NCBI RefSeq assembly: GCF_024171865.1
Contig: NZ_JAMTCN010000001.1
Span: 1 to 64,000, forward strand
Source of the DNA: Prauserella aidingensis
GTDB lineage: Bacteria; Actinomycetota; Actinomycetes; Mycobacteriales; Pseudonocardiaceae
DNA: 64,000 bases
Reading direction: 5' to 3'
The notes under the pieces were generated by a model. The model made no database searches and was not told the origin of the DNA. It was given only the letters and a program-made list of their open reading frames with translations. Positions 1 through 64,000 of this stretch are shown here, piece by piece. Each line of letters starts with the position of its first letter. Position 1 is the first letter of the stretch. The position numbers and the translations under genes are program-made.

Positions 1-888
1 GCGGATGGCTGTGTTGGGGCGGCGTCGGGTGCGGCCGAGGTCTGTGGGTTGGCCGGTGGCGGGGTCGCAGAGGACGGTGCGCCAGGTGCTGTGGGTGTTG
101 GTCATGATCTCGCGGGCGATGGCGGCGGGGATGGGGCCGTAGCCGTCGAGCTGGCAGCCGTGTTCGGAGATGGACAACGCGGTGTCGATGGGCAGGTGCA
201 GATACACGGTGGCCGCGGCTTCGGGTATCTGCATGCCGGGGGTGTTGCCGAGGAGCAGGTCGGCGGTGATGTCGGCGCGGAGTTGGTCGAGGGTGCGGGT
301 TTCGCCGTTGCGGCGTAGCGCTCGGGCCATGGCGTCCACCCGTGCGTAGCAGGCGGAGGCGACTTCCGCTGGTAGGTCGGCGGTGAGGCGGGATTGGACG
401 TTCGGCCCGTGGTCCAACTCGAGCCGACGGCCGCGGCGGGCGATGCGGGCCCGGGCGGTTTGTCCGCCGGGGTCGACGTGTTCGACGAGGCGGGCGGCGT
501 GCCGGGCGAGGTTGCGGGGTTGCCACGAGGTGGCCGGCGCGGTGGCGAGTTTGTCGGTCAGTAGTGCGTCGACCTGGCGGGCGTGCTGGTCGGACAGGGG
601 TTCGGTGGCGGCCAGGACGCGGCGGGCTCCGTAGAGCTCGACCTGCCCGCGTTGCATGGCTGCCAGGACGTCGGGCATGCGCCGGGTCAGGTCGACGGCG
701 TTGCGGATCCGCCGCTCGACCTCCACGGGCGAGACCCGCAGTTCGGGGGCCAGTTCGTCGGCGATCTCCCGCCATGCACGCTCACCGGCGCCGAGTGAGG
801 CGAGCAGCACCATCTCCTCGGCATCGACCTGCGCGCGCCGTGCCCGCACCGACGCGGCCGCAGCAGCGATATCCCCAGAACCAGTCAC
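1..888 (-). CDS. DUF222 / 13E12-family HNH endonuclease-like protein, 5' part
   Basis: The first 296 codons are inside the window; the C-terminal HNH nuclease part lies beyond the left edge. The visible part is the helical DUF222 region of the actinobacterial 13E12 family, ending in GCQLDGYGPIPAAIAREI followed by WRTVLCDPATGQP, the usual lead-in to the HNH domain. The family is widespread and repetitive in actinobacteria; its exact DNA substrate is not established. I chose the GTG at 888 because a TAGTAT -10 box lies six bases upstream, which suggests a leaderless mRNA. An SOS-like box sits just upstream. Confidence 0.85.
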   Translation of the reverse strand, partial: MTGSGDIAAAAASVRARRAQVDAEEMVLLASLGAGERAWREIADELAPELRVSPVEVERRIRNAVDLTRRMPDVLAAMQRGQVELYGARRVLAATEPLSDQHARQVDALLTDKLATAPATSWQPRNLARHAARLVEHVDPGGQTARARIARRGRRLELDHGPNVQSRLTADLPAEVASACYARVDAMARALRRNGETRTLDQLRADITADLLLGNTPGMQIPEAAATVYLHLPIDTALSISEHGCQLDGYGPIPAAIAREIMTNTHSTWRTVLCDPATGQPTDLGRTRRRPNTAIR

Positions 889-894
889 GCCACC

Positions 895-915
895 ATACTA
901 ACGAACACATATTCG
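895..915 (-). promoter_or_regulatory. Promoter with LexA/SOS-like box for the DUF222 gene
   Basis: Read on the minus strand, TCGAATATGTGTTCGT spans the region around 902-915 and matches the actinobacterial LexA pattern TCGAAC-N4-GTTCGA at 10 of 12 positions. It abuts a TAGTAT -10 hexamer (895-900) placed six bases before the GTG start. A repressor bound here would block the promoter. Site assignment is by eye. Confidence 0.55.
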
Positions 916-1316
916 AATCACTATCGCTCAATGGTGTGCACCTTGTGGCGAGTGCCTTCCCGTCGACCTGCCACGGCCACCATCACGCCGCAGGCAGGGC
1001 GCAACCCAGAGCCCTACAGGAACACACGCGACCGACCTTGCGCCCTGAATGCGGCGTGATACCCACACACCGGTCGACGGGAGGGCGCGAGCGCGGTGCC
1101 CATCCCGGAGACCTGCCCAGCCGGCGAGGCGAAGAACCCCGGTAACCGCACCACGCCACGGCTCGCTGTCGCGACCCTGCCGTGGAGACGGAGAACCCGG
1201 CGCGAAGATCCCGCGATCCCTCGCTCGCGGCACCCGCAACACGGACGCAGTGCCCCGCCGTAGGTCGACGAATCTTGCGAAACAGGAAACCGTGACCCCC
1301 GAATTCCCGTCGCACG
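916..1316. other. Non-coding stretch
   Basis: About 400 bases between the divergent DUF222 and GNAT genes. Possible reading frames here have no recognisable product or convincing start. Apart from the regulatory box at its left edge I see no gene, repeat or RNA. Confidence 0.5.
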
Positions 1317-1910
1317 ATGTCCCGTGAACCCCGTACCGTCCGTCCGGTGGCGAACCAGCGAATCGATCTCGTCGGCACGCGTGTCGGACTCCGTGAGTTC
1401 ACGCGCGACGATCTCGACGGCGTGTACCGGATCGTCGGCGACGAACGCGTGACGTCCCACCTCGCCTTCGACGCGCGCACCCGAGACGAGGCCGGGTCCA
1501 TGCTGGACGAGATCATGGAGCGTGCCCGGGCCGAACCGCGGTCGGAGTACCACCTCGCGGTCACCGCGAAGGGGGAGAGCACCTCGGACGAGGTCGTCGG
1601 CTTCGTCCGACTGGGCCTCACCGGCGTTCGGGCCGCGAAACTGGGCTACGCCGTCGCGGCCGACCACCACGGCCGGGGGTATGCGACCGACACCGTTCGC
1701 ACCGTGTTGGGGCTGGCCTTCGGCCCACTGCAGCGACACCGGGTGTCCGCTGCCGTCGGGCCCGACAACGCGGCGAGTCGCGCCGTCGTCCAGCGCACCG
1801 GCTTCACCCGCGAAGGTGTATTGCGTGATCACGTCTTCACCAACGGAGCCTGGCGGGACTCGGTGCTCTACTCCCTGCTCGTCGACGAGTGGAACGCTCG
1901 CCGGGGGTGA
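1317..1910 (+). CDS. GNAT-family N-acetyltransferase (RimJ/RimL type)
   Basis: 197 residues in one acetyltransferase domain. It opens with the RimJ-like phrase IDLVGTRVGLREFTRDDLDGVYRI and carries the acetyl-CoA loop as GYAVAADHHGRGYATDTVR, followed by VGPDNAASRAVVQRTGF, the conserved N..S..V..K/R-GF block of this subfamily. These enzymes move an acetyl group from acetyl-CoA to an amine; the RimJ/RimL branch includes ribosomal-protein and antibiotic acetylases, so the acceptor is unknown. A GTG at 1347 (VANQRIDL) is an alternative start and removes a short non-conserved leader. Confidence 0.88.
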   Translation: MSREPRTVRPVANQRIDLVGTRVGLREFTRDDLDGVYRIVGDERVTSHLAFDARTRDEAGSMLDEIMERARAEPRSEYHLAVTAKGESTSDEVVGFVRLGLTGVRAAKLGYAVAADHHGRGYATDTVRTVLGLAFGPLQRHRVSAAVGPDNAASRAVVQRTGFTREGVLRDHVFTNGAWRDSVLYSLLVDEWNARRG

Positions 1911-1968
1911 ACACGTGGTGTTCGACGCCTCCGTGTGCGACGCCGGGCGCCCGCATACGGTGACGTCC

Positions 1969-2634
1969 ATGGCACGGGTGCGGCAGGTCAGCGGTGGTGG
2001 GAAGGCGGTCGAGGTGGAGCCGGAACGGCTCGCCGGCTGGTTCGACCGGTTCGCCGCGCGCAACGGTGGGGCCGCGTCGACGCGGGTGACGTCGACGCGG
2101 GTGGTCGTGACCGCCGGTGACGGCACGACGGCCGCCGTCGACGTGCCGTTCCCGCCGCTGGAGACCGGTCACGGCGACCGTGAGGGCCTCGCCCTGGGCG
2201 CGCTCGTCGACCACGCGGGCGTTCGCAGGCGGATCGGCCTGCTACTCGTGCGGCTCGGTGCGCACAGCGTCGGGATCGCCGAGGGGGCGGACGTCGTCGC
2301 CTCGCGGACCGACCGGCACCTGGTGCACGGGCGCAGCGCCGCGGGTGGCTGGTCGCAGCAACGCTTCGCCCGGCGCAGGGACGGCCAGGCCCGGCAGGCA
2401 CTGCGCGCGGCGGCCGACGACGCGGCCGACGTCCTCGGCGCTGCGGCGTCCGAACTGGACGGTGTGGTGCTCGGCGGTGACCGGGCGGCCCTGGACGAGC
2501 TGCGCGACGACCCGCGCCTACGGCCGGTTTTCGCCATTGCCTCGTCCCGCGTGCTCGACGTGGCCGAGCCGCGCCGCGCCGTGCTGGACGAGGCGGCGCG
2601 GCGGGCGCGAGCCGTCGAGGTCGTCGTCCGGTGA
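1969..2634 (+). CDS. acVLRF1-family peptidyl-tRNA hydrolase (Vms1-like release factor)
   Basis: 221 residues. The family is the actinobacterial counterpart of Vms1/ANKZF1, which cleave nascent peptides from tRNA on stalled ribosomes. The hallmark is a GGQ-like catalytic loop, seen here as GGWSQQRFARR at residues 126-136, with Gln130 or Gln131 in the position used for hydrolysis. The C-terminal half (DELRDDPRLRPVFAIASSRVLDV) fits the same eRF1-like fold. Start is ATG 1969; an in-frame GTG at 1960 is possible. The next gene downstream is an ABC-F translation factor, so two ribosome-acting proteins are neighbours. Family assignment is by motif recognition. Confidence 0.75.
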   Translation: MARVRQVSGGGKAVEVEPERLAGWFDRFAARNGGAASTRVTSTRVVVTAGDGTTAAVDVPFPPLETGHGDREGLALGALVDHAGVRRRIGLLLVRLGAHSVGIAEGADVVASRTDRHLVHGRSAAGGWSQQRFARRRDGQARQALRAAADDAADVLGAAASELDGVVLGGDRAALDELRDDPRLRPVFAIASSRVLDVAEPRRAVLDEAARRARAVEVVVR

Positions 2635-2674
2635 CGGCGGTCACCGGGGCCGAAACCCCGTTGCGGGCGCCCCG

Positions 2675-2708
2675 TACACTCGGATCCGTGGTCGTTCTGC
2701 TGGAGTAG
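2675..2708 (+). promoter_or_regulatory. Leaderless promoter and six-codon upstream ORF ahead of the ABC-F gene
   Basis: A TACACT -10 hexamer (2675-2680) is followed after seven bases by GTG (2688) opening the mini-ORF V-V-V-L-L-E-stop (TAG at 2706-2708). The main ABC-F start lies about 100 bases further on, after a GC-rich stretch capable of forming hairpins. The layout matches leader-peptide control of ABC-F resistance genes, where a stalled ribosome on a short ORF opens the downstream gene. Regulation is inferred, not shown. Confidence 0.5.
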
Positions 2709-2810
2709 CCCTCACGCCGTGCCCGTGCGCCTGCGCCCCGTGTGTGCGCCGCACGCGCAGCGGCCTGCACGGACGTCTCCACCTTCCGAACCGACGCCAC
2801 GGAGTTTCCT

Positions 2811-4439
<1,629 letters not shown>

Positions 4440-4681
4440 CGACCGTCTTCCCGGAGCCGTTTCCGGTCCGTTTTCGTGGTCAGCGCTCCCTCGTTGACGG
4501 TCGGCCAAGAATTTCGGCCGATCATTAGTTGACGTGCACAAATACCGGATCGGCGCAACATTTCCGCGCTTCTACCGCGTTTTGGCGTTCTCGTCTGGCA
4601 TTCCGGCCGCACGTGTTCGATCATTGCGACCACGGGGGTCGAATGTGGCCCAGAACACGAAGAGGCGGAAGGTGGATCGAC

Positions 4682-4891
4682 GTGGTTGACCTCAAGAAGG
4701 GCGCGCGTATCACCGGAAACACGCGTGACAAGCTCGCCGCCGACCTGAAGAAGAAGTACGAGAAGGGTGCGAGCATCCGGTCGCTGGCCGAATCGACCGG
4801 CCGGTCCTACGGCTTCGTGCACCGCGTGCTGTCCGAATCGGGCGTGCAGCTTCGGGGTCGTGGCGGTGCCACGCGCGCCAAGAAGAAGTAG
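4682..4891 (+). CDS. Small helix-turn-helix protein
   Basis: 69 residues. Basic throughout, with an HTH resembling resolvase/Xre recognition elements: KYEKGASIRSLAESTGRSYG followed by FVHRVLSESGV, then a GRGGATRAKKK tail. This protein is conserved as a single small gene in many actinobacteria and probably binds DNA; no target is known to me. GTG 4682 is preceded at nine bases by GGAAGG. A short hairpin (TCGGCC/GGCCGA, 4501-4521) in the gap after the ABC-F gene may end that transcript. Confidence 0.8.
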   Translation: MVDLKKGARITGNTRDKLAADLKKKYEKGASIRSLAESTGRSYGFVHRVLSESGVQLRGRGGATRAKKK

Positions 4892-4918
4892 CGGACCCAC
4901 CGCGGCCGCACAGCGGCC

Positions 4919-6337
4919 TCACGAGGTCGGCGCAGCAGGCCTCCGCGCCTCGTCGCCGTCGCCACGGTCGTCCCGTGCGGAGGTGGCGGCCGGACGCCCG
5001 CCCAGGTCGGCACGATCGGCGAGGCCGGGCCGGTGGGGACGGCGATGCTCGGGGAGTCGGTCGGCTTCGCGGAGTCGGTCGGCGTCGCGGAGGCACAGCA
5101 TCGCGCCGAGCAGGACGGCAGGATACAGGAGGTAGCCGAAGCGCGTCGCCGGGGTGAGCAGCGTGAATGCGCCGAGCCCGACGGCGATGCGGAGCATGGC
5201 GTCCGCGCCGTCGACCGGCGGGCGGACCACCAGCCAGCACGTGATCGCCAGTGCTGCGAGGCCGAGCAGCACGAACGCGATCACCTTGCCCGCGGTGCCC
5301 GTGGCCGCGATGAGATGCCCCGGCAGCGGGCTGGCCGCCGGTGACGAGACAGCGCCGAGTCCGGTCGGGAACCACAGTACGTGCTCGGCCATGGCCTGTG
5401 CGTCGATGAGCAGGGCCGGGAGGTGCACCGCGGCGCAGGTGCCCGCGAACACGCCGCAGAACCGGGCCAGCGCGCCCGCGCCGAGGCGTGCGCACACGAG
5501 CGTGCCCCCGACGACCGCGGCGGGCAACACGATCAGCTTCGCGCTGGTGACCAGTGCCAGTACGAGCGCGGCCCACAGTGGACGGTCCACGGCGGCGAGG
5601 GTCGTCCCGAGGATCAGCAGGCCCGCGATCGCCAGGTCCGGACCCGCCGTGGCCCACGTCAGCGCCGTCAGGGGGAACACCGCGGCGAGCTGCGCCGCGC
5701 GGACGGGAATACGCGGACGGCCGAGCAGTCGCCACGCGCCCCAGGCGCACGCCACGGCGGTGAGCGCGAACAGCAGCCGGGCGTCGGTGAGCAGGTCGCC
5801 CGCTGGGCTGCCGCCGAACCATGCCCGGGGTAGGCCGAACAGCGGCATCACGGGGCCGTAGGGCGTGTAGTCGTCGACCACGGGCGGCCTGCCGAGTGCG
5901 GTGACGTCGACGTAGGGCGTGCCCGTCGCGGTCAGCAGCTCGGCCGACCGTTCGATCACCCACACCTCGGGCTGGGCCGACCAGCGCCCGGGATCGGGAC
6001 TCCAGTCGCCGCCGGTGAGTCGTTGGGCGAGGAGCGTGCCCAGCGGGGCGAGCATGCCCAGGGCCCCGATGATGCCGACGCCGGTCCACCGGGACGCCCA
6101 GCGGCCGGTCGCGCGGGGGGAGAGGCGCAACCACAGCGTGTGGGCGAGGGCAAGGCCGTAGGCCGCGACGGCGAAGCCGGCCCACACCCGGAACCCGTAG
6201 TGCTTGTCGGTCAGGGCCAAGGCCAGCGCGTATCCGCTGCACAGTGCGTAGAGCACGAGGTCGAGCCGCAGTGGCCGACCGGACGGCCCCTCGTCCCAGC
6301 TCAAGCGTATCCAGTCTCCGGCGAGGCGCCTGCCCAT
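4919..6337 (-). CDS. Multi-pass membrane protein, GT87/DUF2029-like
   Basis: 472 residues with roughly ten hydrophobic segments between residues 25 and 420 and a hydrophilic Arg-rich tail. The arrangement and the extracytoplasmic stretch with TPYVDVTALGRPPVVDDYTP after the first helices resemble glycosyltransferase family 87 proteins, which use polyprenyl-phosphate sugars (mycobacterial PimE-like mannosyltransferases are the known examples). Substrate unknown. The start has a TAACCT -10 box eight bases upstream, so a leaderless mRNA is likely. Confidence 0.65.
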   Translation of the reverse strand: MGRRLAGDWIRLSWDEGPSGRPLRLDLVLYALCSGYALALALTDKHYGFRVWAGFAVAAYGLALAHTLWLRLSPRATGRWASRWTGVGIIGALGMLAPLGTLLAQRLTGGDWSPDPGRWSAQPEVWVIERSAELLTATGTPYVDVTALGRPPVVDDYTPYGPVMPLFGLPRAWFGGSPAGDLLTDARLLFALTAVACAWGAWRLLGRPRIPVRAAQLAAVFPLTALTWATAGPDLAIAGLLILGTTLAAVDRPLWAALVLALVTSAKLIVLPAAVVGGTLVCARLGAGALARFCGVFAGTCAAVHLPALLIDAQAMAEHVLWFPTGLGAVSSPAASPLPGHLIAATGTAGKVIAFVLLGLAALAITCWLVVRPPVDGADAMLRIAVGLGAFTLLTPATRFGYLLYPAVLLGAMLCLRDADRLREADRLPEHRRPHRPGLADRADLGGRPAATSARDDRGDGDEARRPAAPTS

Positions 6338-6508
6338 GACGTGTCAGGTTAGGCGACGAGGTCACAGCGCAGGGGAGGCAGTCGGGAATCCGTGTCGCCG
6401 ATCGGGAAGGATCATGTTCCCGGCAGTGTTGTGCAGGACATATGCCGACCATAGCTCGACCAATGTCGAGGGTTGGTGCGGATCGGAAGGGTGGACGGAG
6501 ACGCGGTG

Positions 6509-8422
6509 ATGGACGGCAGCTGGTCACTGATGAGCGGCGCGATGCGCGCGGCGGACGCCCCGAAAGGCCTGCGAGCGGGCACGGTGCGGCGGGTCGCGGC
6601 CTTCGCCCGGCCGCACTGGCGGCGACTGGCCGTCTTCCTCGCACTGACGGTCGTCGCCGCGGTCGTCGCCGTCTCGACGCCGCTGCTGGCCGGCCGGGTG
6701 GTCGACCAGATCGTCGGTGGCGGCACGACGAGTGCGGTCGTCTGGCTGGCACTCGCCATCGCGGGCCTCGCCGTCGCCGACGCCGCCGTCGGGCTCGCGG
6801 AACGGTGGCAGTCCGCCCACATCGGTGAAGGGCTGATCTTCGACCTGCGCCGTGCCGTGTTCGAACACGTTCAGCGCATGCCGATCGCGTTCTTCACGCG
6901 CACCCGCACCGGGGCACTGGTCAGCAGGCTCAACAACGACGTCATCGGCGCCCAGCGCACGTTCACCGCGACCCTGTCCGGACTGGTGACGAACGTGATC
7001 CAGCTGGTGCTGTCGGTCGCCGTGATGGTCACGCTCTCCTGGCAGGTGACCCTGCTGGCCCTCGTGTTGCTGCCCATCTTCGTGATCCCCGCCCGCCGGA
7101 TCGCCCGGCGGATGGCGGACTTGCAGCGCGAGTCGGCGGAACAGAACGCCTCGATGACGACCCAGATGACCGAACGGTTCTCCGCACCCGGTGCGACCCT
7201 GGTCAAACTCTTCGGCAGACCCCGCGAGGAGGCCGGCGAGTTCGCCGAGCGCGCGGGGCGCGTGCGGGACCTCGGCGTGCGGACCGCGATGCTCACCCGC
7301 TGGTTCATGACGACCCTGACGCTCGTCTCGGCACTCGCGCTCGCCCTCGTGTACGGCCTGGGCGGCTGGCTCGCGCTCGACGGGCAGCTGGCCGCGGGTA
7401 CGGTCGTGTCCCTCGCGCTGCTGCTCACCCGGCTGTACACGCCGCTGACCGCGTTGGCGAACGTGCGGGTGGACGTGATGACCGCGCTCGTGTCGTTCGA
7501 GCGCATCTTCGAGGTCCTCGACCTGGATCCGATGATCACCGAGAGCGAGCGGCCGCGGGAGTTGCCCGCCGGACCGGTGTCGGTCGAGTTCGACGCGGTG
7601 CGGTTCGCCTATCCGTCGCCGGACTCGTACTCGCTGGCCTCGCTCGAGGACGTCGCCGCGCTGGACCACCGGGGCGGCGAGGAGGTGCTGCACGGCGTGA
7701 GCTTCCGCGCCGAGGCGGGGGAGATGGTGGCGCTGGTCGGCCCCTCCGGCGCGGGCAAGTCGACGATCGCGAGTCTCGTACCGCGGCTCTACGACGTCGA
7801 CGCCGGCGCGGTCCGATTGTCGGACGTCGACGTGCGTGACCTCGGTTTCGACGAGCTCAAGTCGACCGTCGGTGTCGTCACGCAGGACGGGCACCTGTTC
7901 CACGACACGATCCGTGCCAATTTGGCGTACGTGAGCCCGGGCGTCGCCGACGCGGACATCTGGCACGCCCTCGACCGCGCACGGCTGACCGACCTGGTGC
8001 GGTCGCTGCCCGACGGACTCGACACCGTCGTCGGGGAACGCGGCTACCGACTCTCCGGCGGTGAACGGCAGCGGCTGACGATCGCGCGGCTGCTGCTGGC
8101 CCAGCCGCACGTGGTCGTGCTCGACGAGGCGACCGCGCACCTGGACTCCGAATCCGAGGTGGCGGTGTCGGAGGCACTGGCCGAAGCCCTCGCCGGACGC
8201 ACGTCGCTGGTGATCGCGCACCGCCTCTCGACGATCCGCGCGGCCGACCGCATCTGCGTCGTCGCGGAGGGACGCGTCGTCGAGCAGGGCACCCACGACG
8301 AGCTGCTGGCCGCGGAGGGCCGGTACGCCCAGCTGTACCGCACCCAGTTCCGCGACGCCTCCGACCCCGACGACGAACCGGCGGGCGGCGAACCCGCGGG
8401 CGACGAAGCGGCCGTGGCGTGA
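6509..8422 (+). CDS. ABC exporter half-transporter (fused membrane and ATPase domains)
   Basis: 637 residues. An N-terminal six-helix ABC exporter membrane domain (about 50-345) is joined to an ATPase domain with Walker A GPSGAGKST at 411-419, signature LSGGE at 515-519, Walker B VVVLDEATAHLD and the switch histidine in IAHRLSTIRAA. It should work as a homodimer in the cytoplasmic membrane, exporting an unknown lipid, peptide or drug. The insert SPDSYSLASLEDVAALDHRG just before Walker A is longer than in most relatives. ATG 6509 follows GGAG at eight bases; GTG 6506 is equally possible. A hydrolase gene overlaps its stop by four bases. Confidence 0.9.
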   Translation: MDGSWSLMSGAMRAADAPKGLRAGTVRRVAAFARPHWRRLAVFLALTVVAAVVAVSTPLLAGRVVDQIVGGGTTSAVVWLALAIAGLAVADAAVGLAERWQSAHIGEGLIFDLRRAVFEHVQRMPIAFFTRTRTGALVSRLNNDVIGAQRTFTATLSGLVTNVIQLVLSVAVMVTLSWQVTLLALVLLPIFVIPARRIARRMADLQRESAEQNASMTTQMTERFSAPGATLVKLFGRPREEAGEFAERAGRVRDLGVRTAMLTRWFMTTLTLVSALALALVYGLGGWLALDGQLAAGTVVSLALLLTRLYTPLTALANVRVDVMTALVSFERIFEVLDLDPMITESERPRELPAGPVSVEFDAVRFAYPSPDSYSLASLEDVAALDHRGGEEVLHGVSFRAEAGEMVALVGPSGAGKSTIASLVPRLYDVDAGAVRLSDVDVRDLGFDELKSTVGVVTQDGHLFHDTIRANLAYVSPGVADADIWHALDRARLTDLVRSLPDGLDTVVGERGYRLSGGERQRLTIARLLLAQPHVVVLDEATAHLDSESEVAVSEALAEALAGRTSLVIAHRLSTIRAADRICVVAEGRVVEQGTHDELLAAEGRYAQLYRTQFRDASDPDDEPAGGEPAGDEAAVA

Positions 8423-9153
8423 CCGGCGCGGACGGCGTGGACCGCGGCGTGACGTCCGCGGAGTCTCCGGCGCTGACCGTGCGGCGCGGCCACGGCCCTG
8501 CCCGGGGTGTGGCGCTCGTCCTGCACGGAGGGGCCGAACACGGCACCGACCCCGTCCGGCCGTGGCGCGGCGCCTACCTCCGGATGGTGCCGTTCGCGCG
8601 TGCGCTGGCGGCGGTCTACGGCCGCTGCGGTGTCGACGTGTACCTGCTGCGGAACCGCGTCCGGGGGTGGAACGGGACGGCCCAGGATCCCGTGGTGGAT
8701 GCGCGCCGGGCGCTGGACCGCATCCGGCGGGAGCGGCCCGGCGTCCCGGTCACGTTGACCGGCCATTCGATGGGCGGCAGGGTCGCGCTCCGCGTGGCCG
8801 ACGACGCCGCTGTACGAGCCGTGTGCGCGCTCGCGCCCTGGACACCCGACGACGACCCGGTCGAGCCGGTGCGGGGCCGCCGTGTCCTCGTTGCGCACGG
8901 GACGGACGACGAGCGCACGGCCCCGGAGGCGTCGCACGCCTACGCCGAGCGTGCCGCGGCCGTGGCCGCGCACGCCGCGTGGGTCGGGCTCACCGGTGAG
9001 CGGCACGCCATGCTGCGCAGGCCGGGTGTGTGGCGGCGGCTCGTGCTCGACACGACGGCGCGTGGGCTGGACCTGCCGGTCGGGCCACGCGTGGCCGATC
9101 TCGACACGCAGCGGTGTGAGACTGCTCCCACATGCTTGTCGATCACGGTGTGA
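8419..9153 (+). CDS. Alpha/beta hydrolase
   Basis: 244 residues, GTG start overlapping the upstream ABC exporter stop (GTGA), so translationally coupled. The fold is shown by VALVLHGGAE (oxyanion strand), nucleophile elbow GHSMGG with Ser117, an acid in HGTDDERT (Asp163 or 164) and His195 in GERHAMLRR. It is probably a cytoplasmic esterase or dienelactone-hydrolase-like enzyme; substrate unknown. Coupling to the exporter suggests a joint role, perhaps on the exported compound. Confidence 0.85.
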   Translation: MTGADGVDRGVTSAESPALTVRRGHGPARGVALVLHGGAEHGTDPVRPWRGAYLRMVPFARALAAVYGRCGVDVYLLRNRVRGWNGTAQDPVVDARRALDRIRRERPGVPVTLTGHSMGGRVALRVADDAAVRAVCALAPWTPDDDPVEPVRGRRVLVAHGTDDERTAPEASHAYAERAAAVAAHAAWVGLTGERHAMLRRPGVWRRLVLDTTARGLDLPVGPRVADLDTQRCETAPTCLSITV

Positions 9154-9385
9154 CGTACTGTGACCTGCGGTCGAACCGCCCGTGGGCGGCAGCGAGCGGG
9201 CGGAACGGGCAACCGAATCGGGGACACGTGCGTCTCCGGCGGTGGGTGTGCGGTTTAGTGGGCCCGAGCGCCGTCGGTGTGACGGACGTGCCGCACGAGA
9301 TGTGGCAGGCGAGACGCGACGGACGAGACGTGCCAGACGAGCAGTACCGAGACCGAGCGGTACCGAGGCGGACCGGGAGACGGCC

Positions 9386-10663
9386 ATGACGCAGGGCGGG
9401 CAGTACGGCGGGGGATGGCCGGAAGGCCGGCCGCCGCACGGACACCGGCGACCGCCGCGCGGCCCTGCCGGTCCACCCGGAGGGCCCGGCGGTCCGGGGG
9501 CGCCGGGCGGACCGGCGCGGCCCGGTGGCGGGCCCCGGGACGGGCGTCCGGGGCCGCGTGGGCCGCGGGACCATCAGCGGGCCCAGATGATGCCGTTGCC
9601 GGGCAGCGACCAGGCCCGGCGCGTGCCGCCGCAGCAGGACACGCGGATCGCCCCGCCACCCGAGGAACCGCCGGCGGAGCGGCCTGCCGAGCCGCAGCGC
9701 CCGCAGGGCCGCCGGAAGCGCCGGTGGTCGTTCGGCAAGGTCGCCGGATCGCTGGCGATGGTGATCGTCCTGTTGCTGGCCGGGGTGTGGCTGTACCTGG
9801 AGTTCTCGATCAACCGCATCGACGCCATCCAGGACTACGAGGGCAGGCCCGCCGCCGGTGAGGGCACCAACTGGCTGATCGTCGGCTCGGACTCGCGGGA
9901 AGGTCTCGACCAGGACCAGAAGGATGCGCTGTCCACCGGTGACGCGGGTGGCAACCGCACCGACACGATGATGATCGCGCACCTGCCGGACAACGACACC
10001 AAGCCGACGTTGCTGAGCCTGCCGCGCGACTCGGTCGTCGAGATCCCCGGACACGGCAGTGGCAAGATCAACGCGGCGTTCTCGATCGGCGGAGCGCCGC
10101 TGCTGGCGAGGACCGTCGAACAGGCCACCGACCTGCGCATCGACCACTACGCCGAGATCGGGTTCGGCGGGTTCGCCGGCATGGTCGACGCGATGGGCGG
10201 CGTCGACATGAACATCGAGCAGAAGATGCACGACCCGAAGACGGGAATCACCATCCCGGCGGGTGAGCAGGAGCTCGACGGTGCACAGGCGCTCGGCTTC
10301 GTCCGGATGCGCTACAGCGCGGCGACGCCCCGCTCCGACCTGGACCGGGTGGTCAACCAGCGCCGCTTCATCGGCGAGATGGTGAGCCAGATGTCCAGTC
10401 CGGCCACACTGCTGAACCCGTTCGCCGTGGTGCCGTTGCTGGGCGAGGCGCCCGACGCACTCACGATGGACGACGACGACCACCTGCACCACCTCGTCGC
10501 ACTGGCCTGGGCCATGCGCGGCATCTCCAGCGGCGGTGTGGTCAGCACGACGATGCCGACGGCGTCCGCGTCGGCCGAACAGTGGGACGAAGCGCGCTCG
10601 ACCGCGTTGCTCGATGCGCTGCGCAACGACACCCCCGTGCCGGAGAACGCCATCGTGCAGTGA
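9386..10663 (+). CDS. LCP (LytR-CpsA-Psr) family cell-wall glycopolymer ligase
   Basis: 425 residues. A Pro/Gly/Arg-rich cytoplasmic tail (1-110), one membrane anchor (about 119-137), then the extracytoplasmic LCP domain: GSDSR at 167-171, RTDTMM at 191-196 and SLPRDS at 211-216, with the family arginines and aspartates that bind the pyrophosphate lipid, and FVRMRYS..RSDLDRVVNQRRF later. LCP enzymes attach arabinogalactan or teichoic-acid-like polymers to peptidoglycan. ATG 9386 follows GGGAGA at five bases. The 232 bases upstream hold only its promoter region as far as I can see. Confidence 0.93.
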   Translation: MTQGGQYGGGWPEGRPPHGHRRPPRGPAGPPGGPGGPGAPGGPARPGGGPRDGRPGPRGPRDHQRAQMMPLPGSDQARRVPPQQDTRIAPPPEEPPAERPAEPQRPQGRRKRRWSFGKVAGSLAMVIVLLLAGVWLYLEFSINRIDAIQDYEGRPAAGEGTNWLIVGSDSREGLDQDQKDALSTGDAGGNRTDTMMIAHLPDNDTKPTLLSLPRDSVVEIPGHGSGKINAAFSIGGAPLLARTVEQATDLRIDHYAEIGFGGFAGMVDAMGGVDMNIEQKMHDPKTGITIPAGEQELDGAQALGFVRMRYSAATPRSDLDRVVNQRRFIGEMVSQMSSPATLLNPFAVVPLLGEAPDALTMDDDDHLHHLVALAWAMRGISSGGVVSTTMPTASASAEQWDEARSTALLDALRNDTPVPENAIVQ

Positions 10664-10750
10664 CCCGACCCGGTGGCTCGCCGAACGCGGCGGGCCACCG
10701 GGGACCACGGGCAGCGCCGCCGTCCGGTTCGCGGCGGGGACGGACCTCGC

Positions 10751-11203
10751 TCAGCCGGCGTTGCGCAGGGCGTCCAGTGCCCGCTCGGCGTGCACCGCCA
10801 TGCGCAGCTCACTCTTGACGACCCCGAGTACTCGGCGGTCGGTGCCGATCACGAACGTGTGCCGTTTGGTGGCGAGCGGTCCGAACGCGCGCCGTACCCC
10901 GAACTGCCGGGCGACCGCGCCGTCGGCGTCCGACAACAGTGGAAAACCCATGTCGTGCGTGGTGGCGAACGTCTGCTGCTTGTCCACCGGGTCCGGGCTG
11001 ATGCCGACCCGGTGCGCTCCGAGCTCGGCGAACTCGGCCGCGTGGTCACGGAAGTGGCACGCCTCGGCGGTGCACCCGGGGGTCATCGCGGCGGGGTAGA
11101 AGAACAGCACGACCGGGCCGCTCTCGAGAAACCCGGTCAGGGACCGCGGGGTATCGCTCTGGTCGGGCAGGGTGAAGTCCGGGGCGTACTCGCCGTTGTT
11201 CAT
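10751..11203 (-). CDS. bcp: Thioredoxin-dependent peroxiredoxin, Bcp/PrxQ type
   Basis: 150 residues, the usual Bcp length. The peroxidatic site is PAAMTPGCTAEACHFRD, with the peroxidatic Cys after PG and a second Cys four residues later as in two-Cys Bcp proteins. It reduces hydroperoxides with thioredoxin in the cytoplasm. Its ATG overlaps the stop of the upstream PAS-GGDEF-EAL gene (ATGA), and there is no separate Shine-Dalgarno site, so translation is probably coupled. Confidence 0.92.
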   Translation of the reverse strand: MNNGEYAPDFTLPDQSDTPRSLTGFLESGPVVLFFYPAAMTPGCTAEACHFRDHAAEFAELGAHRVGISPDPVDKQQTFATTHDMGFPLLSDADGAVARQFGVRRAFGPLATKRHTFVIGTDRRVLGVVKSELRMAVHAERALDALRNAG

Positions 11204-13074
11204 GCAGGGGAGTATCGCTGGTCGAGTACGGCCGCGATCTCGGGGCCCGAGGCGCTGCCGCCGTAATGGTCGCCGCGGCCCGCGAAGATACCGACGTCCC
11301 GGAGCCGCTGGGCGTGTGCGGCATCGCGGACGCCGTCCGCGCCCACCCGTTTGATGCCGAGCTCCCGGGCGCGTTCGAGCAGCGCGTACAGGTGCGCCCG
11401 CGCGTTGTCGGCCTCCGTGGTGCCCTCGGTGGCGAGGCCGTCCACCAGCGGACCGGACAGGATCGCGAACCCCACGGGCAGCCTGTGCGTGTGCACCAGT
11501 TCGAGGTCCGAGGCGCCGGACACGGCGAGCGTGATCTTCACGTCGAGATCGGACAGGACGGACAGCGTGTCCACCACTTCGCCACGCGGGTCGAAGAGCG
11601 CGAGGCTGTCGGTGCAGATCCGCAGCTTGTGGTGCGGCAGCCCGGTCCGCTCGAACTCGTCGCGGATGATCCGCACCAGGTTCGGGTCGACGGCCAGTCG
11701 GGTCGGCAGCCGCACGCACAGGTCGGGTGCGGTGGGGAAGTCGCGGTACCACGCCGCCGCGTCCGACATCGACTCGGTCAGCAGCAGGGTCCCGAGCCTC
11801 GGGGTCATGCCGGTGGTGTCGGCGAGCGGGAAGAAATCGGCACCGGTCAACGTGCCGTGCTCGGGGTGGTTCCAGCGCAGGACGGCGTTCACCACGGCGA
11901 TCTCGTCGCTGCCGTCCAGTTTGACCGTGGGCTGGTACTCGACCTCGAACTCGCCGTTCTCGATCCCGCCGCCGATACCGGCCCCGATGCCGTAGCGCTT
12001 GCGGTCGCCCGAATCGAGCTCGGGCTCGAACAGCATCCACTGCGCACGCCCGGCCTCCTTGGCGCGGTGCAGCGTGATCTCCGCGGCTCGCTGGACGTCC
12101 TCGGTCGTGCCGGTGCCCGCGTCCTGGACGACGATGCCCGCGCTGATGCTCACCGCCACGCCCCGGTCGCCGATGTAGACCGGTTCGGCCAGCTCGGCCA
12201 TGGCGGATTCGACCAGCTCGATCACCGCGGTGGCGGTGACGCCACCGCGCTGGAGCACGCCGAAGCCGTCGCCGGAGAGCCGGGCGACGACGGTGTCCGG
12301 TCCGCGGAAGACGTCCTCCAGCTTGCGCGCGGCGTAGCGCAGCACCTCGTCCGCGGCGCCGGGGCCGAGTCCGTCGTTGACGACCTTGAAGCCGTCGACG
12401 TCCAGGAAGACGATCGCGATGCGGTCGGAGTCCGGCGAGCCGAGCCACGTCTCGAGTGTCGTGTGGAAGCTGCGTGCGTTGGGCAGGCCGGTCAGCTGAT
12501 CGTGGGTGTTCTGCTTGCGCAGCGCCTCGCGCAGCAACTGCAGTTCGTTGATGTTCTCGGCGAGCAACACCGGGTGCAGCCGCTCGCCCTCGCCGCTCGG
12601 CAGTGCCGTGACGGTCACGTTCGTCAGCGCGGAGCTCTCCTCGGCAGGCCCGAGGTTCACCTGCTCGCGCTGGCGGGGACGGCCGTCCTCGGCGAGGTCG
12701 GACAGTGCGGTGCGCAGGGCGGCCACGTCACGCTCGCCGGTGCCGAGGCCGGTCAACGTCAGGCCGACGAGCTCGTCGAGTGTCGTGTCGAGCAGGTCGA
12801 GCATGGCCGGGTTCGCGTCGAGGACGGCGCCGTCGGGATCGGCGAGCACGACACCGCACGGTGAGGCGGCGTAGAGGGCGGCGAACCGCTCCACCGCGGA
12901 GTCGTGCCGGGTGTGGCAGTGGGCCGTCGCGGCATCGGCGGCCTCCCGGACCGCCGACGCGACGGCGCGCTCGAGCTCGGCCGTGGGCACGTCGGACCCG
13001 GCCGCGTCGGCGATCTCGGCGGCCCATCGGCGGGCGATGTGGGACAACCCTGGTGCGTCACCAGGCTCGGGCAC
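11200..13074 (-). CDS. PAS-GGDEF-EAL protein with degenerate catalytic motifs
   Basis: 624 residues. N-terminal helical segment (1-60), PAS domain (about 62-180), GGDEF domain (about 190-350), EAL domain (about 363-620). The GGDEF signature is replaced by SGDGF (267-271), and the EAL signature by NAV (396-398, NAVLRWNHPE). Other EAL metal and catalytic residues also appear lost: CVRLPTRL in place of the N-containing strand, CTDS in place of the E-containing motif, VSGASD in place of DDFG. It is therefore probably a c-di-GMP-binding or protein-interaction module rather than an active cyclase or phosphodiesterase. GTG 13074 is chosen because GAGAGG lies six bases upstream. Confidence 0.85.
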   Translation of the reverse strand: MPEPGDAPGLSHIARRWAAEIADAAGSDVPTAELERAVASAVREAADAATAHCHTRHDSAVERFAALYAASPCGVVLADPDGAVLDANPAMLDLLDTTLDELVGLTLTGLGTGERDVAALRTALSDLAEDGRPRQREQVNLGPAEESSALTNVTVTALPSGEGERLHPVLLAENINELQLLREALRKQNTHDQLTGLPNARSFHTTLETWLGSPDSDRIAIVFLDVDGFKVVNDGLGPGAADEVLRYAARKLEDVFRGPDTVVARLSGDGFGVLQRGGVTATAVIELVESAMAELAEPVYIGDRGVAVSISAGIVVQDAGTGTTEDVQRAAEITLHRAKEAGRAQWMLFEPELDSGDRKRYGIGAGIGGGIENGEFEVEYQPTVKLDGSDEIAVVNAVLRWNHPEHGTLTGADFFPLADTTGMTPRLGTLLLTESMSDAAAWYRDFPTAPDLCVRLPTRLAVDPNLVRIIRDEFERTGLPHHKLRICTDSLALFDPRGEVVDTLSVLSDLDVKITLAVSGASDLELVHTHRLPVGFAILSGPLVDGLATEGTTEADNARAHLYALLERARELGIKRVGADGVRDAAHAQRLRDVGIFAGRGDHYGGSASGPEIAAVLDQRYSPA

Positions 13075-13324
13075 CGTGCACCTCTCTCGACGGATGGCAC
13101 AGCCGTGCGGTTCAGCTGCCCCGACTGAGCTGGGGCACGGCTTCGACAAGTCGAAGGCCGGCTCGCCCGTCAGCCACCCAGTGGAGCTTCCGGAATACGG
13201 AGCACCGCAGAGTGTGCGTCGGCGGTCGAGTCGGCCGTCGGATATGCAACATCATCATGCCAACCACGCTCTGTCCACCGACTGTACGGGTGGTTCTACG
13301 GGGAGTAGGCGTCACGCTGTGTAG

Positions 13325-14806
13325 TTAGACCGGCTGGAGGTGCACGGGGAGGCCGTCGACCGGTACGGGCAGCGAGACGTAGTCCCATCGGGCCTCGTAG
13401 TCGCTCGGCACCGTGATCCGGTAGGCGCGGACGAGTTCGTGCAGCAGCGCCTTCGTCTCGTACATGCCGAAGTGCAGTCCGATGCACTTGTGCGCGCCGC
13501 CGCCGAAGGGCATCCACGCGAACCGGTGCGACTTGTCCTCGCGGCGGTCGGCGGCGAACCGCTCGGGGTCGAACCGGTGCGGATCGGTCCAGCACGTCGG
13601 GTCGAAGTGGTTCACCGCGGGTGCGACGCCGACCAGTGTGCCCTCCGGGATGTAGTGCCCGAGCACCTCGGTGTCCTTGACGGTGGCACGGGACAGGCTC
13701 GGGACCGGCGCCACGAGCCGCAGCGCCTCCTTGACGACGAGCTCCAGCGACGTCAGCGAGTCGAGGGCCGCCATGTCCGGTGGGTCGTCGCCGAGAGCGA
13801 GCGACTCGGCGCGGACGCGCTCCTGCCACTCGGGGTGCTTCGCGAGGTAGCACGCCGCGGCCGTCGAGGTGATCGTCGTCGTGTCGTGCGCCGCCATCAT
13901 GAGGAACACCATGTGGTTGACGACGTCGGTGTCGGTGAACCGTTCGCCGTCCGGTGTCGTGGCGTGGCAGAGTGCGGAGAACAGGTCGTCACCGTCGCTC
14001 ACGCGCTTGGCGGGAAGGTTGTCGGCGAAGTAGCGCTCGAGCCGCTTCCTGCCTTCGAGGCCGGCGCGCCATCGGCCGCCCGGGACCGGGTAGCGCACCA
14101 GCGCCGTGCCCGCACGCACGCACGCCACGAAGGCGCGGTTGGTCTCGCGGGCCTCGTCGTCGCTGCGCATGTCCATGAAGACGCGGGTCGCGACGTCCAG
14201 GGTGAGCTGCTTGAGCGCCCAGTACAGCCGCGGCGACGACGGCCACGCGCGGACCCCCTCGCGGAGGGCAGGCCCCATGCTCGCGACGTAGCCTGCGAGC
14301 CGGTCGCGGGTGAAGGCCTCCTGCATGATCCGCCGGTGCATGCGGTGCTCGTCGAAGTCGAGCAGCATGAGTCCACGGTGGAAGAACTTGTCGATGAAGA
14401 AGCGCCAACCCTCCTGGGAGAACGCCTTGTCGCGGTTGACGAGCGCGGCCTGTGTCGCGTCGGCGCCTGTGAGGGTGACGATCCGCCTGCCGAACGCGCC
14501 GGTCCACGACACGGGCCCGTAGCGTTCGAACCGGTGGAGTCCGAACCGGACGCCGAACCGCATCTGTGTGAGCGCGTTGCCCACGAGCGGCGGTCCCGCG
14601 TCGCCGAGCACGGGTGCGAGTCCGCTGCCCTCGGGTGGCTCGGCGAGCTCCCGTGCCGGCCACCGCTGCTGCAGCAGGCGGTCGTCGACGCGCCCGGGCA
14701 GCGGCCACGCGGTGAGCGGCGGCATGCGTTCCCGGAGGAGCGTGCTGACTCGGTCGATCGCGGCGCTGGTCGCGCCGCGGGCGGCGTTGACTGGCGTGAC
14801 GGCCAT
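13325..14806 (-). CDS. Cytochrome P450
   Basis: 493 residues. I-helix oxygen-binding motif A-A-H-D-T-T (305-310), K-helix ExxR at 360-363 (EALR), and heme loop FGGGAHKCIG with the thiolate ligand Cys441. No membrane anchor, so a soluble bacterial P450. It lies 139 bases downstream of a flavin monooxygenase on the same strand; both are likely to oxidise the same or related substrates. The ATG at 14806 has GGAG about eleven bases upstream. No ferredoxin or reductase gene is adjacent. Confidence 0.92.
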   Translation of the reverse strand: MAVTPVNAARGATSAAIDRVSTLLRERMPPLTAWPLPGRVDDRLLQQRWPARELAEPPEGSGLAPVLGDAGPPLVGNALTQMRFGVRFGLHRFERYGPVSWTGAFGRRIVTLTGADATQAALVNRDKAFSQEGWRFFIDKFFHRGLMLLDFDEHRMHRRIMQEAFTRDRLAGYVASMGPALREGVRAWPSSPRLYWALKQLTLDVATRVFMDMRSDDEARETNRAFVACVRAGTALVRYPVPGGRWRAGLEGRKRLERYFADNLPAKRVSDGDDLFSALCHATTPDGERFTDTDVVNHMVFLMMAAHDTTTITSTAAACYLAKHPEWQERVRAESLALGDDPPDMAALDSLTSLELVVKEALRLVAPVPSLSRATVKDTEVLGHYIPEGTLVGVAPAVNHFDPTCWTDPHRFDPERFAADRREDKSHRFAWMPFGGGAHKCIGLHFGMYETKALLHELVRAYRITVPSDYEARWDYVSLPVPVDGLPVHLQPV

Positions 14807-14945
14807 GGCGGCACCATCTCCTCGTCGAGACCCGCATCCACGGTGCCGCACCTGTTGGCACTGCGACAAGGGCGTTCCCCCGGTCGCAGGGACAGCCCCC
14901 TGGGGCATGGTCGGTGGGGCGTGGCGGTGTCGGTCCGCCGCGGGG

Positions 14946-16472
14946 TCACTCGGCCGTGGCCGAGCCGATGCGGAAGTCGGCGAGCTTCACCCGGCGGGTC
15001 CGCCTGCGGTACTCCCGGGTACGTCCGGGCCAGTTCGACACGACACGGCCTCCCGCGGCCCGGTACCAGCTCCGGCAGCGGGTCCACACCGACCGCGCGA
15101 GCCTGCCCTGCACCATGGCGTCCCAGGCGCGCTCGGCCTCCGGCTTCACGTCGAGGTAGCGGCCGGGGCGCGCGCGGAGCCTGCTCACGGCGTCGCGGAT
15201 GTAGCGCGCCTGGCTCTCCAGCATGTGGACGATCGAGCCGCCGCCGAGGTTCGTGTTCGGGCCGTACATGAGAAACATGTTGGGAAAGCCGGGCACCGTG
15301 ATACCGAGGTGCGCGCGGGCGCCGTCGCTCCAGACGTCGGTGAGGGGGCGGTGGCCGAGCCCGTGGATCTTCATCGGGGCGAGCAGGTCCTGTGCGGCGA
15401 ACCCGGTGCCGTAGATGAGGACGTCGGCCTCGTGGAGCGTGCCGTCGGCCGTGCGCACGCCCTCGGGCACGATCTCGGCGACCTCGTCGGTCACGAGGTC
15501 CACGGTCGAGTCCGTGAGCGCGGGCAGGTAGTCGTTGCTGAACAGGATCCGTTTGCAGCCGAGCGCGTAATCCGGTGTGAGCTGCTCGCGCAGCCGCGGG
15601 TCGGCGACCGTCTCCCGCAGATGTCTGGCCGCCTGCGCGGCGAACAGCGGGGTGAAGATGCGCCACCGTGACAGGCACTCCTGCGCGAACTCGGCGTAGA
15701 GCCAGAACCCGAGCCGGTCGAGCTTCTGCAGCGCGGGGACGGCCCGCAGCGGCAAGTGGTACCAGCGGTCGTAGGCGTGATCGCGTTTGGGCAGGATGTA
15801 CTGCGCGGAACGCTGGAACACGGTCAGCCGTCCCACCTGCGGCCGGATCTCCGGCACGAACTGGATCGCACTCGCGCCGGTGCCGATCACGGCGACGCGC
15901 TTGCCGGTCAGGTCGCAGTCGTGGTCCCACTCGGCGGAATGGAACGCCGTTCCCCGGAACGTCTCCCTGCCGGGGATGTCCGGGTAGGACGGCCGGGACA
16001 GTTGGCCGACGGCCGGGATGAACGCGGTGGTCTCGTACTCCTCGCCGCCGGTGGTGCGCACCAGCCAGCGCGCGTTCGTCTCGTCGAACTCGGCCGAGGC
16101 GACCTCCCTGCCGAAGCGGATCCGGTCGGTCACGCCGTACTCGCGGGCCACCCGCTGCAAGTAGGCCAGGATGTCGGGCTGGCGGGCGTAGCGGCGCGGC
16201 CACCGGGTGACGCCGGCGAACGAGAACGAGTAGAGCGGCGAGGGCACGTCGCAGCCCGCGCCCGGGTAGCTGTTCTCCCGCCACACCCCGCCGACGTCGG
16301 CCGCCCGCTCCAACACGACGACGTCGTCGATGCCGTGGCGCCGCAGTTCGATCGCCATGGCGATGCCGCCGAAACCGGCTCCGACGATCAGCGCGGTGCT
16401 GCGCATGGTCGGGGCCGGCGCCGTTCCGGTGGGCGCTGTTCGGGTGGACATCGTCCGGGCGGGAGTGGTCAT
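14946..16472 (-). CDS. Flavin-containing (Baeyer-Villiger type) monooxygenase
   Basis: 508 residues. FAD Rossmann motif GAGFGG near residue 31, NADPH motif GTGASA near 197, and the Baeyer-Villiger fingerprint FxGxxxHxxxW at 172-182 (FRGTAFHSAEW). Such enzymes insert oxygen beside a ketone carbonyl to give an ester or lactone. The start at 16472 lacks a clear ribosome-binding site; in-frame starts at 16451 and 16406 (MRSTALIV) are possible. It is divergent from an AraC-type regulator, separated by 72 bases with direct repeats that look like that regulator's sites. Confidence 0.9.
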   Translation of the reverse strand: MTTPARTMSTRTAPTGTAPAPTMRSTALIVGAGFGGIAMAIELRRHGIDDVVVLERAADVGGVWRENSYPGAGCDVPSPLYSFSFAGVTRWPRRYARQPDILAYLQRVAREYGVTDRIRFGREVASAEFDETNARWLVRTTGGEEYETTAFIPAVGQLSRPSYPDIPGRETFRGTAFHSAEWDHDCDLTGKRVAVIGTGASAIQFVPEIRPQVGRLTVFQRSAQYILPKRDHAYDRWYHLPLRAVPALQKLDRLGFWLYAEFAQECLSRWRIFTPLFAAQAARHLRETVADPRLREQLTPDYALGCKRILFSNDYLPALTDSTVDLVTDEVAEIVPEGVRTADGTLHEADVLIYGTGFAAQDLLAPMKIHGLGHRPLTDVWSDGARAHLGITVPGFPNMFLMYGPNTNLGGGSIVHMLESQARYIRDAVSRLRARPGRYLDVKPEAERAWDAMVQGRLARSVWTRCRSWYRAAGGRVVSNWPGRTREYRRRTRRVKLADFRIGSATAE

Positions 16473-16516
16473 GGCTGCAGCGTAGGAAGCCGTCCCGGGC
16501 CCGCCCACCGCCGCGG

Positions 16517-16544
16517 CGGACACAATGTTGATATTTTCGGACAC
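16517..16544. promoter_or_regulatory. Direct-repeat operator candidate in the AraC/monooxygenase intergenic region
   Basis: The heptamer CGGACAC occurs at 16517-16523 and again at 16538-16544, exactly 21 bases apart (two helical turns), the usual spacing of half-sites for AraC-family dimers. The second copy ends directly before the regulator's GTG start. The intervening 14 bases are AT-rich. Confidence 0.6.
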
Positions 16545-17582
16545 GTGGCCGCCTGGGATTTTCCTCGCGGCGTGGCGAGCGCCGCGCTGCTGGCCGGGTT
16601 TGCGGAGGAACTCGGCCAGTCGACCGGTGACGTCCTGACGGGGACGAACCTGGCCCCGGAGACGCTGCGCGACGCGCAGGCGAGCGTCACGGCGGAGCAG
16701 GAACTGGCCGTGGTGCGCAACCTGGTCCGCCGGCATCCGGACCGCGATCCCGGCGTGCTGGGAGTGCAGGTGGGCACGCGGTACCACGCGACGTCGTACG
16801 GCATCTGGGGCTACGCGGTGACGAGCTGCGCGACCGTGCGGGACGCGGTCGAGCTGGCCCTGCGGTATGTCGAGCTGACGTACGTCTTCTGCCTGCCGCA
16901 GCTGCACACCGCCGGGCCGCTCGCCGAGCTGCGCTGCCGCGACGACGACGTGCCCGCGGACGTGCGCGCCTTCCTGGTGGCGCGCGACGTGGCCGCGATC
17001 GTGACGCTCGTCCGCGAGCAGGCGGGGTCGGAGCTGCACCCGACGGCGTTGTCGCTGCGCGTGCCGGATCCCGGGGACAGGGCACCGTACCGCGCGGCGC
17101 TGGGGGTCGATCCGGAGTTCGGCGACCGCACCCGGATCACCTTCCCGCATGCGGTGCTGGACCGGCCGATGCCACAGGCCAGCGAACACACCCTGGCGTG
17201 GTGCGAGCGGCAGTGCCGCGAGGTGCTCGACGCGCAGCGCCGCGGCACCGGGGTGGTCACCCGGGTGCGCCGCGCGCTCGCCGACACCGGTCCCGGTGCG
17301 GGTATGACGCGGATCGCCGCCGCGCTGTCGATGACCGAGCGCACGCTGCGCCGCAGGCTCGCCGCGGAAGGCGTGAACTACCGCGACCTGGTCGACGAGG
17401 TGCGGCGCGGGCAGGCCGAGGAGCTGCTCGCTGACGAGACGCTGACGGTCGAGCAGATCGCGCACCGGCTCGGTTACAGCGAGCCGTCGAGCTTCCTCCA
17501 CGCGTTCGCGCGGTGGCACGGCATGCCGCCACGCGAGTTCAGGCGCCGAACCGGATCCGCGCGTCCGACAGGTGCGCGCTGA
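16545..17582 (+). CDS. AraC-family transcriptional regulator with arabinose-binding-like N-terminal domain
   Basis: 345 residues. An N-terminal ligand domain of the AraC N-terminal type is followed by a C-terminal double HTH: MTRIAAALSMTERTLRRRLA and VEQIAHRLGYSEPSSFLHAF, ending in the family's GMPPREFRRR. It is divergent from the flavin monooxygenase and probably activates it in response to a substrate. GTG 16545 is assumed; GTG 16572 is an alternative. Its last 44 bases overlap the 3' end of the convergent decarboxylase-like gene. Confidence 0.85.
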   Translation: MAAWDFPRGVASAALLAGFAEELGQSTGDVLTGTNLAPETLRDAQASVTAEQELAVVRNLVRRHPDRDPGVLGVQVGTRYHATSYGIWGYAVTSCATVRDAVELALRYVELTYVFCLPQLHTAGPLAELRCRDDDVPADVRAFLVARDVAAIVTLVREQAGSELHPTALSLRVPDPGDRAPYRAALGVDPEFGDRTRITFPHAVLDRPMPQASEHTLAWCERQCREVLDAQRRGTGVVTRVRRALADTGPGAGMTRIAAALSMTERTLRRRLAAEGVNYRDLVDEVRRGQAEELLADETLTVEQIAHRLGYSEPSSFLHAFARWHGMPPREFRRRTGSARPTGAR

Positions 17583-18237
17583 ACACCGGGGTGCGGCCCG
17601 CGAGGTAGCCGAGCGGGCCACGCGGGTTGACGTTCCAGGCCGCCGCGGCGGCGCCCGGTGCCGCCGTCGACCGTACGGCGCTGGTCAGCGGGCCGCCGGT
17701 CGACTCCTGGCGGATCGCGAACGACGCGGGCAGTCGGGCGGGCAGGCTCGGGCGCGGGGTGAAGGCGGCCGTGGCGATCCAGTCTCCGCCGCCCGGTGCG
17801 TCCTCACCGCCGGTGCTCGCGGTGGCGGTGAAGCTGCGGCCCCCGGTGAAGCGCAGGTCGGCGAGCTCCTTCGGGATCGCCCACAGCGCGCGGCCACCCG
17901 CCAGCGACGCGGGGCTGTCCACCCAGATCTCGGTGATGGTGGCGGTCGGGGTGAGGCCGCCGCGGACGACGACGGCGCTGAGCAGCTCGTGGTACGACAG
18001 CTGCCCGGACGGCAGGTAGTCGAACCACGCGGTGGCCACCAGTGCCGCGCCGCCGAGCGTGACGGGGCGTTCCGTGGCGGGCAGTCGCGGCAGGTCGGCG
18101 ACCGGGACCGACCACAACGACAGGTAGGCGTTCGCCGTGAGGCGCCACGGTGGGGGCGGGTACTCGGCCGCGGCGTCCGGCGCCGTGTCCGGAGTGGCTG
18201 CCGGGGTGGGGGAGTGGGAGGGCTGCGGCGAGGTCAT
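17539..18237 (-). CDS. Acetoacetate decarboxylase family protein
   Basis: 232 residues. The core LSYHELLSAVVV, ITEIWVDSPASLAGGRALW and AIPKELADLRF matches the acetoacetate decarboxylase fold; the lysine in IPKELA is in the place of the Schiff-base lysine. The N-terminal 25 residues are Pro/Ala-rich and unlike the family. Real substrate is uncertain, since many members act on other beta-keto acids. Its ATG overlaps the stop of the upstream crotonase gene by one base (TGATG), so the two are one operon. Confidence 0.75.
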   Translation of the reverse strand: MTSPQPSHSPTPAATPDTAPDAAAEYPPPPWRLTANAYLSLWSVPVADLPRLPATERPVTLGGAALVATAWFDYLPSGQLSYHELLSAVVVRGGLTPTATITEIWVDSPASLAGGRALWAIPKELADLRFTGGRSFTATASTGGEDAPGGGDWIATAAFTPRPSLPARLPASFAIRQESTGGPLTSAVRSTAAPGAAAAAWNVNPRGPLGYLAGRTPVFSAHLSDARIRFGA

Positions 18238-19085
18238 CAGCGGCTCCAGGGGAGGAAGTCGGGCAGGTCGTGTTCGGGGTCGAGGGTGAACTGCGGCGGG
18301 CGTTTCTGCAGGAACGACAGCACACCTTCGACGGCGTCGGGGTTGTCACCGATGCTTGCGATGAGTGTCGAATCGACCTCGTGCACCGGTGTCGGCGAGT
18401 CGAGGGCCGCCATGCGGTACAGCAGTTGCCGGGTCACCGCGACCGAGACGGGCGCGGTGTCGGCGACGAGGTCGGCCGCGAGCGCGTACGCGGCGTCGAG
18501 CAGGTCGGCGGGTTCGTGCACGCTGTGGACGAGGCCTGCGCGCTCGGCCTCCGCGGCGTCGAACAGCCTGCCGCTGATCATCCAGTCCGTGGCCCGGCCC
18601 ATGCCGACCAGCCGCGGCAGGAACCACGCCGAGGCGCCCTCCGGGTAGATGCCGCGGCGGGTGAAGACGAAGCCGAAGCGGGAGTCGGTGGCGGCGAGCC
18701 GGTAGTCGGCCGACAACGTGATCGTGAGACCGCCGCCGATGGCGTTGCCGTGCAGCGCGGCGATCACCGGCTTGTTCATCGTGAAGATGCGTTTCGAGCA
18801 GCGCCCCGCGGGTTCCTGCCAGGCGGCGTCCGGCCCGGTGTCGGGGTCGAAGTCGAACCCGCCCTGGGAGAGGTCGGCGCCGACGGAGAAGTCCTTTCCC
18901 TCGCCGGTCAGGACGACGACGCGGACCTCGGGATCGCGGTCGGCGTGGTCGAACGCGGCGGCCAGCTCGTCGGCCATCCGGACCGTGTAGCCGTTGCGTG
19001 CCTCGGGGCGGTTCAGCGTGACCGTGGCGATCCTGTCCGCCACGCGGTAGCCGATCTCGGTGAAGTCGGTCGTCGTGTCACCCAC
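18237..19085 (-). CDS. Enoyl-CoA hydratase/isomerase (crotonase) family protein
   Basis: 282 residues. CoA-binding oxyanion elements FSVGADLSQGGF and ALHGNAIGGGLTITLSADYR are intact, and a glutamate is present in RRGIYPEGASAWFLPRL where the second catalytic Glu of hydratases lies. It should act on an unsaturated or branched acyl-CoA in the cytoplasm. GTG start with GGGAG seven bases upstream. It is the first gene of an operon with the decarboxylase-like gene. Confidence 0.88.
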   Translation of the reverse strand: MGDTTTDFTEIGYRVADRIATVTLNRPEARNGYTVRMADELAAAFDHADRDPEVRVVVLTGEGKDFSVGADLSQGGFDFDPDTGPDAAWQEPAGRCSKRIFTMNKPVIAALHGNAIGGGLTITLSADYRLAATDSRFGFVFTRRGIYPEGASAWFLPRLVGMGRATDWMISGRLFDAAEAERAGLVHSVHEPADLLDAAYALAADLVADTAPVSVAVTRQLLYRMAALDSPTPVHEVDSTLIASIGDNPDAVEGVLSFLQKRPPQFTLDPEHDLPDFLPWSR

Positions 19086-19214
19086 GAGGTGTCTCCCGGT
19101 GTCGTCGTCGAAGCTCCGGCGGGCGTGGCGGCGTTCTCCCGCGGTGGTGAGCGGGCGCCGACGTGCCGAAACCTGCCTACGGGGCTTGCTGGCATCTTGT
19201 CAACAAGGTAAAAC

Positions 19215-19232
19215 AATCACGCGTGCTTGATT
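19215..19232. promoter_or_regulatory. Inverted repeat in divergent promoter region
   Basis: AATCA-N8-TGATT lies in an AT-rich patch between the crotonase gene and the divergent TIGR03084-type gene. Its size suits a TetR or GntR dimer; the TetR gene at 22.6 kb at the end of the rightward cluster is a candidate binder. Confidence 0.4.
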
Positions 19233-19324
19233 CTGCGTGTGACACCGGCTTACGGTGCCGTGCGCGACGGCGCGGACGACGCGGCCCGCAGCCGGTGCGG
19301 GAACTGGGACAAGGAGGTACCCGG

Positions 19325-20167
19325 GTGGCCGATCTCGAGGCGATCCTCGACGACCTCGACGCGGAGAGCGCCGAACTCGACGAGCTGGTCGCACGATTGC
19401 CCGACACGGGCTGGCAACGGCCCACGCCCGCCGAAGGCTGGACGATCGCGCATCAGATCGCCCACCTGACGTGGACCGACGACAAGGCCCTGCTCGCCGC
19501 GCGCGAGCCCGACGACTTCGGCACCGAGCTCCTCCGCGCCCTCGACGGCGGCGAAGGCTACGTGGACGCCGGCGCGTGCGAGATCGCGGAGACCACGTCG
19601 TCCGCCGAGCTGCTGCGTCGGTGGCGCGCCGGCCGGACAGCGCTGCGAGCGGCTCTGGCCGCCGTGCCCGACGGGCAGAAGCTGCCCTGGTACGGGCCGC
19701 CGATGAGCACGGCGTCCATGGCGACCGCGCGGCTGATGGAGACGTGGGCACACGGTCAGGACGTCGCCGACGCGCTCGAGGTGGTGCGGCCGCCGACCGC
19801 CCGGCTGTGGCACGTCGCCCGCATCGGCGTCCGCACCCGCGACTTCGCCTTCCTCACCCGGGACCGGACCCCGCCCGACGCGCCGTTCCGCGTCGAGCTC
19901 ACCGCACCCGGTGGCGAGCTGTGGACGTTCGGCCCCGACGATGCCGCCGACCGGGTCACCGGCAGCGCCCTCGACTTCTGCCTGCTCGCCACCCAGCGCC
20001 GCCACCGAGACGACACCGACCTGCGGGCGACACCCGGCGCCGAGGAGTGGCTCCGGATCGCCCAGGCGTTCGCCGGACCGCCCGGCGGCGGCCGGGCCCC
20101 GGGACAGTTCGCCACCGATCCACCGTCCGGCGCGGACGGCACGCCCGCCGCGGAGTCGAAGGAGTGA
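19325..20167 (+). CDS. TIGR03084-like metal-binding (DinB/mycothiol-maleylpyruvate isomerase fold) protein
   Basis: 280 residues. The N-terminal helical bundle has the metal-site pattern of the DinB/MDMPI superfamily: GWTIAHQIAHLTWTDDKAL supplies a His, and METWAHGQDVADAL supplies the later His of the triad. The C-terminal half is a separate domain (RVELTAPGGELWTFGP). Function unknown; in related genomes such genes accompany acyl-CoA dehydrogenases, as here. GTG 19325 has a strong AAGGAGG seven bases upstream. First gene of a rightward cluster running to the TetR gene. Confidence 0.75.
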   Translation: MADLEAILDDLDAESAELDELVARLPDTGWQRPTPAEGWTIAHQIAHLTWTDDKALLAAREPDDFGTELLRALDGGEGYVDAGACEIAETTSSAELLRRWRAGRTALRAALAAVPDGQKLPWYGPPMSTASMATARLMETWAHGQDVADALEVVRPPTARLWHVARIGVRTRDFAFLTRDRTPPDAPFRVELTAPGGELWTFGPDDAADRVTGSALDFCLLATQRRHRDDTDLRATPGAEEWLRIAQAFAGPPGGGRAPGQFATDPPSGADGTPAAESKE

Positions 20168-20169
20168 CC

Positions 20170-21318
20170 GTGACCGACCCCCTGCGGACGCCGGAACGCC
20201 TCGCCCTGCGTGCCACCGTGCGCGAGTTCATGGACCGCGACGTGCTGCCGCACCTCGACGACTGGGAGGCCGAGGGCGAGCTGCCGCGGTGGCTGCACAA
20301 GAAGGCGGGCGAGGCCGGGCTGCTCGGTGCCGCACTGCCGGAAGAGGCGGGAGGCGGAGGCGGGGACTTCCTCGACGCACTCGTCGTGACCGAGGAGATC
20401 CACGACGCGGGCGGCTCCGGCGGTCTCGTGGCGTCGCTGCTCACGTGCGGCATCGCGGTGCCGCACATGGCGGCCGTGGGCGATGCGGCCCAGCTCGAGA
20501 AGTGGGTGAAACCGGCACTCGCGGGTGACAAGGTGTGTTCCCTGGCGATCACCGAACCCGACGGCGGCTCCGACGTGGCAGGCATCCGCACCACGGCACG
20601 GCGCGACGGCGACGAGTACGTCATCAACGGCGCCAAGACGTTCATCACGTCCGGCTGCCGCGCCGACTTCGTCACCACCGCCGTGCGCACCGGCGGCGAG
20701 GGTGCCCACGGGCTCTCGCTCGTCGTCGTGGAGAAGCCGACGCCGGGACTCACGGTCGGCCGCAAACTCGACAAGATGGGCTGGCGCTGCTCCGACACGG
20801 CCGAACTGTTCTACGACGACGTGCGGGTTCCCGCGGCGAACCTGATCGGCCCGGAAGGCAGTGGGTTCTTCCAGATCGCCACGCAGTTCGTGAGCGAACG
20901 GTTGTCCCTGGCGATCCAGGCGTACGCGACGGCGCAGCGCGCACTCGACGTCACCGCCGAGTGGTGCCGCACGCGCGAGACGTTCGGCCGTCCGCTGATC
21001 TCCCGCCAGCTGGTGCAGCACAAGCTCACCGACATGGCGCGGAAGGTCGACGTGGCACGCACCTACACCCGCGAGATCGCGAAACGGCACGCCGCGGGCG
21101 AGGACGTCGTCACCGAGGCGTGTTTCGCCAAGAACACCGCCGTCGAGACGGGTGAGTGGGTCGTGAACGAGGCGGTGCAGCTGCACGGCGGGCTCGGCTA
21201 CATGAGCGAGTCCGAAGTGGAACGCCATTACCGCGACGTTCGCATCCTCGGCATCGGCGGCGGCACCACCGAGGTCCTCACCGGACTGGCGGCCAAGCGG
21301 CTCGGCTACACGAGCTGA
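20170..21318 (+). CDS. Acyl-CoA dehydrogenase
   Basis: 382 residues with the full acyl-CoA dehydrogenase fold: FAD/substrate motif ITEPDGGSDVAG, DDVRVPAANLIGPEGSGF and C-terminal QLHGGLGYMSE with GIGGGTTEV. The Glu used as base by the MCAD group is a Gly at the equivalent place (GGGTTE), as in isovaleryl-CoA-type enzymes whose base lies elsewhere. GTG 20170 follows AAGGAG at five bases; it begins three bases after the previous stop. Chain-length preference cannot be read from sequence. Confidence 0.9.
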   Translation: MTDPLRTPERLALRATVREFMDRDVLPHLDDWEAEGELPRWLHKKAGEAGLLGAALPEEAGGGGGDFLDALVVTEEIHDAGGSGGLVASLLTCGIAVPHMAAVGDAAQLEKWVKPALAGDKVCSLAITEPDGGSDVAGIRTTARRDGDEYVINGAKTFITSGCRADFVTTAVRTGGEGAHGLSLVVVEKPTPGLTVGRKLDKMGWRCSDTAELFYDDVRVPAANLIGPEGSGFFQIATQFVSERLSLAIQAYATAQRALDVTAEWCRTRETFGRPLISRQLVQHKLTDMARKVDVARTYTREIAKRHAAGEDVVTEACFAKNTAVETGEWVVNEAVQLHGGLGYMSESEVERHYRDVRILGIGGGTTEVLTGLAAKRLGYTS

Positions 21319-21399
21319 CCGCCCACTCCACCCAGCACGTCCCGTCCGCCGGGCCACGCCCGGCACGGCCCCGTCCCGCACGCAGGAAGGAAACCGCAC

Positions 21400-22560
21400 A
21401 TGGTGGGCTTCACCGAGTCCGAGGAACGGCAGGCGCTCCGGCAGGCCGTCTCGGAGTTGGCGCACAAGTACGGCCACGAGTACTACACGGAGAAGGCGCG
21501 CGGCGGCGGGAAGACCGGCGAGCTGTGGGACGAGGCGGGCGGCCTCGGCTACCTCGGCGTGGCCGTCCCCGAGGAGTACGGCGGTGGCGGCGGTGGCATC
21601 GGCGACCTCGCCGCGGTGTGCGAGGAGTTCTGCGCCGCGGGCACGCCGATGCTGCTGATGGTCGTGTCACCGGCGATCTGCGCGACGGTGATCGCCCGCT
21701 ACGGCACCGACGACCAGCGTGCGCGGTGGCTGCCCGGATTCGCCGACGGCAGCGTCCGCATGGCGTTCGGCATCACCGAACCGGACGCGGGCTCGAACTC
21801 CCACCGCATCACGACGACGGCCGCACGTGACGGCGAGGACTGGATCCTCAACGGCCGCAAGGTGTTCGTGTCCGGTGTGGACGAAGCCGATGCGGTGCTG
21901 ATCGTCGGCAGGACCACGGACGCCAGGACCGGCAAGCTCAAGCCGGCGCTGTTCGTTGTGCCCACCGACACGCCGGGATTCGAGTACAAGGAGATCCCGA
22001 TGGATCTCGTGTCGGCGGACAAGCAGTTCGGACTGTTCCTCGACGACGTGCGGTTGCCCTCCGACGCGCTCGTCGGCTCGGAGGACGCGGCGCTGGCGCA
22101 GCTGTTCGCCGGGCTCAACCCGGAACGCATCATGAGCGCGGCGTTCTCCGTCGGCATCGCCCGGTACGCCCTCGACAAGGCCGCGGCCTACGCCAAGGAC
22201 CGCAACGTCTGGGGCGCCCCGATCGGCTCGCACCAGGGCATCGCGCACCCGCTCGCCGAGGTCAAGATCGAGACCGAGCTGGCCAAACTCATGGGGCAGA
22301 AGGCCGCGGCGCTGTACGACGCGGGCGACGACCACGGCGCGGGTGAGGCGGCGAACATGGCCAAGTACGCCGCCGCCGAGGCCGCGACCCGCACCGTCGA
22401 CCAGGCGGTCCAGACCCACGGCGGCAACGGCCTGGCCTCCGAGTACGGTCTCGGCACGCTGCTCGGTGCCGTGCGGGTGGGCAGGATCGCGCCGGTCAGC
22501 CGTGAGATGGTGCTCAACTTCGTCGCCCAGCACAGTCTGGGCCTGCCGAAGTCGTACTGA
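21400..22560 (+). CDS. Acyl-CoA dehydrogenase
   Basis: 386 residues. Motifs GITEPDAGSNSHR and DDVRLPSDALVGSEDAAL are clear, and the C-terminal active-site region reads VQTHGGNGLASEYGL then IAPVSREMVLNF, a variant without the MCAD glutamate. It follows the previous dehydrogenase after 81 bases and has its own AGGAAGG site. The two dehydrogenases probably act in one pathway, perhaps on a branched or ring-derived acyl-CoA. Confidence 0.9.
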   Translation: MVGFTESEERQALRQAVSELAHKYGHEYYTEKARGGGKTGELWDEAGGLGYLGVAVPEEYGGGGGGIGDLAAVCEEFCAAGTPMLLMVVSPAICATVIARYGTDDQRARWLPGFADGSVRMAFGITEPDAGSNSHRITTTAARDGEDWILNGRKVFVSGVDEADAVLIVGRTTDARTGKLKPALFVVPTDTPGFEYKEIPMDLVSADKQFGLFLDDVRLPSDALVGSEDAALAQLFAGLNPERIMSAAFSVGIARYALDKAAAYAKDRNVWGAPIGSHQGIAHPLAEVKIETELAKLMGQKAAALYDAGDDHGAGEAANMAKYAAAEAATRTVDQAVQTHGGNGLASEYGLGTLLGAVRVGRIAPVSREMVLNFVAQHSLGLPKSY

Positions 22561-22598
22561 TGCCGCGCTCGGCGGCGGGACACGAGGAGCGGATACCG

Positions 22599-23261
22599 AT
22601 GAACGCGCCCACCGGCGACGTCCCGACCGGTGACACCCCGCCCGCCCCGGCGGGCGAGGAACCCGCCGGAGCGGGCGGGCGCAGGCCGCGGCAGGCCCGC
22701 AGTCGCACGACCCGCCGGAAACTGCTCGGCGCGGCGGTGGACGCGCTCGCCGACCGCGGCTGGCACGCCACGACGATGCTCGAGGTCGCCGCGCGGGCCG
22801 GGGTGTCCCGCGGCGCGGCGCAACATCACTTCCCGACGCGGGAGGCGCTCGTCGTGGCCGCCGTGGAACAGCTCGCCGAGGAACAGATCACCGAACTGCG
22901 CCGACGTGCCGACGCGTTGCCGTCCGGCCGCGGGCGCACGGCGGCGGTGGCCGAGATGCTGCTCGACCTCTACACCGGCGTGAAGTTCCGCGCCGCGCTG
23001 GACCTGTGGGTGGCCGCCTCGCACGACGAGGGGCTGCGGGACGTGCTGGTGCCGCTGCAGGCTCGCGTCGGCCGGGAAGCGCACCGCGTCGCCGTGGAAC
23101 TGCTCGGTGCGGACGAGACCCGGCCCGGTGCGAGGGAGGCCGTGCAGGCCACGCTCGACCTGGCGCGCGGACTGGGGCTCGCCAACCTGCTCACCGATGA
23201 CGGGCCGCGCCGCGCACAGATCGTCCGGCAGTGGGCCCACATGCTGGATGCGGCCGTCTGA
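22599..23261 (+). CDS. TetR-family transcriptional regulator
   Basis: 220 residues. A Pro/Gly-rich leader is followed by the HTH TTMLEVAARAGVSRGAAQHHF and a helical ligand domain. ATG 22599 is chosen for GAGGAG nine bases upstream; an in-frame ATG at 22560 overlaps the preceding stop and would add 13 residues. As the last gene of the TIGR03084/dehydrogenase cluster it is likely a local repressor answering to an acyl-CoA. Confidence 0.87.
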   Translation: MNAPTGDVPTGDTPPAPAGEEPAGAGGRRPRQARSRTTRRKLLGAAVDALADRGWHATTMLEVAARAGVSRGAAQHHFPTREALVVAAVEQLAEEQITELRRRADALPSGRGRTAAVAEMLLDLYTGVKFRAALDLWVAASHDEGLRDVLVPLQARVGREAHRVAVELLGADETRPGAREAVQATLDLARGLGLANLLTDDGPRRAQIVRQWAHMLDAAV

Positions 23262-23278
23262 CCCGGCTCACGCCCGGA

Positions 23279-23746
23279 TCAGCTCTCGTCGGTCGGGGTG
23301 CCGATGTCCTCGAACCACAGGGAGGGCCGCTCGCGGATGAACGTCTCCATGAGGGCGATGCAGTCCGGGTCGTCGAGGACCGTGACGTCGACGCCGTGCT
23401 CGGCGAGCCAGTCGTGACCGCCCGAGAACGTGGCCGCCTCGCCGATGACGAGCGCGCCGATGCCGAACTGGCGGACGAGACCGCTGCAGTACCAGCAGGG
23501 CGAGAGCGTGGTGACCATGATCGTGTCGCGGTAGTGGGGCCGCCTGCCCGCGTTCCGGAACGCCGCCGTCTCGGCGTGCATGATCGGGTCGTCGTCCTGG
23601 ACCCTGCGGTTGCGGCCGCGGCCGAGCAGCGTGCCGTCGAGGGCGAACAGGGCGGCGCCGATCGGCACGCCGCCCTCGTCGGCGCCCGCGCGGGCCTCGG
23701 CCTTCGCCGGGGCGAGCAGCGTGTGCGGGTCGATGGGCGGGGTCAT
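23279..23746 (-). CDS. Cytosine deaminase, yeast Fcy1 type
   Basis: 155 residues of the zinc CDA fold. Zinc and proton-shuttle residues are His57 and Glu59 (HAE) and Cys84 and Cys87 (PCWYC). The C-terminal FIRERPSLWFEDIG closely matches the end of yeast cytosine deaminase (family knowledge), which argues for a free-base deaminase rather than tRNA or dCMP deaminase. It converts cytosine to uracil for pyrimidine salvage. GAGGAG lies six bases before the ATG. It is convergent with the TetR gene at left. Confidence 0.82.
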   Translation of the reverse strand: MTPPIDPHTLLAPAKAEARAGADEGGVPIGAALFALDGTLLGRGRNRRVQDDDPIMHAETAAFRNAGRRPHYRDTIMVTTLSPCWYCSGLVRQFGIGALVIGEAATFSGGHDWLAEHGVDVTVLDDPDCIALMETFIRERPSLWFEDIGTPTDES

Positions 23747-23871
23747 GGACTTCTCCTCGGTGTCGGTGGCGTGCGAGTGGTGCCGTGTCGGCGTCGTGCC
23801 CGGTGTCCATTCGGGACGGCGACGGTCGTCCGGTGATCGGATCGAGCCGCGCCGGGCCCTGGTGCATCAGG

Positions 23872-23885
23872 TGAGCGGTTGCTTA
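23872..23885. promoter_or_regulatory. TetR operator candidate, TRAGC-N4-GCTYA copy 1
   Basis: TGAGC-GGTT-GCTTA, a 14-base imperfect palindrome shared with two other sites in this block (24617-24630 and 32619-32632). It lies about 125 bases upstream of the cytosine deaminase start and beyond the 3' end of the TetR gene, and overlaps a TAGTAT hexamer on the plus strand. Confidence 0.5.
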
Positions 23886-23900
23886 GTATGGGGTAGCGAG

Positions 23901-23912
23901 GACAACGTTGTC
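23901..23912. promoter_or_regulatory. Perfect 12-base palindrome
   Basis: GACAACGTTGTC reads the same on both strands. It sits 15 bases from operator copy 1, between the cytosine deaminase and TetR genes. It may be a second regulator site; no binder can be named. Confidence 0.35.
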
Positions 23913-23967
23913 GCGGAGCCCGGAGGTGAGTCGTCGTGACGTGCGCGCGTGCGAGCGGCCACCGCGG

Positions 23968-24606
23968 TCAGGCCCCGTCCCCGGTCGTGGCGCCGAGCAT
24001 GCGCAGGACGAGTTCGCCGTACTCGCGGGCGAGCTCCTCCGGGCCGAGGCGCGTCCGGTCGGTGTACCACCGCGCGACGTCCACACCCAGCGACAGCACC
24101 GCGCGTGCCGCCGTGTGCGGGTCGCCGACGGTGAACAGCCCGGCCGCGACGCCGCGTTCGACCACGTCGCGCACCAGTCGTTCGATGTCCCGGCGCAGGC
24201 TCGCCACGACGGCGTACTCCTGTTCCGGTAGCGCCTCCAGCTCGTACTGCACCACGCGCGCGATCGTGTGCCGCCGCGCGTGCCACGCCGTGAACCGCTC
24301 GACGAGATCGCGGATCGCCGCAGCCGGGTCCTCGGCCTCGGCGACGGCCTGCTGCGTCAACGACAGCACCTGCTCGTGGCCGCTCCGGCTGATCGCGAAC
24401 AACAGCGCCGCCTTCGACGGGAAGTGGACGTACAGCGCCGCGGGGCTCATCCCCGCCGTCGCCGCGATGTCCCGCGTCGTGGTGGCGTGGTATCCGCGCT
24501 GTGCGAACGACTCGACACCGGCGAGCATCAGCCGGCGCGCCGCGTCCGGTTGCACTTCCGGCCACAGGTCGGCCGGCTGCGGGCCGGCGGACGGGATCCC
24601 AGACAT
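23968..24606 (-). CDS. TetR-family transcriptional regulator
   Basis: 212 residues. HTH TTTRDIAATAGMSPAALYVHF at about 42-62, then an all-helical ligand domain (ERFTAWHARRHTIARVVQYE) of the type found in acyl-CoA-responsive TetR proteins. It is divergent from a pair of SDR genes with a TRAGC-N4-GCTYA palindrome 11 bases before its start, so it probably represses itself, the SDR pair and the distant SDR-MaoC-kinase-dehydrogenase operon that carries the same site. Confidence 0.87.
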   Translation of the reverse strand: MSGIPSAGPQPADLWPEVQPDAARRLMLAGVESFAQRGYHATTTRDIAATAGMSPAALYVHFPSKAALLFAISRSGHEQVLSLTQQAVAEAEDPAAAIRDLVERFTAWHARRHTIARVVQYELEALPEQEYAVVASLRRDIERLVRDVVERGVAAGLFTVGDPHTAARAVLSLGVDVARWYTDRTRLGPEELAREYGELVLRMLGATTGDGA

Positions 24607-24616
24607 GTCAGCAGTG

Positions 24617-24630
24617 TAAGCGAGCGCTCA
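24617..24630. promoter_or_regulatory. TetR operator candidate, TRAGC-N4-GCTYA copy 2
   Basis: TAAGC-GAGC-GCTCA in the 46-base gap between the divergent TetR and SDR genes. The position, over both promoters, is typical for an autoregulating TetR repressor. Confidence 0.65.
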
Positions 24631-24652
24631 GCGCGGATTGGAGTACGACGAC

Positions 24653-25423
24653 ATGACGAGCACCGCAGGGGCCGGCGATCTCACCGGAACCGTCGCCGTG
24701 GTGACGGGTGCGAGCAGGGGCATCGGCCTCGGCATCGCACAGGATCTGGTCGGCCGCGGCGCGAAGGTGTGCATCACCGCGCGCAAACCCGACCCGCTGG
24801 CCGAGGCGGTGACGCAGCTCGGCGGTGACGACGTCGCGCTCGGCGTGCCGGGCAGGGCCGACGACCCCGAGCACCGCCAGGACACGGTGGACCGGACCAT
24901 GGAGAAGTTCGGCCGCATCGACTACCTGGTCAACAACACGGGCATCAACCCGCACTTCGGCTCGCTGCTGGACTGCGACGACGAGGCCGCGGCGAAGATC
25001 TTCCAGGTCAACGTCCTCTCCCCACTGGCGTGGACCCGCGCGGTGCGGGACGCATGGATGGGCGAACACGGCGGCTCGATCGTCAACGTCGCCTCGGTGG
25101 CGGGCATCCGCAACTCGCCGGGCATCGGCATGTACGGCGTGAGCAAGGCCGCGGTCATCCGCGCGACCTCCGAACTCGCCGGGGAACTGGGCCCCAAGAT
25201 CCGCGTCAACTGCGTGGCCCCCGCGATCGTGAAGACCCAGTTCGCCACCCAGCTCTACGAGGGCAGGGAGGCCGAGGTCGCCTCGTCGTACCCGCTCAAG
25301 CGCCTCGGAGTGCCGTCCGACATCGCCGGCGCGGTGACGTTCCTGCTGTCCGACCAGGCCGCATGGCTGACCGGCCAGACGCTCGTGCTGGACGGCGGCG
25401 TCACGCTCGGCGGTGGCCTGTGA
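24653..25423 (+). CDS. Short-chain dehydrogenase/reductase (FabG-like)
   Basis: 256 residues, classical SDR. Cofactor loop TGASRGIGLG, NNTGIN in place of NNAG, catalytic Ser in VNVASVAG and YGVSK (Tyr-x-x-x-Lys). A basic residue after the second strand (TARKP) favours NADPH. ATG 24653 follows GGAG at nine bases. Its stop overlaps the next SDR gene (GTGA). Expected substrate: a 3-hydroxy- or 3-oxoacyl-CoA or related alcohol. Confidence 0.88.
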   Translation: MTSTAGAGDLTGTVAVVTGASRGIGLGIAQDLVGRGAKVCITARKPDPLAEAVTQLGGDDVALGVPGRADDPEHRQDTVDRTMEKFGRIDYLVNNTGINPHFGSLLDCDDEAAAKIFQVNVLSPLAWTRAVRDAWMGEHGGSIVNVASVAGIRNSPGIGMYGVSKAAVIRATSELAGELGPKIRVNCVAPAIVKTQFATQLYEGREAEVASSYPLKRLGVPSDIAGAVTFLLSDQAAWLTGQTLVLDGGVTLGGGL

Positions 25424-26214
25424 GCGTCGTGCTGGACGGCGCGGGCGTCGTGATCACCGGCGCAGGCCGGGGGATCGGCGCCGCGCTCGCCCGGAGTGTC
25501 GCCGCCGAGGGCGCACGCCTCGTGCTGGCCGACACCGACGGCCCGGCCGTCGAGGCGGTCGCGGCCGAACTCGGGGCCGTGCCGGTGCCGGGCGACGCGG
25601 CCACCGAGGACGGTGTGCACGCCCTGGTCGCGCGCGCTCGGGACGAACTCGGCGAGGTGGACCTCTACTGCGCGAACGCGGGTGTCGCCGAGCACGGCGG
25701 ACCCGAGGCACCCGAAGAGGCGTGGGCGCGTTCGTGGGAGGTCAACGTGATGGCCCACGTGCGGGCGGCCAGGGAGCTCGTCCCGCACTGGTTGGAGCGG
25801 GGGAGCGGCCACCTGCTCGTGACCGCCTCCGCGGCGGGACTGCTCACGAACCTGGGCTCCGCGCCGTACTCGGTCACCAAACACGGCGCGGTCGGCTTCG
25901 CCGAATGGCTCGCGGCGACCTACCGGCACCGGGGCATCGGGGTGCAGGTCGTCTGTCCGCAGGGAGTGCGCACCGCGTTGCTCGACGACGCGGGCGCGGC
26001 AGGGCAGGCGCTGCTCGGCGCCGACGCGATCGAACCGGAGGACGTCGCCGCCGCCGCGCTCGACGGTCTCCGGGACGGCCGGTTCCTCATCCTGCCGCAC
26101 CCCGAGGTCGCCGAGTACTACACGAAACGTGCCACCGAGACCGATCGCTGGCTCGGCGGCATGAACAAGCTGCAGCGGCGCCTCGAGGACGCCGTCGGCG
26201 GAGCCGCGACGTGA
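25420..26214 (+). CDS. Short-chain dehydrogenase/reductase
   Basis: 264 residues. Cofactor loop TGAGRGIGAA, acidic Asp in VLADTDG that favours NAD, CANAG, catalytic Ser in VTASAAG and YSVTK. The C-terminal LPHPEVAEYYTKRATETDRW is typical of a group of actinobacterial SDRs of unknown substrate. Four-base overlap with the preceding SDR indicates one operon. Confidence 0.88.
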   Translation: MSVVLDGAGVVITGAGRGIGAALARSVAAEGARLVLADTDGPAVEAVAAELGAVPVPGDAATEDGVHALVARARDELGEVDLYCANAGVAEHGGPEAPEEAWARSWEVNVMAHVRAARELVPHWLERGSGHLLVTASAAGLLTNLGSAPYSVTKHGAVGFAEWLAATYRHRGIGVQVVCPQGVRTALLDDAGAAGQALLGADAIEPEDVAAAALDGLRDGRFLILPHPEVAEYYTKRATETDRWLGGMNKLQRRLEDAVGGAAT

Positions 26215-26327
26215 CACGGTGCCCCGCCCGGGCACGGCCGCCGGGCGGGGCACCCGCCGGTGCCCCGCGACCGGGTCGTGCCCGGGGAGCTGCGGGGATT
26301 CCGGGCACCGCCTTCTAGGGTGGGCGC

Positions 26328-26648
26328 ATGAGCCACGAACACGTCGTCGTCGTGACCACCACCGATTCGGAGGACGCGGCCCGCACTCTGGCCGCCGCGG
26401 CCGTCGAGGAGCGACTCGGCGCCTGCGCGCAGATCGTCGGCCCCATCACGAGCGTGTACCGCTGGGAGGGCGCCATCGAGACCGACACCGAATGGCGCGT
26501 CGAGGTCAAGACCGCCGCCGACCGCGCCGACAGCCTCGTCGCACTGCTCACCGAACGGCACACCTACGACGTGCCCGAGGTGATCGTCACGCCCGTCACC
26601 GGCGGACACGCGGACTACCTGTCCTGGCTGGTCGACGAGACCCGCTGA
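26328..26648 (+). CDS. cutA: CutA1 family divalent-cation tolerance protein
   Basis: 106 residues, the normal CutA1 length. Conserved ACAQIVGPITSVYRWEGAI and TYDVPEVIVTPVTGG match the trimeric CutA1 fold. Linked in E. coli to copper tolerance, though its general role is unsettled. A TAGGGT hexamer six bases before the ATG suggests a leaderless transcript separate from the SDR operon. Confidence 0.92.
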   Translation: MSHEHVVVVTTTDSEDAARTLAAAAVEERLGACAQIVGPITSVYRWEGAIETDTEWRVEVKTAADRADSLVALLTERHTYDVPEVIVTPVTGGHADYLSWLVDETR

Positions 26649-26675
26649 CGAGCCCCACCCCGCCGACGACCGCCA

Positions 26676-26722
26676 CCGCGGGTGGGAGGCGCCCCACCTC
26701 CCGCCCCACCTCCCACCCGCGG
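26676..26722. terminator. Bidirectional terminator
   Basis: Perfect 14-base stem (26676-26689 with 26709-26722) and 19-base loop between the convergent cutA and acyl-CoA dehydrogenase genes. No clear T-run on either strand. Confidence 0.7.
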
Positions 26723-26733
26723 CGGTCACAGGG

Positions 26734-27852
26734 TCACGCGGGCAGGTCCACGAGCTCGCCCAGCGCCGCCCGGTGCCTGCCCGGAGCGCCGAACGCGACC
26801 TGACTCGCCTTGGCCCGCTTGAGGTACAGGTGCGCCGGGTGCTCCCACGTCATGCCGATGCCGCCGTGGAGCTGGACACACTCCTCGGCCGCGTGCACGG
26901 CCGTCTCCGCGCAGTACGACTGGGCCAGCGCCACCGCGACCGGAGCGTCGGCGTCGCCGCGTGCGAGGGTGTCCGCGGCGTACCGGGCGGCCGCCCGCGC
27001 GCCGACCAGTTCGAGCCACAGGTCGGACAGCCGGTGTTTGAGTGCCTGGAACGAGCCGACCGGCCTGCCGAACTGGTACCGGTTCTTCAGGTACTCCACC
27101 GTCTCGTCGAGACACCACTGCGCGAGGCCGAGCTGTTCCGACGCGAGCAGTCCGGCCCCGGTCAGCAGGGCGCCCTCCAGAGCGCCGGGGGCTCGGTCCG
27201 GACCGGCCAGCCGGGTGGCGGCGGCACCGCGGAACGACACGTCGGCGATGCGGCGGGTCAGGTCGAACGACACCGGTGCGGACACCTCGGCGGCGGACGC
27301 GTCGACGGCGTACAGCCCGGGGCCGTCCGGGCCCGTGGCCGGGACGACGAACACGTCCGCCACCGTGCCGTCGGCGACGGACGTGACCGTGCCGTCGAGC
27401 GTGCCGTCGGCCGTGGCCGTGACGTCGCGGGGGAACGCGGCGTCGGTCATGGTCGACAGCGGGACGGCGAGCGCGCCGACGGCCTCACCGCCGGCGAGCC
27501 TGCGCAACGGATCCGCGACCTCGGCCGCTGCCGTGTCGCAGCCGAGCAGCGCCGACGTGGCCAGCACGGCACTGCCGAGGAACGGCACCGGTGCGACCGC
27601 GCGGCCGAGTTCTTCGAGGACGAGGGCCACCTCACGGGCCGAGGCGCCCTGTCCGCCGAGCTCCTCCGGCACCGCGAGCCCGGCCGTGCCGAGGTCGCGG
27701 GCGAGGGTGCGCCACAGCTCCCGGTCGCAGGGCTCGTCGCTCTCCACTCGGGCCAGCAGGGTCTCGGGTGCGCACCGGTCGGTGAGCAGGTCGCGCACGC
27801 TGGCGCGCAGATCGGTCTCGACGTCCGAGTAGAGCAGGTCCGCGTTGGTCAT
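26734..27852 (-). CDS. Acyl-CoA dehydrogenase, non-catalytic-type subunit
   Basis: 372 residues. The fold is recognisable (GLAVPEELGGQGASAREVAL, LKNRYQFGRPVGSFQALKH, VQLHGGIGMTWEHPAHLYL) but the FAD/substrate loop after the middle domain is poorly conserved (LSTMTDAAF) and the C-terminal glutamate region reads ASQVAFGAPG, without Glu. This resembles the weaker subunit of mycobacterial alpha2-beta2 acyl-CoA dehydrogenases of sterol catabolism. Its ATG overlaps the stop of the next dehydrogenase by four bases, so it is likely that gene's partner. Last gene of the operon. Confidence 0.85.
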   Translation of the reverse strand: MTNADLLYSDVETDLRASVRDLLTDRCAPETLLARVESDEPCDRELWRTLARDLGTAGLAVPEELGGQGASAREVALVLEELGRAVAPVPFLGSAVLATSALLGCDTAAAEVADPLRRLAGGEAVGALAVPLSTMTDAAFPRDVTATADGTLDGTVTSVADGTVADVFVVPATGPDGPGLYAVDASAAEVSAPVSFDLTRRIADVSFRGAAATRLAGPDRAPGALEGALLTGAGLLASEQLGLAQWCLDETVEYLKNRYQFGRPVGSFQALKHRLSDLWLELVGARAAARYAADTLARGDADAPVAVALAQSYCAETAVHAAEECVQLHGGIGMTWEHPAHLYLKRAKASQVAFGAPGRHRAALGELVDLPA

Positions 27853-29051
27853 CGGGGCAGGTCCTTCCAGGCGACGTCCTTGTCCGTGCGCGGTTCCGAC
27901 GGCAGTCCCAGCACGCGCTCGGCGATGATGTTGCGGAGCACCTCGGAGGTGCCGCCCTCGATCGAATTGCCCTTGCTGCGCAGGTACCGGTAGCCGGCCT
28001 CACGTCCGGTGAAGTCGACGAGCTCCGGCCTGCGCATCGACCAGTCGTCGTAGCGCAGCGCGTCCTCGTCGAGGATCTCCAGCTCGAGCGCGGCGAGGCG
28101 TTGCGCCACGGTCGCGAACGCCAGCTTCATGCCCGACCCCTCCGGCCCGGGCTGGCCCACGGCCAGCTGCTGGCGCAGCCTGCTGCCCGCGAGCCGGAAC
28201 GCCTCCGCCTCGGCCCACAGTTGCAGTAGCCGGTCGCGCAACTCCGGTGTGCGCAGTTCGGGCCGGTTGCGCCAGGTCTCGGCGACCTTGCCGACCATGC
28301 CGCCTTCCCGGGGCTGGGCGTTGCCGCCGATCGCGACGCGTTCGTTCATCAGCGTCGTCTGCGCGACCTGCCAGCCCGCGCCGACCTCGCCGAGCCGCTG
28401 GGCGTCCGGAATCCGCGCGTCGGTCAGGAACACCTCGTTGAACTCGGCCTCGCCGGTGATCTGCCGGAGTGGTCGCACCTCGACACCGGGCTGGGTCATG
28501 TCCAGCACGAAGTAGGTCATGCCCCGGTGTTTCGGCACGTCCGGATCGGTGCGCGTGACGAGGATGGCCCACTGGGCGGTGTGCGCACTGGAGGTCCACA
28601 CCTTCTGCCCGTTGACGACCCAGCTGTCCCCGTCCCGGACGGCCCGCGTGGCCAGTGCGGCGAGGTCGGAGCCGGCACCCGGTTCGGAGAACAGCTGGCA
28701 CCACACCTCCTCGCCGGTCCACAACGGACGGAGCAGGCGCTTCTTCAGCTCCTCGCTGCCGAACTTCAGGATCGTGGGCGCGGCCATGCCGAGTCCGATC
28801 CCGATGCGGCGCGGGTTGTTGTCCGGCGCACCGGCGGCGGCGAACTCGGCGTCCACGACGGACTGCAGCTCCCGGGGCGCGTCGAGCCCGCCGAGGCCGA
28901 CGGGGAAGTGCACCCAGGCCAGGCCCGCGTCGAACCGGGCACGCAGGAAGTCGAGCCGGTCGGTCGTGTCCGGGTCGTGGGCGGCGAGGACGTCGGCGAC
29001 GCGGGCGCGCAGGCCCTCGGCGTCGAGCCCCTTGTCGGACGTCGTCGTCAT
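27849..29051 (-). CDS. Acyl-CoA dehydrogenase, catalytic-type subunit
   Basis: 400 residues. FAD/substrate loop CQLFSEPGAGSDLA, LTDARIPDAQRLGEVGAGW and the C-terminal SIEGGTSEVLRNIIAERVLG, which retains a Glu at the catalytic-base position. Together with the overlapping downstream gene it looks like an alpha-beta FadE pair. Start ATG 29051 overlaps the previous stop (TGATG); GTG 29054 is equally possible. Confidence 0.88.
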   Translation of the reverse strand: MTTTSDKGLDAEGLRARVADVLAAHDPDTTDRLDFLRARFDAGLAWVHFPVGLGGLDAPRELQSVVDAEFAAAGAPDNNPRRIGIGLGMAAPTILKFGSEELKKRLLRPLWTGEEVWCQLFSEPGAGSDLAALATRAVRDGDSWVVNGQKVWTSSAHTAQWAILVTRTDPDVPKHRGMTYFVLDMTQPGVEVRPLRQITGEAEFNEVFLTDARIPDAQRLGEVGAGWQVAQTTLMNERVAIGGNAQPREGGMVGKVAETWRNRPELRTPELRDRLLQLWAEAEAFRLAGSRLRQQLAVGQPGPEGSGMKLAFATVAQRLAALELEILDEDALRYDDWSMRRPELVDFTGREAGYRYLRSKGNSIEGGTSEVLRNIIAERVLGLPSEPRTDKDVAWKDLPR

Positions 29052-30259
29052 CACAGGTACCTCTTCAGTTCTCTGCGGGCGAGGGATCGTTTGTGCGCTT
29101 CGTCGGGGCCGTCGGCCAGCCGGAGCGTGCGGGCCGAGGCCCACAACCCGGCGAGCGGGAAGTCCTGGCTCACGCCGCCCGCTCCGTGCAACTGGATCGC
29201 CTTGTCCAGAATGGATTCGACGGCCCGTGGTGTGGCGATCTTGATGGCCTGGATCTCCGTGTGGGCACCCTTGTTGCCCGCCGTGTCCATGAGCCACGCC
29301 GTCTTCAGCACCAGCAGGCGCAGCGACTCGATGGTGACGCGGGACTCGGCGATCCACTCCTGCACGACACCCTGGTTCGCCAGCGGGGAGCCGAACGCCT
29401 CACGGCCGACCGCGCGGGTGCACATGAGTTCCACAGCGCGTTCGGCCATGCCGAGCAGCCGCATGCAGTGGTGGATGCGTCCCGGACCCAGGCGTGCTTG
29501 GGCGATGGCGAACCCGCCGCCCTCCTCGCCGATGAGGTTCTCCGCCGGCACGCGCACGTCCTCGAAGACCACCTCGGCGTGCCCGCCGCTGGCGCTGTCG
29601 TCGTAGCCGAACACCTGCATGCCGCGCTTGACGTGCACTCCCGGGGTGTCGCGCGGGACGAGGATCATGCTCTGCTGGCGGTGCGGCTCGGCGTCCGGAT
29701 CGATCTTGCCCATCACGATGAAGACGCGGCAGTTCGGATTCATCGCCCCGGAGATGAACCACTTCCGTCCGTTGAGGACGTAGGTGTCGCCGTCCCGCTC
29801 GATGCGGGTGGCGATGTTGCGGGCGTCGGAGGAGGCCACGTCCGGTTCGGTCATCGCGAACGCCGACCGGATCGACCCGTCCAGCAACGGCTCCAGCCAC
29901 GTGCGCTGCTGCTCGGCGGAGCCGAACATGTGCAGGACTTCCATGTTGCCGGTGTCGGGGGCCGCGCAGTTCAGCGCGGCCGGAGCCAGTTCGGGACTGC
30001 GGCCGGTGATCTCCGCGAGCGGCGCGTACTGCAGATTCGTCAGGCCGCCGCCGTCCGAACCGGGGAGGAAGAAGTTCCACAGGCCGCGGTTGCGTGCCTC
30101 GGCCTTAAGCTCCTCGACGACGGGTGGTACCGACCACGGATCGCTGCGCTCGGCGAGCTGCTCGTGGAACACCGGCTCGGCCGGGTACACGTGGGAGTCC
30201 ATGAACTCCCGCAGCCGCCCGCTGAGCTCCTCGGTGGTGCTGTCGACGGCGAAGTCCAT
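29051..30259 (-). CDS. ACAD10/11-like (LvaC-like) acyl-CoA dehydrogenase
   Basis: 402 residues. Sequence landmarks are those of the ACAD10/ACAD11 dehydrogenase domain: FAMTEPDVASSDA at 134-146, RIHHCMRLLGMAERA and the C-terminal LRLADGPDEAHKRS in place of the usual YEGT. In mammals and in Pseudomonas LvaC such domains act on 4-phosphoacyl-CoA made by a linked APH-type kinase, eliminating phosphate (established for those proteins). Here the kinase gene is immediately upstream and overlaps by one base. The reaction is inferred from family and context. Confidence 0.85.
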   Translation of the reverse strand: MDFAVDSTTEELSGRLREFMDSHVYPAEPVFHEQLAERSDPWSVPPVVEELKAEARNRGLWNFFLPGSDGGGLTNLQYAPLAEITGRSPELAPAALNCAAPDTGNMEVLHMFGSAEQQRTWLEPLLDGSIRSAFAMTEPDVASSDARNIATRIERDGDTYVLNGRKWFISGAMNPNCRVFIVMGKIDPDAEPHRQQSMILVPRDTPGVHVKRGMQVFGYDDSASGGHAEVVFEDVRVPAENLIGEEGGGFAIAQARLGPGRIHHCMRLLGMAERAVELMCTRAVGREAFGSPLANQGVVQEWIAESRVTIESLRLLVLKTAWLMDTAGNKGAHTEIQAIKIATPRAVESILDKAIQLHGAGGVSQDFPLAGLWASARTLRLADGPDEAHKRSLARRELKRYL

Positions 30260-31281
30260 CAGTTCCCTTTCAGTGCGGAGTTGCCGAGCGCGACGAGCGG
30301 GGCGACACCGGCGCCGATGCGGTCGAATCCCTCGCCGACGGTCTGTCCGTGGCTGTAGCGGTAGTAGATGCCCTCGAGGATCACCGCGAGCTTGAACAGC
30401 GCGAATCCCAGGTACCAGCCCAGGTCGGAGACGTCGCGTCCGGACGCGCGTGCGTAGGCGTCGGCGATCTCGTCGGGCGACGGGTGCCCCGGTGCCGCAC
30501 CGACATCGCTGACCGTGTCGAGGTCGAGCGTGTGCAGCTGCGAGTACGCCAGCAACAGCGCCAGGTCGGTGAGCGGGTCGCCGAGCGTCGACATCTCCCA
30601 GTCGAGCACCGCGTTGATGCGGTCGTCGGCTCCCACCAGCACGTTGTCCAGGCGGTAGTCGCCGTGCACGATCGACGGCGCGGGCGAGGTGGGAATCCGG
30701 GCCGCGAGGCGTTCGTGGAGCTCGTCAATGCCCGGCACGTCCCGGCTGCGCGACGCGGCCAGCTGTTTCGACCACCGCCGGAGCTGGCGTTCCAGGAACC
30801 CGTCGGGTTTGCCGAAATCGCCGAGGCCGACGGACTGCGGGTCGACGGCGTGCAGCTCCACGAGGGTGTCGACCAGCCGGTCGGTGATCGCCCGCGTGCG
30901 CTCCTCACCCCGTGGCCGCAGCTGCTCGGCGGTCCGCAACGGGGAGCCCTCGACGAAGTCCATGACGTAGAACTGTGCGCCGAGGACGTCGTCGTCGCTG
31001 CACAGCACGCGGGCTCGGGGGACCGGCACCGGGGTGCCGTGCAGCCCGCTGATGACCCGGTACTCGCGGGTCATGTCGTGCGCCGTCGGCAGCACGTGCC
31101 CGAGCGGCGGGCGCCGCAGCACCAGTCGCTGCGCGCCGTCGTCGACGATGTAGGTGAGATTCGACCGGCCGCCTTCGACCAGTCGGGCCGTCAGCGGACC
31201 GGTGACCGCACCGGGCAGCTCCCGGTCCAGGTACGTGCGCAGGCGCGCCAGGTCCACGCCGGGGGGATCTGCGTCGCTCAC
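30259..31281 (-). CDS. APH-fold kinase, LvaA / ACAD10-11 kinase-domain type
   Basis: 340 residues. Kinase-like core with EGGRSNLTYIV (36-46), LRRPPLGHVLPTAHDMTREY, catalytic loop HGDYRLDN (206-213) and metal-binding DWE (227-229); all key residues are present, so an active phosphotransferase is expected. The RRPPLG...LPTAHDM...EYRV pattern separates this group from antibiotic kinases and is shared with the APH domain of ACAD10/11. Predicted role: phosphorylating a 4-hydroxyacyl-CoA for the next enzyme. GTG 31281 has AAGGAGG five bases upstream; GTG 31350 overlapping the MaoC stop is an alternative. Confidence 0.82.
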   Translation of the reverse strand: MSDADPPGVDLARLRTYLDRELPGAVTGPLTARLVEGGRSNLTYIVDDGAQRLVLRRPPLGHVLPTAHDMTREYRVISGLHGTPVPVPRARVLCSDDDVLGAQFYVMDFVEGSPLRTAEQLRPRGEERTRAITDRLVDTLVELHAVDPQSVGLGDFGKPDGFLERQLRRWSKQLAASRSRDVPGIDELHERLAARIPTSPAPSIVHGDYRLDNVLVGADDRINAVLDWEMSTLGDPLTDLALLLAYSQLHTLDLDTVSDVGAAPGHPSPDEIADAYARASGRDVSDLGWYLGFALFKLAVILEGIYYRYSHGQTVGEGFDRIGAGVAPLVALGNSALKGN

Positions 31282-31346
31282 TCCGACCTCCTTGTCCTGA
31301 GCGGGTGTCGGTCCGGGGCGTCCGGTGGGCGCTCGCTCCGGACCGG

Positions 31347-31823
31347 TCACGGGACCAGCACGGTGACCATCTCGGCGATGCAGGCGGGCTTGGCCTCACC
31401 CTCGATCTCGAGGGTCCACCGGACGACCGCCTGCGTCCCTTGCTTGCCGGGGGCGGCCTCGGCAAGCTCGGCGCTCCCGCGGATCCGCTGGCCGACCTTC
31501 ACCGGTTGCGGGAACCGCACCTTGTTCAGCCCGTAGTTGATCCCCATGCTCAGCCCGTCCACCCGGTAGACGTCCTTGGCCAGTCGTGGGATCAGCGACA
31601 GCGTGAGGAAACCGTGGGCGATCGGCGCGCCGAACGGGCCCGTCGCGGCACGGTCGGGGTCGACGTGGATCCACTGGTGGTCGAGCGTCGCGTCGGCGAA
31701 CAGGTCGATCTGGTCCTGGGTGACGGTGTGCCACGCGCTGCTGCCGAGCTGCTCCCCGACGGCGGCGGTGAAGCTGTCCAGGTCGGGGAAGACGCGGGCA
31801 GGTTCGGACTCGGTCGTACTCAC
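31347..31823 (-). CDS. MaoC-family (R)-specific enoyl-CoA hydratase
   Basis: 158 residues, single hot-dog domain. Hydratase-2 motif at 43-66: ADATLDHQWIHVDPDRAA and GPFGAPIAHGFLTLSL, with Asp48 and His53 as catalytic pair. It should hydrate a trans-2-enoyl-CoA to the (R)-3-hydroxyacyl-CoA. GTG start overlaps the SDR stop by four bases. Confidence 0.9.
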   Translation of the reverse strand: MSTTESEPARVFPDLDSFTAAVGEQLGSSAWHTVTQDQIDLFADATLDHQWIHVDPDRAATGPFGAPIAHGFLTLSLIPRLAKDVYRVDGLSMGINYGLNKVRFPQPVKVGQRIRGSAELAEAAPGKQGTQAVVRWTLEIEGEAKPACIAEMVTVLVP

Positions 31824-32599
31824 GCCTTCGGCCCTCCCGCGACGTAGATGACCTGACCGGACACGAATCCGGCACCGTCGCTGACGAGGAACGACACCGT
31901 GTGGGCGATGTCCTCCGGCTCGCCGACCCGGCGCACCGGGATCTCCTTCGCCGCCGCGTCCTTGAAGTCCTCGAACCCCATACCCACCCGCTCGGCGGTC
32001 GCCGCGGTCATGTCGGTCGCGATGAAACCGGGCGCGATGGCGTTGGCGGTGACGCCGAACTTGCCGAGTTCGACGGCCAGCGTCTTGGTGAAGCCCTGCA
32101 ACCCGGCCTTCGCCGTCGAGTAGTTCGCCTGGCCGCGGTTGCCGAGCGCGGAGGTGCTCGACAGGCTGACGATCCGGCCCCAGCCCTGCTCGGTCATGTG
32201 CTTCTGCACCGCACGTGACATCAGGAACGCACCGCGCAGGTGGACGCCCATGACCGCATCCCAATCGGACTCGGACATCTTGAACAGCAGGTTGTCGCGC
32301 GTGATGCCGGCGTTGTTCACGAGCACGGTCGGCGGCCCGAGTGCGTCGGCCACCTCGCCGACCACGCGCTCCACCTCCTCGGCGTCGCTGATGTCCGCGG
32401 CCAGGCCGACCGCCGTACCGCCGGTCGCGGTGATCGCGTCAGCGCCCGCCTTGGCGCCCGCTTCGTCGAGATCGATCAGCCCGACGGCGAATCCGTCCTC
32501 GGCGAGTCGCCGGGCGACGGCGGCGCCGATACCGCGGCCCGCGCCGGTGACGACGGCGACGCGGGACGGTGACTCCGGAACAGGGTTGTCCACCGACAC
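31820..32599 (-). CDS. SDR, FabG-like 3-oxoacyl reductase/3-hydroxyacyl dehydrogenase
   Basis: 259 residues. TGAGRGIGAA cofactor loop, acidic DLDE after the second strand (NAD preferred), NNAGIT, catalytic Ser in VSLSSTSA and YSTAK. GTG 32599 is preceded at six bases by AGGAGG. First gene of a six-gene operon (SDR, MaoC, kinase, three dehydrogenases) in which most junctions overlap. Operator copy 3 lies 20 bases upstream. Confidence 0.9.
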   Translation of the reverse strand: MSVDNPVPESPSRVAVVTGAGRGIGAAVARRLAEDGFAVGLIDLDEAGAKAGADAITATGGTAVGLAADISDAEEVERVVGEVADALGPPTVLVNNAGITRDNLLFKMSESDWDAVMGVHLRGAFLMSRAVQKHMTEQGWGRIVSLSSTSALGNRGQANYSTAKAGLQGFTKTLAVELGKFGVTANAIAPGFIATDMTAATAERVGMGFEDFKDAAAKEIPVRRVGEPEDIAHTVSFLVSDGAGFVSGQVIYVAGGPKA

Positions 32600-32618
32600 G
32601 AAGGTCCTCCTCATCGAG

Positions 32619-32632
32619 TAAGCGTGCGCTTA
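32619..32632. promoter_or_regulatory. TetR operator candidate, TRAGC-N4-GCTYA copy 3
   Basis: TAAGC-GTGC-GCTTA, the most symmetric of three copies, directly upstream of the SDR-led operon. Matches the sites beside the TetR gene 8 kb away. Confidence 0.65.
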
Positions 32633-32784
32633 GGAAGCTACCAGTCCGAGCGCCCGCGTGGGAGAGGCCGGAGAACCCGAGGTCGGTCGGGTCGCGTGTC
32701 GGGGTACGGCGTCGGGGGTCGGTGTCGGCGGTTCGGGGCCCGTCGACACCGGGCCCGCGGCGGGCGGGGCGTGTCCGAGCGGTG

Positions 32785-33960
32785 TCAGCTCACGACGCGG
32801 GCGAGCACGGTGCGGAACGCCGGGACGTCCACAGTGGAGGGATCCTCGGCCAGCCACGCCCCTGCGGTGTGCACGAACTCCTCCGGAGTCAGCACGGCGA
32901 CGTCGGTTCCGGCGGGGGTGAACGCGTCGGTGGGGGCGACCGTGATCGTGCCCGCACGGCTCGGGTACAGCACGAGGGCCCCGCGGACGTCGACGTCGGG
33001 AAGCAGCTCGTCGAACACGTCGAGTGCCTCGGCGAGGCGGCTCCCGCCGCCGCCGAACCGGCGACCGTTGCGCTGCAGCACGTCGTCGGCACTCGTGCTG
33101 TAGTGCCCGGGCAGCCACCGCTTCGACTCCACGAGCAGCAGCCGCCTGCCGCACAGCACGGCGTGGTCGATGTCGGCGAACACCGAACCGGGCCAGGACA
33201 GTCCGTGGAAGATCCGTGCGCCCGGCAGGCGGGTGAGGTAGCGGTCGAGCAGGTCCGCGGTGCGGCGTTCGGCGATCTGGTCGTCGTCGGTGCCGGGCCT
33301 GCCGAACACGACCTCCCGCACCTCGGCGCGTGCGGCCCGCAGCGCCACGTGGCGCCTGCGGACCCCCGCGACCACCGCGGCCGCCGCCGCGACGGCCGCG
33401 GCCAGCACGGCGACCAGCACGGGCGCAGGCGCCCCCGCGAGGACGACGAGGGCGGCGACCGCTGCGGTGACCGCCGGGACGAGCACCGGAACCGCGTGCC
33501 CCGGTGCGCGGCCGGGGGACAGGTGAGTCCGCGGTTCCGCGGCCGCGCACTCCCACCAGGGGATCGTCACGGGGTCGAGGCGCACGCGCGGTGGCCGGAA
33601 CGACGGATCGTCCCCGAAGACCCGGCCGCGCGGCCTGCGCGGCGGCGGGACCGCACCGGGATCGGGAACCGGCAGCGGCTCGTCGGCCGGGCCTGCGGTG
33701 TCGTCGTCCGTACCGTCGTAGACCGCGCGCCGTTCGGGATCGGTGAGCGTGTCGTAGGCCTCGCGCAGCAGCGCGAACCGGTGCGCGTCGCCGCCCGCGT
33801 CGGGATGCCACGAGCGCGCACGAGCACGGAACGCCGATTTGATCTGCGAGGTCGTCGCGTCGTCGGGGACACCGAGCAGGTCGTAGAAGTCGACCTCGTC
33901 GGCCGCGTCGTCGCCGGTCACAGCGCCGGGCGACGGGCCGCGCCGGTCGTCGTCGCGCAC
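32785..33960 (-). CDS. J-domain/NERD membrane fusion protein
   Basis: 391 residues. N-terminal J domain (23-82) with HPD at 52-54; linker; a hydrophobic Ala/Val-rich double-spanning segment (about 150-195); C-terminal NERD domain with HGLSWPGSVFADIDHAVL and LLLVESKRWLPG, giving the D...ExK nuclease-like residues. J domains recruit Hsp70; NERD domains are nuclease-related and of unsettled role. The combination suggests a membrane-anchored DnaK co-chaperone tied to nucleic-acid handling. GTG 33960 has GGAGGAGG ten bases upstream; GTG 33921 is an alternative. Confidence 0.78.
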   Translation of the reverse strand: MRDDDRRGPSPGAVTGDDAADEVDFYDLLGVPDDATTSQIKSAFRARARSWHPDAGGDAHRFALLREAYDTLTDPERRAVYDGTDDDTAGPADEPLPVPDPGAVPPPRRPRGRVFGDDPSFRPPRVRLDPVTIPWWECAAAEPRTHLSPGRAPGHAVPVLVPAVTAAVAALVVLAGAPAPVLVAVLAAAVAAAAAVVAGVRRRHVALRAARAEVREVVFGRPGTDDDQIAERRTADLLDRYLTRLPGARIFHGLSWPGSVFADIDHAVLCGRRLLLVESKRWLPGHYSTSADDVLQRNGRRFGGGGSRLAEALDVFDELLPDVDVRGALVLYPSRAGTITVAPTDAFTPAGTDVAVLTPEEFVHTAGAWLAEDPSTVDVPAFRTVLARVVS

Positions 33961-33992
33961 GCGCGCTGCACCTCCTCCGTCGCCTGCTCGGG

Positions 33993-34022
33993 TGCCGTGC
34001 CCGATCGCGGTCGGGCACGGCA
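33993..34022. promoter_or_regulatory. Strong hairpin in the 5' leader of the J-domain/NERD gene
   Basis: Perfect 12-base stem (33993-34004 with 34011-34022) and 6-base loop, 33 bases upstream of the GTG start. It could be an attenuator in that gene's leader or an operator in the divergent region. Confidence 0.45.
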
Positions 34023-34130
34023 GGGGTCGGCGCCATACTGTAGGCCGTCGGACGCGGTGCGTGACGCCGTCCCCGCGTGCGGTCGGGTCACGACGGAGTC
34101 CCCGGGCGTCGGCACCGTAATCTGGACCGC

Positions 34131-35047
34131 ATGGACGAGACCGGCGCGGGCTCCGAGCCCGTCGTGGTGCTGGACGGCGGACTGGCGACGGAACTCGAGG
34201 CGCGCGGCAACGACCTGTCGAGCTCGCTGTGGTCGGCGCGGCTGCTGGCCGACGCCCCGGAGGAGATCGTCGCCGCACACGAGGCGTTCTTCCGCGCCGG
34301 AGCGGACGTGGCGATCACGGCGAGCTACCAGGCCAGCGCGGCCGGGTTCGCCGAGCACGGCCTGTCGGAGGACGAGACGCGGCGACTGCTGCGGCGCAGT
34401 GTCGACCTCGCGAGGCAAGCCGCTGAGCGGGCGGGCGGCGGCCTGGTGGCGGCGTCCGTCGGCCCCTACGGTGCCTATCTGGCCGACGGATCGGAATACC
34501 GCGGTCGCTACGGGCTGACCGTGCGCGAGCTGACGGCGTTCCACCGGCCCCGGCTGGAGACGCTGGCCGAGGCGGGCCCGGACCTGATCGCGCTGGAGAC
34601 CGTGCCGGACGTCGACGAGGCCGTCGCGTTGCTGGCCGCGCTCGACGCGGTGGACGTGCCCGCATGGCTGTCCTACACCGTGGCCGACGGCCGTACGCGG
34701 GCCGGGCAGTCGTTCGAGGACGCGTTCGCGGTCGCGGCCGGTGACGACCGCGTGGTAGGCGTGGGGGTGAACTGCTGTGCGCCCGATGAGGTGATATCCG
34801 CCGTCGACGCGGTGCAGGTGGGATCGCCGGAAAGCCCGCCGTGGCGTATCCGAACAGTGGTCACGGCTGGGATGCCACAGCGCGTCAATGGACCGGGCGA
34901 GCGACTTTCTCCCCCGCGCAGGTGAGCGACTGGATTCGCGCCGGTGCGCGGTTCGTCGGCGGGTGTTGCCGGGTGTGTCCTGCACAAACGGCGGAGATCG
35001 CGAAAACGGTTCGGAATTACGGAACCTCACCCGATCGGGGTCATTAG
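34131..35047 (+). pseudogene. mmuM: Homocysteine S-methyltransferase, frameshifted
   Basis: The N-terminal part (VVVLDGGLATELEARGNDLS, ITASYQASAAGF, GVGVNCCAPDEVISAVDAVQ) reads in one frame to about 34820. The C-terminal part (IAGKPAVAYPNSGHGWD, AGARFVGGCCRVCP) continues in another frame from about 34823. One missing base in GCAGGTGGGATC explains it. The three zinc-binding cysteines (one in NCC, two in GGCC) are split, so the truncated product would be inactive. Intact enzymes methylate homocysteine from S-methylmethionine. A TAATCT hexamer seven bases before the ATG indicates a leaderless promoter. Confidence 0.85.
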
Positions 35048-35088
35048 TCGATCTCGAAAGGCGCCCCGCTCGGGCGCGTGTGAGCCTC

Positions 35089-35121
35089 TTTTTCCGGGTA
35101 GTCCGCAACCACCCGGAAAGG
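35089..35121 (+). promoter_or_regulatory. Hairpin masking the ribosome-binding site of the MscS-like gene
   Basis: TTTCCGGGT (35091-35099) pairs perfectly with ACCCGGAAA (35111-35119), extended by two G-U pairs. The right arm contains the GGAAAGG Shine-Dalgarno site, so opening of the hairpin would be needed for translation. A second GC hairpin lies at 35061-35077. Confidence 0.5.
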
Positions 35122-35133
35122 ATGGTACCGGCG

Positions 35134-35967
35134 ATGAATATTGGTGATTCATTCCGCAACGTCTTGGACACGGTGATCAATTTCCTGCCCAATCTCGCCG
35201 TGTTCTTGGTCATTCTCGTCGTCGGCTGGATCGTGGCGAAGGCGCTGCGCAAGGTCGTCGACATGGTGCTCGAGCGGCTGCATTTCGATCGCGCGGTGGA
35301 ACGTGGTGGTATCAAGCGGGCGCTCGAACGCTCGAAGTACGACGCCAGTGATCTGATCGCGGCGATCGTCTACTACGCCGTCCTACTGATCACGCTGCAG
35401 ATGGGCTTCGCGGTCTTCGGCCCGAACCCGGTGAGCACGCTGCTCGCCGACGTCGTGGCCTGGCTGCCGATGGCCGTGGTCGCGATCGTCATCGTCGTGG
35501 TGGCGGCCGCGATCGGCAATGCCGTGAAGGACATCGTGAGCGCCACGCTCGGTGCGTTCAGCTGGGGCAACGTCGTGGCCCGGGTGGCGCAGGTCTTCAT
35601 CGTGGCGCTCGGTGTGATCGCCGCGCTGAACCAGATGGGCGTGGCCACCACGGTGACGACGCCGGTGCTGGTCACCGTGCTCGCCACGGTCGGCGGCGTG
35701 ATCGTCGTGGGTGTCGGCGGCGGCATGGTGCGCCCGATGCAGCAGCGGTGGGAGCGCTGGCTCGGCCGGGCCGAGGAGGAGCTGCCCGCGGCGACCGGTT
35801 CGGACGAAGCGTACCAGCGTGGTCGTGAGGACACGATGCGCGCCCAGTCCGGCGCTCCCGCGAGCACGCAGCAGGAGCCCGCGACGGGTCCGATCCCGAC
35901 GGCGCCGGGTGCCTCGGGCATGCAGTCCGAGCAGCCCCGGCCCGACACGGGCGACTACCCCAGGTGA
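35134..35967 (+). CDS. Mechanosensitive channel-like membrane protein (MscS-related TM repeats)
   Basis: 277 residues. Five predicted membrane segments at about 18-38, 73-95, 106-128, 148-166 and 176-197, with conserved helix repeats of the type PNLAVFLVILVVGWIVAKAL found in small-conductance channel relatives, and a soluble Pro/Gln/Ser-rich tail (215-277) without the MscS beta domain. Likely role in osmotic release or ion flux. The start at 35134 is the conserved-looking one; in-frame ATG 35122 overlaps the Shine-Dalgarno region. Confidence 0.78.
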   Translation: MNIGDSFRNVLDTVINFLPNLAVFLVILVVGWIVAKALRKVVDMVLERLHFDRAVERGGIKRALERSKYDASDLIAAIVYYAVLLITLQMGFAVFGPNPVSTLLADVVAWLPMAVVAIVIVVVAAAIGNAVKDIVSATLGAFSWGNVVARVAQVFIVALGVIAALNQMGVATTVTTPVLVTVLATVGGVIVVGVGGGMVRPMQQRWERWLGRAEEELPAATGSDEAYQRGREDTMRAQSGAPASTQQEPATGPIPTAPGASGMQSEQPRPDTGDYPR

Positions 35968-35991
35968 ACGCCGACGAGTAGTTCCCTCGCC

Positions 35992-36035
35992 ACGGCGGGC
36001 ACGTATCCGACAGCTGTCGGATACGTGCCCGCCGT
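35992..36035. terminator. Perfect 44-base palindrome, bidirectional terminator
   Basis: Two 22-base arms with no spacer, centred between 36013 and 36014, lying between convergent genes. As RNA it would form a very long hairpin on either strand. No T-run follows. Confidence 0.7.
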
Positions 36036-36062
36036 CGTGTGTGCGCTCGCCGAGGACAGGGC

Positions 36063-36428
36063 TCAGGAGAAGAGTGCGGGGTCCAGCTCGGCACCCGCCG
36101 CGGCGCCCGCTGTCGCGAGCAGGCAGACGGCGGCCAGGCGGAGGACGACCCAGTCGGTCGTCGCGCCCTCCGCCGACGGTGGTGTCCAGCCTGCGTCCCG
36201 GGCGGCGTCGCGCACCCCGCGGGCGTAATAGGCGAGCTGCGCCTGGGAGACGCCGCCCGCGCCGAGGGTCAGGATGTCGCGGATCGCCGCCGCGTGCTGA
36301 TCGACGGCCGCCAGCCTGCCCACCGGCAGGAGAGCGGGTGCGGCGCCGATCCGGCCGAGCCGGTCGGTGAGTGCGGCGAGTTCCCGCCCGGCGGCAGACT
36401 CCCGCCACGTGTTCATCAACCAACCCAT
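36063..36428 (-). CDS. Small conserved protein, DUF6401-like
   Basis: 121 residues: MGWLMNTWRESAAGRELAAL, then AVDQHAAAIRDILTL, AYYARGVRDAARDAGW and DWVVLRLAAVCLLA. The DQHAA..RD and YARGV.DAAR.GW blocks recall a small actinobacterial family annotated DUF6401; I am not certain of the number. No signal peptide; function unknown. The start is supported by a TAGACT hexamer eight bases upstream (leaderless). Confidence 0.6.
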   Translation of the reverse strand: MGWLMNTWRESAAGRELAALTDRLGRIGAAPALLPVGRLAAVDQHAAAIRDILTLGAGGVSQAQLAYYARGVRDAARDAGWTPPSAEGATTDWVVLRLAAVCLLATAGAAAGAELDPALFS

Positions 36429-36649
36429 GGCCCCATAGTCTATCCACCCGTTCGGGTGGATCTTCAGGTGCTTCGTGACTCGCGGTTGTCGACGGTGTGG
36501 GCGGGCGTTCGGCGTCGCCCCTGGTGTCGTGTGGGATCGCATGTGATGTTCGGCCTGCCTGGACGGTTGTGGAGTGCACGGCGTCACGGACATCTACGCT
36601 GTCCGGACCATGCAGTCCTGCCCGCTCGCCGGAACCCGAGGAGCCGCCG

Positions 36650-38278
36650 TTGAGTGACGACGAAGGCCGTCTGATCGCGGAGCGTTATCGCCTGCGTTCG
36701 CGCATCGGTACCGGAGCGATGGGCGTGGTCTGGCGTGCGGTCGACGAGGTGCTCGACCGCACGGTGGCGGTCAAACAGCTGCTGTTGCCGCCCGGCCTGA
36801 ACCAGCGCGAAGCGGAGACCGCGCGGCAGCGTGCGTTCCGCGAGGGACGCATGGCGGCCCGGCTGCAGCACCCCAACGCGATCACCGTCTACAACGTCGC
36901 CGAGGACGAGGGCCAGCCCGTACTCGTGATGGAGTTCCTTCCGTCCCGGAGCATGGCGGATCTGCTGGGCGAGGGACGCGTGCTGCCGCCCGCCGAGGTG
37001 GCACGACTCGGTGCGCAGGTCGCCTCGGCGCTGGGCGCGGCCCACGCCGCCGGTGTCGTGCACCGGGACGTCAAGCCGGGCAACGTGCTCATCGCGGAGG
37101 ACGGAACGGCGAAGATCACCGACTTCGGCATCTCGCGGGCCGCCGGGGACGTCACGCTGACCAGCACCGGCCTGTTCGCGGGCACACCCGCGTACCTGTC
37201 GCCGGAGGCGGCGCGCGGGTCCGACCCGGGCCCCGAGTCCGACGTGTTCTCCCTCGGAGCGACGCTGTACTCGATGGTCGAGGGCGGTTCGCCGTTCGGC
37301 ACGCTCGACAACGAGATCGCATTGCTGCACAAGGTGGCCACATCCGCGGCCACGCCGCCGCGGCAGGCCGGCCCGCTCGCCGGCCCGTTGCAGGCGATGC
37401 TGCACCAGGAGCCCGCGCAGCGCCCGTCGATGGCGCAGGCCGAGGAGGCACTGCGGGCCGTAGCCGCCGGGGCTGCGCCGCAGCTCGAACCCGCGACGGT
37501 GCCCGCAGCCGCTCCGGTCACCGCACCGATGCCCGCCGTGGCGGCGACGCCTGCGGCGGGAGCGGCGTCCGGGCAGCGGCCTGCGACCAGGGTGGGGTTA
37601 CCCGCGGTCGAGGCGCAGCAGCCGACGGACCGCCGGAAGCGGATCGCGGTCGTCGCGGCCGCGGTGGTGGCCGCCGTCGCCGTGGGAGTCCTCGTGTCCG
37701 AGATCCTGGTGCGGACCGTCGGCGCCTCCGGCTCGGAGGCCGGGGCGGCCCCGGCCTCCACGTCCGGCTCGGCCCCGTCGTCCTCGCGGGAACCGGAGAC
37801 GAGCACACCGCCGCAGCCGTCGCGCGCGGAGTTGGAGGCGGCGGTGGCCCACTACTACGCGCTGGTCCCGGACGACGCCGACACCGCGTGGAGCTCGCTC
37901 GGCCCTACGCTGCAGGCCCAGGGCCGGGAGCAGTACGAGAAGTTCTGGGACGGCATCGAGAAGGTCCGGGTCAGCGGCGGGCCCCGCGCCGTCGACGACG
38001 AGACCGTCAAGGTTCGCCTCGACTTCACGACCACCGACGGTGAACGCACCCGTGAGATGCACCGTCTGGCCATGACCGTGTCGGCATCGGGTGACCCGTT
38101 GATCGACTCCGACGAGGTCGTCGGCACCCGCGAGCTCGGCGGCAAGGGCGAGGACGAGAAGAAGGACGACAAGGGCGACAAGGACGACGAGAAGAAGAAG
38201 GAGGACAAGGACGAGAAGAACGAGGGTGAGGGCGAGAAGGACGAGAAGAAGGGCGACGGGGACGACGACGAGGAGTAG
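36650..38278 (+). CDS. Membrane Ser/Thr protein kinase (PknB-like)
   Basis: 542 residues. Kinase domain 10-285: GTGAMGVVW glycine loop, Lys42, HRDVKPGN at 138-145 and DFG at 158-160, then an activation loop ending in GTPAYLSPE. A Pro/Ala linker leads to one membrane helix (332-356) and an extracytoplasmic NTF2-like segment (AVAHYYALVPDDADTAWSSL). The last 45 residues are almost entirely Lys, Asp, Glu and Gly. No PASTA repeats. TTG 36650 is chosen for GAGGAG seven bases upstream. Co-directional with the VanW gene, suggesting a cell-envelope role. Confidence 0.9.
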   Translation: MSDDEGRLIAERYRLRSRIGTGAMGVVWRAVDEVLDRTVAVKQLLLPPGLNQREAETARQRAFREGRMAARLQHPNAITVYNVAEDEGQPVLVMEFLPSRSMADLLGEGRVLPPAEVARLGAQVASALGAAHAAGVVHRDVKPGNVLIAEDGTAKITDFGISRAAGDVTLTSTGLFAGTPAYLSPEAARGSDPGPESDVFSLGATLYSMVEGGSPFGTLDNEIALLHKVATSAATPPRQAGPLAGPLQAMLHQEPAQRPSMAQAEEALRAVAAGAAPQLEPATVPAAAPVTAPMPAVAATPAAGAASGQRPATRVGLPAVEAQQPTDRRKRIAVVAAAVVAAVAVGVLVSEILVRTVGASGSEAGAAPASTSGSAPSSSREPETSTPPQPSRAELEAAVAHYYALVPDDADTAWSSLGPTLQAQGREQYEKFWDGIEKVRVSGGPRAVDDETVKVRLDFTTTDGERTREMHRLAMTVSASGDPLIDSDEVVGTRELGGKGEDEKKDDKGDKDDEKKKEDKDEKNEGEGEKDEKKGDGDDDEE

Positions 38279-38441
38279 GGCGACGCGGGGTGCCCGGAGG
38301 GCGCCGACCACGGCCCGAGGCGACGTTCCGTCGACCCGCCGGGCCGGCCCGGCTGCGCTCGGGTGAGGTCCCTGCGACCGATGTCACGCACTGCGGTAAT
38401 TTTGCGATGATTGCCGTAGCTGAACGCCTCAGAGGAATACC

Positions 38442-41099
38442 TTGGCCCAGGACGACGACTCCGTGACGCCCGACCCTGCGACGCCAGGCTCCGGTGACGT
38501 ACCGGATCCGACCGCGGGAACCACGTCGGCGTCCGGCGGGCCCACCGGAACCGACGAGGCCTCCACGCCCGACTCCGGCGATATCGCACAGACCGATATC
38601 GCACAGGCGGAGGGCGCCACGCGGCGCAGTGATGCTGTGGAGTCCGCCGAGTCTCACGAGGCCGTGGAGTCCGAGGCCCCGAACTCCGAGGCCGTGTACT
38701 CCGACGATGCGAAATCCGACGATGCGAAATCCGAGGATGCGGGGTCCGGGGATACCGAGTCCGAGGATGCCGCGTCGGTGGGCGCTGGGGAGGACGTCGG
38801 CGAGCTCGACTTCGAGCCGGACACGGGCGAGGTGACGCCGGCGGCGCCCACCGGTACGAGCGCGTCCGCGCCGCAGCCCGACGGCGACCCGTCGGAGACG
38901 GCCGGTGCGGACCAGCCGGCGTGGCCGTCGGAGACCGATGCGGCCGCCCTCGGCGCGGACCACGGCGCGGCCGCCACCACCGAGGCGGATGGGACCGGCG
39001 CCGCCGCGGAGCAGGGCAGCGCCGCCGCGGACGACACAGCCGTCCTCGAGCCCGTCGACGGGACCGAATCCCGCGACAGCGAATCCCCCGACACCGCGAC
39101 CCAGGACACCGGATCTCCCGACACCGAATCGGACGAGTCCCGGAAGTCCGCCGGCGCCGGGCTGCTGGCCGCGGACGTGCCGTGGCGCCGGGTCGGCGTG
39201 ATCGCGGCGGCCGTCGTGGGGGTCCTCGTCGTGCTGTACGGCCTCGACCTGCTGATCAACCAGGGAGACGTGGCACGCGGCCGCACCGTCGCGGGGGTCG
39301 ACGTCGCCGGGCAGAGCCGTGAGGACGCCGAACGGACGCTGCGCCGCGAACTCGACGAGTCCTCGCCGGTCACCCTCACCGGGGGTGGCGAGCACACGCT
39401 CGCTCCCGAATCGGCAGGCCTGGCCGTGGACTGGCAGGCGACCCTCGACGCCGCGACCGACCAGCCGCTGAACCCGTTCGCGCGTGTGGCGTCGCTGTTC
39501 ACGACCGAGGACATCGGACTCGTCTCGACCGCGGACTCGGCACAACTCGACGCCGAACTCGAGCGGCTCCGCGACGACATCGACCGGGAGGCCTCGGAAG
39601 GCACCATCCGGTTCGACGGCACGACGCCGGTGCCGGTCGACCCGGTGAAGGGCCGGGAGCTCGACGTGGCCGGGGCGAAGTCGGCGATCCTGGCCCGCTG
39701 GGCCACCCCGGACGGGGTGGAACTGCCCGTGCGCATTCTGGAGGTGCGGTCGACGCCCGACACCGTCCGCGACGCGGTGGCCGACCTGGCCGAACCGGCC
39801 GTCTCCGCGCCGGTGACGATCCGCGGGGAAGGGGCGGAAGCCACCGTGCGGCCGCGCGGCATCGCACGGTCGCTGACGTTCGACGTCCGCGACGACGGCA
39901 CGTTGACCGCCGGGATCGACGAGGAGGTGCTGCGCGAGGTCGCGGGGCCGCAGCTGGCCTCGACCGAGGACCCGGGCCGCGACGCCCGCTTCACGTTCGA
40001 GGGCGGCAGCCCGACGATCCGGCCGTCCACGGACGGCTACGGCGTGGACTGGGCCACGGTCGCGAAGAAGCTCCCCGGTGTGCTCACCGGCGACGGCGAG
40101 CGCTCGGTGACAGCACCCTACGGCGAGCAGCCCGCCGAGCTGACCACGAAGGAAGCGCAGGCCCTCGGCATCGAGGAGGTCGTCGGCGAGTTCACCACCA
40201 GCGGCTTCGCCTACGACTCGGGGCTGAACATCAAGCAGGTCGCGCGCGAGGTCAACGGCGCGATCGTCGAACCGGGGGAGACGTTCAGCCTGAACGAGTA
40301 CACCGGGCCACGAGGGGTCGAGCAGGGCTACGTGTCCGCCGGCATCATCTCGGGCGGTCAGGCCTCGCGGGCCGTCGGCGGCGGCATCTCGCAGTTCGCG
40401 ACGACGCTCTACAACGCGTACTACTTCGCGGGCCTGAAAGACGTGGACCACCAGGAGCACAGCTACTACATCAGCCGTTATCCGGTGGGGCGCGAGGCCA
40501 CGGTGTTCCAGAACCCGGACGGGTCGAGTGTCATCGACCTGAAGTTCAAGAACGACTCGCCGAACGGCATCGTCATCCAGACGATCTGGACCCCGAGCGA
40601 CATCACGGTGAAGCTGTGGGGCACCAAGCGCTACGAGATCGAATCGGTCAACGGCGGCAGGTACAACTACACCGCGCCACCGACCGAGGTCCTGCCGGCG
40701 AGCGAGTCCTGCGTGCCGAGCAGCGGTTCCAGCGGCTTCAGCACCAACGACACACGCGTGTTCAAGGACCCGGAGACCGGTGAGGTGATCCGCCGCGAGA
40801 AGCGTGACGTCGTCTACCGGGGCCAGACCGCGGTCGTGTGCCTGGAACCGGAGCCCGAACCCGAGCCGCCGGACGGTGGCGGCGACGGTGACTCCGGTGA
40901 CGGCAACGGCGACGGCGGAAACGGGGGCGACGGCGAGGCGCCGGGCAACGGCGAATCCGGCGGCGGCAACGGTGACGGCAACGGCGGCGGCAATGGCGAG
41001 AACGGCGCCGGCAACGGGGACAGCGGAAGCAACGGCGGCGGTAACGCCGCCGGCCGAGGGCCGGCCGGCGGCGCGGGCGGACCCGCCGGCGCCCGCTGA
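38442..41099 (+). CDS. VanW-family cell-wall protein with long disordered termini
   Basis: 885 residues. Residues 1-245 are acidic and Ser/Thr/Asp/Glu-rich without expected structure; a single membrane helix lies at 251-272; then two peptidoglycan-binding-4-like domains and a VanW domain (about 568-735: TSGFAYDSGLNIKQVAREVN, GETFSLNEYTGPRG, AVGGGISQFATTLYNAYYF). The C-terminal 100 residues are Gly/Asn repeats. VanW proteins occur with glycopeptide-resistance genes and in many cell walls; biochemical role unknown. TTG start with AGAGGA five bases upstream. Confidence 0.88.
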   Translation: MAQDDDSVTPDPATPGSGDVPDPTAGTTSASGGPTGTDEASTPDSGDIAQTDIAQAEGATRRSDAVESAESHEAVESEAPNSEAVYSDDAKSDDAKSEDAGSGDTESEDAASVGAGEDVGELDFEPDTGEVTPAAPTGTSASAPQPDGDPSETAGADQPAWPSETDAAALGADHGAAATTEADGTGAAAEQGSAAADDTAVLEPVDGTESRDSESPDTATQDTGSPDTESDESRKSAGAGLLAADVPWRRVGVIAAAVVGVLVVLYGLDLLINQGDVARGRTVAGVDVAGQSREDAERTLRRELDESSPVTLTGGGEHTLAPESAGLAVDWQATLDAATDQPLNPFARVASLFTTEDIGLVSTADSAQLDAELERLRDDIDREASEGTIRFDGTTPVPVDPVKGRELDVAGAKSAILARWATPDGVELPVRILEVRSTPDTVRDAVADLAEPAVSAPVTIRGEGAEATVRPRGIARSLTFDVRDDGTLTAGIDEEVLREVAGPQLASTEDPGRDARFTFEGGSPTIRPSTDGYGVDWATVAKKLPGVLTGDGERSVTAPYGEQPAELTTKEAQALGIEEVVGEFTTSGFAYDSGLNIKQVAREVNGAIVEPGETFSLNEYTGPRGVEQGYVSAGIISGGQASRAVGGGISQFATTLYNAYYFAGLKDVDHQEHSYYISRYPVGREATVFQNPDGSSVIDLKFKNDSPNGIVIQTIWTPSDITVKLWGTKRYEIESVNGGRYNYTAPPTEVLPASESCVPSSGSSGFSTNDTRVFKDPETGEVIRREKRDVVYRGQTAVVCLEPEPEPEPPDGGGDGDSGDGNGDGGNGGDGEAPGNGESGGGNGDGNGGGNGENGAGNGDSGSNGGGNAAGRGPAGGAGGPAGAR
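38700..38744 (+). repeat. Three 15-base tandem repeats inside the VanW gene
   Basis: Two exact copies of tccgacgatgcgaaa and a diverged third, encoding repeats of S-D-D-A-K in the disordered N-terminal region. In-frame unit length means copy number can vary without breaking the gene. Confidence 0.8.
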
Positions 41100-41136
41100 C
41101 CCGTCCGTGCGTCCCGCCCGGTGACGCACGGACGGG
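41100..41136. terminator. Bidirectional terminator
   Basis: Perfect 14-base stem (41100-41113 with 41123-41136), 9-base loop, exactly filling the gap between the convergent VanW and selD genes. Confidence 0.75.
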
Positions 41137-42129
41137 TCAGCGCACGATCACGGTCCGGTCGCCCTGTGCCCGGAGCTCACCGATGACCGATGCTCCCGGG
41201 ATCTCGCCCGCGACGACCAGGCCTCCCGAGGTCTGTGCGTCGGCCAGCAGCAGCGCCGTGTCGCCGTCCACCGCCGAGACGTCGACGTGCGGGCGCACCC
41301 AGTCGAGGTTGCGCGCGCTGCCACCGGGGACGAACCCGTCGGCCAGCGCCTGCCGTGCACCGTCCACGTAGGGCACCGCCGCGGCGTCGATCACCGCGGT
41401 GACACCGCTCGCCCGCGCCAGCTTGTGCACGTGCCCGAGCAGTCCGAATCCCGTCACGTCGGTGGCACACGTGATGCCCGCGGCGACGGCGGCGCGGGAG
41501 GCGGCGTCGTTGCGCGTGGTCATGACGTCGATCGCCGCCGCGTGGCGCTGTCCGGTCGCCTTGTGGTGGGCGTTGAGCACGCCCAGGCCGAGCGGCTTCG
41601 TCAGGGACAACGGCGTGCCGGGCGAGCCCGTGTCGTTGCGGAGCAGCCGGTCCGGGTGGGCCAGGCCCGTGACGGCGAGACCGTACTTCGGCTCGGGGTC
41701 GTCGACGCTGTGGCCGCCCGCGAGGTGGCAGCCCGCGGCGGCGCAGACGTCCGCCCCGCCGCGCAGGACCTCGGTCGCCAGATCCGGCGGCAGTTGGTCC
41801 CGGGGCCAGCACAGCAGGTTCAGCGCGAGGAGCGGCGCGGCGCCCATGGCGTAGATGTCGGAGAGGGCGTTGGTGGCCGCGATCCGGCCCCAGTCGTAGG
41901 CGTCGTCGACCACGGGGGTGAAGAAGTCGGTCGTGGCGACGACGGCCTGGTCGCCGGTGATCCGCACGGCGGCCGCGTCGTCGCCGGTCTCGAGGCCGAC
42001 GAGCAGGTCGCCCGGCGCGCCCGGTGGCGTGACGGCGCCGAGGCCGCGCACCATCTCCTCGAGTTCGCCGGCGGGGATCTTGCAGGCACAGCCGCCGCCG
42101 TGGGCGTACTGGGTCAGTCGGGGGGTCAT
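41137..42129 (-). CDS. selD: Selenide, water dikinase
   Basis: 330 residues, normal SelD size. Glycine-rich N-terminal active site HGGGCACKIPA with Cys14, Cys16 and Lys17 (the Cys/Lys pair needed for selenophosphate synthesis), followed by ETGDDAAAVRI, ATTDFFTPVVDDAYDWGRIA and TDVTGFGLLGH. The active site uses Cys codons, not in-frame TGA. It makes selenophosphate from selenide and ATP. Divergent from tRNA-Sec and selAB, completing a selenocysteine locus. Confidence 0.95.
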   Translation of the reverse strand: MTPRLTQYAHGGGCACKIPAGELEEMVRGLGAVTPPGAPGDLLVGLETGDDAAAVRITGDQAVVATTDFFTPVVDDAYDWGRIAATNALSDIYAMGAAPLLALNLLCWPRDQLPPDLATEVLRGGADVCAAAGCHLAGGHSVDDPEPKYGLAVTGLAHPDRLLRNDTGSPGTPLSLTKPLGLGVLNAHHKATGQRHAAAIDVMTTRNDAASRAAVAAGITCATDVTGFGLLGHVHKLARASGVTAVIDAAAVPYVDGARQALADGFVPGGSARNLDWVRPHVDVSAVDGDTALLLADAQTSGGLVVAGEIPGASVIGELRAQGDRTVIVR

Positions 42130-42206
42130 AACCCGATCCTGCCTGTGCGGGCCGTGATCGGCCTTGCGAGGATGACGGCATGTCGGCGATCGCGGCATTG
42201 CTGCAG

Positions 42207-42298
42207 GGAGGCGCTTCCGGCCTGGTGACCGGCCCGGTCTTCAACACCGTGGAACGGCAGACACTGTCGTTGGCGGGTTCGATTCCCGTTCGCCTCCG
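42207..42298 (+). tRNA. selC: tRNA-Sec (anticodon TCA)
   Basis: 92 nt. Acceptor GGAGGCG (42207-42213) pairs with CGCCTCC (42291-42297), G discriminator, no encoded CCA. The anticodon loop CTTCAAC carries TCA. A long variable arm (ACGGCAG/CTGTCGT) and a T arm that I count as six pairs give the 13-pair acceptor-plus-T stack typical of tRNA-Sec. It lies between selD and selA, which supports the call. Confidence 0.93.
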
Positions 42299-42322
42299 CG
42301 AGGACCGGTGCGGGGGTGCGTC

Positions 42323-43624
42323 GTGACCGACCCACGGCGGCGCATCCCCCGCACCGACGCCCTCCTCGCCGAACCACGACTCGCGAAGGCCGCCGACGAG
42401 CTCGGCCGCGACCGGGTGAAGACGGCGATCGTGGCCGCACAGGATCGCGCGCGGGCCGGGGAGATCGCGCCCGAGGACGTGGCCGACGAGGCGCTGGCCG
42501 CGGCCGACGCCCCGCCACCACAGCCGACGAGCCTGTCCCCGGTCGTGAACGCGACCGGCGTCGTCGTGCACACCAACCTGGGCAGGGCGCCGTTGTCGGC
42601 GGCGGCACTCGACGCGGTACGGACGGCGGTCGGATACACCGACGTCGAATTCGACCTCGCAGGCGGCCATCGCGCACGCAGGGGTACGGGAGCGCTCGCG
42701 GCGCTCGCCGAGGCGGTACCGGACGCGGGCGGCGTGCACGTGGTCAACAACAACGCCGCGGCGTTGCTGCTGTGCGCGCTGACACTGGCGCCCGGCAAGG
42801 AGATCGTGGTCAGCCGCGGCGAGCTGGTCGAGATCGGTGACGGCTTCCGGATCCCCGAGTTGCTGACCTCGGCGGGCGCGCGGCTGCGGGAGGTCGGCAC
42901 GACCAACCGGACCAGCGCGGCCGACTACGCCGCGGCGATCGGACCCGACACGGGGTGCGTGCTCAAGGTGCATCCGTCGAACTTCCGCGTCACGGGCTTC
43001 ACCGCGGAGGCCTCGATCGCCGAGCTGACCGGGCTCGGCGTGCCCGTCGTCGTGGACATCGGGTCCGGCCTGCTGCGCCCTCATGCGCTGGTGCCGGAGG
43101 AGCCGGACGCGACGACGGCGCTGCGGGCGGGTGCCGCGCTGGTCACCGCGAGCGGGGACAAGTTGCTGGGCGGTCCGCAGGCCGGTCTGTTGCTGGGGGA
43201 GACCGGGCTGGTCGAACGGCTGCGACGGCACCCGGCCGCCCGGGCGCTGCGGGTGGACAAGCTGACGTTGGCCGCGCTGGAGGCGACGTTGCGTGGTGGG
43301 ACTCCGCCGGTGGCGGCCGCGTTGGACGCCGACGTCGGCGAGCTGTGGGTGCGGGCGGAACGGCTCGCGGCGGAGCTGACGTCGCGCGGCGTGGAGGCCG
43401 CGGCCGTCGACTCCGTCGCGGCGGTCGGCGGCGGCGGTGCCCCGGGGGTGGAGCTGCCGAGCGTGGCCGTGAGCCTGCCGGAGTGCTGCGCCGAACCTCT
43501 GCGCACGGGCAGACCGGCGGTCGTCGGCAGGCTCGACCGCGGCAGGTGTCTGCTGGACCTGCGGACGGTGCCGGAGGACGCCGACGCCGAACTGGTCGAG
43601 GCGGTGGTGCGATGCACGTCGTAG
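42323..43624 (+). CDS. selA: L-seryl-tRNA(Sec) selenium transferase
   Basis: 433 residues. Conserved NATGVVVHTNLGRAPLS, GYTDVEFDLAGG, NNNAAALLLCALTLAPGKEI, and the PLP lysine Lys280 in SGDKLLGGPQAG. SelA converts Ser-tRNA(Sec) to Sec-tRNA(Sec) using selenophosphate, as a large ring-shaped complex. GTG 42323 is preferred; GTG 42308 adds five residues. It begins 25 bases after the tRNA gene and overlaps selB by 13 bases. Confidence 0.95.
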   Translation: MTDPRRRIPRTDALLAEPRLAKAADELGRDRVKTAIVAAQDRARAGEIAPEDVADEALAAADAPPPQPTSLSPVVNATGVVVHTNLGRAPLSAAALDAVRTAVGYTDVEFDLAGGHRARRGTGALAALAEAVPDAGGVHVVNNNAAALLLCALTLAPGKEIVVSRGELVEIGDGFRIPELLTSAGARLREVGTTNRTSAADYAAAIGPDTGCVLKVHPSNFRVTGFTAEASIAELTGLGVPVVVDIGSGLLRPHALVPEEPDATTALRAGAALVTASGDKLLGGPQAGLLLGETGLVERLRRHPAARALRVDKLTLAALEATLRGGTPPVAAALDADVGELWVRAERLAAELTSRGVEAAAVDSVAAVGGGGAPGVELPSVAVSLPECCAEPLRTGRPAVVGRLDRGRCLLDLRTVPEDADAELVEAVVRCTS

Positions 43625-45393
43625 CCACCGCGGGGCACGTGGATCACGGCAAGTCCACGCTGGTCCGCGCGCTGACCGACATGGAGCCCGACCGGCTCGC
43701 CGAGGAGCAGCGGCGCGGGCTGACCGTGGACCTCGGATTTGCCTGGACCAGGCTCGGGGCTGTCGACGGGGAGGGCGACGGCGACGCCGAGACCGGCGGT
43801 CTCGACGACGTCGTGGCGTTCGTCGACGTGCCGGGTCACGAGAGGTTCGTGCCGAACATGCTCGCGGGCGCGGGGCCGGTCACGGCGGCCATGATCGTCG
43901 TCGCGGCCGACGAGGGGTGGCAGGCGCAGTCGGCGGAGCACCTCGCCGCGCTCGACGCCTTCGGCGTGTCGCGCGGCCTCCTGGTGGTCACGAAGGCGGA
44001 CCGGGCGGACCCGGCCGAGGTGATCGCCGACGCCCGATCCCGGGTCGCGGCCACGACTCTCGGGGACGTACCCGCGGTCGCGGTGAGCGGACGTACCGGC
44101 GCCGGACTCGACGAGCTGCGGCGCGCCCTCTCCCGGCTGGTGCGCGGGCTGCCCGAACCGGATCCGGTCGCGGACGTGCGGCTGTGGGCCGACCGGGTGT
44201 TCACGATCCGAGGGGCGGGCACCGTCGTCACGGGGACGTTGGGCGCGGGGCGGGTCGCCGTCGGCGACGAACTCGAGTTGTCGGGGTCGGGCGGACGGGT
44301 CACCGTGCGCGGGGTGCAGGCCCTGGGCCGCGACCGTGGGGAGGTGTCGGCGGTCGCGCGGGTGGCCGTGAACCTGCGAGGTGTCGGGCGTTCCGGGGTT
44401 CACCGCGGCGAGGCGCTGCTCACCCCGGGGGCCTGGCGGCCCACCTCGGAGGTCGACGTGCGGCTGCGCGGCGACAAGGCAGGCGAACTGCACCGCGACC
44501 TCGTGCTGCACGTCGGTGCCGCGGCCGTCCCGTGCCGGGTGCGCCCGCTGGGGGACGACACCGTGCGACTGGCGCTGGCGCAGCCGTTGCCGCTCCGGCA
44601 CGGCGACACCGGGCTCGTGCGCGATCCCGGGGAGCACCGGGTGCCCGCGGGAGTGGAGGTCCTCGACCCGGACCCGCCCGCCCTGCGCCGGCGCGGGGCG
44701 GCGCGGGAACGGGCGCGGGAACTCGACGGGACCGATCCGGCCGTGGCCTACGTGCGCCGCTGCGGTGTGGTGGCGCCGGCCGAGTTGCGTGCTCGCGGGT
44801 TCCACCCGGACGTGCCGGAGCTGGCCGGACTGCACGTCGACGCGGACCTGCTGGCCGAGCTGCCCGGGCGCGCGGCCGAGCGCGTGGCAGCCCACGCGGA
44901 GGCCGAGCCGCTCGCCGCGGGGATGCCCGTCGAGGCGCTGCGCCGCGACCTGGGTGTGCCGGCCGTGCTGATCTCCCGCATCGTCGACCGTGCAGGGTTG
45001 GAGTTGAGCGACGGCCTGGTACGCAGGCCGGGCGCCATGGTGCTCCCGCAGGCGGTCGAGCGGGCGGTGCAGCGACTGGAACGACGTCTCGCGGCGAACC
45101 CCTTCCAGGCTCCGGAGGCCGACGATCTGGCGGAGCTGGGGTTGGGGCAGCGCGAACTCGCCGCGGCGGAACGGGCGGGCAGGCTCGTCCGGCTCACCGA
45201 CACCGTGGTGCTGGCGGCCGGGGCGCCGGACCTGGCGGCGCAGCGGTTGGCGCGGCTCGAGACGCCGTTCACCGTCAGCCAGGCCCGCCGGGTGTGGGAC
45301 ACGACCCGCCGGGTCGCCGTGCCCCTGCTCGAGCGGCTCGATGCCGACGGGGTGACCCGGAAACGCGACGACGGTACCCGCGAGCTGGGCTGA
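43612..45393 (+). CDS. selB: Selenocysteine-specific elongation factor
   Basis: 593 residues. GTPase motifs GHVDHGKS (8-15), DVPGHE (72-77) and TKAD (127-130); EF-Tu-like domains II and III to about 340; then the C-terminal winged-helix repeats that bind the SECIS RNA. A short acidic Gly/Asp/Glu insert at about 50-66 is unusual. SelB delivers Sec-tRNA to UGA codons. Start overlaps the end of selA, so coupled. Confidence 0.95.
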   Translation: MHVVATAGHVDHGKSTLVRALTDMEPDRLAEEQRRGLTVDLGFAWTRLGAVDGEGDGDAETGGLDDVVAFVDVPGHERFVPNMLAGAGPVTAAMIVVAADEGWQAQSAEHLAALDAFGVSRGLLVVTKADRADPAEVIADARSRVAATTLGDVPAVAVSGRTGAGLDELRRALSRLVRGLPEPDPVADVRLWADRVFTIRGAGTVVTGTLGAGRVAVGDELELSGSGGRVTVRGVQALGRDRGEVSAVARVAVNLRGVGRSGVHRGEALLTPGAWRPTSEVDVRLRGDKAGELHRDLVLHVGAAAVPCRVRPLGDDTVRLALAQPLPLRHGDTGLVRDPGEHRVPAGVEVLDPDPPALRRRGAARERARELDGTDPAVAYVRRCGVVAPAELRARGFHPDVPELAGLHVDADLLAELPGRAAERVAAHAEAEPLAAGMPVEALRRDLGVPAVLISRIVDRAGLELSDGLVRRPGAMVLPQAVERAVQRLERRLAANPFQAPEADDLAELGLGQRELAAAERAGRLVRLTDTVVLAAGAPDLAAQRLARLETPFTVSQARRVWDTTRRVAVPLLERLDADGVTRKRDDGTRELG

Positions 45394-45411
45394 GTGACGG
45401 CCGCGTGTCCG

Positions 45412-46110
45412 TCACCGCACGCCGCGGGGACGGAACTGGATGCTGATGCGCGGCCCGACGGCCTTGGACGTCTTGGGCACGGCGTGCTCCCATGTTCGTT
45501 GGCACGAGCCGCCCATGACGACGAGGTCGCCGTGCCCCAGGCCGTAACGCCGGGTCGTGCCCCCGCCGCGAGGCCGCAGCAGCAGGGGCCGGGCGGCACC
45601 GACCGACACGATGGCGACCATCGTGTCCTCCGATCGGCCGCGGCCGATCGTGTCGCCGTGCCAGGCCACGCTGTCGGAGCCGTCGCGGTAGTAGCACAGT
45701 CCCGCTGTGCGGAACGGCTCGCCGAGTTCGGCACCGTACCGCGCCGACAGTGCCTCGCGGGCCTGTGCGAGCACGGGGTCGGGCAACGGGTCGTCCTCGT
45801 CGTAGAAGCTCAGCAGCCGCGGTACGTCGACGGTCCGGTCGTACATCCGCCTGCGTTCGGCGTGCCACGGAACCCGCGTCGCGAGCGCGTGGAAGAGGGT
45901 GTCGGCGCCGGACAGCCACGCGGGGAGGACGTCGATCCACGCGCCCCGGCCGAGGTCGGTACGCCGGACGGACTCCAGCGAGCGGACCGACGGTGTGCTC
46001 GCGGCCGCGTGCGGTGCGCCGTCGGAGTCCAGGTGGCCGGAGTCCGCTTCACCGGCGGCCGGGTCGGTGGCGAGCGCGTCGAAGAGTGATCCCTGAAGTG
46101 CCAGGTCCAT
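45412..46110 (-). CDS. AlkB-family alpha-ketoglutarate-dependent DNA/RNA dealkylase
   Basis: 232 residues. Iron ligands His151 and Asp153 (WHGDTIG) and His209 (WEHAVPK), and the 2-oxoglutarate pair RxxxxxR at 221-227 (RISIQFR). It repairs alkylated bases by oxidation. An extra 45-residue N-terminal segment precedes the domain. A TAGAGT hexamer seven bases before ATG 46110 supports this start and a leaderless mRNA. It ends 18 bases from the convergent selB stop. Confidence 0.92.
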   Translation of the reverse strand: MDLALQGSLFDALATDPAAGEADSGHLDSDGAPHAAASTPSVRSLESVRRTDLGRGAWIDVLPAWLSGADTLFHALATRVPWHAERRRMYDRTVDVPRLLSFYDEDDPLPDPVLAQAREALSARYGAELGEPFRTAGLCYYRDGSDSVAWHGDTIGRGRSEDTMVAIVSVGAARPLLLRPRGGGTTRRYGLGHGDLVVMGGSCQRTWEHAVPKTSKAVGPRISIQFRPRGVR

Positions 46111-46222
46111 GCCCCGAACTCTACGCGTCATCGAACTGATGTTCTACCCGTGGCGGAGTGTCGAATGGATCAGTTCCGCTTCGGCGGCCCCATCGGCCGG
46201 GCCGGGCCCCTACAATCGAGCC

Positions 46223-46498
46223 ATGCATCGACCTCGACCGGTCACCGAGGTCCCCGACGTGGTCGGCCTCGGCGCCGAGGACGCGTGTGACATCGTGCGG
46301 CGCGCGGGTCTGGTCCCCGTCGGACCGGACGGCGCCCCCGCACCGGCGACGGGTGTCGTGTCCGCGCAGCGGCCGATCGGGGCGGCCGGGGCCGAGGAGG
46401 GTGCGAAGGTCGCCCTCTGGACTCACCCCGGCAAGGATGCGGCCGAAGCGCTCGTGGGTCCGAGTCCGCGGGAGTCGGCGGATCTCGATCCGGTCTGA
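46223..46498 (+). CDS. Small PASTA-domain protein
   Basis: 91 residues, essentially one PASTA domain: VPDVVGLGAEDACDIVRRAGLVPV, then GVVSAQRPIGAAGAEEGAKV. PASTA domains bind peptidoglycan or beta-lactams when extracellular, but this protein has no signal peptide or anchor, so it appears cytoplasmic. A TACAAT hexamer at 46211-46216, six bases before the ATG, marks a leaderless promoter. Confidence 0.82.
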   Translation: MHRPRPVTEVPDVVGLGAEDACDIVRRAGLVPVGPDGAPAPATGVVSAQRPIGAAGAEEGAKVALWTHPGKDAAEALVGPSPRESADLDPV

Positions 46499-46545
46499 GC
46501 GCGCATCCGGCGTGAGTGGGGATCTCGGGTGAGCGGGTGGCCGGT

Positions 46546-47016
46546 GTGAGCGAGCGTCGGCGCAGTGCGGGGATCCTGCTGTTCCGCCGCGGGCAGGGCG
46601 AGCTCGAGGTGTTGATCGGGCGCATGGGCGGGCCGTTCTGGGCGCGGCGCGACGAGGGGGCATGGACCATCCCCAAGGGCGAGTACGGCGAGGACGAGCA
46701 GCCGCTGGCCGCCGCCTACCGCGAGTTCGAGGAGGAACTGGGAGCGCCGGCACCCGACGGCGGAGTGGTTCCACTCGGCGAGGTGCGCCAGTCCGGCGGC
46801 AAGGTCGTCACCGCCTGGGCGCTCGAGGGTGATCTCGACCCGGCGCGCGTCACGCCCGGCACGTTCGAACTGGAGTGGCCACGGGGATCCGGCCGCATGC
46901 AGGTGTTTCCGGAGCTCGACCGCGTCGAGTGGTGCGGCGTCGACGCCGCCCGCCCGCGACTGGTGACGGCACAACGAGTCCTGCTGGACCGGCTCGTCGC
47001 CGAACTCGCACGCTGA
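46546..47016 (+). CDS. NUDIX hydrolase, predicted NTP pyrophosphohydrolase group
   Basis: 156 residues. Nudix box at GEYGEDEQPLAAAYREFEEE with the REFEEELG core; N-terminal SAGILLFRRGQGELEVLIGR and the phrase WARRDEGAWTIPKG are typical of a stand-alone NUDIX group whose substrate is not settled. GTG 46546 assumed; GTG 46537 is another option. No strong ribosome-binding site. Confidence 0.88.
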   Translation: MSERRRSAGILLFRRGQGELEVLIGRMGGPFWARRDEGAWTIPKGEYGEDEQPLAAAYREFEEELGAPAPDGGVVPLGEVRQSGGKVVTAWALEGDLDPARVTPGTFELEWPRGSGRMQVFPELDRVEWCGVDAARPRLVTAQRVLLDRLVAELAR

Positions 47017-47113
47017 CCTCGGGTGGTCCGCTCCGGTCCGGTTCGGACAGTGCAGTGGTCGGCGCGGAACATGGTTTCGCCGTCGCCTGTTCGGGTAACT
47101 GGAAGGCATGACC

Positions 47114-47575
47114 ATGGCGCCGGAAGTGAGTGAAGCGGCGGCCGGTGCGTCCGGGCCGGTCCGGTTGGCCGACGAGGCCGCGGCGCGCACGCTCCACGGA
47201 CAGGGGTGGCGGATCCGGGTGCTGTCGTCGTACTCGGTGTCGGTGGGGCAGGGGAGCGCGGAGTTGCACAGCCTCGCGGATGTCGCGGAGTTCGTCTGCG
47301 CGCAGTGCCGGGAGTGGTGTGAGGCGACGCTCGTGGCGATCCGGCGCCGCCATCTCGTGTGCCCGGGTTGCTTCGGTGCGCAGCCCCAGGCCGCGGTGCC
47401 GCCGGCAGTGGTGCCCCGGGCCGCACAGCCCCAGCTCTCCCAGCCCCAGATCTCGCAGTCTCAGGCTGCGGCGCACGGGGAGGCCGTGCCGGAACCCGCC
47501 ACCTCGTTCGCAGGTGTGCGGCGCGCGCCGTGGAGTGTCCACGCCGCCCGACCCTGCCGTCGACAACATGCGTAG
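47114..47575 (+). CDS. Hypothetical protein with two CxxC motifs
   Basis: 153 residues. VLSSYSVSVGQGSAELHSLA then FVCAQCREWCEATLVAIRRR and HLVCPGCFG: CAQC plus CPGC could bind one zinc. The last 65 residues are Gln/Pro/Ala-rich and low complexity. ATG 47114 has GGAAGG seven bases upstream, whereas ATG 47108 is too close to it. Not recognised; likely a lineage-specific gene. Confidence 0.6.
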   Translation: MAPEVSEAAAGASGPVRLADEAAARTLHGQGWRIRVLSSYSVSVGQGSAELHSLADVAEFVCAQCREWCEATLVAIRRRHLVCPGCFGAQPQAAVPPAVVPRAAQPQLSQPQISQSQAAAHGEAVPEPATSFAGVRRAPWSVHAARPCRRQHA

Positions 47576-47657
47576 TGGCAACCCTGCTGTCACGCACGGA
47601 GCTGTCACGGACGGACGGCCGCCGTCGCGGCGGCACGGCGGCCACCCGATGGCAGAT

Positions 47658-47673
47658 GTATAACGACCTATAC
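47658..47673. promoter_or_regulatory. AT-rich inverted repeat, operator candidate
   Basis: GTATA-ACGACC-TATAC, in the 232-base gap between the CxxC protein and the frameshifted hydrolase. It is AT-rich against its surroundings and may control the hydrolase. Confidence 0.4.
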
Positions 47674-47807
47674 GGCATGGCAGTTGACGCGCCGTTCTCC
47701 GGCAATCGTCACCTCGTCCAGGGGTTACCGATCCGCACGGACGCCGAGAAATTCGGTGGGCGTCGTGGCCGGTCGGTTGCCATGATCGGCGCAAGTCATC
47801 GCCGACC

Positions 47808-48649
47808 GTGCTGTTCGTCCCCGGATCGAACAACAACTCCTTCTCGGCCGCACCGTTGCTGCGCGCGCTGACACTGCTGGGCGTTCGCGCGTTGGCCGTC
47901 GACCTGCCCGGGCACGGTTCGGGGCGTCGTGGCCGGAGGCGTATCAGGCCCCGCAGGATCGCGCGGCGCTGGCCACGGCGCCGTCGAAGGCGGCCGGGGT
48001 GACGGTGGCCGACGGCGTCGACCATCTTGCGGACACGGCCCGGCGGGCGCGTGAGCACGGGCTGGTCGTCGTGGTGGGCCACAGTCGGGGCGGACTGCCG
48101 CTGACCGGGTTGATGAGCACCGAGCCGGACCTGGTCGACAGGGCCGTGTACCTGTCGGCGTGGTGCCCTGTCGCGGCCACCGTCGCCGAGTACATGGCCA
48201 TGCCCGAGTACGCCGACAGTGCCCTGAACGGGCTGCCGAACGTCCTGGCCGCCGACCCCGCGCAGCTCGGTGCGCTCCGGATGAACTGGCGGACGGCCGA
48301 TCGTGACGTGCTCACGGCGCTGAAGGAGGCGATGCTCGCCGACGCCACCGATGACGAGTTCCTCGCCTACCTGGCGTTGCTGGACCCGGACGAGATCCTC
48401 GATCCGGGCGAGCGTGCCGACCTCGACCGGTGGGCGGGTGTCGCCCGCAGCTACATCCGGCTCGCGGGGGACACCTCGATGCCCCTCGCGATGCAGGACC
48501 GGCTGATCGCCGACGCCGACGCACGGACCCCCGGGAATCCGTTCGACGTGCACACGTTGCCCGGCAGTCACGCGGGATTCCTCGTGCGCCCCGCAGCGAC
48601 CGCCGAGGCCGCGCGGCTCCTCGCCCGGATCGTCGACGGCGGTTCGTGA
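47808..48649 (+). pseudogene. Alpha/beta hydrolase, frameshifted
   Basis: The N-terminal part (VLFVPGSNNNSFSAAPLLRAL, LAVDLPGHGSG) is in one frame to about 47921. The continuation (ASWPEAYQAPQDRAALATA, VVVGHSRGGLPLTGLM with the nucleophile Ser, GSHAGFLVRPAA with the His) is in another frame from 47924. One base is missing in the GGGG run at 47921-47924. The start is unclear: GTG 47808 is the first usable codon, but the family would extend a few residues further. May be a real lesion or a sequencing error. Confidence 0.8.
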
Positions 48650-48720
48650 TGACGTCCCGCGGCCCCGTGGCCGGGCTCCACAGTGGAACCGGAGGAAGGG
48701 CGCAGGGAGCGCCGCACCCG

Positions 48721-49068
48721 TCAGCCCGGGGGCCACTCCATGCCCCGACCGCCGAGGACATGGCAGTGGGCGTGGAACACGGTCTGTTGACCGTCCTTGC
48801 CGGTGTTGAACACCAGCCGGTATCCGGAGGCGTCGATCCCTTCGGCCGCGGCGACCCTCCCGGCGACGGTGAGCACCTCACCCGCCAGCGCCGGGTCGGC
48901 GGCCGCCATCGAGGCGGCGTCGACGTGGTGAGCCTTCGGGATGACCAGCACGTGCGTGGGCGCCTGCGGGTTGATGTCGCGGAACGCCAGCACGGAGTCG
49001 GTCTCGTGGACGACCGTCGCGGGCACGGAGCGTTCGACGATGGTGCAGAACAGGCAGTCGGAACTCAC
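48721..49068 (-). CDS. HIT-family nucleotide hydrolase (HINT-like)
   Basis: 115 residues. N-terminal CLFCTIVERSVPATVVHE, middle INPQAPTHVLVIPKAHH, and histidine triad HAHCHVLGG near the end. HINT proteins hydrolyse adenosine phosphoramidates. GTG 49068 is chosen because a TACAGT hexamer lies seven bases upstream (leaderless). Confidence 0.93.
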   Translation of the reverse strand: MSSDCLFCTIVERSVPATVVHETDSVLAFRDINPQAPTHVLVIPKAHHVDAASMAAADPALAGEVLTVAGRVAAAEGIDASGYRLVFNTGKDGQQTVFHAHCHVLGGRGMEWPPG

Positions 49069-49122
49069 AGGCCGCACTGTAGAGCGCGGGCCGAGCGGTG
49101 CGACAACGCGGGGGACGTCCGG

Positions 49123-49902
49123 TCAGCCGGTCACCGGATGGTCGACCGGATCGCCGGGGCGCACCGTGCCGCCCGTGACGACCTCGGCGTACATGCCCAT
49201 CTCGTTGTGCCCGAACTCCTGGTGGAGGCGTCGCGGCAGGTCGATGTCGCGGTCGGCGGTCTCCGGGTTGACCTGCGTTGCCGCACAGCGCTTCGTCGCG
49301 AGCACACCCCGCAGGCGCAGGCCGCCGATGGTGATCTCCTCGTCGACGAGGTCGCGCTCACTGAACGCGGGCAGCCCGTCGTAGTAGATGTTCGCGCGGA
49401 ACCGTCGAGGGTCGAGTTCCGTGCCGAGCCGCTCGCCGAGGGCACGCACCGAGGCGAGGTTCACCAGCGACACGGCGTTCATCATCGCGTCCGACACCAC
49501 GGAGACGTCCGTGAACCGCCTGCCGTCGACGCGCGCCAACACGGGCGGAGTGGACAGACCGAGTGCCTCGGCGAAGAATGTGGTCACGGCCGCGGCGCCG
49601 TCGTCGGTGGTGAGGGCCGCCTCGAGCACGGTGCGGCCGTCCCGCTCCGCGCGCAGCACACCGGTCTCCGGGTCGAAGTGGGTGCGGTATCCGGCGAGCG
49701 ACGCGTCGCGGGCGAGCATGAAGAACTGGGTCTTCGGCAGGGGCTCGGCCAGGCCGGGGGTGTACGTGCCGTCGGGCCGGGCGAGGGCGAAGGCCCGGTC
49801 GTAGGGCACGCCGCACCCGGGCTCGAGGGCGACGGACGACAGTTCCTGCGGGCTCAGCCCCTTGACGGGGTGGACGTACAGTCCGCGGATCTCGCCGGCC
49901 AT
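49123..49902 (-). CDS. MOSC-domain protein
   Basis: 259 residues. N-terminal beta-barrel part ([29 protein letters not shown]) and C-terminal MOSC domain with [16 protein letters not shown] and the conserved cysteine in [14 protein letters not shown], the residue that binds molybdenum cofactor in mARC relatives. Likely a molybdoenzyme acting on N-hydroxylated or sulfur compounds; partners not present nearby. Confidence 0.88.
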
Positions 49903-50021
49903 GTCGCCTGCCCTTCTCGCGGCGGGTTCGGAATGTGCAGGGGCAATCTAACCGTTCCCCGGACAGCGGTCCGCGCCCGGGAACCGCACGCCGGGGAACG
50001 GGCGTCACGGAAGGGGAGGCA

Positions 50022-50999
50022 GTGACAGCATCCACGGCTCCGGCCATCGAGACGTCCGGCCTGGTCAAGACGTTCGGCAAGACCCGCGCGGTCGACGGCA
50101 TCGACCTGACGGTGCCGGAAGCGGCCGTGTACGGGATTCTCGGGCCCAACGGCGCGGGCAAGACGACGTTCGTGCGCATGCTCGCGACCCTGCTGCGGCC
50201 CGACGCCGGCACCGCCACGGTGTTCGGACGCGACATCGTCGCCGACGCGTCGGTCGTGCGCACGCAGGTGAGCCTCACCGGCCAGTACGCATCCATCGAC
50301 GAGGACCTGACCGGCACGGAGAACCTGGTGCTCCTCGGCAGGTTGCTGGGACACGACAAGACCGCGGCGAAGCGGCGTGCGGGGGAGCTGCTCGACGCGT
50401 TCGGGCTGGGCGACGCCGCCGACCGGCAGGTGAAGAACTACTCCGGCGGCATGCGGCGGCGGATCGACATCGCCGCGAGCATCATCTCCACGCCACGGCT
50501 GCTGTTCCTCGACGAGCCGACCACCGGGCTGGACCCGCGCAGCCGCAACCAGGTGTGGGACATCGTGCGGATCATCGTCGAGCAGGGCACGACCGTGCTG
50601 CTCACGACGCAGTACCTCGACGAGGCGGACCATCTCGCGAGCCGCCTCGCGGTGATCGACCACGGCACGGTCATCGCCGAGGGCACGCCCGGCGAGCTCA
50701 AGTCGTCCGTCGGGGCGGGCTCGGTGCACGTGCGGCTGCGCCACGGCGAGCAGCGGGCCCAGGCCGAACGGGTGCTGGCTGCGGAACTGGGCACGGAGGT
50801 GCACTTCGACGCCGACCCCGTGGCGCTGACGGCGCGCATCGCGGGTGGCGAATCCGGGCGTGGTGCCGCCGAGCACGCGTCGCGCGCGCTGGCGCGGCTG
50901 GCGCAGGACGGCATCACGGTCGACGACTTCTCCCTCGGCCAGCCGAGCCTCGACGAGGTGTTCCTGGCCCTGACCGACCGGAAGGAGACGCGGGCATGA
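50022..50999 (+). CDS. ABC transporter ATPase, DrrA-like
   Basis: 325 residues. Walker A GPNGAGKT at 41-48, signature YSGGM at 140-144, Walker B LLFLDEP at 160-166, and the DrrA-type C-terminal domain ([18 protein letters not shown]). GTG 50022 follows a GGGGAGG site. With the overlapping permease gene it forms a drug or glycolipid exporter. Confidence 0.92.
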
Positions 51000-51850
51000 C
51001 GAGCACGTCGAGCGCCGAGCACGCCGAGACCGACGGCTACACGCCCGTCGCGGACGACCTGGGCGCGGTGCTGGCCACGGGCGCACCACCGGCACCGCCG
51101 AGCGCGTGGTCGGCGTCGGTGACGTTCGCGTGGCGCGCGATGCTGAAGATCAAGCACGTGCCGGAGCAACTGTTCGACGTCACCGCGTTTCCGGTGATCA
51201 TGACCCTGATGTTCACCTACCTGTTCGGTGGTGCGCTGGCGGGATCACCCGAGGAGTACCTGCAGTACCTGCTGCCGGGCGTGCTGGTGATGAGCGTCGC
51301 CATGATCACGATGTACACCGGCGTCGGCCTGAACGCCGACATCCAGAAGGGCGTGTTCGACCGCTTCCGCACGCTGCCGATCTGGCGGCCGTCCGCACTG
51401 GTGGGTGCGGTGATCGGCGACGTGTGCCGGTACTCGCTGGCGTCGGTCGTGATCATCGTGCTGGGGTTGGTCCTCGGCTACCGGCCGGGCGGTGGCGTCG
51501 TCGGTGTGCTGGCGGGCGTCGGGTTGCTGCTGGTGTTCTCGTTCGCGTTCTCGTGGATCTGGACCCTGCTCGGCCTGCTGCTGCGGTCGGAACGTTCGGT
51601 GATGGGCGTCAGCGCGATGGTGCTGTTCCCGTTGTCGTTCCTCAGCAACGTGTTCGTCGACCCGCGGACCATGCCGTCCTGGCTGCAGGGGTTCGTGGAC
51701 GTCAACCCGATCGCGCACCTGGTCGCGGCGGTGCGGGGCGCGCTGAGCGGGCAGTGGGACGGCTCGGCGACGCTGTGGATGTTCGTCTCGGCGGGGATCA
51801 TCCTGGCGATCTTCGGCCCGCTGACGATGCGGCGATACAACCGCAAGTGA
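50996..51850 (+). CDS. ABC-2 type permease, DrrB-like
   Basis: 284 residues with six membrane segments after a 45-residue soluble leader; includes the ABC-2 signature region [22 protein letters not shown]. Its ATG overlaps the ATPase stop (ATGA). Substrate unknown; the closest described type exports anthracyclines or mycobacterial lipids. Confidence 0.92.
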
Positions 51851-51853
51851 CGT

Positions 51854-51881
51854 CGCCGCGGGTGTCGGGCAGGCCGCGGCG
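51854..51881. terminator. Hairpin between convergent genes
   Basis: CGCCGCGG (51854-51861) pairs with CCGCGGCG (51874-51881) in the 40-base gap between the permease and the NTF2-like gene. No T-run. Confidence 0.5.
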
Positions 51882-51890
51882 GCGGAGTGT

Positions 51891-52274
51891 TCAGGTACGG
51901 GCCGTTTCCTGAACGGTGAGCAACGCCCCGTCGGGCAGCGCCCCGTCGAGATGCGGCCCACCGAGGACGGCCGTGACGATGCGCTCGGCCACGAGAGAGC
52001 CGTCGACGCGGTGCCGCTCGACGAACCGGTGCACCTGGTCGGTGACGGCGGTGATCCGGTCGAGCTCGATCACGAGACCCGGACTGCTGCCGCCCGCCCG
52101 GTCCAGCGCCTGCCGCAGGGCGGGCAACGCGAGAACGTCGCCTTCCGTCGTGACGAGGGTGAACTCGTCGTGGTGGGCGGTGAGAAAGGCATCCAGGCGG
52201 TCGCGCTCGCCGTCGCGGAGCCATGCCGCGAGGTGGTCGTGGTGCCGGGTCAGGAAGTGTTCGATGTCGGTCAC
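51891..52274 (-). CDS. NTF2-like (SnoaL/DUF4440-type) protein
   Basis: 127 residues; FLTRHHDHLAAWLRDGERDR, FLTAHHDEFTLVTTEGDVL, and VHRFVERHRVDGSLVAERIV fit the small NTF2-like cone fold. Such proteins are isomerases, cyclases or ligand carriers; none can be assigned. GTG start. Divergent from the lactate permease gene. Confidence 0.65.
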   Translation of the reverse strand: MTDIEHFLTRHHDHLAAWLRDGERDRLDAFLTAHHDEFTLVTTEGDVLALPALRQALDRAGGSSPGLVIELDRITAVTDQVHRFVERHRVDGSLVAERIVTAVLGGPHLDGALPDGALLTVQETART

Positions 52275-52390
52275 GTCCGGATCGTCGCAGCAATCCCTTG
52301 TTCCGGCGGTTCCGCCTCACTATGGTCGCACCATTGGTGTGGACCCGGCTCACGGTCCGGAAGTGGGGCGTGAGCCGGGTCTGCACAAGC

Positions 52391-52441
52391 ACCGCGGTTC
52401 GACAGGTACCGCGGTTCGACAGGTATTGCGGTTCGACAGAC
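52391..52441 (+). repeat. Three 17-base tandem repeats upstream of the lactate permease
   Basis: Two exact copies of accgcggttcgacaggt (52391-52407, 52408-52424) and a third with four changes (52425-52441), followed by two or three shorter repeats of an acacgacctc unit up to about 52480. They lie in the divergent promoter region and could be regulator sites. Confidence 0.75.
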
Positions 52442-52502
52442 ACGACCTCCACAGACACGACCTCTCCATAGACACGACGAGGTGTCGAAGGGTGTGTTCC
52501 GC

Positions 52503-54251
52503 ATGGACAATCTGGCCGTTCTGAGTCTCGTCGCGCTGGCGCCGCTGGCCGTCGTCGGGATCCTGCTGGTCGGTTTCCGGTGGCCGGCGAAATACGCCAT
52601 GCCCATCGGGTTCGTCACCGTCGTGGCGATCGCCGCGTGGGTGTGGGAAGTCGAAGTGGCGGTCATCGCCGCGGCCAGCGTCGAAGGCCTGATCCTCGCA
52701 CTCGGGATCCTGGCCATCGTGTTCGGCGCTCTGCTCCTGCTGGGCACACTGAGCAAGAGCGGCGGCCTGGCCACCATCAGGTCGACGTTCACCGACATCA
52801 GCCCGGACCGCCGCGTCCAGGCCATCATCATCGGCTGGTTGTTCGGGTCGTTCATCGAAGGCGCATCCGGGTTCGGCACCCCGGCCGCCGTCGTCGCGCC
52901 GTTGCTGCTGGCTCTCGGGTTCCCTGCGATGGCCGCCGTCATGGTCGGCCTGGTCATCCAGTCGACGCCCGTGACGTTCGGCGCCGCGGGCACGCCGGTG
53001 GTCACCGGGATCGGCGACGGCCTCGGCGGCAGCACGGCCGTCGACGAACGACTGCGGCTGCTCGGGGTGGAGATGCCCGAGTACGTCGCACGCATCGGCG
53101 TCGACGCGGCCCTCATGCACGCCATCATCGGAACACTGATCCCGCTCTTCCTGGCATGCATGGTGACCGGGTTCTTCGGCGAGCGCCGACGGTTCGGCGA
53201 CGGCCTCGGAGTCTGGAAGTTCGCGTTGTTCTCGGCGTTCGCGATGACCGTGCCCTACGTCGTGTACGCCATCGTGCTCGGCCCGGAGTTCCCGGCCCTG
53301 CTGGGCGGACTCACGGGCCTGGCGATCGTGGTGACCGCCGCCCGGCGCGGGATCTTCATGCCGGGGCAGGCGTGGGAGTTCCCCGACCGCGAGCGCTGGA
53401 ACCCGCGCTGGATGGGCACGTTGGAGCCGGAGACCGACGTCGCGGCCCGGCGCATCCACCCGCTGCTGGCCTGGACCCCCTACGTGTTGCTGGCCGCGCT
53501 GCTGGTGGTGACCCGCACGGTGACCCCCGTCCAGGAGTTCCTCACGGGCGCGTCGCTCGACTTCGAGAACATCTTCGGCACGGAGATCAGCGAGAGCATC
53601 GAACCGCTGTACCTCCCGGGCTTCCTGCTGATCGTCGTGTGCGTGGCGACCTACGGCCTGCACCGGATGAACGCCGGGGAGATCGCCGGGTCGTGGCGGA
53701 TCGCGGGCAAGCAGATCTTCGGTGTCGCCGTCGCGCTGCTGTTCGCGGTGCCGTTGGTGCGGGTGTTCATCAACTCCGAGATCAACCTGTCGGGTTACGA
53801 GGGCATGCCCCTGACCATCGCCGAGGGCGTCGCGTCGATCACCGGCGGGAACTGGCCGCTGCTGGCACCGGCGATCGGCGCGCTGGGCGCGTTCGTGGCC
53901 GGCTCGAACACCATCAGCAACATGATGTTCTCGCTGTTCCAGTTCTCGACGGCGGAACAGGTCGGCATCCCGCCGGAGGGCGTCGTCGCGTCGCAGGCCG
54001 TCGGCGGCGCAGCGGGCAACATGATCACGGTGCACAACGTCGTCGCCGCGTCCGCCACGGTCGGTCTGCTCGGCCGGGAAGGCGACGTGATCCGGAAAAA
54101 CCTGCTGCCGCTGGGCTACTACGTCGTGTTCGCGGGCGGACTCGGATACGTGTTCGCCTACGGCCTGGGGCTGAACGCGGGCACGGTGCTGATCGCCCTG
54201 CTGGTCGGCGGACTCGCCGTGACCGCGTGGCTGCTGCGCAGGCAGCGGTGA
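52503..54251 (+). CDS. lctP: L-lactate permease family transporter
   Basis: 582 residues, about 13-14 membrane segments. LctP landmarks include [37 protein letters not shown] and [18 protein letters not shown] followed by [18 protein letters not shown]. It imports lactate, possibly glycolate, with protons. Start uncertain among ATG 52503, GTG 52494 and GTG 52482. No lactate dehydrogenase gene is adjacent. Confidence 0.92.
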
Positions 54252-54282
54252 AGGCGGAACTCACGCTCCCGGGTGCAGCGCC

Positions 54283-54307
54283 CGCGTGTCCGGGTGCAGA
54301 ACACGCG
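54283..54307. terminator. Hairpin between lactate permease and M20 peptidase genes
   Basis: CGCGTGT (54283-54289) pairs with ACACGCG (54301-54307). A direct repeat CCGGGTGCAG also occurs twice here. Weak bidirectional terminator candidate. Confidence 0.45.
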
Positions 54308-54312
54308 AGCGG

Positions 54313-55632
54313 TCAGGCGCTGCGGAAGAACCGGTCGAGCACGCGGGTGCCGAACTTGAGCGCGTCCACGGGCACGCGCTCGTCGACGCCGTGGAACAGC
54401 GCCGAGAAGTCCAGGTCGGCGGGCAGCTGCAGGGGAGCGAACCCGAAGTTCCGGATCCCGAGCCGCTGGAACGCCTTGGCGTCGGTGCCCGCCGACAGCA
54501 TGTACGGCAGGGTGCGCGAACCGGGGTCCTCGGCGGTGACGGCGGCGCTCATGGCGTCGACGAGCGCACCGTCGAACGTCGTCTCGACGGGCGGCAACTC
54601 CATCCACTCGCGCTCGACGTCGGGGCCGAGCAGCTCGTCGAGCTCCCGGTCGAAGGCCTCCAGCCTGCCGGGCAGGATGCGGCAGTCGACGGATGCCTCG
54701 GCGACCGACGGGATCACGTTGGCCTTGTAACCGGCCGTGAGCATCGTCGGGTTGGCCGTGTCACGCAGCGTCGCGCCGATCATGCGGGAGATGTTGCCGA
54801 GCTTGGCGACGCTGCCCTCGAGATCGTCCTCCGGGAACTCCCAGCCGGTGATCTCGGTGACCCCGTCCAGGAACTCCCGCACCGAGTCGGACACGACCAG
54901 CGGGAAGCGGTGGTTGCCGAGCTTCGCGACGGCCTCGGACAGTTTCGTGACGGCGTTGTCGCGGTGGATCATCGACCCGTGACCCGCCGTGCCGCGCACG
55001 CGCAGGGTCATCCAGCGGATGCCCCGCTGGGCCGTCTCCACCAGGTAGGCCCGGACGTCGTCCTTCAGCGTGATGGAGAACCCGCCGACCTCGCTGATCG
55101 CCTCGGTGGCGCCCTCGAAGAGTTCGGGCCGGTTCGACACCAACCACTGCGCGCCGTACTTGCCGCCGGCCTCCTCGTCGGCGAGGAAGGCGAAGATCAT
55201 GTCGCGGGGCGGCACGATGCCCTCACGCTTGTAGTGCCGTGCCAGGGCGAGCGTCATGCCCACCATGTCCTTCATGTCGACCGCACCGCGGCCCCAGACG
55301 TAGCCGTCCTGCACCGCGCCGGAGAACGGGTGCACGGACCACTCGGCGGGGTCGGCGGGCACGACGTCCAGGTGGCCGTGCACGAGCAGCGCGCCCCGGG
55401 AGGGGTCGGCGCCGGGCAGGCGCGCGACGACGTTGTGCCGATTCGTGCCGCCCGACTCGACGTAGCTGATCTCATAGCCGACCTCGGTGAGCTTCTCGGC
55501 GACGTACTCGGCCGCCGCGCGTTCGCCGACGACCGTGTCCGGGTCGCCCGTGTTGGTGGTGTCGATGCGGATGAGCTCGCTGGTGAGAGTCACGGCCTCG
55601 TCGGCGGCCGCCTCGATGGGGTTCTCGGTCAC
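54313..55632 (-). CDS. M20 family metallopeptidase
   Basis: 439 residues. Metal sites are intact: HGHLDVVPAD, WGRGAVDMKD and the catalytic pair in ADEEAGG; later HGSMIHRDNAV and ADVNV-like ASVDCRILPG mark the dimerisation domain, and FHGVDERVP carries the last His/Glu region. It is an ArgE/DapE/CPG2-type amidohydrolase (peptide or N-acyl amino acid substrate). GTG start with GGAAGG four bases upstream. Confidence 0.9.
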   Translation of the reverse strand: MTENPIEAAADEAVTLTSELIRIDTTNTGDPDTVVGERAAAEYVAEKLTEVGYEISYVESGGTNRHNVVARLPGADPSRGALLVHGHLDVVPADPAEWSVHPFSGAVQDGYVWGRGAVDMKDMVGMTLALARHYKREGIVPPRDMIFAFLADEEAGGKYGAQWLVSNRPELFEGATEAISEVGGFSITLKDDVRAYLVETAQRGIRWMTLRVRGTAGHGSMIHRDNAVTKLSEAVAKLGNHRFPLVVSDSVREFLDGVTEITGWEFPEDDLEGSVAKLGNISRMIGATLRDTANPTMLTAGYKANVIPSVAEASVDCRILPGRLEAFDRELDELLGPDVEREWMELPPVETTFDGALVDAMSAAVTAEDPGSRTLPYMLSAGTDAKAFQRLGIRNFGFAPLQLPADLDFSALFHGVDERVPVDALKFGTRVLDRFFRSA

Positions 55633-55741
55633 GGGCCCTTCCTATCACTGAGGCCGTTGGTGCAGGTGAGACACATGGGGTCGGGAAGGCGGACCCCCTG
55701 TGCACGAGGGTCGCCGTGTCCGCTACTCTATTCGCCAGCAA

Positions 55742-55825
55742 GTCCGAGTGGCGGAATGGCAGACGCGCTAGCTTGAGGTGCTAGTGCCCGTAAAGGGCGT
55801 GGGGGTTCAAGTCCCCCCTCGGACA
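55742..55825 (+). tRNA. tRNA-Leu (anticodon GAG), copy 1
   Basis: 84 nt. Acceptor GTCCGAG/CTCGGAC, anticodon loop TTGAGGT with GAG, class II variable arm GTGCCCGTAAAGGGCGT, A discriminator, no encoded CCA. A TACTCT hexamer in TCCGCTACTCT precedes it. Confidence 0.95.
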
Positions 55826-55886
55826 CAGTGCGAGAAGCGACGTGAGAGCCGCACCGCGCGAGCGATGCGATCCTCCTGACATCGGG

Positions 55887-55919
55887 AACGGGCCGGACCT
55901 GAGGGTTCGGCCCGTTTTT
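55887..55919 (+). terminator. Intrinsic terminator of tRNA-Leu copy 1
   Basis: 13-pair stem with one G-U pair (55887-55899 with 55904-55916), TGAG loop and a T-run at 55915-55919, about 60 bases after the tRNA. Confidence 0.85.
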
Positions 55920-55945
55920 CGTGTTCGGTGGGTATATGGGTGGTC

Positions 55946-55999
55946 GGGGCTCGCGGGGCTCGCGGGGCTCGCGGGGCTCGCGGGGCTCGCGGGGCTCGT
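55946..55999 (+). repeat. Six 9-base tandem repeats
   Basis: Unit ggggctcgc, five exact copies and one ending in T. It lies between the two tRNA-Leu genes in non-coding DNA. A reading frame through it gives only simple repeats. Confidence 0.92.
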
Positions 56000-56587
56000 G
56001 GGACTACTGAGACTCCTGGTGTATGCGTGACCGATGTGACGGCCCCGGGCGGCGTGGCGTCGACAGGCCTGGGCGGAAGGCCGCGCGGCCACGGCGATGC
56101 AGGGAAAGGCGGCGCAATTCGCGGACATCGGCTCTGCAGTCGGTGGCACACGAGTTCTGCTGACGGGACATCGCGTTCGGGGAATACGATTCGTCGATCG
56201 AGACCGTTCGTTCTCGTGCCGGTCCCCGGATTCGCGCCGAGATGCTCGGCTCCGATGTGGAAGGTCGGCCTGCGGGCGCCGTGCGACGCCGTCACCGCAG
56301 GCGGACGCCCACCGGCCGCGGCGTCGATTCTGCGGGTTCCGGTGCCGCGTCGAGGTCGAGGTGGGCAGACCCGTGGCAGCGGTCGCGGCCTGCCGGGTGC
56401 GTCGCCGCTCGGGCAGTGCCTGCGACGGCGTCCCGCGGGTCGTCGGCAGCGGGGTGACGGTGCAGGGTGGCGGTGCGGGGTGCCGGTGCGGAACACGCGG
56501 TGTGCCCGGCGATCGCGCGGCTCGGCGCGATCGCCGTCCCCCTGCGCGTGCGGAGCGCGATGCGTCCGCTACTCTGTCCGTCGGCAA
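56000..56587. other. Non-coding stretch between tRNA-Leu copies
   Basis: About 590 bases with no recognisable protein on either strand; open frames are Arg/Pro/Ala-rich composition artefacts. The end holds the promoter of tRNA copy 2 (TACTCT hexamer near 56571). Confidence 0.55.
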
Positions 56588-56671
56588 GTCCGAGTGGCGG
56601 AATGGCAGACGCGCTAGCTTGAGGTGCTAGTGCCCGTAACGGGCGTGGGGGTTCAAGTCCCCCCTCGGACA
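56588..56671 (+). tRNA. tRNA-Leu (anticodon GAG), copy 2
   Basis: 84 nt, identical to copy 1 except one base in the variable arm (AACGGG instead of AAAGGG, which makes the arm a better stem). Same TCCGCTACTCT promoter element upstream. Confidence 0.95.
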
Positions 56672-56678
56672 CGATCGA

Positions 56679-56715
56679 GCAACCCATCCGGGGTTTCCGG
56701 ATGGGTTGCTTTTTT
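56679..56715 (+). terminator. Intrinsic terminator of tRNA-Leu copy 2
   Basis: Perfect 13-base stem GCAACCCATCCGG (56679-56691) with CCGGATGGGTTGC (56697-56709), 5-base loop, followed by six T (56710-56715). Confidence 0.93.
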
Positions 56716-56880
56716 GCCGTGCCGAGGAGTTTCGGGGCCGGCGGCCACGTCCCGCGTGCGCGCGGTGGCGGCGGCCTCGTCCGAATCGGGCGGTCACCGT
56801 TTTGTCCGTGCGAGTCACGCGGAATAGACTTCGTCCGATACGAGCGCACCACGCTCCACGGTCGAGACCGAGGAGGACCG

Positions 56881-58428
56881 ATGACCGACAACGCCGGCTC
56901 GGGGCCGGGCACACAGACCGAGGAAACCCGGCGTGGTGGGTTCACCAGCCGGCGGGTCTTCATCCTCGCCGCCATCGGGTCCGCGGTCGGGCTCGGCAAC
57001 ATCTGGCGCTTCCCGTACGTCGCCTACGAGAACGGCGGGGGCGCGTTCATCCTGCCGTATCTCGTCGCACTGCTGACCGCGGGAATCCCGTTCCTGCTGC
57101 TCGACTACGGACTGGGCCACCGGTTCCGCGGGTCCGCACCGCTGTCGTTCGCCCGTGCCCGCAGGGGTATCGAGGCGCTGGGCTGGTGGCAGGTTCTGCT
57201 CTGCTTCTGCATCGCCGTCTACTACGCGGCCGTGCTCGCCTGGGCCGTGCGGTACACGTTCTTCTCGGTGAACGAGGCCTGGGGCGACGATCCGGAGACG
57301 TTCTTCTTCGACGACTTCCTCGGCGCGGGCGATCCGGGCGTGACCATGGAGTTCGCGCCCGGCGTGCTGGTGCCGCTGCTCGTGGTCTGGGGCGCGCTGA
57401 TCGTGATCATGGCCCTGGGGGTGCAGCGGGGCATCGGCTCCGTGGCGATGGTCTTCATCCCGATCCTGGTGCTGGCGTTCCTCGCCCTCGTCGTGCAGGC
57501 GCTGCTGCTGCCGGGGTCCGGCGGCGGGCTGAACGCGCTGTTCACCCCGGACTGGGCGGCTCTGGCCGAGCCCGGTGTCTGGGGAGCCGCCTTCGGGCAG
57601 ATCTTTTTCTCGCTGTCGATCGGGTTCGGCGTCATGATCACCTACGCGTCGTACGTCCGGCGCAAGACCGACATGACCGGGTCCGCGATGGTGGTCGGCT
57701 TCTCCAACTCCGGCTTCGAACTGCTCGCCGGTATCGGCGTGTTCGCCGCGCTCGGATTCATGGCGCAGGCGTCCGGAGTGGCCGTCGGCGAGGTCGCCTC
57801 CGACGGCATCGGACTGGCGTTCGTCGCGTTCCCCGCCATCATCAGTGAGGCACCGGGCGGGGCGGTGCTCGGTGTGCTGTTCTTCGGCTCGCTCGTGGTC
57901 GCCGGGCTGACGTCGCTCATCAGCGTGCTCGAGGTCGTGATCTCGGGTGTGCGGGACAAGTTCGAACTGTCCCGCCTGACGGCGACCCTGTCCGTGGTGA
58001 TCCCCACCGCGCTGGTGAGTCTGGTGCTGTTCTCCACCACCAGCGGGGTGTACGTGCTGGACATCGTGGACCACTTCGTCAACCAGTTCGGCATCCTGCT
58101 GGTCGCGGTGGTGAGCATGCTCGTGCTCGCGTGGGGTGTCCGGCTGCTGCCGGAGCTGATCCGGCAGCTCAACCACCACGGTTCGATCTCGGTCGGCCGG
58201 GCGTGGAAGCTACTTGTCAGCGTGGTGGCGCCGCTGGCGCTGGTGTACGTGCTGGTCCGGCAGTTCATCACCGATATCGGCACGCCGTACGAGGACTACC
58301 CGGCGTGGATGCTGGCCACCTTCGGCTGGGGCGTCGTCGTCGGCGTGATCGTCGTGGCGGCCCTGGCTTCGCTGGCGCCGTGGAAGCCGGAGACCCGACT
58401 GGACCTGACCGAGGAGGAGGTGCGCTGA
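56881..58428 (+). CDS. Sodium-dependent NSS-family amino-acid transporter, MetP-like
   Basis: 515 residues, about 12 membrane segments. NSS hallmarks: AIGSAVGLGNIWRFPYVAYE and NGGGAFILPYL in helix 1-2 and the later FFSLSIGFGVMITYASY. A 37-residue gene follows with a one-base overlap and resembles MetS, the small subunit of the Corynebacterium MetPS methionine/alanine importer, so methionine or alanine uptake is the best guess. ATG 56881 has GAGGAGG upstream. Confidence 0.9.
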   Translation: MTDNAGSGPGTQTEETRRGGFTSRRVFILAAIGSAVGLGNIWRFPYVAYENGGGAFILPYLVALLTAGIPFLLLDYGLGHRFRGSAPLSFARARRGIEALGWWQVLLCFCIAVYYAAVLAWAVRYTFFSVNEAWGDDPETFFFDDFLGAGDPGVTMEFAPGVLVPLLVVWGALIVIMALGVQRGIGSVAMVFIPILVLAFLALVVQALLLPGSGGGLNALFTPDWAALAEPGVWGAAFGQIFFSLSIGFGVMITYASYVRRKTDMTGSAMVVGFSNSGFELLAGIGVFAALGFMAQASGVAVGEVASDGIGLAFVAFPAIISEAPGGAVLGVLFFGSLVVAGLTSLISVLEVVISGVRDKFELSRLTATLSVVIPTALVSLVLFSTTSGVYVLDIVDHFVNQFGILLVAVVSMLVLAWGVRLLPELIRQLNHHGSISVGRAWKLLVSVVAPLALVYVLVRQFITDIGTPYEDYPAWMLATFGWGVVVGVIVVAALASLAPWKPETRLDLTEEEVR

Positions 58429-58541
58429 TGGGCGTCTCGGCTGTCGTGATGATGGTGGTCGCGATCGCGGTGATCTGGGGTGGCCTCGCGCTGGCGATCG
58501 TCAACCTGGTCCGGCGCAGCCCGGAGAACGGCGAGGACTAG
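58428..58541 (+). CDS. MetS-like small subunit of NSS transporter
   Basis: 37 residues: one membrane helix (VVMMVVAIAVIWGGLALAIV) and a short polar tail NLVRRSPENGED. Size, topology and position match the methionine/alanine importer small subunit family. ATG overlaps the transporter's stop (TGATG); GAGGAGGAGG lies upstream inside the transporter gene. Confidence 0.88.
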   Translation: MGVSAVVMMVVAIAVIWGGLALAIVNLVRRSPENGED

Positions 58542-58618
58542 GCCACCGCCGGTTCGGGCCCGGCCGCGCGGCGCGCGCCGCCGTGCCAGCGGTCGGGTGC
58601 GCGCGCCCTGAGCACGAG

Positions 58619-58662
58619 CGTCGAGCCCGCCCGGAAAGCGTCCTCTCCGGGCGGGCTCGACG
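58619..58662. terminator. Bidirectional terminator
   Basis: Perfect 17-base stem (58619-58635 with 58646-58662) with 10-base loop between the convergent metS-like and eutH genes. Confidence 0.8.
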
Positions 58663-58716
58663 GGTCCCGGACGCCGTCGGGCGGTCACCCGCGCTGCGGC
58701 GTCGTGGCGTTCCGGG

Positions 58717-59955
58717 TCACTTCGTGGCCGGTGCGGTGTCCTCCTCGGGGTTCTCCTCTTGTTCCTCGGCGGCGAGCGCCGCCACGGCCGGCTTGGTGAT
58801 CAGCACGGCCAGGGCGATCGCGAGCACGCCGCCGACCAGCTTGCCGATCAACAGGGGCAGGATGAGGTTCGGCTGGAAGTTCGCCGTGAAGGCGAGGTGA
58901 TCGCCCACGAGGAACGCCGCGCAGACGGCGAACGCGATGCACAGCACCTTGTCCTTGGGCGGCATGTCGCGGATCAGCCGGAACAGTGCCAGCACGTTCG
59001 CGACCGCGGCCAGCAGGCCTGCCGTGCCCTCGGAACTCATGCCGACCCGGCGCCCCAGCGCGCCCAACGGCCGGGCGAGGCCCTTGCGCAGCACGTACAC
59101 CATCGGGAAGGCACCGGCGAGCATGATGCCGATGTTGCCCGCCACCTCCAGTGCGCGGTACTGGTCCTCGGAGTCGGCGATGATCGGGTCGAACCCGAAA
59201 CCGCCGAACACGGCGGAGAACACACCCGTGAAGTGCTCGATGATGCTGACCGCCAGCACGAGCTTCAGGGCCGCGTCGAGGATCCGTCCGAACCAGATGA
59301 ACAGGCGGATCATGAACTTCGGTGCGAACCACAGCGCGCCGGCGAGCACGACGACGAACACCGCGAGCGGCAGCAGGTTCAGCAGGATCGAACCGGTGTC
59401 CAAACCCGACAGCGCGGTGTCGGATGCGCTGTCGGCGGACACCTCACCGCGTACCGTGGTCGACGACGCCGCCAGGATCGTCGTGGTGACGAGCACGCCG
59501 ATCGGGATCGCGAGCACACCGGACATCACGCCGAGCGCCATGTACCGGTGGTCCCGCTTGTGCAACATGGCCAGGCCGACCGGGATGGTGAAGATGATCG
59601 TCGCGCCTGCCATGTAACCGACGACGGTGGCCATGATCCAACCACCGGTGCTGGCCGCGGTCTCCTGCGCCAACTGGTAGCCGCCCATGTCGACGGCGAT
59701 CAGGCTCGTCGCGGCGATCGCGGGATCGGCGCCGATCGCGTCGAACAGCGGCCCGGCGACGGACTCGACGAGCGCCGACAGGTAGGGGATGGCCGCCATG
59801 ATCCCGGCGACCGGGATGAAGATGGCGCCGATGGAGTGCAGGCCTTCCTTGAACTCCTTGCCGAGGCCGTGTTCGTCGTCGCGGATCGACGCGACGGCGC
59901 CGATCACGACGAACGCCATCATGATGTAGATGATCAGGTTCCCGAAGGACTCCAC
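58717..59955 (-). CDS. eutH: EutH-family ethanolamine transporter
   Basis: 412 residues, about 11 membrane segments. EutH landmarks: FKEGLHSIGAIFIPVAGIMA, LIAVDMGGYQLAQETA, VGYMAGATIIFTIPVGLAML, and LVGDHLAFTANFQPNLILP near the end. It should import ethanolamine or a similar amino alcohol. GTG start with GGAGGAGG upstream. It follows the flavoenzyme gene by 30 bases. No ethanolamine ammonia-lyase genes are present here. Confidence 0.88.
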   Translation of the reverse strand: MESFGNLIIYIMMAFVVIGAVASIRDDEHGLGKEFKEGLHSIGAIFIPVAGIMAAIPYLSALVESVAGPLFDAIGADPAIAATSLIAVDMGGYQLAQETAASTGGWIMATVVGYMAGATIIFTIPVGLAMLHKRDHRYMALGVMSGVLAIPIGVLVTTTILAASSTTVRGEVSADSASDTALSGLDTGSILLNLLPLAVFVVVLAGALWFAPKFMIRLFIWFGRILDAALKLVLAVSIIEHFTGVFSAVFGGFGFDPIIADSEDQYRALEVAGNIGIMLAGAFPMVYVLRKGLARPLGALGRRVGMSSEGTAGLLAAVANVLALFRLIRDMPPKDKVLCIAFAVCAAFLVGDHLAFTANFQPNLILPLLIGKLVGGVLAIALAVLITKPAVAALAAEEQEENPEEDTAPATK

Positions 59956-59985
59956 GCGTCCTCCTCCTTCCGGTGGGGGACAGGG

Positions 59986-61248
59986 TCAGCGCAGGAGCGG
60001 GCGCAGGTGGTCGTTCAGGAACACGCCGTCCGGGTCGAACTCCCGGCGTACGGCGACGAACGTGTCGAACTCGGGGAACAGCTGCTCCAGCCGGTCCCGG
60101 GTCATGAAGTGGATCTTGCCCCAGTGTGGGCGGGCCTGGTACTGCTGCAGCCGCTGGTCGACGGCGCGCAGGAACGGCCAGTAGTCCGTGCCGGGCGCGC
60201 CGGAGACCGAGATGACCATGGTGTCGCGCTTGTAGTTCGGCGACAGGTACGCGTCGTCGGCGGCGGTCCAGCGCACCTCGATGGGATAGAGCTGATCGGG
60301 GAACTCGTCGAGCATGAGCCTGCGGATCTTGTTGAGTGCCTCCAGTCCGTGCTCGGCGGGCACCATGTACTCCATCTCGTGGAAGGGCTCGTCGTACCCG
60401 CCGGGGTACACCCGGTAGGCGCGGTCGGTGCGGTTGCCCACGTCGTCGGAGACCAGTCCGTCGGGTTCGGTGACCTCGACCTCGTCGTAGATCTTGACGT
60501 AGCAGTGGTTGCGCATCGGCTGGTCGGGAGGCGCGGGCAGCTGGTACAGGTCGACCGAGTGGTCGGCGGGGCACCAGAAGAACGAGAAGTGCCGATGGTT
60601 CGCGATCAGCTCGTCCCAGGACTCCTCGATCTCCTGCCACGGCCGATAGCTGATCTCCTCGGCGATGTAGTACTTGGGGGAGACCTCGAGTTCGACCTCG
60701 AGCATCACGCCGAGCGTGCCGAGTGCGACCTGTGCCGCGCGCAGCTCCCGCATCCGGTCCTCGCCGATCTCGACGACCTCGCCGCGGCCGTCGACCAGGC
60801 GTACCCGGCGCATCGCGGCGGACATGTTCGGCAGTTCGATGCCCGAACCGTGGGTGGCCGTCGCGAGCGCACCGGCGATGACCTGCTTGTCGATGTCACC
60901 CTGGTTGGACAGTGAGAGCCCGTCGTTCCACAGCGGTTCCCCGAGCCTGCCGACCGTCGTGCCGGCCAGCGCGGTGGCTCGCAACCGCTGCGGATCGGTG
61001 CCCGTCACCCCGCTGAGCTGCGTCAGGTCGAGCATGAGGCCGCCGGTCGGCACGATCGGCGTGAACGAGTGGCCGGTTCCGGCGACGCGCACGTTCATGC
61101 CCTGCCGGACCGCGTAGCGGACCGCGTCGACGACTTCGGCTTCCTCCCGGGGCTGGGCGTACATCGACGCGGTGACGGTGTGGTTGCCCGCCCAGTTGGT
61201 CCATACCCGGTCGTAGCTGGTGGGCGCGGACAGCGATGGCTCGGTCAC
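59986..61248 (-). CDS. FAD-linked oxidase, D-arabinono-1,4-lactone/alditol oxidase family
   Basis: 420 residues of the VAO fold. The FAD-binding loop VRVAGTGHSFTPI has His60 where related alditol and gulonolactone oxidases attach FAD covalently; further ATHGSGIELPNMSA and C-terminal RPHWGKIHF fit the ALO domain. It oxidises a polyol, sugar lactone or possibly an amino alcohol, passing electrons to oxygen or a carrier. GTG 61248 follows GGAG at seven bases; ATG 61254 is too close to it. Operon with eutH. Confidence 0.85.
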   Translation of the reverse strand: MTEPSLSAPTSYDRVWTNWAGNHTVTASMYAQPREEAEVVDAVRYAVRQGMNVRVAGTGHSFTPIVPTGGLMLDLTQLSGVTGTDPQRLRATALAGTTVGRLGEPLWNDGLSLSNQGDIDKQVIAGALATATHGSGIELPNMSAAMRRVRLVDGRGEVVEIGEDRMRELRAAQVALGTLGVMLEVELEVSPKYYIAEEISYRPWQEIEESWDELIANHRHFSFFWCPADHSVDLYQLPAPPDQPMRNHCYVKIYDEVEVTEPDGLVSDDVGNRTDRAYRVYPGGYDEPFHEMEYMVPAEHGLEALNKIRRLMLDEFPDQLYPIEVRWTAADDAYLSPNYKRDTMVISVSGAPGTDYWPFLRAVDQRLQQYQARPHWGKIHFMTRDRLEQLFPEFDTFVAVRREFDPDGVFLNDHLRPLLR

Positions 61249-61758
61249 GTGCATGCTCCGATCTTGTGCAGCGGATCTCGGTCGGCGCCGCGGCCCGCCT
61301 CCCGTGCAGGCGGCGCGGGTGTGACAGCGCGGGCCGGCATCGGCACCCGGTGGTCCGGGGCCGATCAGGACGCGTCGACCACGACGTGCCGCGTCCGGGA
61401 GCGGGCGTCGAGCGGGCATCCGGGTGCCCTGCCGAGGCTCCGAGCGCCGGGACCCCGGACGGGTCGGTCGGTCCGGGTGCGGCGGCGGTGGCCCGACGTC
61501 GTCGTCATGGACCTGCTCCCGATAACTCGTCGGGTGCGCACCGGCAGGCGAAGTGTTCGACGCTGAACACGGCCGGCGGCAGCCCGGTGGACGGCGGCGC
61601 AGGAAACATAAAACACTCAAATTTAAATGACAAGTCCGTGTGAAGCCGGGTGTGGCGGCTACGCCGGATCGGTGCCGTACCGTGACAAGCGGGCGACGCG
61701 CCCGCGTCCGCACGTTCGAACCAGCCTGGACCATGTCGTGAGCAGAGGAAACGCAACG
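61249..61758. other. Divergent intergenic region with AT-rich operator-like patch
   Basis: 510 bases between the flavoenzyme and the FadR-type regulator. Most is GC-rich without a gene. At 61605-61632 the composition drops sharply (AAACACTCAAATTTAAATGA) around the perfect palindrome ATTTAAAT (61621-61628), and TGACAAG is repeated at about 61627 and 61684. This patch is the likely control site. Confidence 0.5.
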
Positions 61759-62502
61759 GTGTCGAGTTTTGCTGCGTATCTGCGGTTGGACGCCACCGAA
61801 GGTCCGGGCCTGCCGCAGAACGTGGCGCGGCAACTGGAGACCGCGGTCGCCGTCGGACTGCTCAGCCACGGCGACCGGCTGCCGCCGGAGTCGGAGCTGG
61901 CGGGCGAGCTGGGCATCTCGACCGGCACGCTCCGGCAGGCTCTGGAAACGCTGCGTCAGCGCGGTGTGATCGAGACCCGCCGTGGCCGCGGCGGCGGCAG
62001 CTTCGTGCGGAGCGCCACACAGCCGCCGCCCGAAGCCGTGCTGAACCGGCTTCGCGAGCGCAGTGCCGACTCGCTTCGTGACCTCGGTGACGCCTGCGCA
62101 GCCGTGATCGGTGGCGCCGCACGGCTGGCCGCCCAGCGCGCCGCGGGGGACGACGTGGCACACCTGCGGTCATTGGCCGAACACTTCCGCCGCGCCGAGA
62201 CGGCCGACGAGCGGCGCCGCGCGGACAGCCGTTTCCACATCGAGATCGGTGTGATCGCTCACTCCGCCCGGCTCACGCAGTCGATCGTGCATCTTCACGA
62301 CGAGCTGGCGTCGTTGTTCTGGATGGTCGGCGGGGAGGCCGGCCATCACCCGGTGACGGAGAGCGCACACGCTGCGGTCATCGCAGCCATCGACGGTGCC
62401 GACCCCGACACGGCGCGTGACCTGGTGATGCGCAACGTCGAAGAACGCGTCCAGCACCTCCTCGACCTGCACCTGGACCTGGCGGTGCGCGGTGAACCAT
62501 GA
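61759..62502 (+). CDS. GntR/FadR-family transcriptional regulator
   Basis: 247 residues. N-terminal winged HTH (about 15-85: GDRLPPESELAGELGISTGT, ETLRQRGVIETRRGRGGG) and a C-terminal FCD ligand domain with RFHIEIG and ESAHAAVIAAID supplying the metal-binding His residues. GTG 61759 follows AGAGGA at nine bases. Divergent from the flavoenzyme-eutH operon and followed by the Cache protein; likely controls both. Confidence 0.88.
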   Translation: MSSFAAYLRLDATEGPGLPQNVARQLETAVAVGLLSHGDRLPPESELAGELGISTGTLRQALETLRQRGVIETRRGRGGGSFVRSATQPPPEAVLNRLRERSADSLRDLGDACAAVIGGAARLAAQRAAGDDVAHLRSLAEHFRRAETADERRRADSRFHIEIGVIAHSARLTQSIVHLHDELASLFWMVGGEAGHHPVTESAHAAVIAAIDGADPDTARDLVMRNVEERVQHLLDLHLDLAVRGEP

Positions 62503-62536
62503 TGCCGACAACGCGCAGGCGAGAAGGTGAAGGATC

Positions 62537-63253
62537 GTGACCGACGGAGACCTGACGTCGCTGCGCCGCCCCGCGGAACGCATCAGGCAGCGTGTCGACA
62601 GTGTGCTGACGGACCTCGGTGCCACGGCCGACGACATCGTCCGGACGCTCGCGCCCGCACCGCGCCCGCTGCACCGAGCCGACCTCACGCGAGTGCAACC
62701 CGCCCTGTCGCAGGTCATCGACCGGCATCACGGCTTCGTCCAGGGCGTCGGCCTGGCACTGGACGACGGCCATCTCACCGACGCGCCGCGGTGGATGGAG
62801 TGGTGGCGCAGCGAGGACGGTGAACCCGCCGTGTTCGTCCGTCACAACCTGGATCCCGAGCACAATCACTTCTACGACTACGTCGGCAAGGAGTGGTTCG
62901 CCCTTCCCCGGAGCACGCGGCGGCCGACGGTCACCGGTCCGTTCGTCGACTTCGCGGGAACCAACGAGCACACCATCACCCTGGCCGTTCCGGTGGTCCA
63001 CGACGACGGTTTCGTCGACGTCCTCGGTGCCGACGTCGCGGTCGAAGGCGTGGAGCGGCTGCTGATGGAGTCGCTGCGGTCGCGGTCACCGGACACCGTG
63101 CTGCTCAACGAGCACGAACGCGTCGTGGCCTCCACCAGCGCCCGCTGGTGGAGCGGGACGCTGCTCCGCACCGACGAGCCCGGCGCGGACTGGTCGGAGG
63201 TCGTCGACCTCGGCGGCGACCTGCGCTGGCGCCTGGTCAAAGCCCGCGACTGA
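62537..63253 (+). CDS. Soluble Cache-domain protein
   Basis: 238 residues. N-terminal helix (RRPAERIRQRVDSVLTDLGA), then a Cache-like sensing domain: HHGFVQGVGLALDDGHLTD, APRWMEWWRSEDG, YDYVGKEWFALP, GPFVDFAGTNEHTITLAVPV and VLGADVAVEGVERLL. Unlike most Cache proteins it has neither a signal peptide nor membrane helices nor an output domain. It probably senses or binds a small amine or acid inside the cell, perhaps feeding the adjacent regulator. GTG start with AAGGA upstream. Confidence 0.78.
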   Translation: MTDGDLTSLRRPAERIRQRVDSVLTDLGATADDIVRTLAPAPRPLHRADLTRVQPALSQVIDRHHGFVQGVGLALDDGHLTDAPRWMEWWRSEDGEPAVFVRHNLDPEHNHFYDYVGKEWFALPRSTRRPTVTGPFVDFAGTNEHTITLAVPVVHDDGFVDVLGADVAVEGVERLLMESLRSRSPDTVLLNEHERVVASTSARWWSGTLLRTDEPGADWSEVVDLGGDLRWRLVKARD

Positions 63254-63384
63254 CGTGCGGGCGCAGGCCGGTGCGCCGGAGGGCGTAACTGGTATTCGTT
63301 ATGGTCGCCACGGGTGAGCGCTCGTACCGTCGACACCGGACCGGCCAGTTGGCTGTGGCCTCCATCCTCTAAGGATCGCTGACC

Positions 63385-64000
63385 ATGGGCGTATGCGGTA
63401 ACGGTGTGGCGCGGGGACACACGCACGTTCGTGACGGCGGGGATGCGTTGAGTCAGGACGATGCCTTGTTGGATGCCGCCAATGCGAGGCTGTGGCGGTG
63501 TCCGACGCCGGAGATTCTTCGCTGGTACGACGATAACGTTACGGCGAACCACCTCGAAGTCGGTCCGGGAAACGGTTACTACCTCGACCGTTGTACGTTT
63601 CCCTCGAAGTCCCCGAACGTCACGTTACTGGACAATGATCGTGCAGCGCTGCATCGTTCGGCCTCGCGAATTCATCGTCACAGGCCCCGTGTGATATTTG
63701 CCGACGTGTGTGATCCGTTGGCCGCTGGTGTATTCCGTTTCGAATCGGTCGGCTTCAACTATGTGTTGCATCTTTTGCCGAGAAGCATGCAGGTCATCGA
63801 TGTGGTCATGGTGAATCTGAGACGACTGCTGGTTCCGGGGGGTGTGATATTTGGCGCTACGATCCTGGGGAGTGGGGTGGAGCACACGCGGGTGTCCCGA
63901 AGGGTCAATGACCGAAATAACGCTGCGGGCTACTTCTCAAATCTCCATGACAGCCCCGAATGGCTGGAGAGAACGCTACGATCATATTTCGACGACTGTC
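63385..64000 (+). CDS. Class I SAM-dependent methyltransferase, 5' part
   Basis: 205 codons inside the window; the gene runs off the right edge. Motif I is EVGPGNGYYL at 58-67, followed by an acidic residue in TLLDNDRAAL, ADVCDP, and FNYVLHLLP, then LRRLLVPGGVIFGATI: a complete SAM-binding core. Substrate unknown. ATG 63385 has AAGGAT eight bases upstream. Codon use is AT-richer than the rest (ATA, TTG, TGT, GTA are common), which suggests recent acquisition. Confidence 0.85.
   Translation, partial: MGVCGNGVARGHTHVRDGGDALSQDDALLDAANARLWRCPTPEILRWYDDNVTANHLEVGPGNGYYLDRCTFPSKSPNVTLLDNDRAALHRSASRIHRHRPRVIFADVCDPLAAGVFRFESVGFNYVLHLLPRSMQVIDVVMVNLRRLLVPGGVIFGATILGSGVEHTRVSRRVNDRNNAAGYFSNLHDSPEWLERTLRSYFDDC

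Follow-up and report, generated by a model that had tools for sequence, protein, structure and literature searches.

Six coupled genes on the minus strand of the 64-kb window (the whole stretch of DNA analysed here) form one operon encoding a FabG-like SDR, a MaoC hydratase, an APH-fold kinase, an ACAD11-type dehydrogenase and a heteromer-type FadE pair. We consider it likely that the kinase and dehydrogenase constitute a split module of the LvaA/LvaC-ACAD10/11 type, set within a beta-oxidation operon and acting on 4-hydroxyacyl-CoA. This reading is grounded in homology, active-site residues, operon layout, conservation and a palindrome next to the operon (Table 1).

Table 1. Coordinates of the operon, the adjoining SDR pair and the candidate regulatory elements in the window.
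Feature	Position	Strand	Basis or remark
TetR-type regulator, candidate repressor at both palindromes	23968..24606	-	divergent from SDR pair
Second palindrome copy, one mismatch	24617..24630	.	between TetR gene and SDR pair
SDR of partner pair (SDR_24k)	24653..25423	+	best solved match DHRS4
SDR of partner pair (SDR_25k)	25420..26214	+	would act at C4
CutA-like ORF (by eye)	26328-26648	+	between operon and SDR pair
FadE beta-type subunit	26734..27852	-	matches Tcur3481 (6wy8), 4x28 chain D
FadE alpha-type subunit	27849..29051	-	matches Tcur3483 (6wy9, 6wy8), 4x28 chain A
ACAD11-type dehydrogenase, predicted phosphate-eliminating	29051..30259	-	ACAD11 match; R256, R261, H264, R267, D383
APH-fold kinase, predicted 4-hydroxyacyl-CoA kinase	30259..31281	-	Pfam APH, tree, model, catalytic Asp208
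MaoC-type enoyl-CoA hydratase	31347..31823	-	MaoC domain 8.4e-29; GTG start
FabG-like SDR, predicted (3R)-hydroxyacyl-CoA dehydrogenase	31820..32614	-	adh_short_C2 3.3e-60; match to 2et6
Palindrome TAAGCGTGCGCTTA, candidate operator	32619..32632	.	just upstream of operon, exact match

The kinase-dehydrogenase pair and its operon

The first-pass annotation had described a split ACAD10/11-like kinase and dehydrogenase joined to an SDR, a MaoC hydratase and a FadE pair, and we found both reading frames and all three partners in the window. The one-base overlap it had noted is also there, a single base belonging both to the stop codon of the kinase gene and to the ATG of the dehydrogenase gene (..CTGATGGAC..), so that stop and start codons keep the two proteins unfused. 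Of the 80 loci that a genome scan retained, 73 have the kinase and dehydrogenase genes on the same strand with less than 200 bp between them, and 7 have the dehydrogenase without an adjacent kinase.

Translation of the kinase gene, read from a GTG at 31281 with AAGGAGG ahead of it (a second possible start, GTG 31350, overlaps the MaoC stop), returned the intact HGDYRLDN and DWE motifs reported for it earlier. The protein matched Pfam APH (E 5.1e-53), 3dxp (E 3.1e-58) and ACAD11 (E 5.2e-52; 35% identity over the aligned parts), and its catalytic Asp208 (codon 30660-30658) aligns with ACAD11 D220. Its predicted structure (pLDDT 90.5) matched the folds of 3dxp, Rv3168 and then 25-hydroxy steroid kinase, in that order. 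Both marks of the LvaA/ACAD10/11 kinases, the APH fold and an intact catalytic Asp with DWE, are thus present. In a maximum-likelihood tree of 39 rows, the kinase clustered with ACAD11, 3dxp and the kinases found at further loci of the ACAD11 type, while five other APH-family proteins of the same genome and Rv3168 fell outside this group; node support was 67 where the window kinase joins the ACAD11 subclade and 93 for the window subclade. The tree therefore lends moderate support to placing the kinase among those of ACAD11 type and apart from these five APH proteins. The comparison with antibiotic and choline kinases that had been proposed as a check was accordingly made in part, in a tree whose rows included no choline kinase and no named antibiotic kinase, and it did not refute the assignment.

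For the dehydrogenase, both sequences singled out at first reading (MTEPDVASSDA and ADGPDEAH) occur in the translation, four Pfam Acyl-CoA_dh families matched, and the best solved match was ACAD11 (E 1.6e-135; 55% identity over the aligned parts). Because of these Pfam and ACAD11 E-values, the identities of the two proteins are not a matter of chance. Five ACAD11 residues are tied to phospho-substrate handling and catalysis in the accessible text of PMC12440821. R256, H264 and R267 of the window protein correspond to the phosphate-contacting R626, H634 and R637, R261 corresponds to the general R631, and D383 corresponds to the catalytic D753 that replaces the usual glutamate. All 32 ACAD11-type rows selected for alignment (ACAD11, 4hr3, the window protein and those of 29 loci) carry this RRHRD set, and each of the four further FadEs of the window lacks it. 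Taken together, the residue set, the kinase tree and the ACAD11 matches support the predicted split module.

The partner genes are tightly packed around this pair. The FabG-like SDR starts at ATG 32614 or GTG 32599, an AGGAGG having been read in the start region ahead of one or the other; its best solved match was the (3R)-hydroxyacyl-CoA dehydrogenase 2et6 (E 5.6e-66), with FabG proteins next. The MaoC start overlaps the SDR stop by 4 bp, and the hydratase best matched Rv0130 (2c2i, E 1.4e-52), such that R-series enzymes are the nearest solved relatives of both proteins. The ATG of the FadE alpha gene overlaps the preceding stop by 1 bp, and an ATGA overlap links it to the FadE beta gene; by eye, an EGGTSE stretch is present in the alpha subunit and missing from the beta subunit. 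A promoter and terminator scan found nothing.

The lack of an LvaB-like small protein asserted earlier holds beside the kinase, because the kinase junctions leave no room for a small gene. The accompanying statement that a CoA ligase is lacking was likewise borne out, as none matched in the 64 kb (tblastn with one ligase query, E cut-off 1e-8, query coverage of 40% or more); nor did a phosphotriesterase-type lactonase. Some relatives have a HAD gene upstream of the kinase; the window locus has none, and matches elsewhere in the genome to one such HAD protein were weak (35-41% over parts, on other contigs).

Partner genes in relatives and a common palindrome

In several relatives, the kinase shares a cluster with a phosphotriesterase-type lactonase (L012, L110, L111, L127, L128, L166 and L167), and several of these clusters also hold a CoA ligase. 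Lactonase and kinase lay less than 10 kb apart in 7 of the 44 family genomes having both (4 genera), where 0.2 were expected, and were not within 10 kb in the other 37. When regions were centred on the lactonase, neither the kinase nor an ACAD11-type dehydrogenase occurred within ~10 kb in 14 of 17. The genome carrying the window has a single PTE-family gene, on another contig and 28% identical to the relatives' lactonase, and no close copy; reading through the gap between operon and SDR pair for a lactonase remnant revealed none, the ORF there being CutA-like. The genes that accompany the pair in some relatives suggest as substrate 4-hydroxy acids arising from gamma-lactones.

The SDR pair is convergent to the operon, and its SDR_24k and SDR_25k proteins are 63% and 60% identical, respectively, to two successive SDRs of a Tsukamurella kinase cluster. 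Of 80 loci, 13 have a TetR homologue next to the SDR pair, as do L127 and L128. The palindrome TAAGCG-NN-CGCTTA upstream of the operon has no second exact copy in the draft genome (5.6 Mb); once one mismatch is allowed, there are 6 sites versus 5 for a control pattern, which is near background. Counting the window, and allowing 0-1 mismatch, the palindrome was found at the operon-upstream position in 15 of 31 loci (missing in 16) and at the TetR/SDR-pair position in 20 of 24 (missing in 4). Among eight Amycolatopsis loci, it lies ~105 bp upstream of the CoA ligase-lactonase genes in two (L031 and L034) and ~0.8 kb from them in L032, and was not found upstream of them in the other five. The SDR pair is probably co-regulated with the operon by the TetR protein via the common palindrome. 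A third copy in the window, with two mismatches, is located at 23872-23885.

Predicted pathway and alternative readings

From the gene content, we infer the reactions, their substrate and stereochemistry and the binding of the regulator as follows. The kinase would phosphorylate the C4 hydroxyl of a 4-hydroxyacyl-CoA, and the ACAD11-type dehydrogenase would eliminate the phosphate to give a 2-enoyl-CoA with no net oxidation. MaoC could then hydrate this product to (3R)-3-hydroxyacyl-CoA, which the FabG-like SDR would oxidize to 3-ketoacyl-CoA for thiolysis, so that together the operon genes could convert 4-hydroxyacyl-CoA to 3-ketoacyl-CoA. The FadE pair may serve as a heteromeric acyl-CoA dehydrogenase on the same carbon chain, and the convergent SDR pair may interconvert 4-keto and 4-hydroxy forms. 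A broader and more speculative proposal, which we hold only tentatively, is that the palindrome binds together an actinomycete regulon for gamma-lactones and 4-hydroxy acids, in which the relatives' lactonase and CoA ligase would feed the kinase-dehydrogenase pair, the two SDRs would be a C4 redox pair inverting stereochemistry for an R-selective kinase, and the whole would supply the lower half missing from the rhodococcal quorum-quenching gamma-lactone pathway.

Alternatively, the kinase could phosphorylate a hydroxyl on a bulky side chain such as that of a sterol, by analogy with 25-hydroxy steroid kinase, with the operon and its FadE pair degrading a steroid-like side chain. In the fold comparison, that enzyme ranks directly behind 3dxp and Rv3168 (TM 0.74-0.77), and the FadE pair is closest to Tcur3483/Tcur3481 and 4x28, which we take to be steroid side-chain dehydrogenases. 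However, at the sequence level the kinase matches 25-HSK (9fsg) at E 1.2e-11, far weaker than 3dxp or ACAD11, and the ACAD11 residue set in the dehydrogenase and the lactonase linkage in some relatives also argue against a steroid substrate, which we judge quite unlikely. Removal of a hydroxyl elsewhere (e.g. at C3 or C5), or action on a chain derived from a polyketide or a gamma-butyrolactone signal, is unlikely too: on one Streptomyces plasmid the pair does have an AfsA-related gene a few genes away, and phosphotriesterase-like lactonases open other lactones as well, but the dehydrogenase retains every residue that has been modelled at the 4-phosphate in ACAD11.

A chance pairing of an ordinary acyl-CoA dehydrogenase with an unrelated APH kinase for a drug or other small molecule is very improbable. 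Although Pfam supplied only generic family names, the two genes recur side by side in the great majority of loci scanned, and the kinase scored 43.9 bits against the NCBIfam APH(3') model, whose cut-off is 205. The antibiotic-kinase and ordinary-FadE readings were dropped on the basis of the match scores, the residue set and the kinase tree.

Comparison with known systems

25-Hydroxy steroid kinase (PMC8449060; PDB 9fsg, 9ft5) resembles the window kinase in its APH fold and, by prediction, in taking part in an ATP-dependent dehydration, but is distant in sequence and has another substrate. Mammalian ACAD10/ACAD11, as far as the accessible parts of PMC12440821 and PMC11342911 describe them, combine a 4-hydroxyacyl-CoA kinase with a phosphate-eliminating dehydrogenase. 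The window pair resembles them in both activities by homology, in the kinase catalytic Asp and in the equivalents of R626, R631, H634, R637 and D753; it differs in being two genes rather than one fusion, in standing among a hydratase, an SDR and a FadE pair, and in having no HAD domain or gene at the locus.

The Pseudomonas putida lva operon, in which the small protein LvaB is encoded beside LvaA together with a CoA ligase, likewise has separate kinase (LvaA) and dehydrogenase (LvaC) genes with the same predicted chemistry. In contrast to lva, the window kinase has no LvaB-like neighbour, the ligase search of the window gave no match, and the pair has SDR, MaoC and FadE partners. LvaA and LvaC were likened by description; at the sequence level, the comparison was with ACAD11, with 3dxp and with a homologue from Burkholderia multivorans.

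The gamma-lactone pathway of Rhodococcus comprises the QsdA lactonase, the QsdC CoA ligase and the TetR regulator QsdR in the portions available of PMC3689677, PMC6476934 and PMC6262395, the first of which mentions a beta- or omega-oxidation step. Among the literature matches listed (titles and abstract openings, with subscription literature mostly outside the scope), none joined a lactonase to LvaA/ACAD10-11-type kinases. Whereas neither lactonase nor CoA ligase was found in the window, the clusters of some relatives carry a phosphotriesterase-type lactonase, likened to QsdA by description, and several add a CoA ligase. What happens in the rhodococcal pathway once the ring is opened and the acid activated to its CoA thioester becomes testable, and chemistry described in Pseudomonas and mammals would extend to a conserved actinomycete operon, perhaps a regulon.

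Relationship of the kinase and dehydrogenase to ACAD11

The best solved matches of the dehydrogenase were ACAD11 (8v3u, 8v3v), 4hr3 and again ACAD11 (2wbi), all with E values of at most 8.2e-134, and the next solved match after this group fell to 2.7e-43. Passages of PMC12440821 describe R626, H634 and R637 as contacting the 4-phosphate in a modelled ACAD11 complex, with R631 conserved family-wide and D753 as the base. Equivalents of all five residues were present in the aligned window dehydrogenase, and the set was kept in 32/32 ACAD11-type rows selected for aligning, namely the window, 29 loci, ACAD11 itself and 4hr3. It was absent from the window's four other FadEs, which carry QRLQG, GRSFP, TRING and AALEF at those columns and share at most the general arginine with the set, the final column being loosely aligned there. 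Among the matches listed, the closest named dehydrogenase was that of Saccharomonospora sp. CUA-673 (92%).

The kinase matched 9o56 (1.4e-72), 3dxp (3.1e-58) and ACAD11 (5.2e-52) among solved structures, followed more weakly by Rv3168 (2.3e-14) and a 25-hydroxy steroid kinase (1.2e-11), and its catalytic Asp aligned in the column of ACAD11 D220. In a 39-row tree, whose outside rows were 5 of the genome's own 22 APH-family matches, the window subclade (support 93) lay beside a subclade of ACAD11, 3dxp and Burkholderia sequences (99), with a support of only 67 at the node uniting the two. When an AlphaFold model (pLDDT 90.5, pTM 0.89) was used for a fold search, 3dxp ranked first (TM 0.82), ahead of Rv3168 (0.75) and the 25-hydroxy steroid kinase (0.74-0.77), after which antibiotic kinases scored about 0.63 or lower; ACAD11 and 9o56 were absent among the best 50 fold matches listed.

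Operon, palindrome and predicted pathway

Adjacent operon genes overlap by 1 or 4 bases throughout, the MaoC-kinase junction excepted.

Features of the operon and its surroundings (window positions)
Feature	Position	Strand	Remark
Operon SDR	32614 or 32599 to 31820	minus	first of six genes
MaoC	31823-31347	minus	second gene
Kinase	31281-30259	minus	third gene; GTG start behind AAGGAGG
Dehydrogenase	30259-29051	minus	fourth gene
FadE-alpha	29051-27849	minus	fifth gene
FadE-beta	27852-26734	minus	sixth gene
SDR pair	24653-25423 and 25420-26214	plus	directed towards operon, divergent from TetR gene
TetR gene	23968-24606		diverges from SDR pair
Palindrome TAAGCG-NN-CGCTTA	32619-32632		exact; genome's only exact copy
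Palindrome	24617-24630		one mismatch
Palindrome	23872-23885		two mismatches

The palindrome was sought in 86 sequences (80 loci, L012, L110, L111, L127, L128 and the window), and once loci cut off there were excluded, the sequence preceding the operon SDR could be examined in 31 and that preceding the partner SDR in 24. With 0-1 mismatch and within 250 bp, it preceded the operon SDR in 15/31 (13 exact) and the partner SDR in 20/24 (12 exact); three of the 16 operon-SDR misses were L012, L110 and L111, where this gene is internal to a longer run. These two positions held 35 of the 53 matches (0-1 mismatch) in 1.72 Mb, compared with 1.4 expected from mononucleotide shuffles, the loci being related rather than independent. 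The palindrome thereby links the operon with the SDR pair and, by inference, makes the TetR protein a candidate regulator. Elsewhere in the window, ARAGORN called a selenocysteine tRNA (42207-42299) and, twice, tRNA-Leu(GAG) (55742-55826 and 56588-56672, 846 bp apart).

The best-supported mechanism, which we consider probable with all enzyme functions predicted, leads from 4-hydroxyacyl-CoA to 3-ketoacyl-CoA: the substrate would be phosphorylated, phosphate elimination would yield a 2-enoyl-CoA, and this would be hydrated and then oxidised. Since MaoC is nearest to Rv0130 among solved matches, and the operon SDR to (3R)-hydroxyacyl-CoA dehydrogenase and FabG proteins, their matches fit an R-series role. 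For the FadE pair, the nearest solved matches are Tcur3483/Tcur3481 and 4x28, which are two-subunit enzymes. Since the R form is favoured by the kinase of ACAD10 (PMC11342911), a redox role of the SDR pair at C4 would, speculatively, suit racemic substrates.

Conservation of the module across genomes

Of 590 relatives found in a genome scan, the best 80 were used as loci. The kinase adjoined the dehydrogenase in 73 of these 80; the seven without an adjacent kinase were five Nonomuraea, one Streptosporangium and one MAG, one of them (L038) having <650 bases of upstream sequence. Four Nonomuraea loci (L040, L041, L053, L055) had the FadE pair and dehydrogenase, the adjacent kinase missing. All six genes occurred together in 22/80, by title Prauserella or Amycolatopsis save one actinomycete MAG, and Streptomyces loci retained kinase and dehydrogenase without operon-type SDR and MaoC adjoining. 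The kinase was found in 99/120 family (E 1e-70), 182/249 order (E 1e-80) and 118/296 phylum genomes (E 1e-50, alignment as query).

Both genes were present in 12 of the 16 plasmid regions opened, including those of Burkholderia, Azoarcus, Bosea, Deinococcus, Cytobacillus and Natrinema; the others held the kinase alone (L013, L132) or the dehydrogenase alone (L101, L136). On a Streptomyces plasmid (L133, 6974-14583), an AfsA-related gene, ketoacyl synthases and a CoA-transferase lie a few genes from the pair, and on a Deinococcus plasmid (L131, 1-8300) SDR, MaoC, gluconolactonase-family, dehydrogenase, SDR and kinase genes are close together, so that a further family of lactonase type neighbours the two genes.

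The window's own genome, a 5.6 Mb draft, carries additional kinase-dehydrogenase pairs on contigs C27 and C11, and a dehydrogenase on C39 with no kinase found within 20 kb. A partial ACAD11-type dehydrogenase match (L009, G000:C46:1446-1934; 56% identical, one internal TGA) near a contig start is possibly a broken copy.

The lactonase and comparison with known systems

A Tsukamurella plasmid (L012) combines, in one gene run, an SDR pair (63% and 60% identical to that of the window), quinone oxidoreductase, HAD, SDR, MaoC, kinase, dehydrogenase, FadE pair, a phosphotriesterase-family gene and a CoA ligase. The phosphotriesterase-family protein best matched 4if2 and 2vc5, chains of PLL-group lactonases. 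Its relatives occurred in the 10 kb flanks of 8 of the 80 loci, all Amycolatopsis. In L127 and L128, where the layout is that of the window, such a gene follows the second SDR; in L166 its neighbours are a ligase and a more distant kinase; and in L167 it shares a cluster with ligase, TetR, kinase, dehydrogenase and SDR genes. The lactonase was present in 48/120 family genomes (E 1e-60), 44 of them also with the kinase; the two lay within 10 kb in 7/44, from 4 genera (0.2 expected), and within 30 kb in 10/44 (0.6 expected), random placement disregarding kinship of genomes and general clustering of catabolic genes. However, they were not within 10 kb in the remaining 37/44, and the own genome's single PTE-family gene is 28% identical to the lactonase and on a different contig. 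Moreover, 14 of 17 regions fetched around order- and family-sample lactonases, a count that leaves out three regions selected for already-known nearness, had neither the kinase nor an ACAD11-type dehydrogenase within about 10 kb, with the kinase in L110 and L111 only and an ACAD11-type dehydrogenase in L122. Those 14 regions lower the odds of a gamma-lactone/4-hydroxy-acid regulon in actinomycetes, which we regard as rather unlikely, and slightly lower those of phosphorylation-elimination, which stays probable.

In rhodococci, QsdA/QsdC open gamma-lactones and then activate the acid, the open-chain form reportedly being degraded via a beta- or omega-oxidation step (PMC3689677). The kinase-dehydrogenase module, by its predicted function, is a candidate for the step after QsdA/QsdC. 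A HAD gene lies immediately 5' of kinase and dehydrogenase in L054, L057, L060, L086 and L129, and the four HADs read (L012, L013, L054, L167) have DxG in place of the usual DxD, a motif that also occurs in active HADs. The HAD-kinase-dehydrogenase gene order in those five loci is the domain order of ACAD10.
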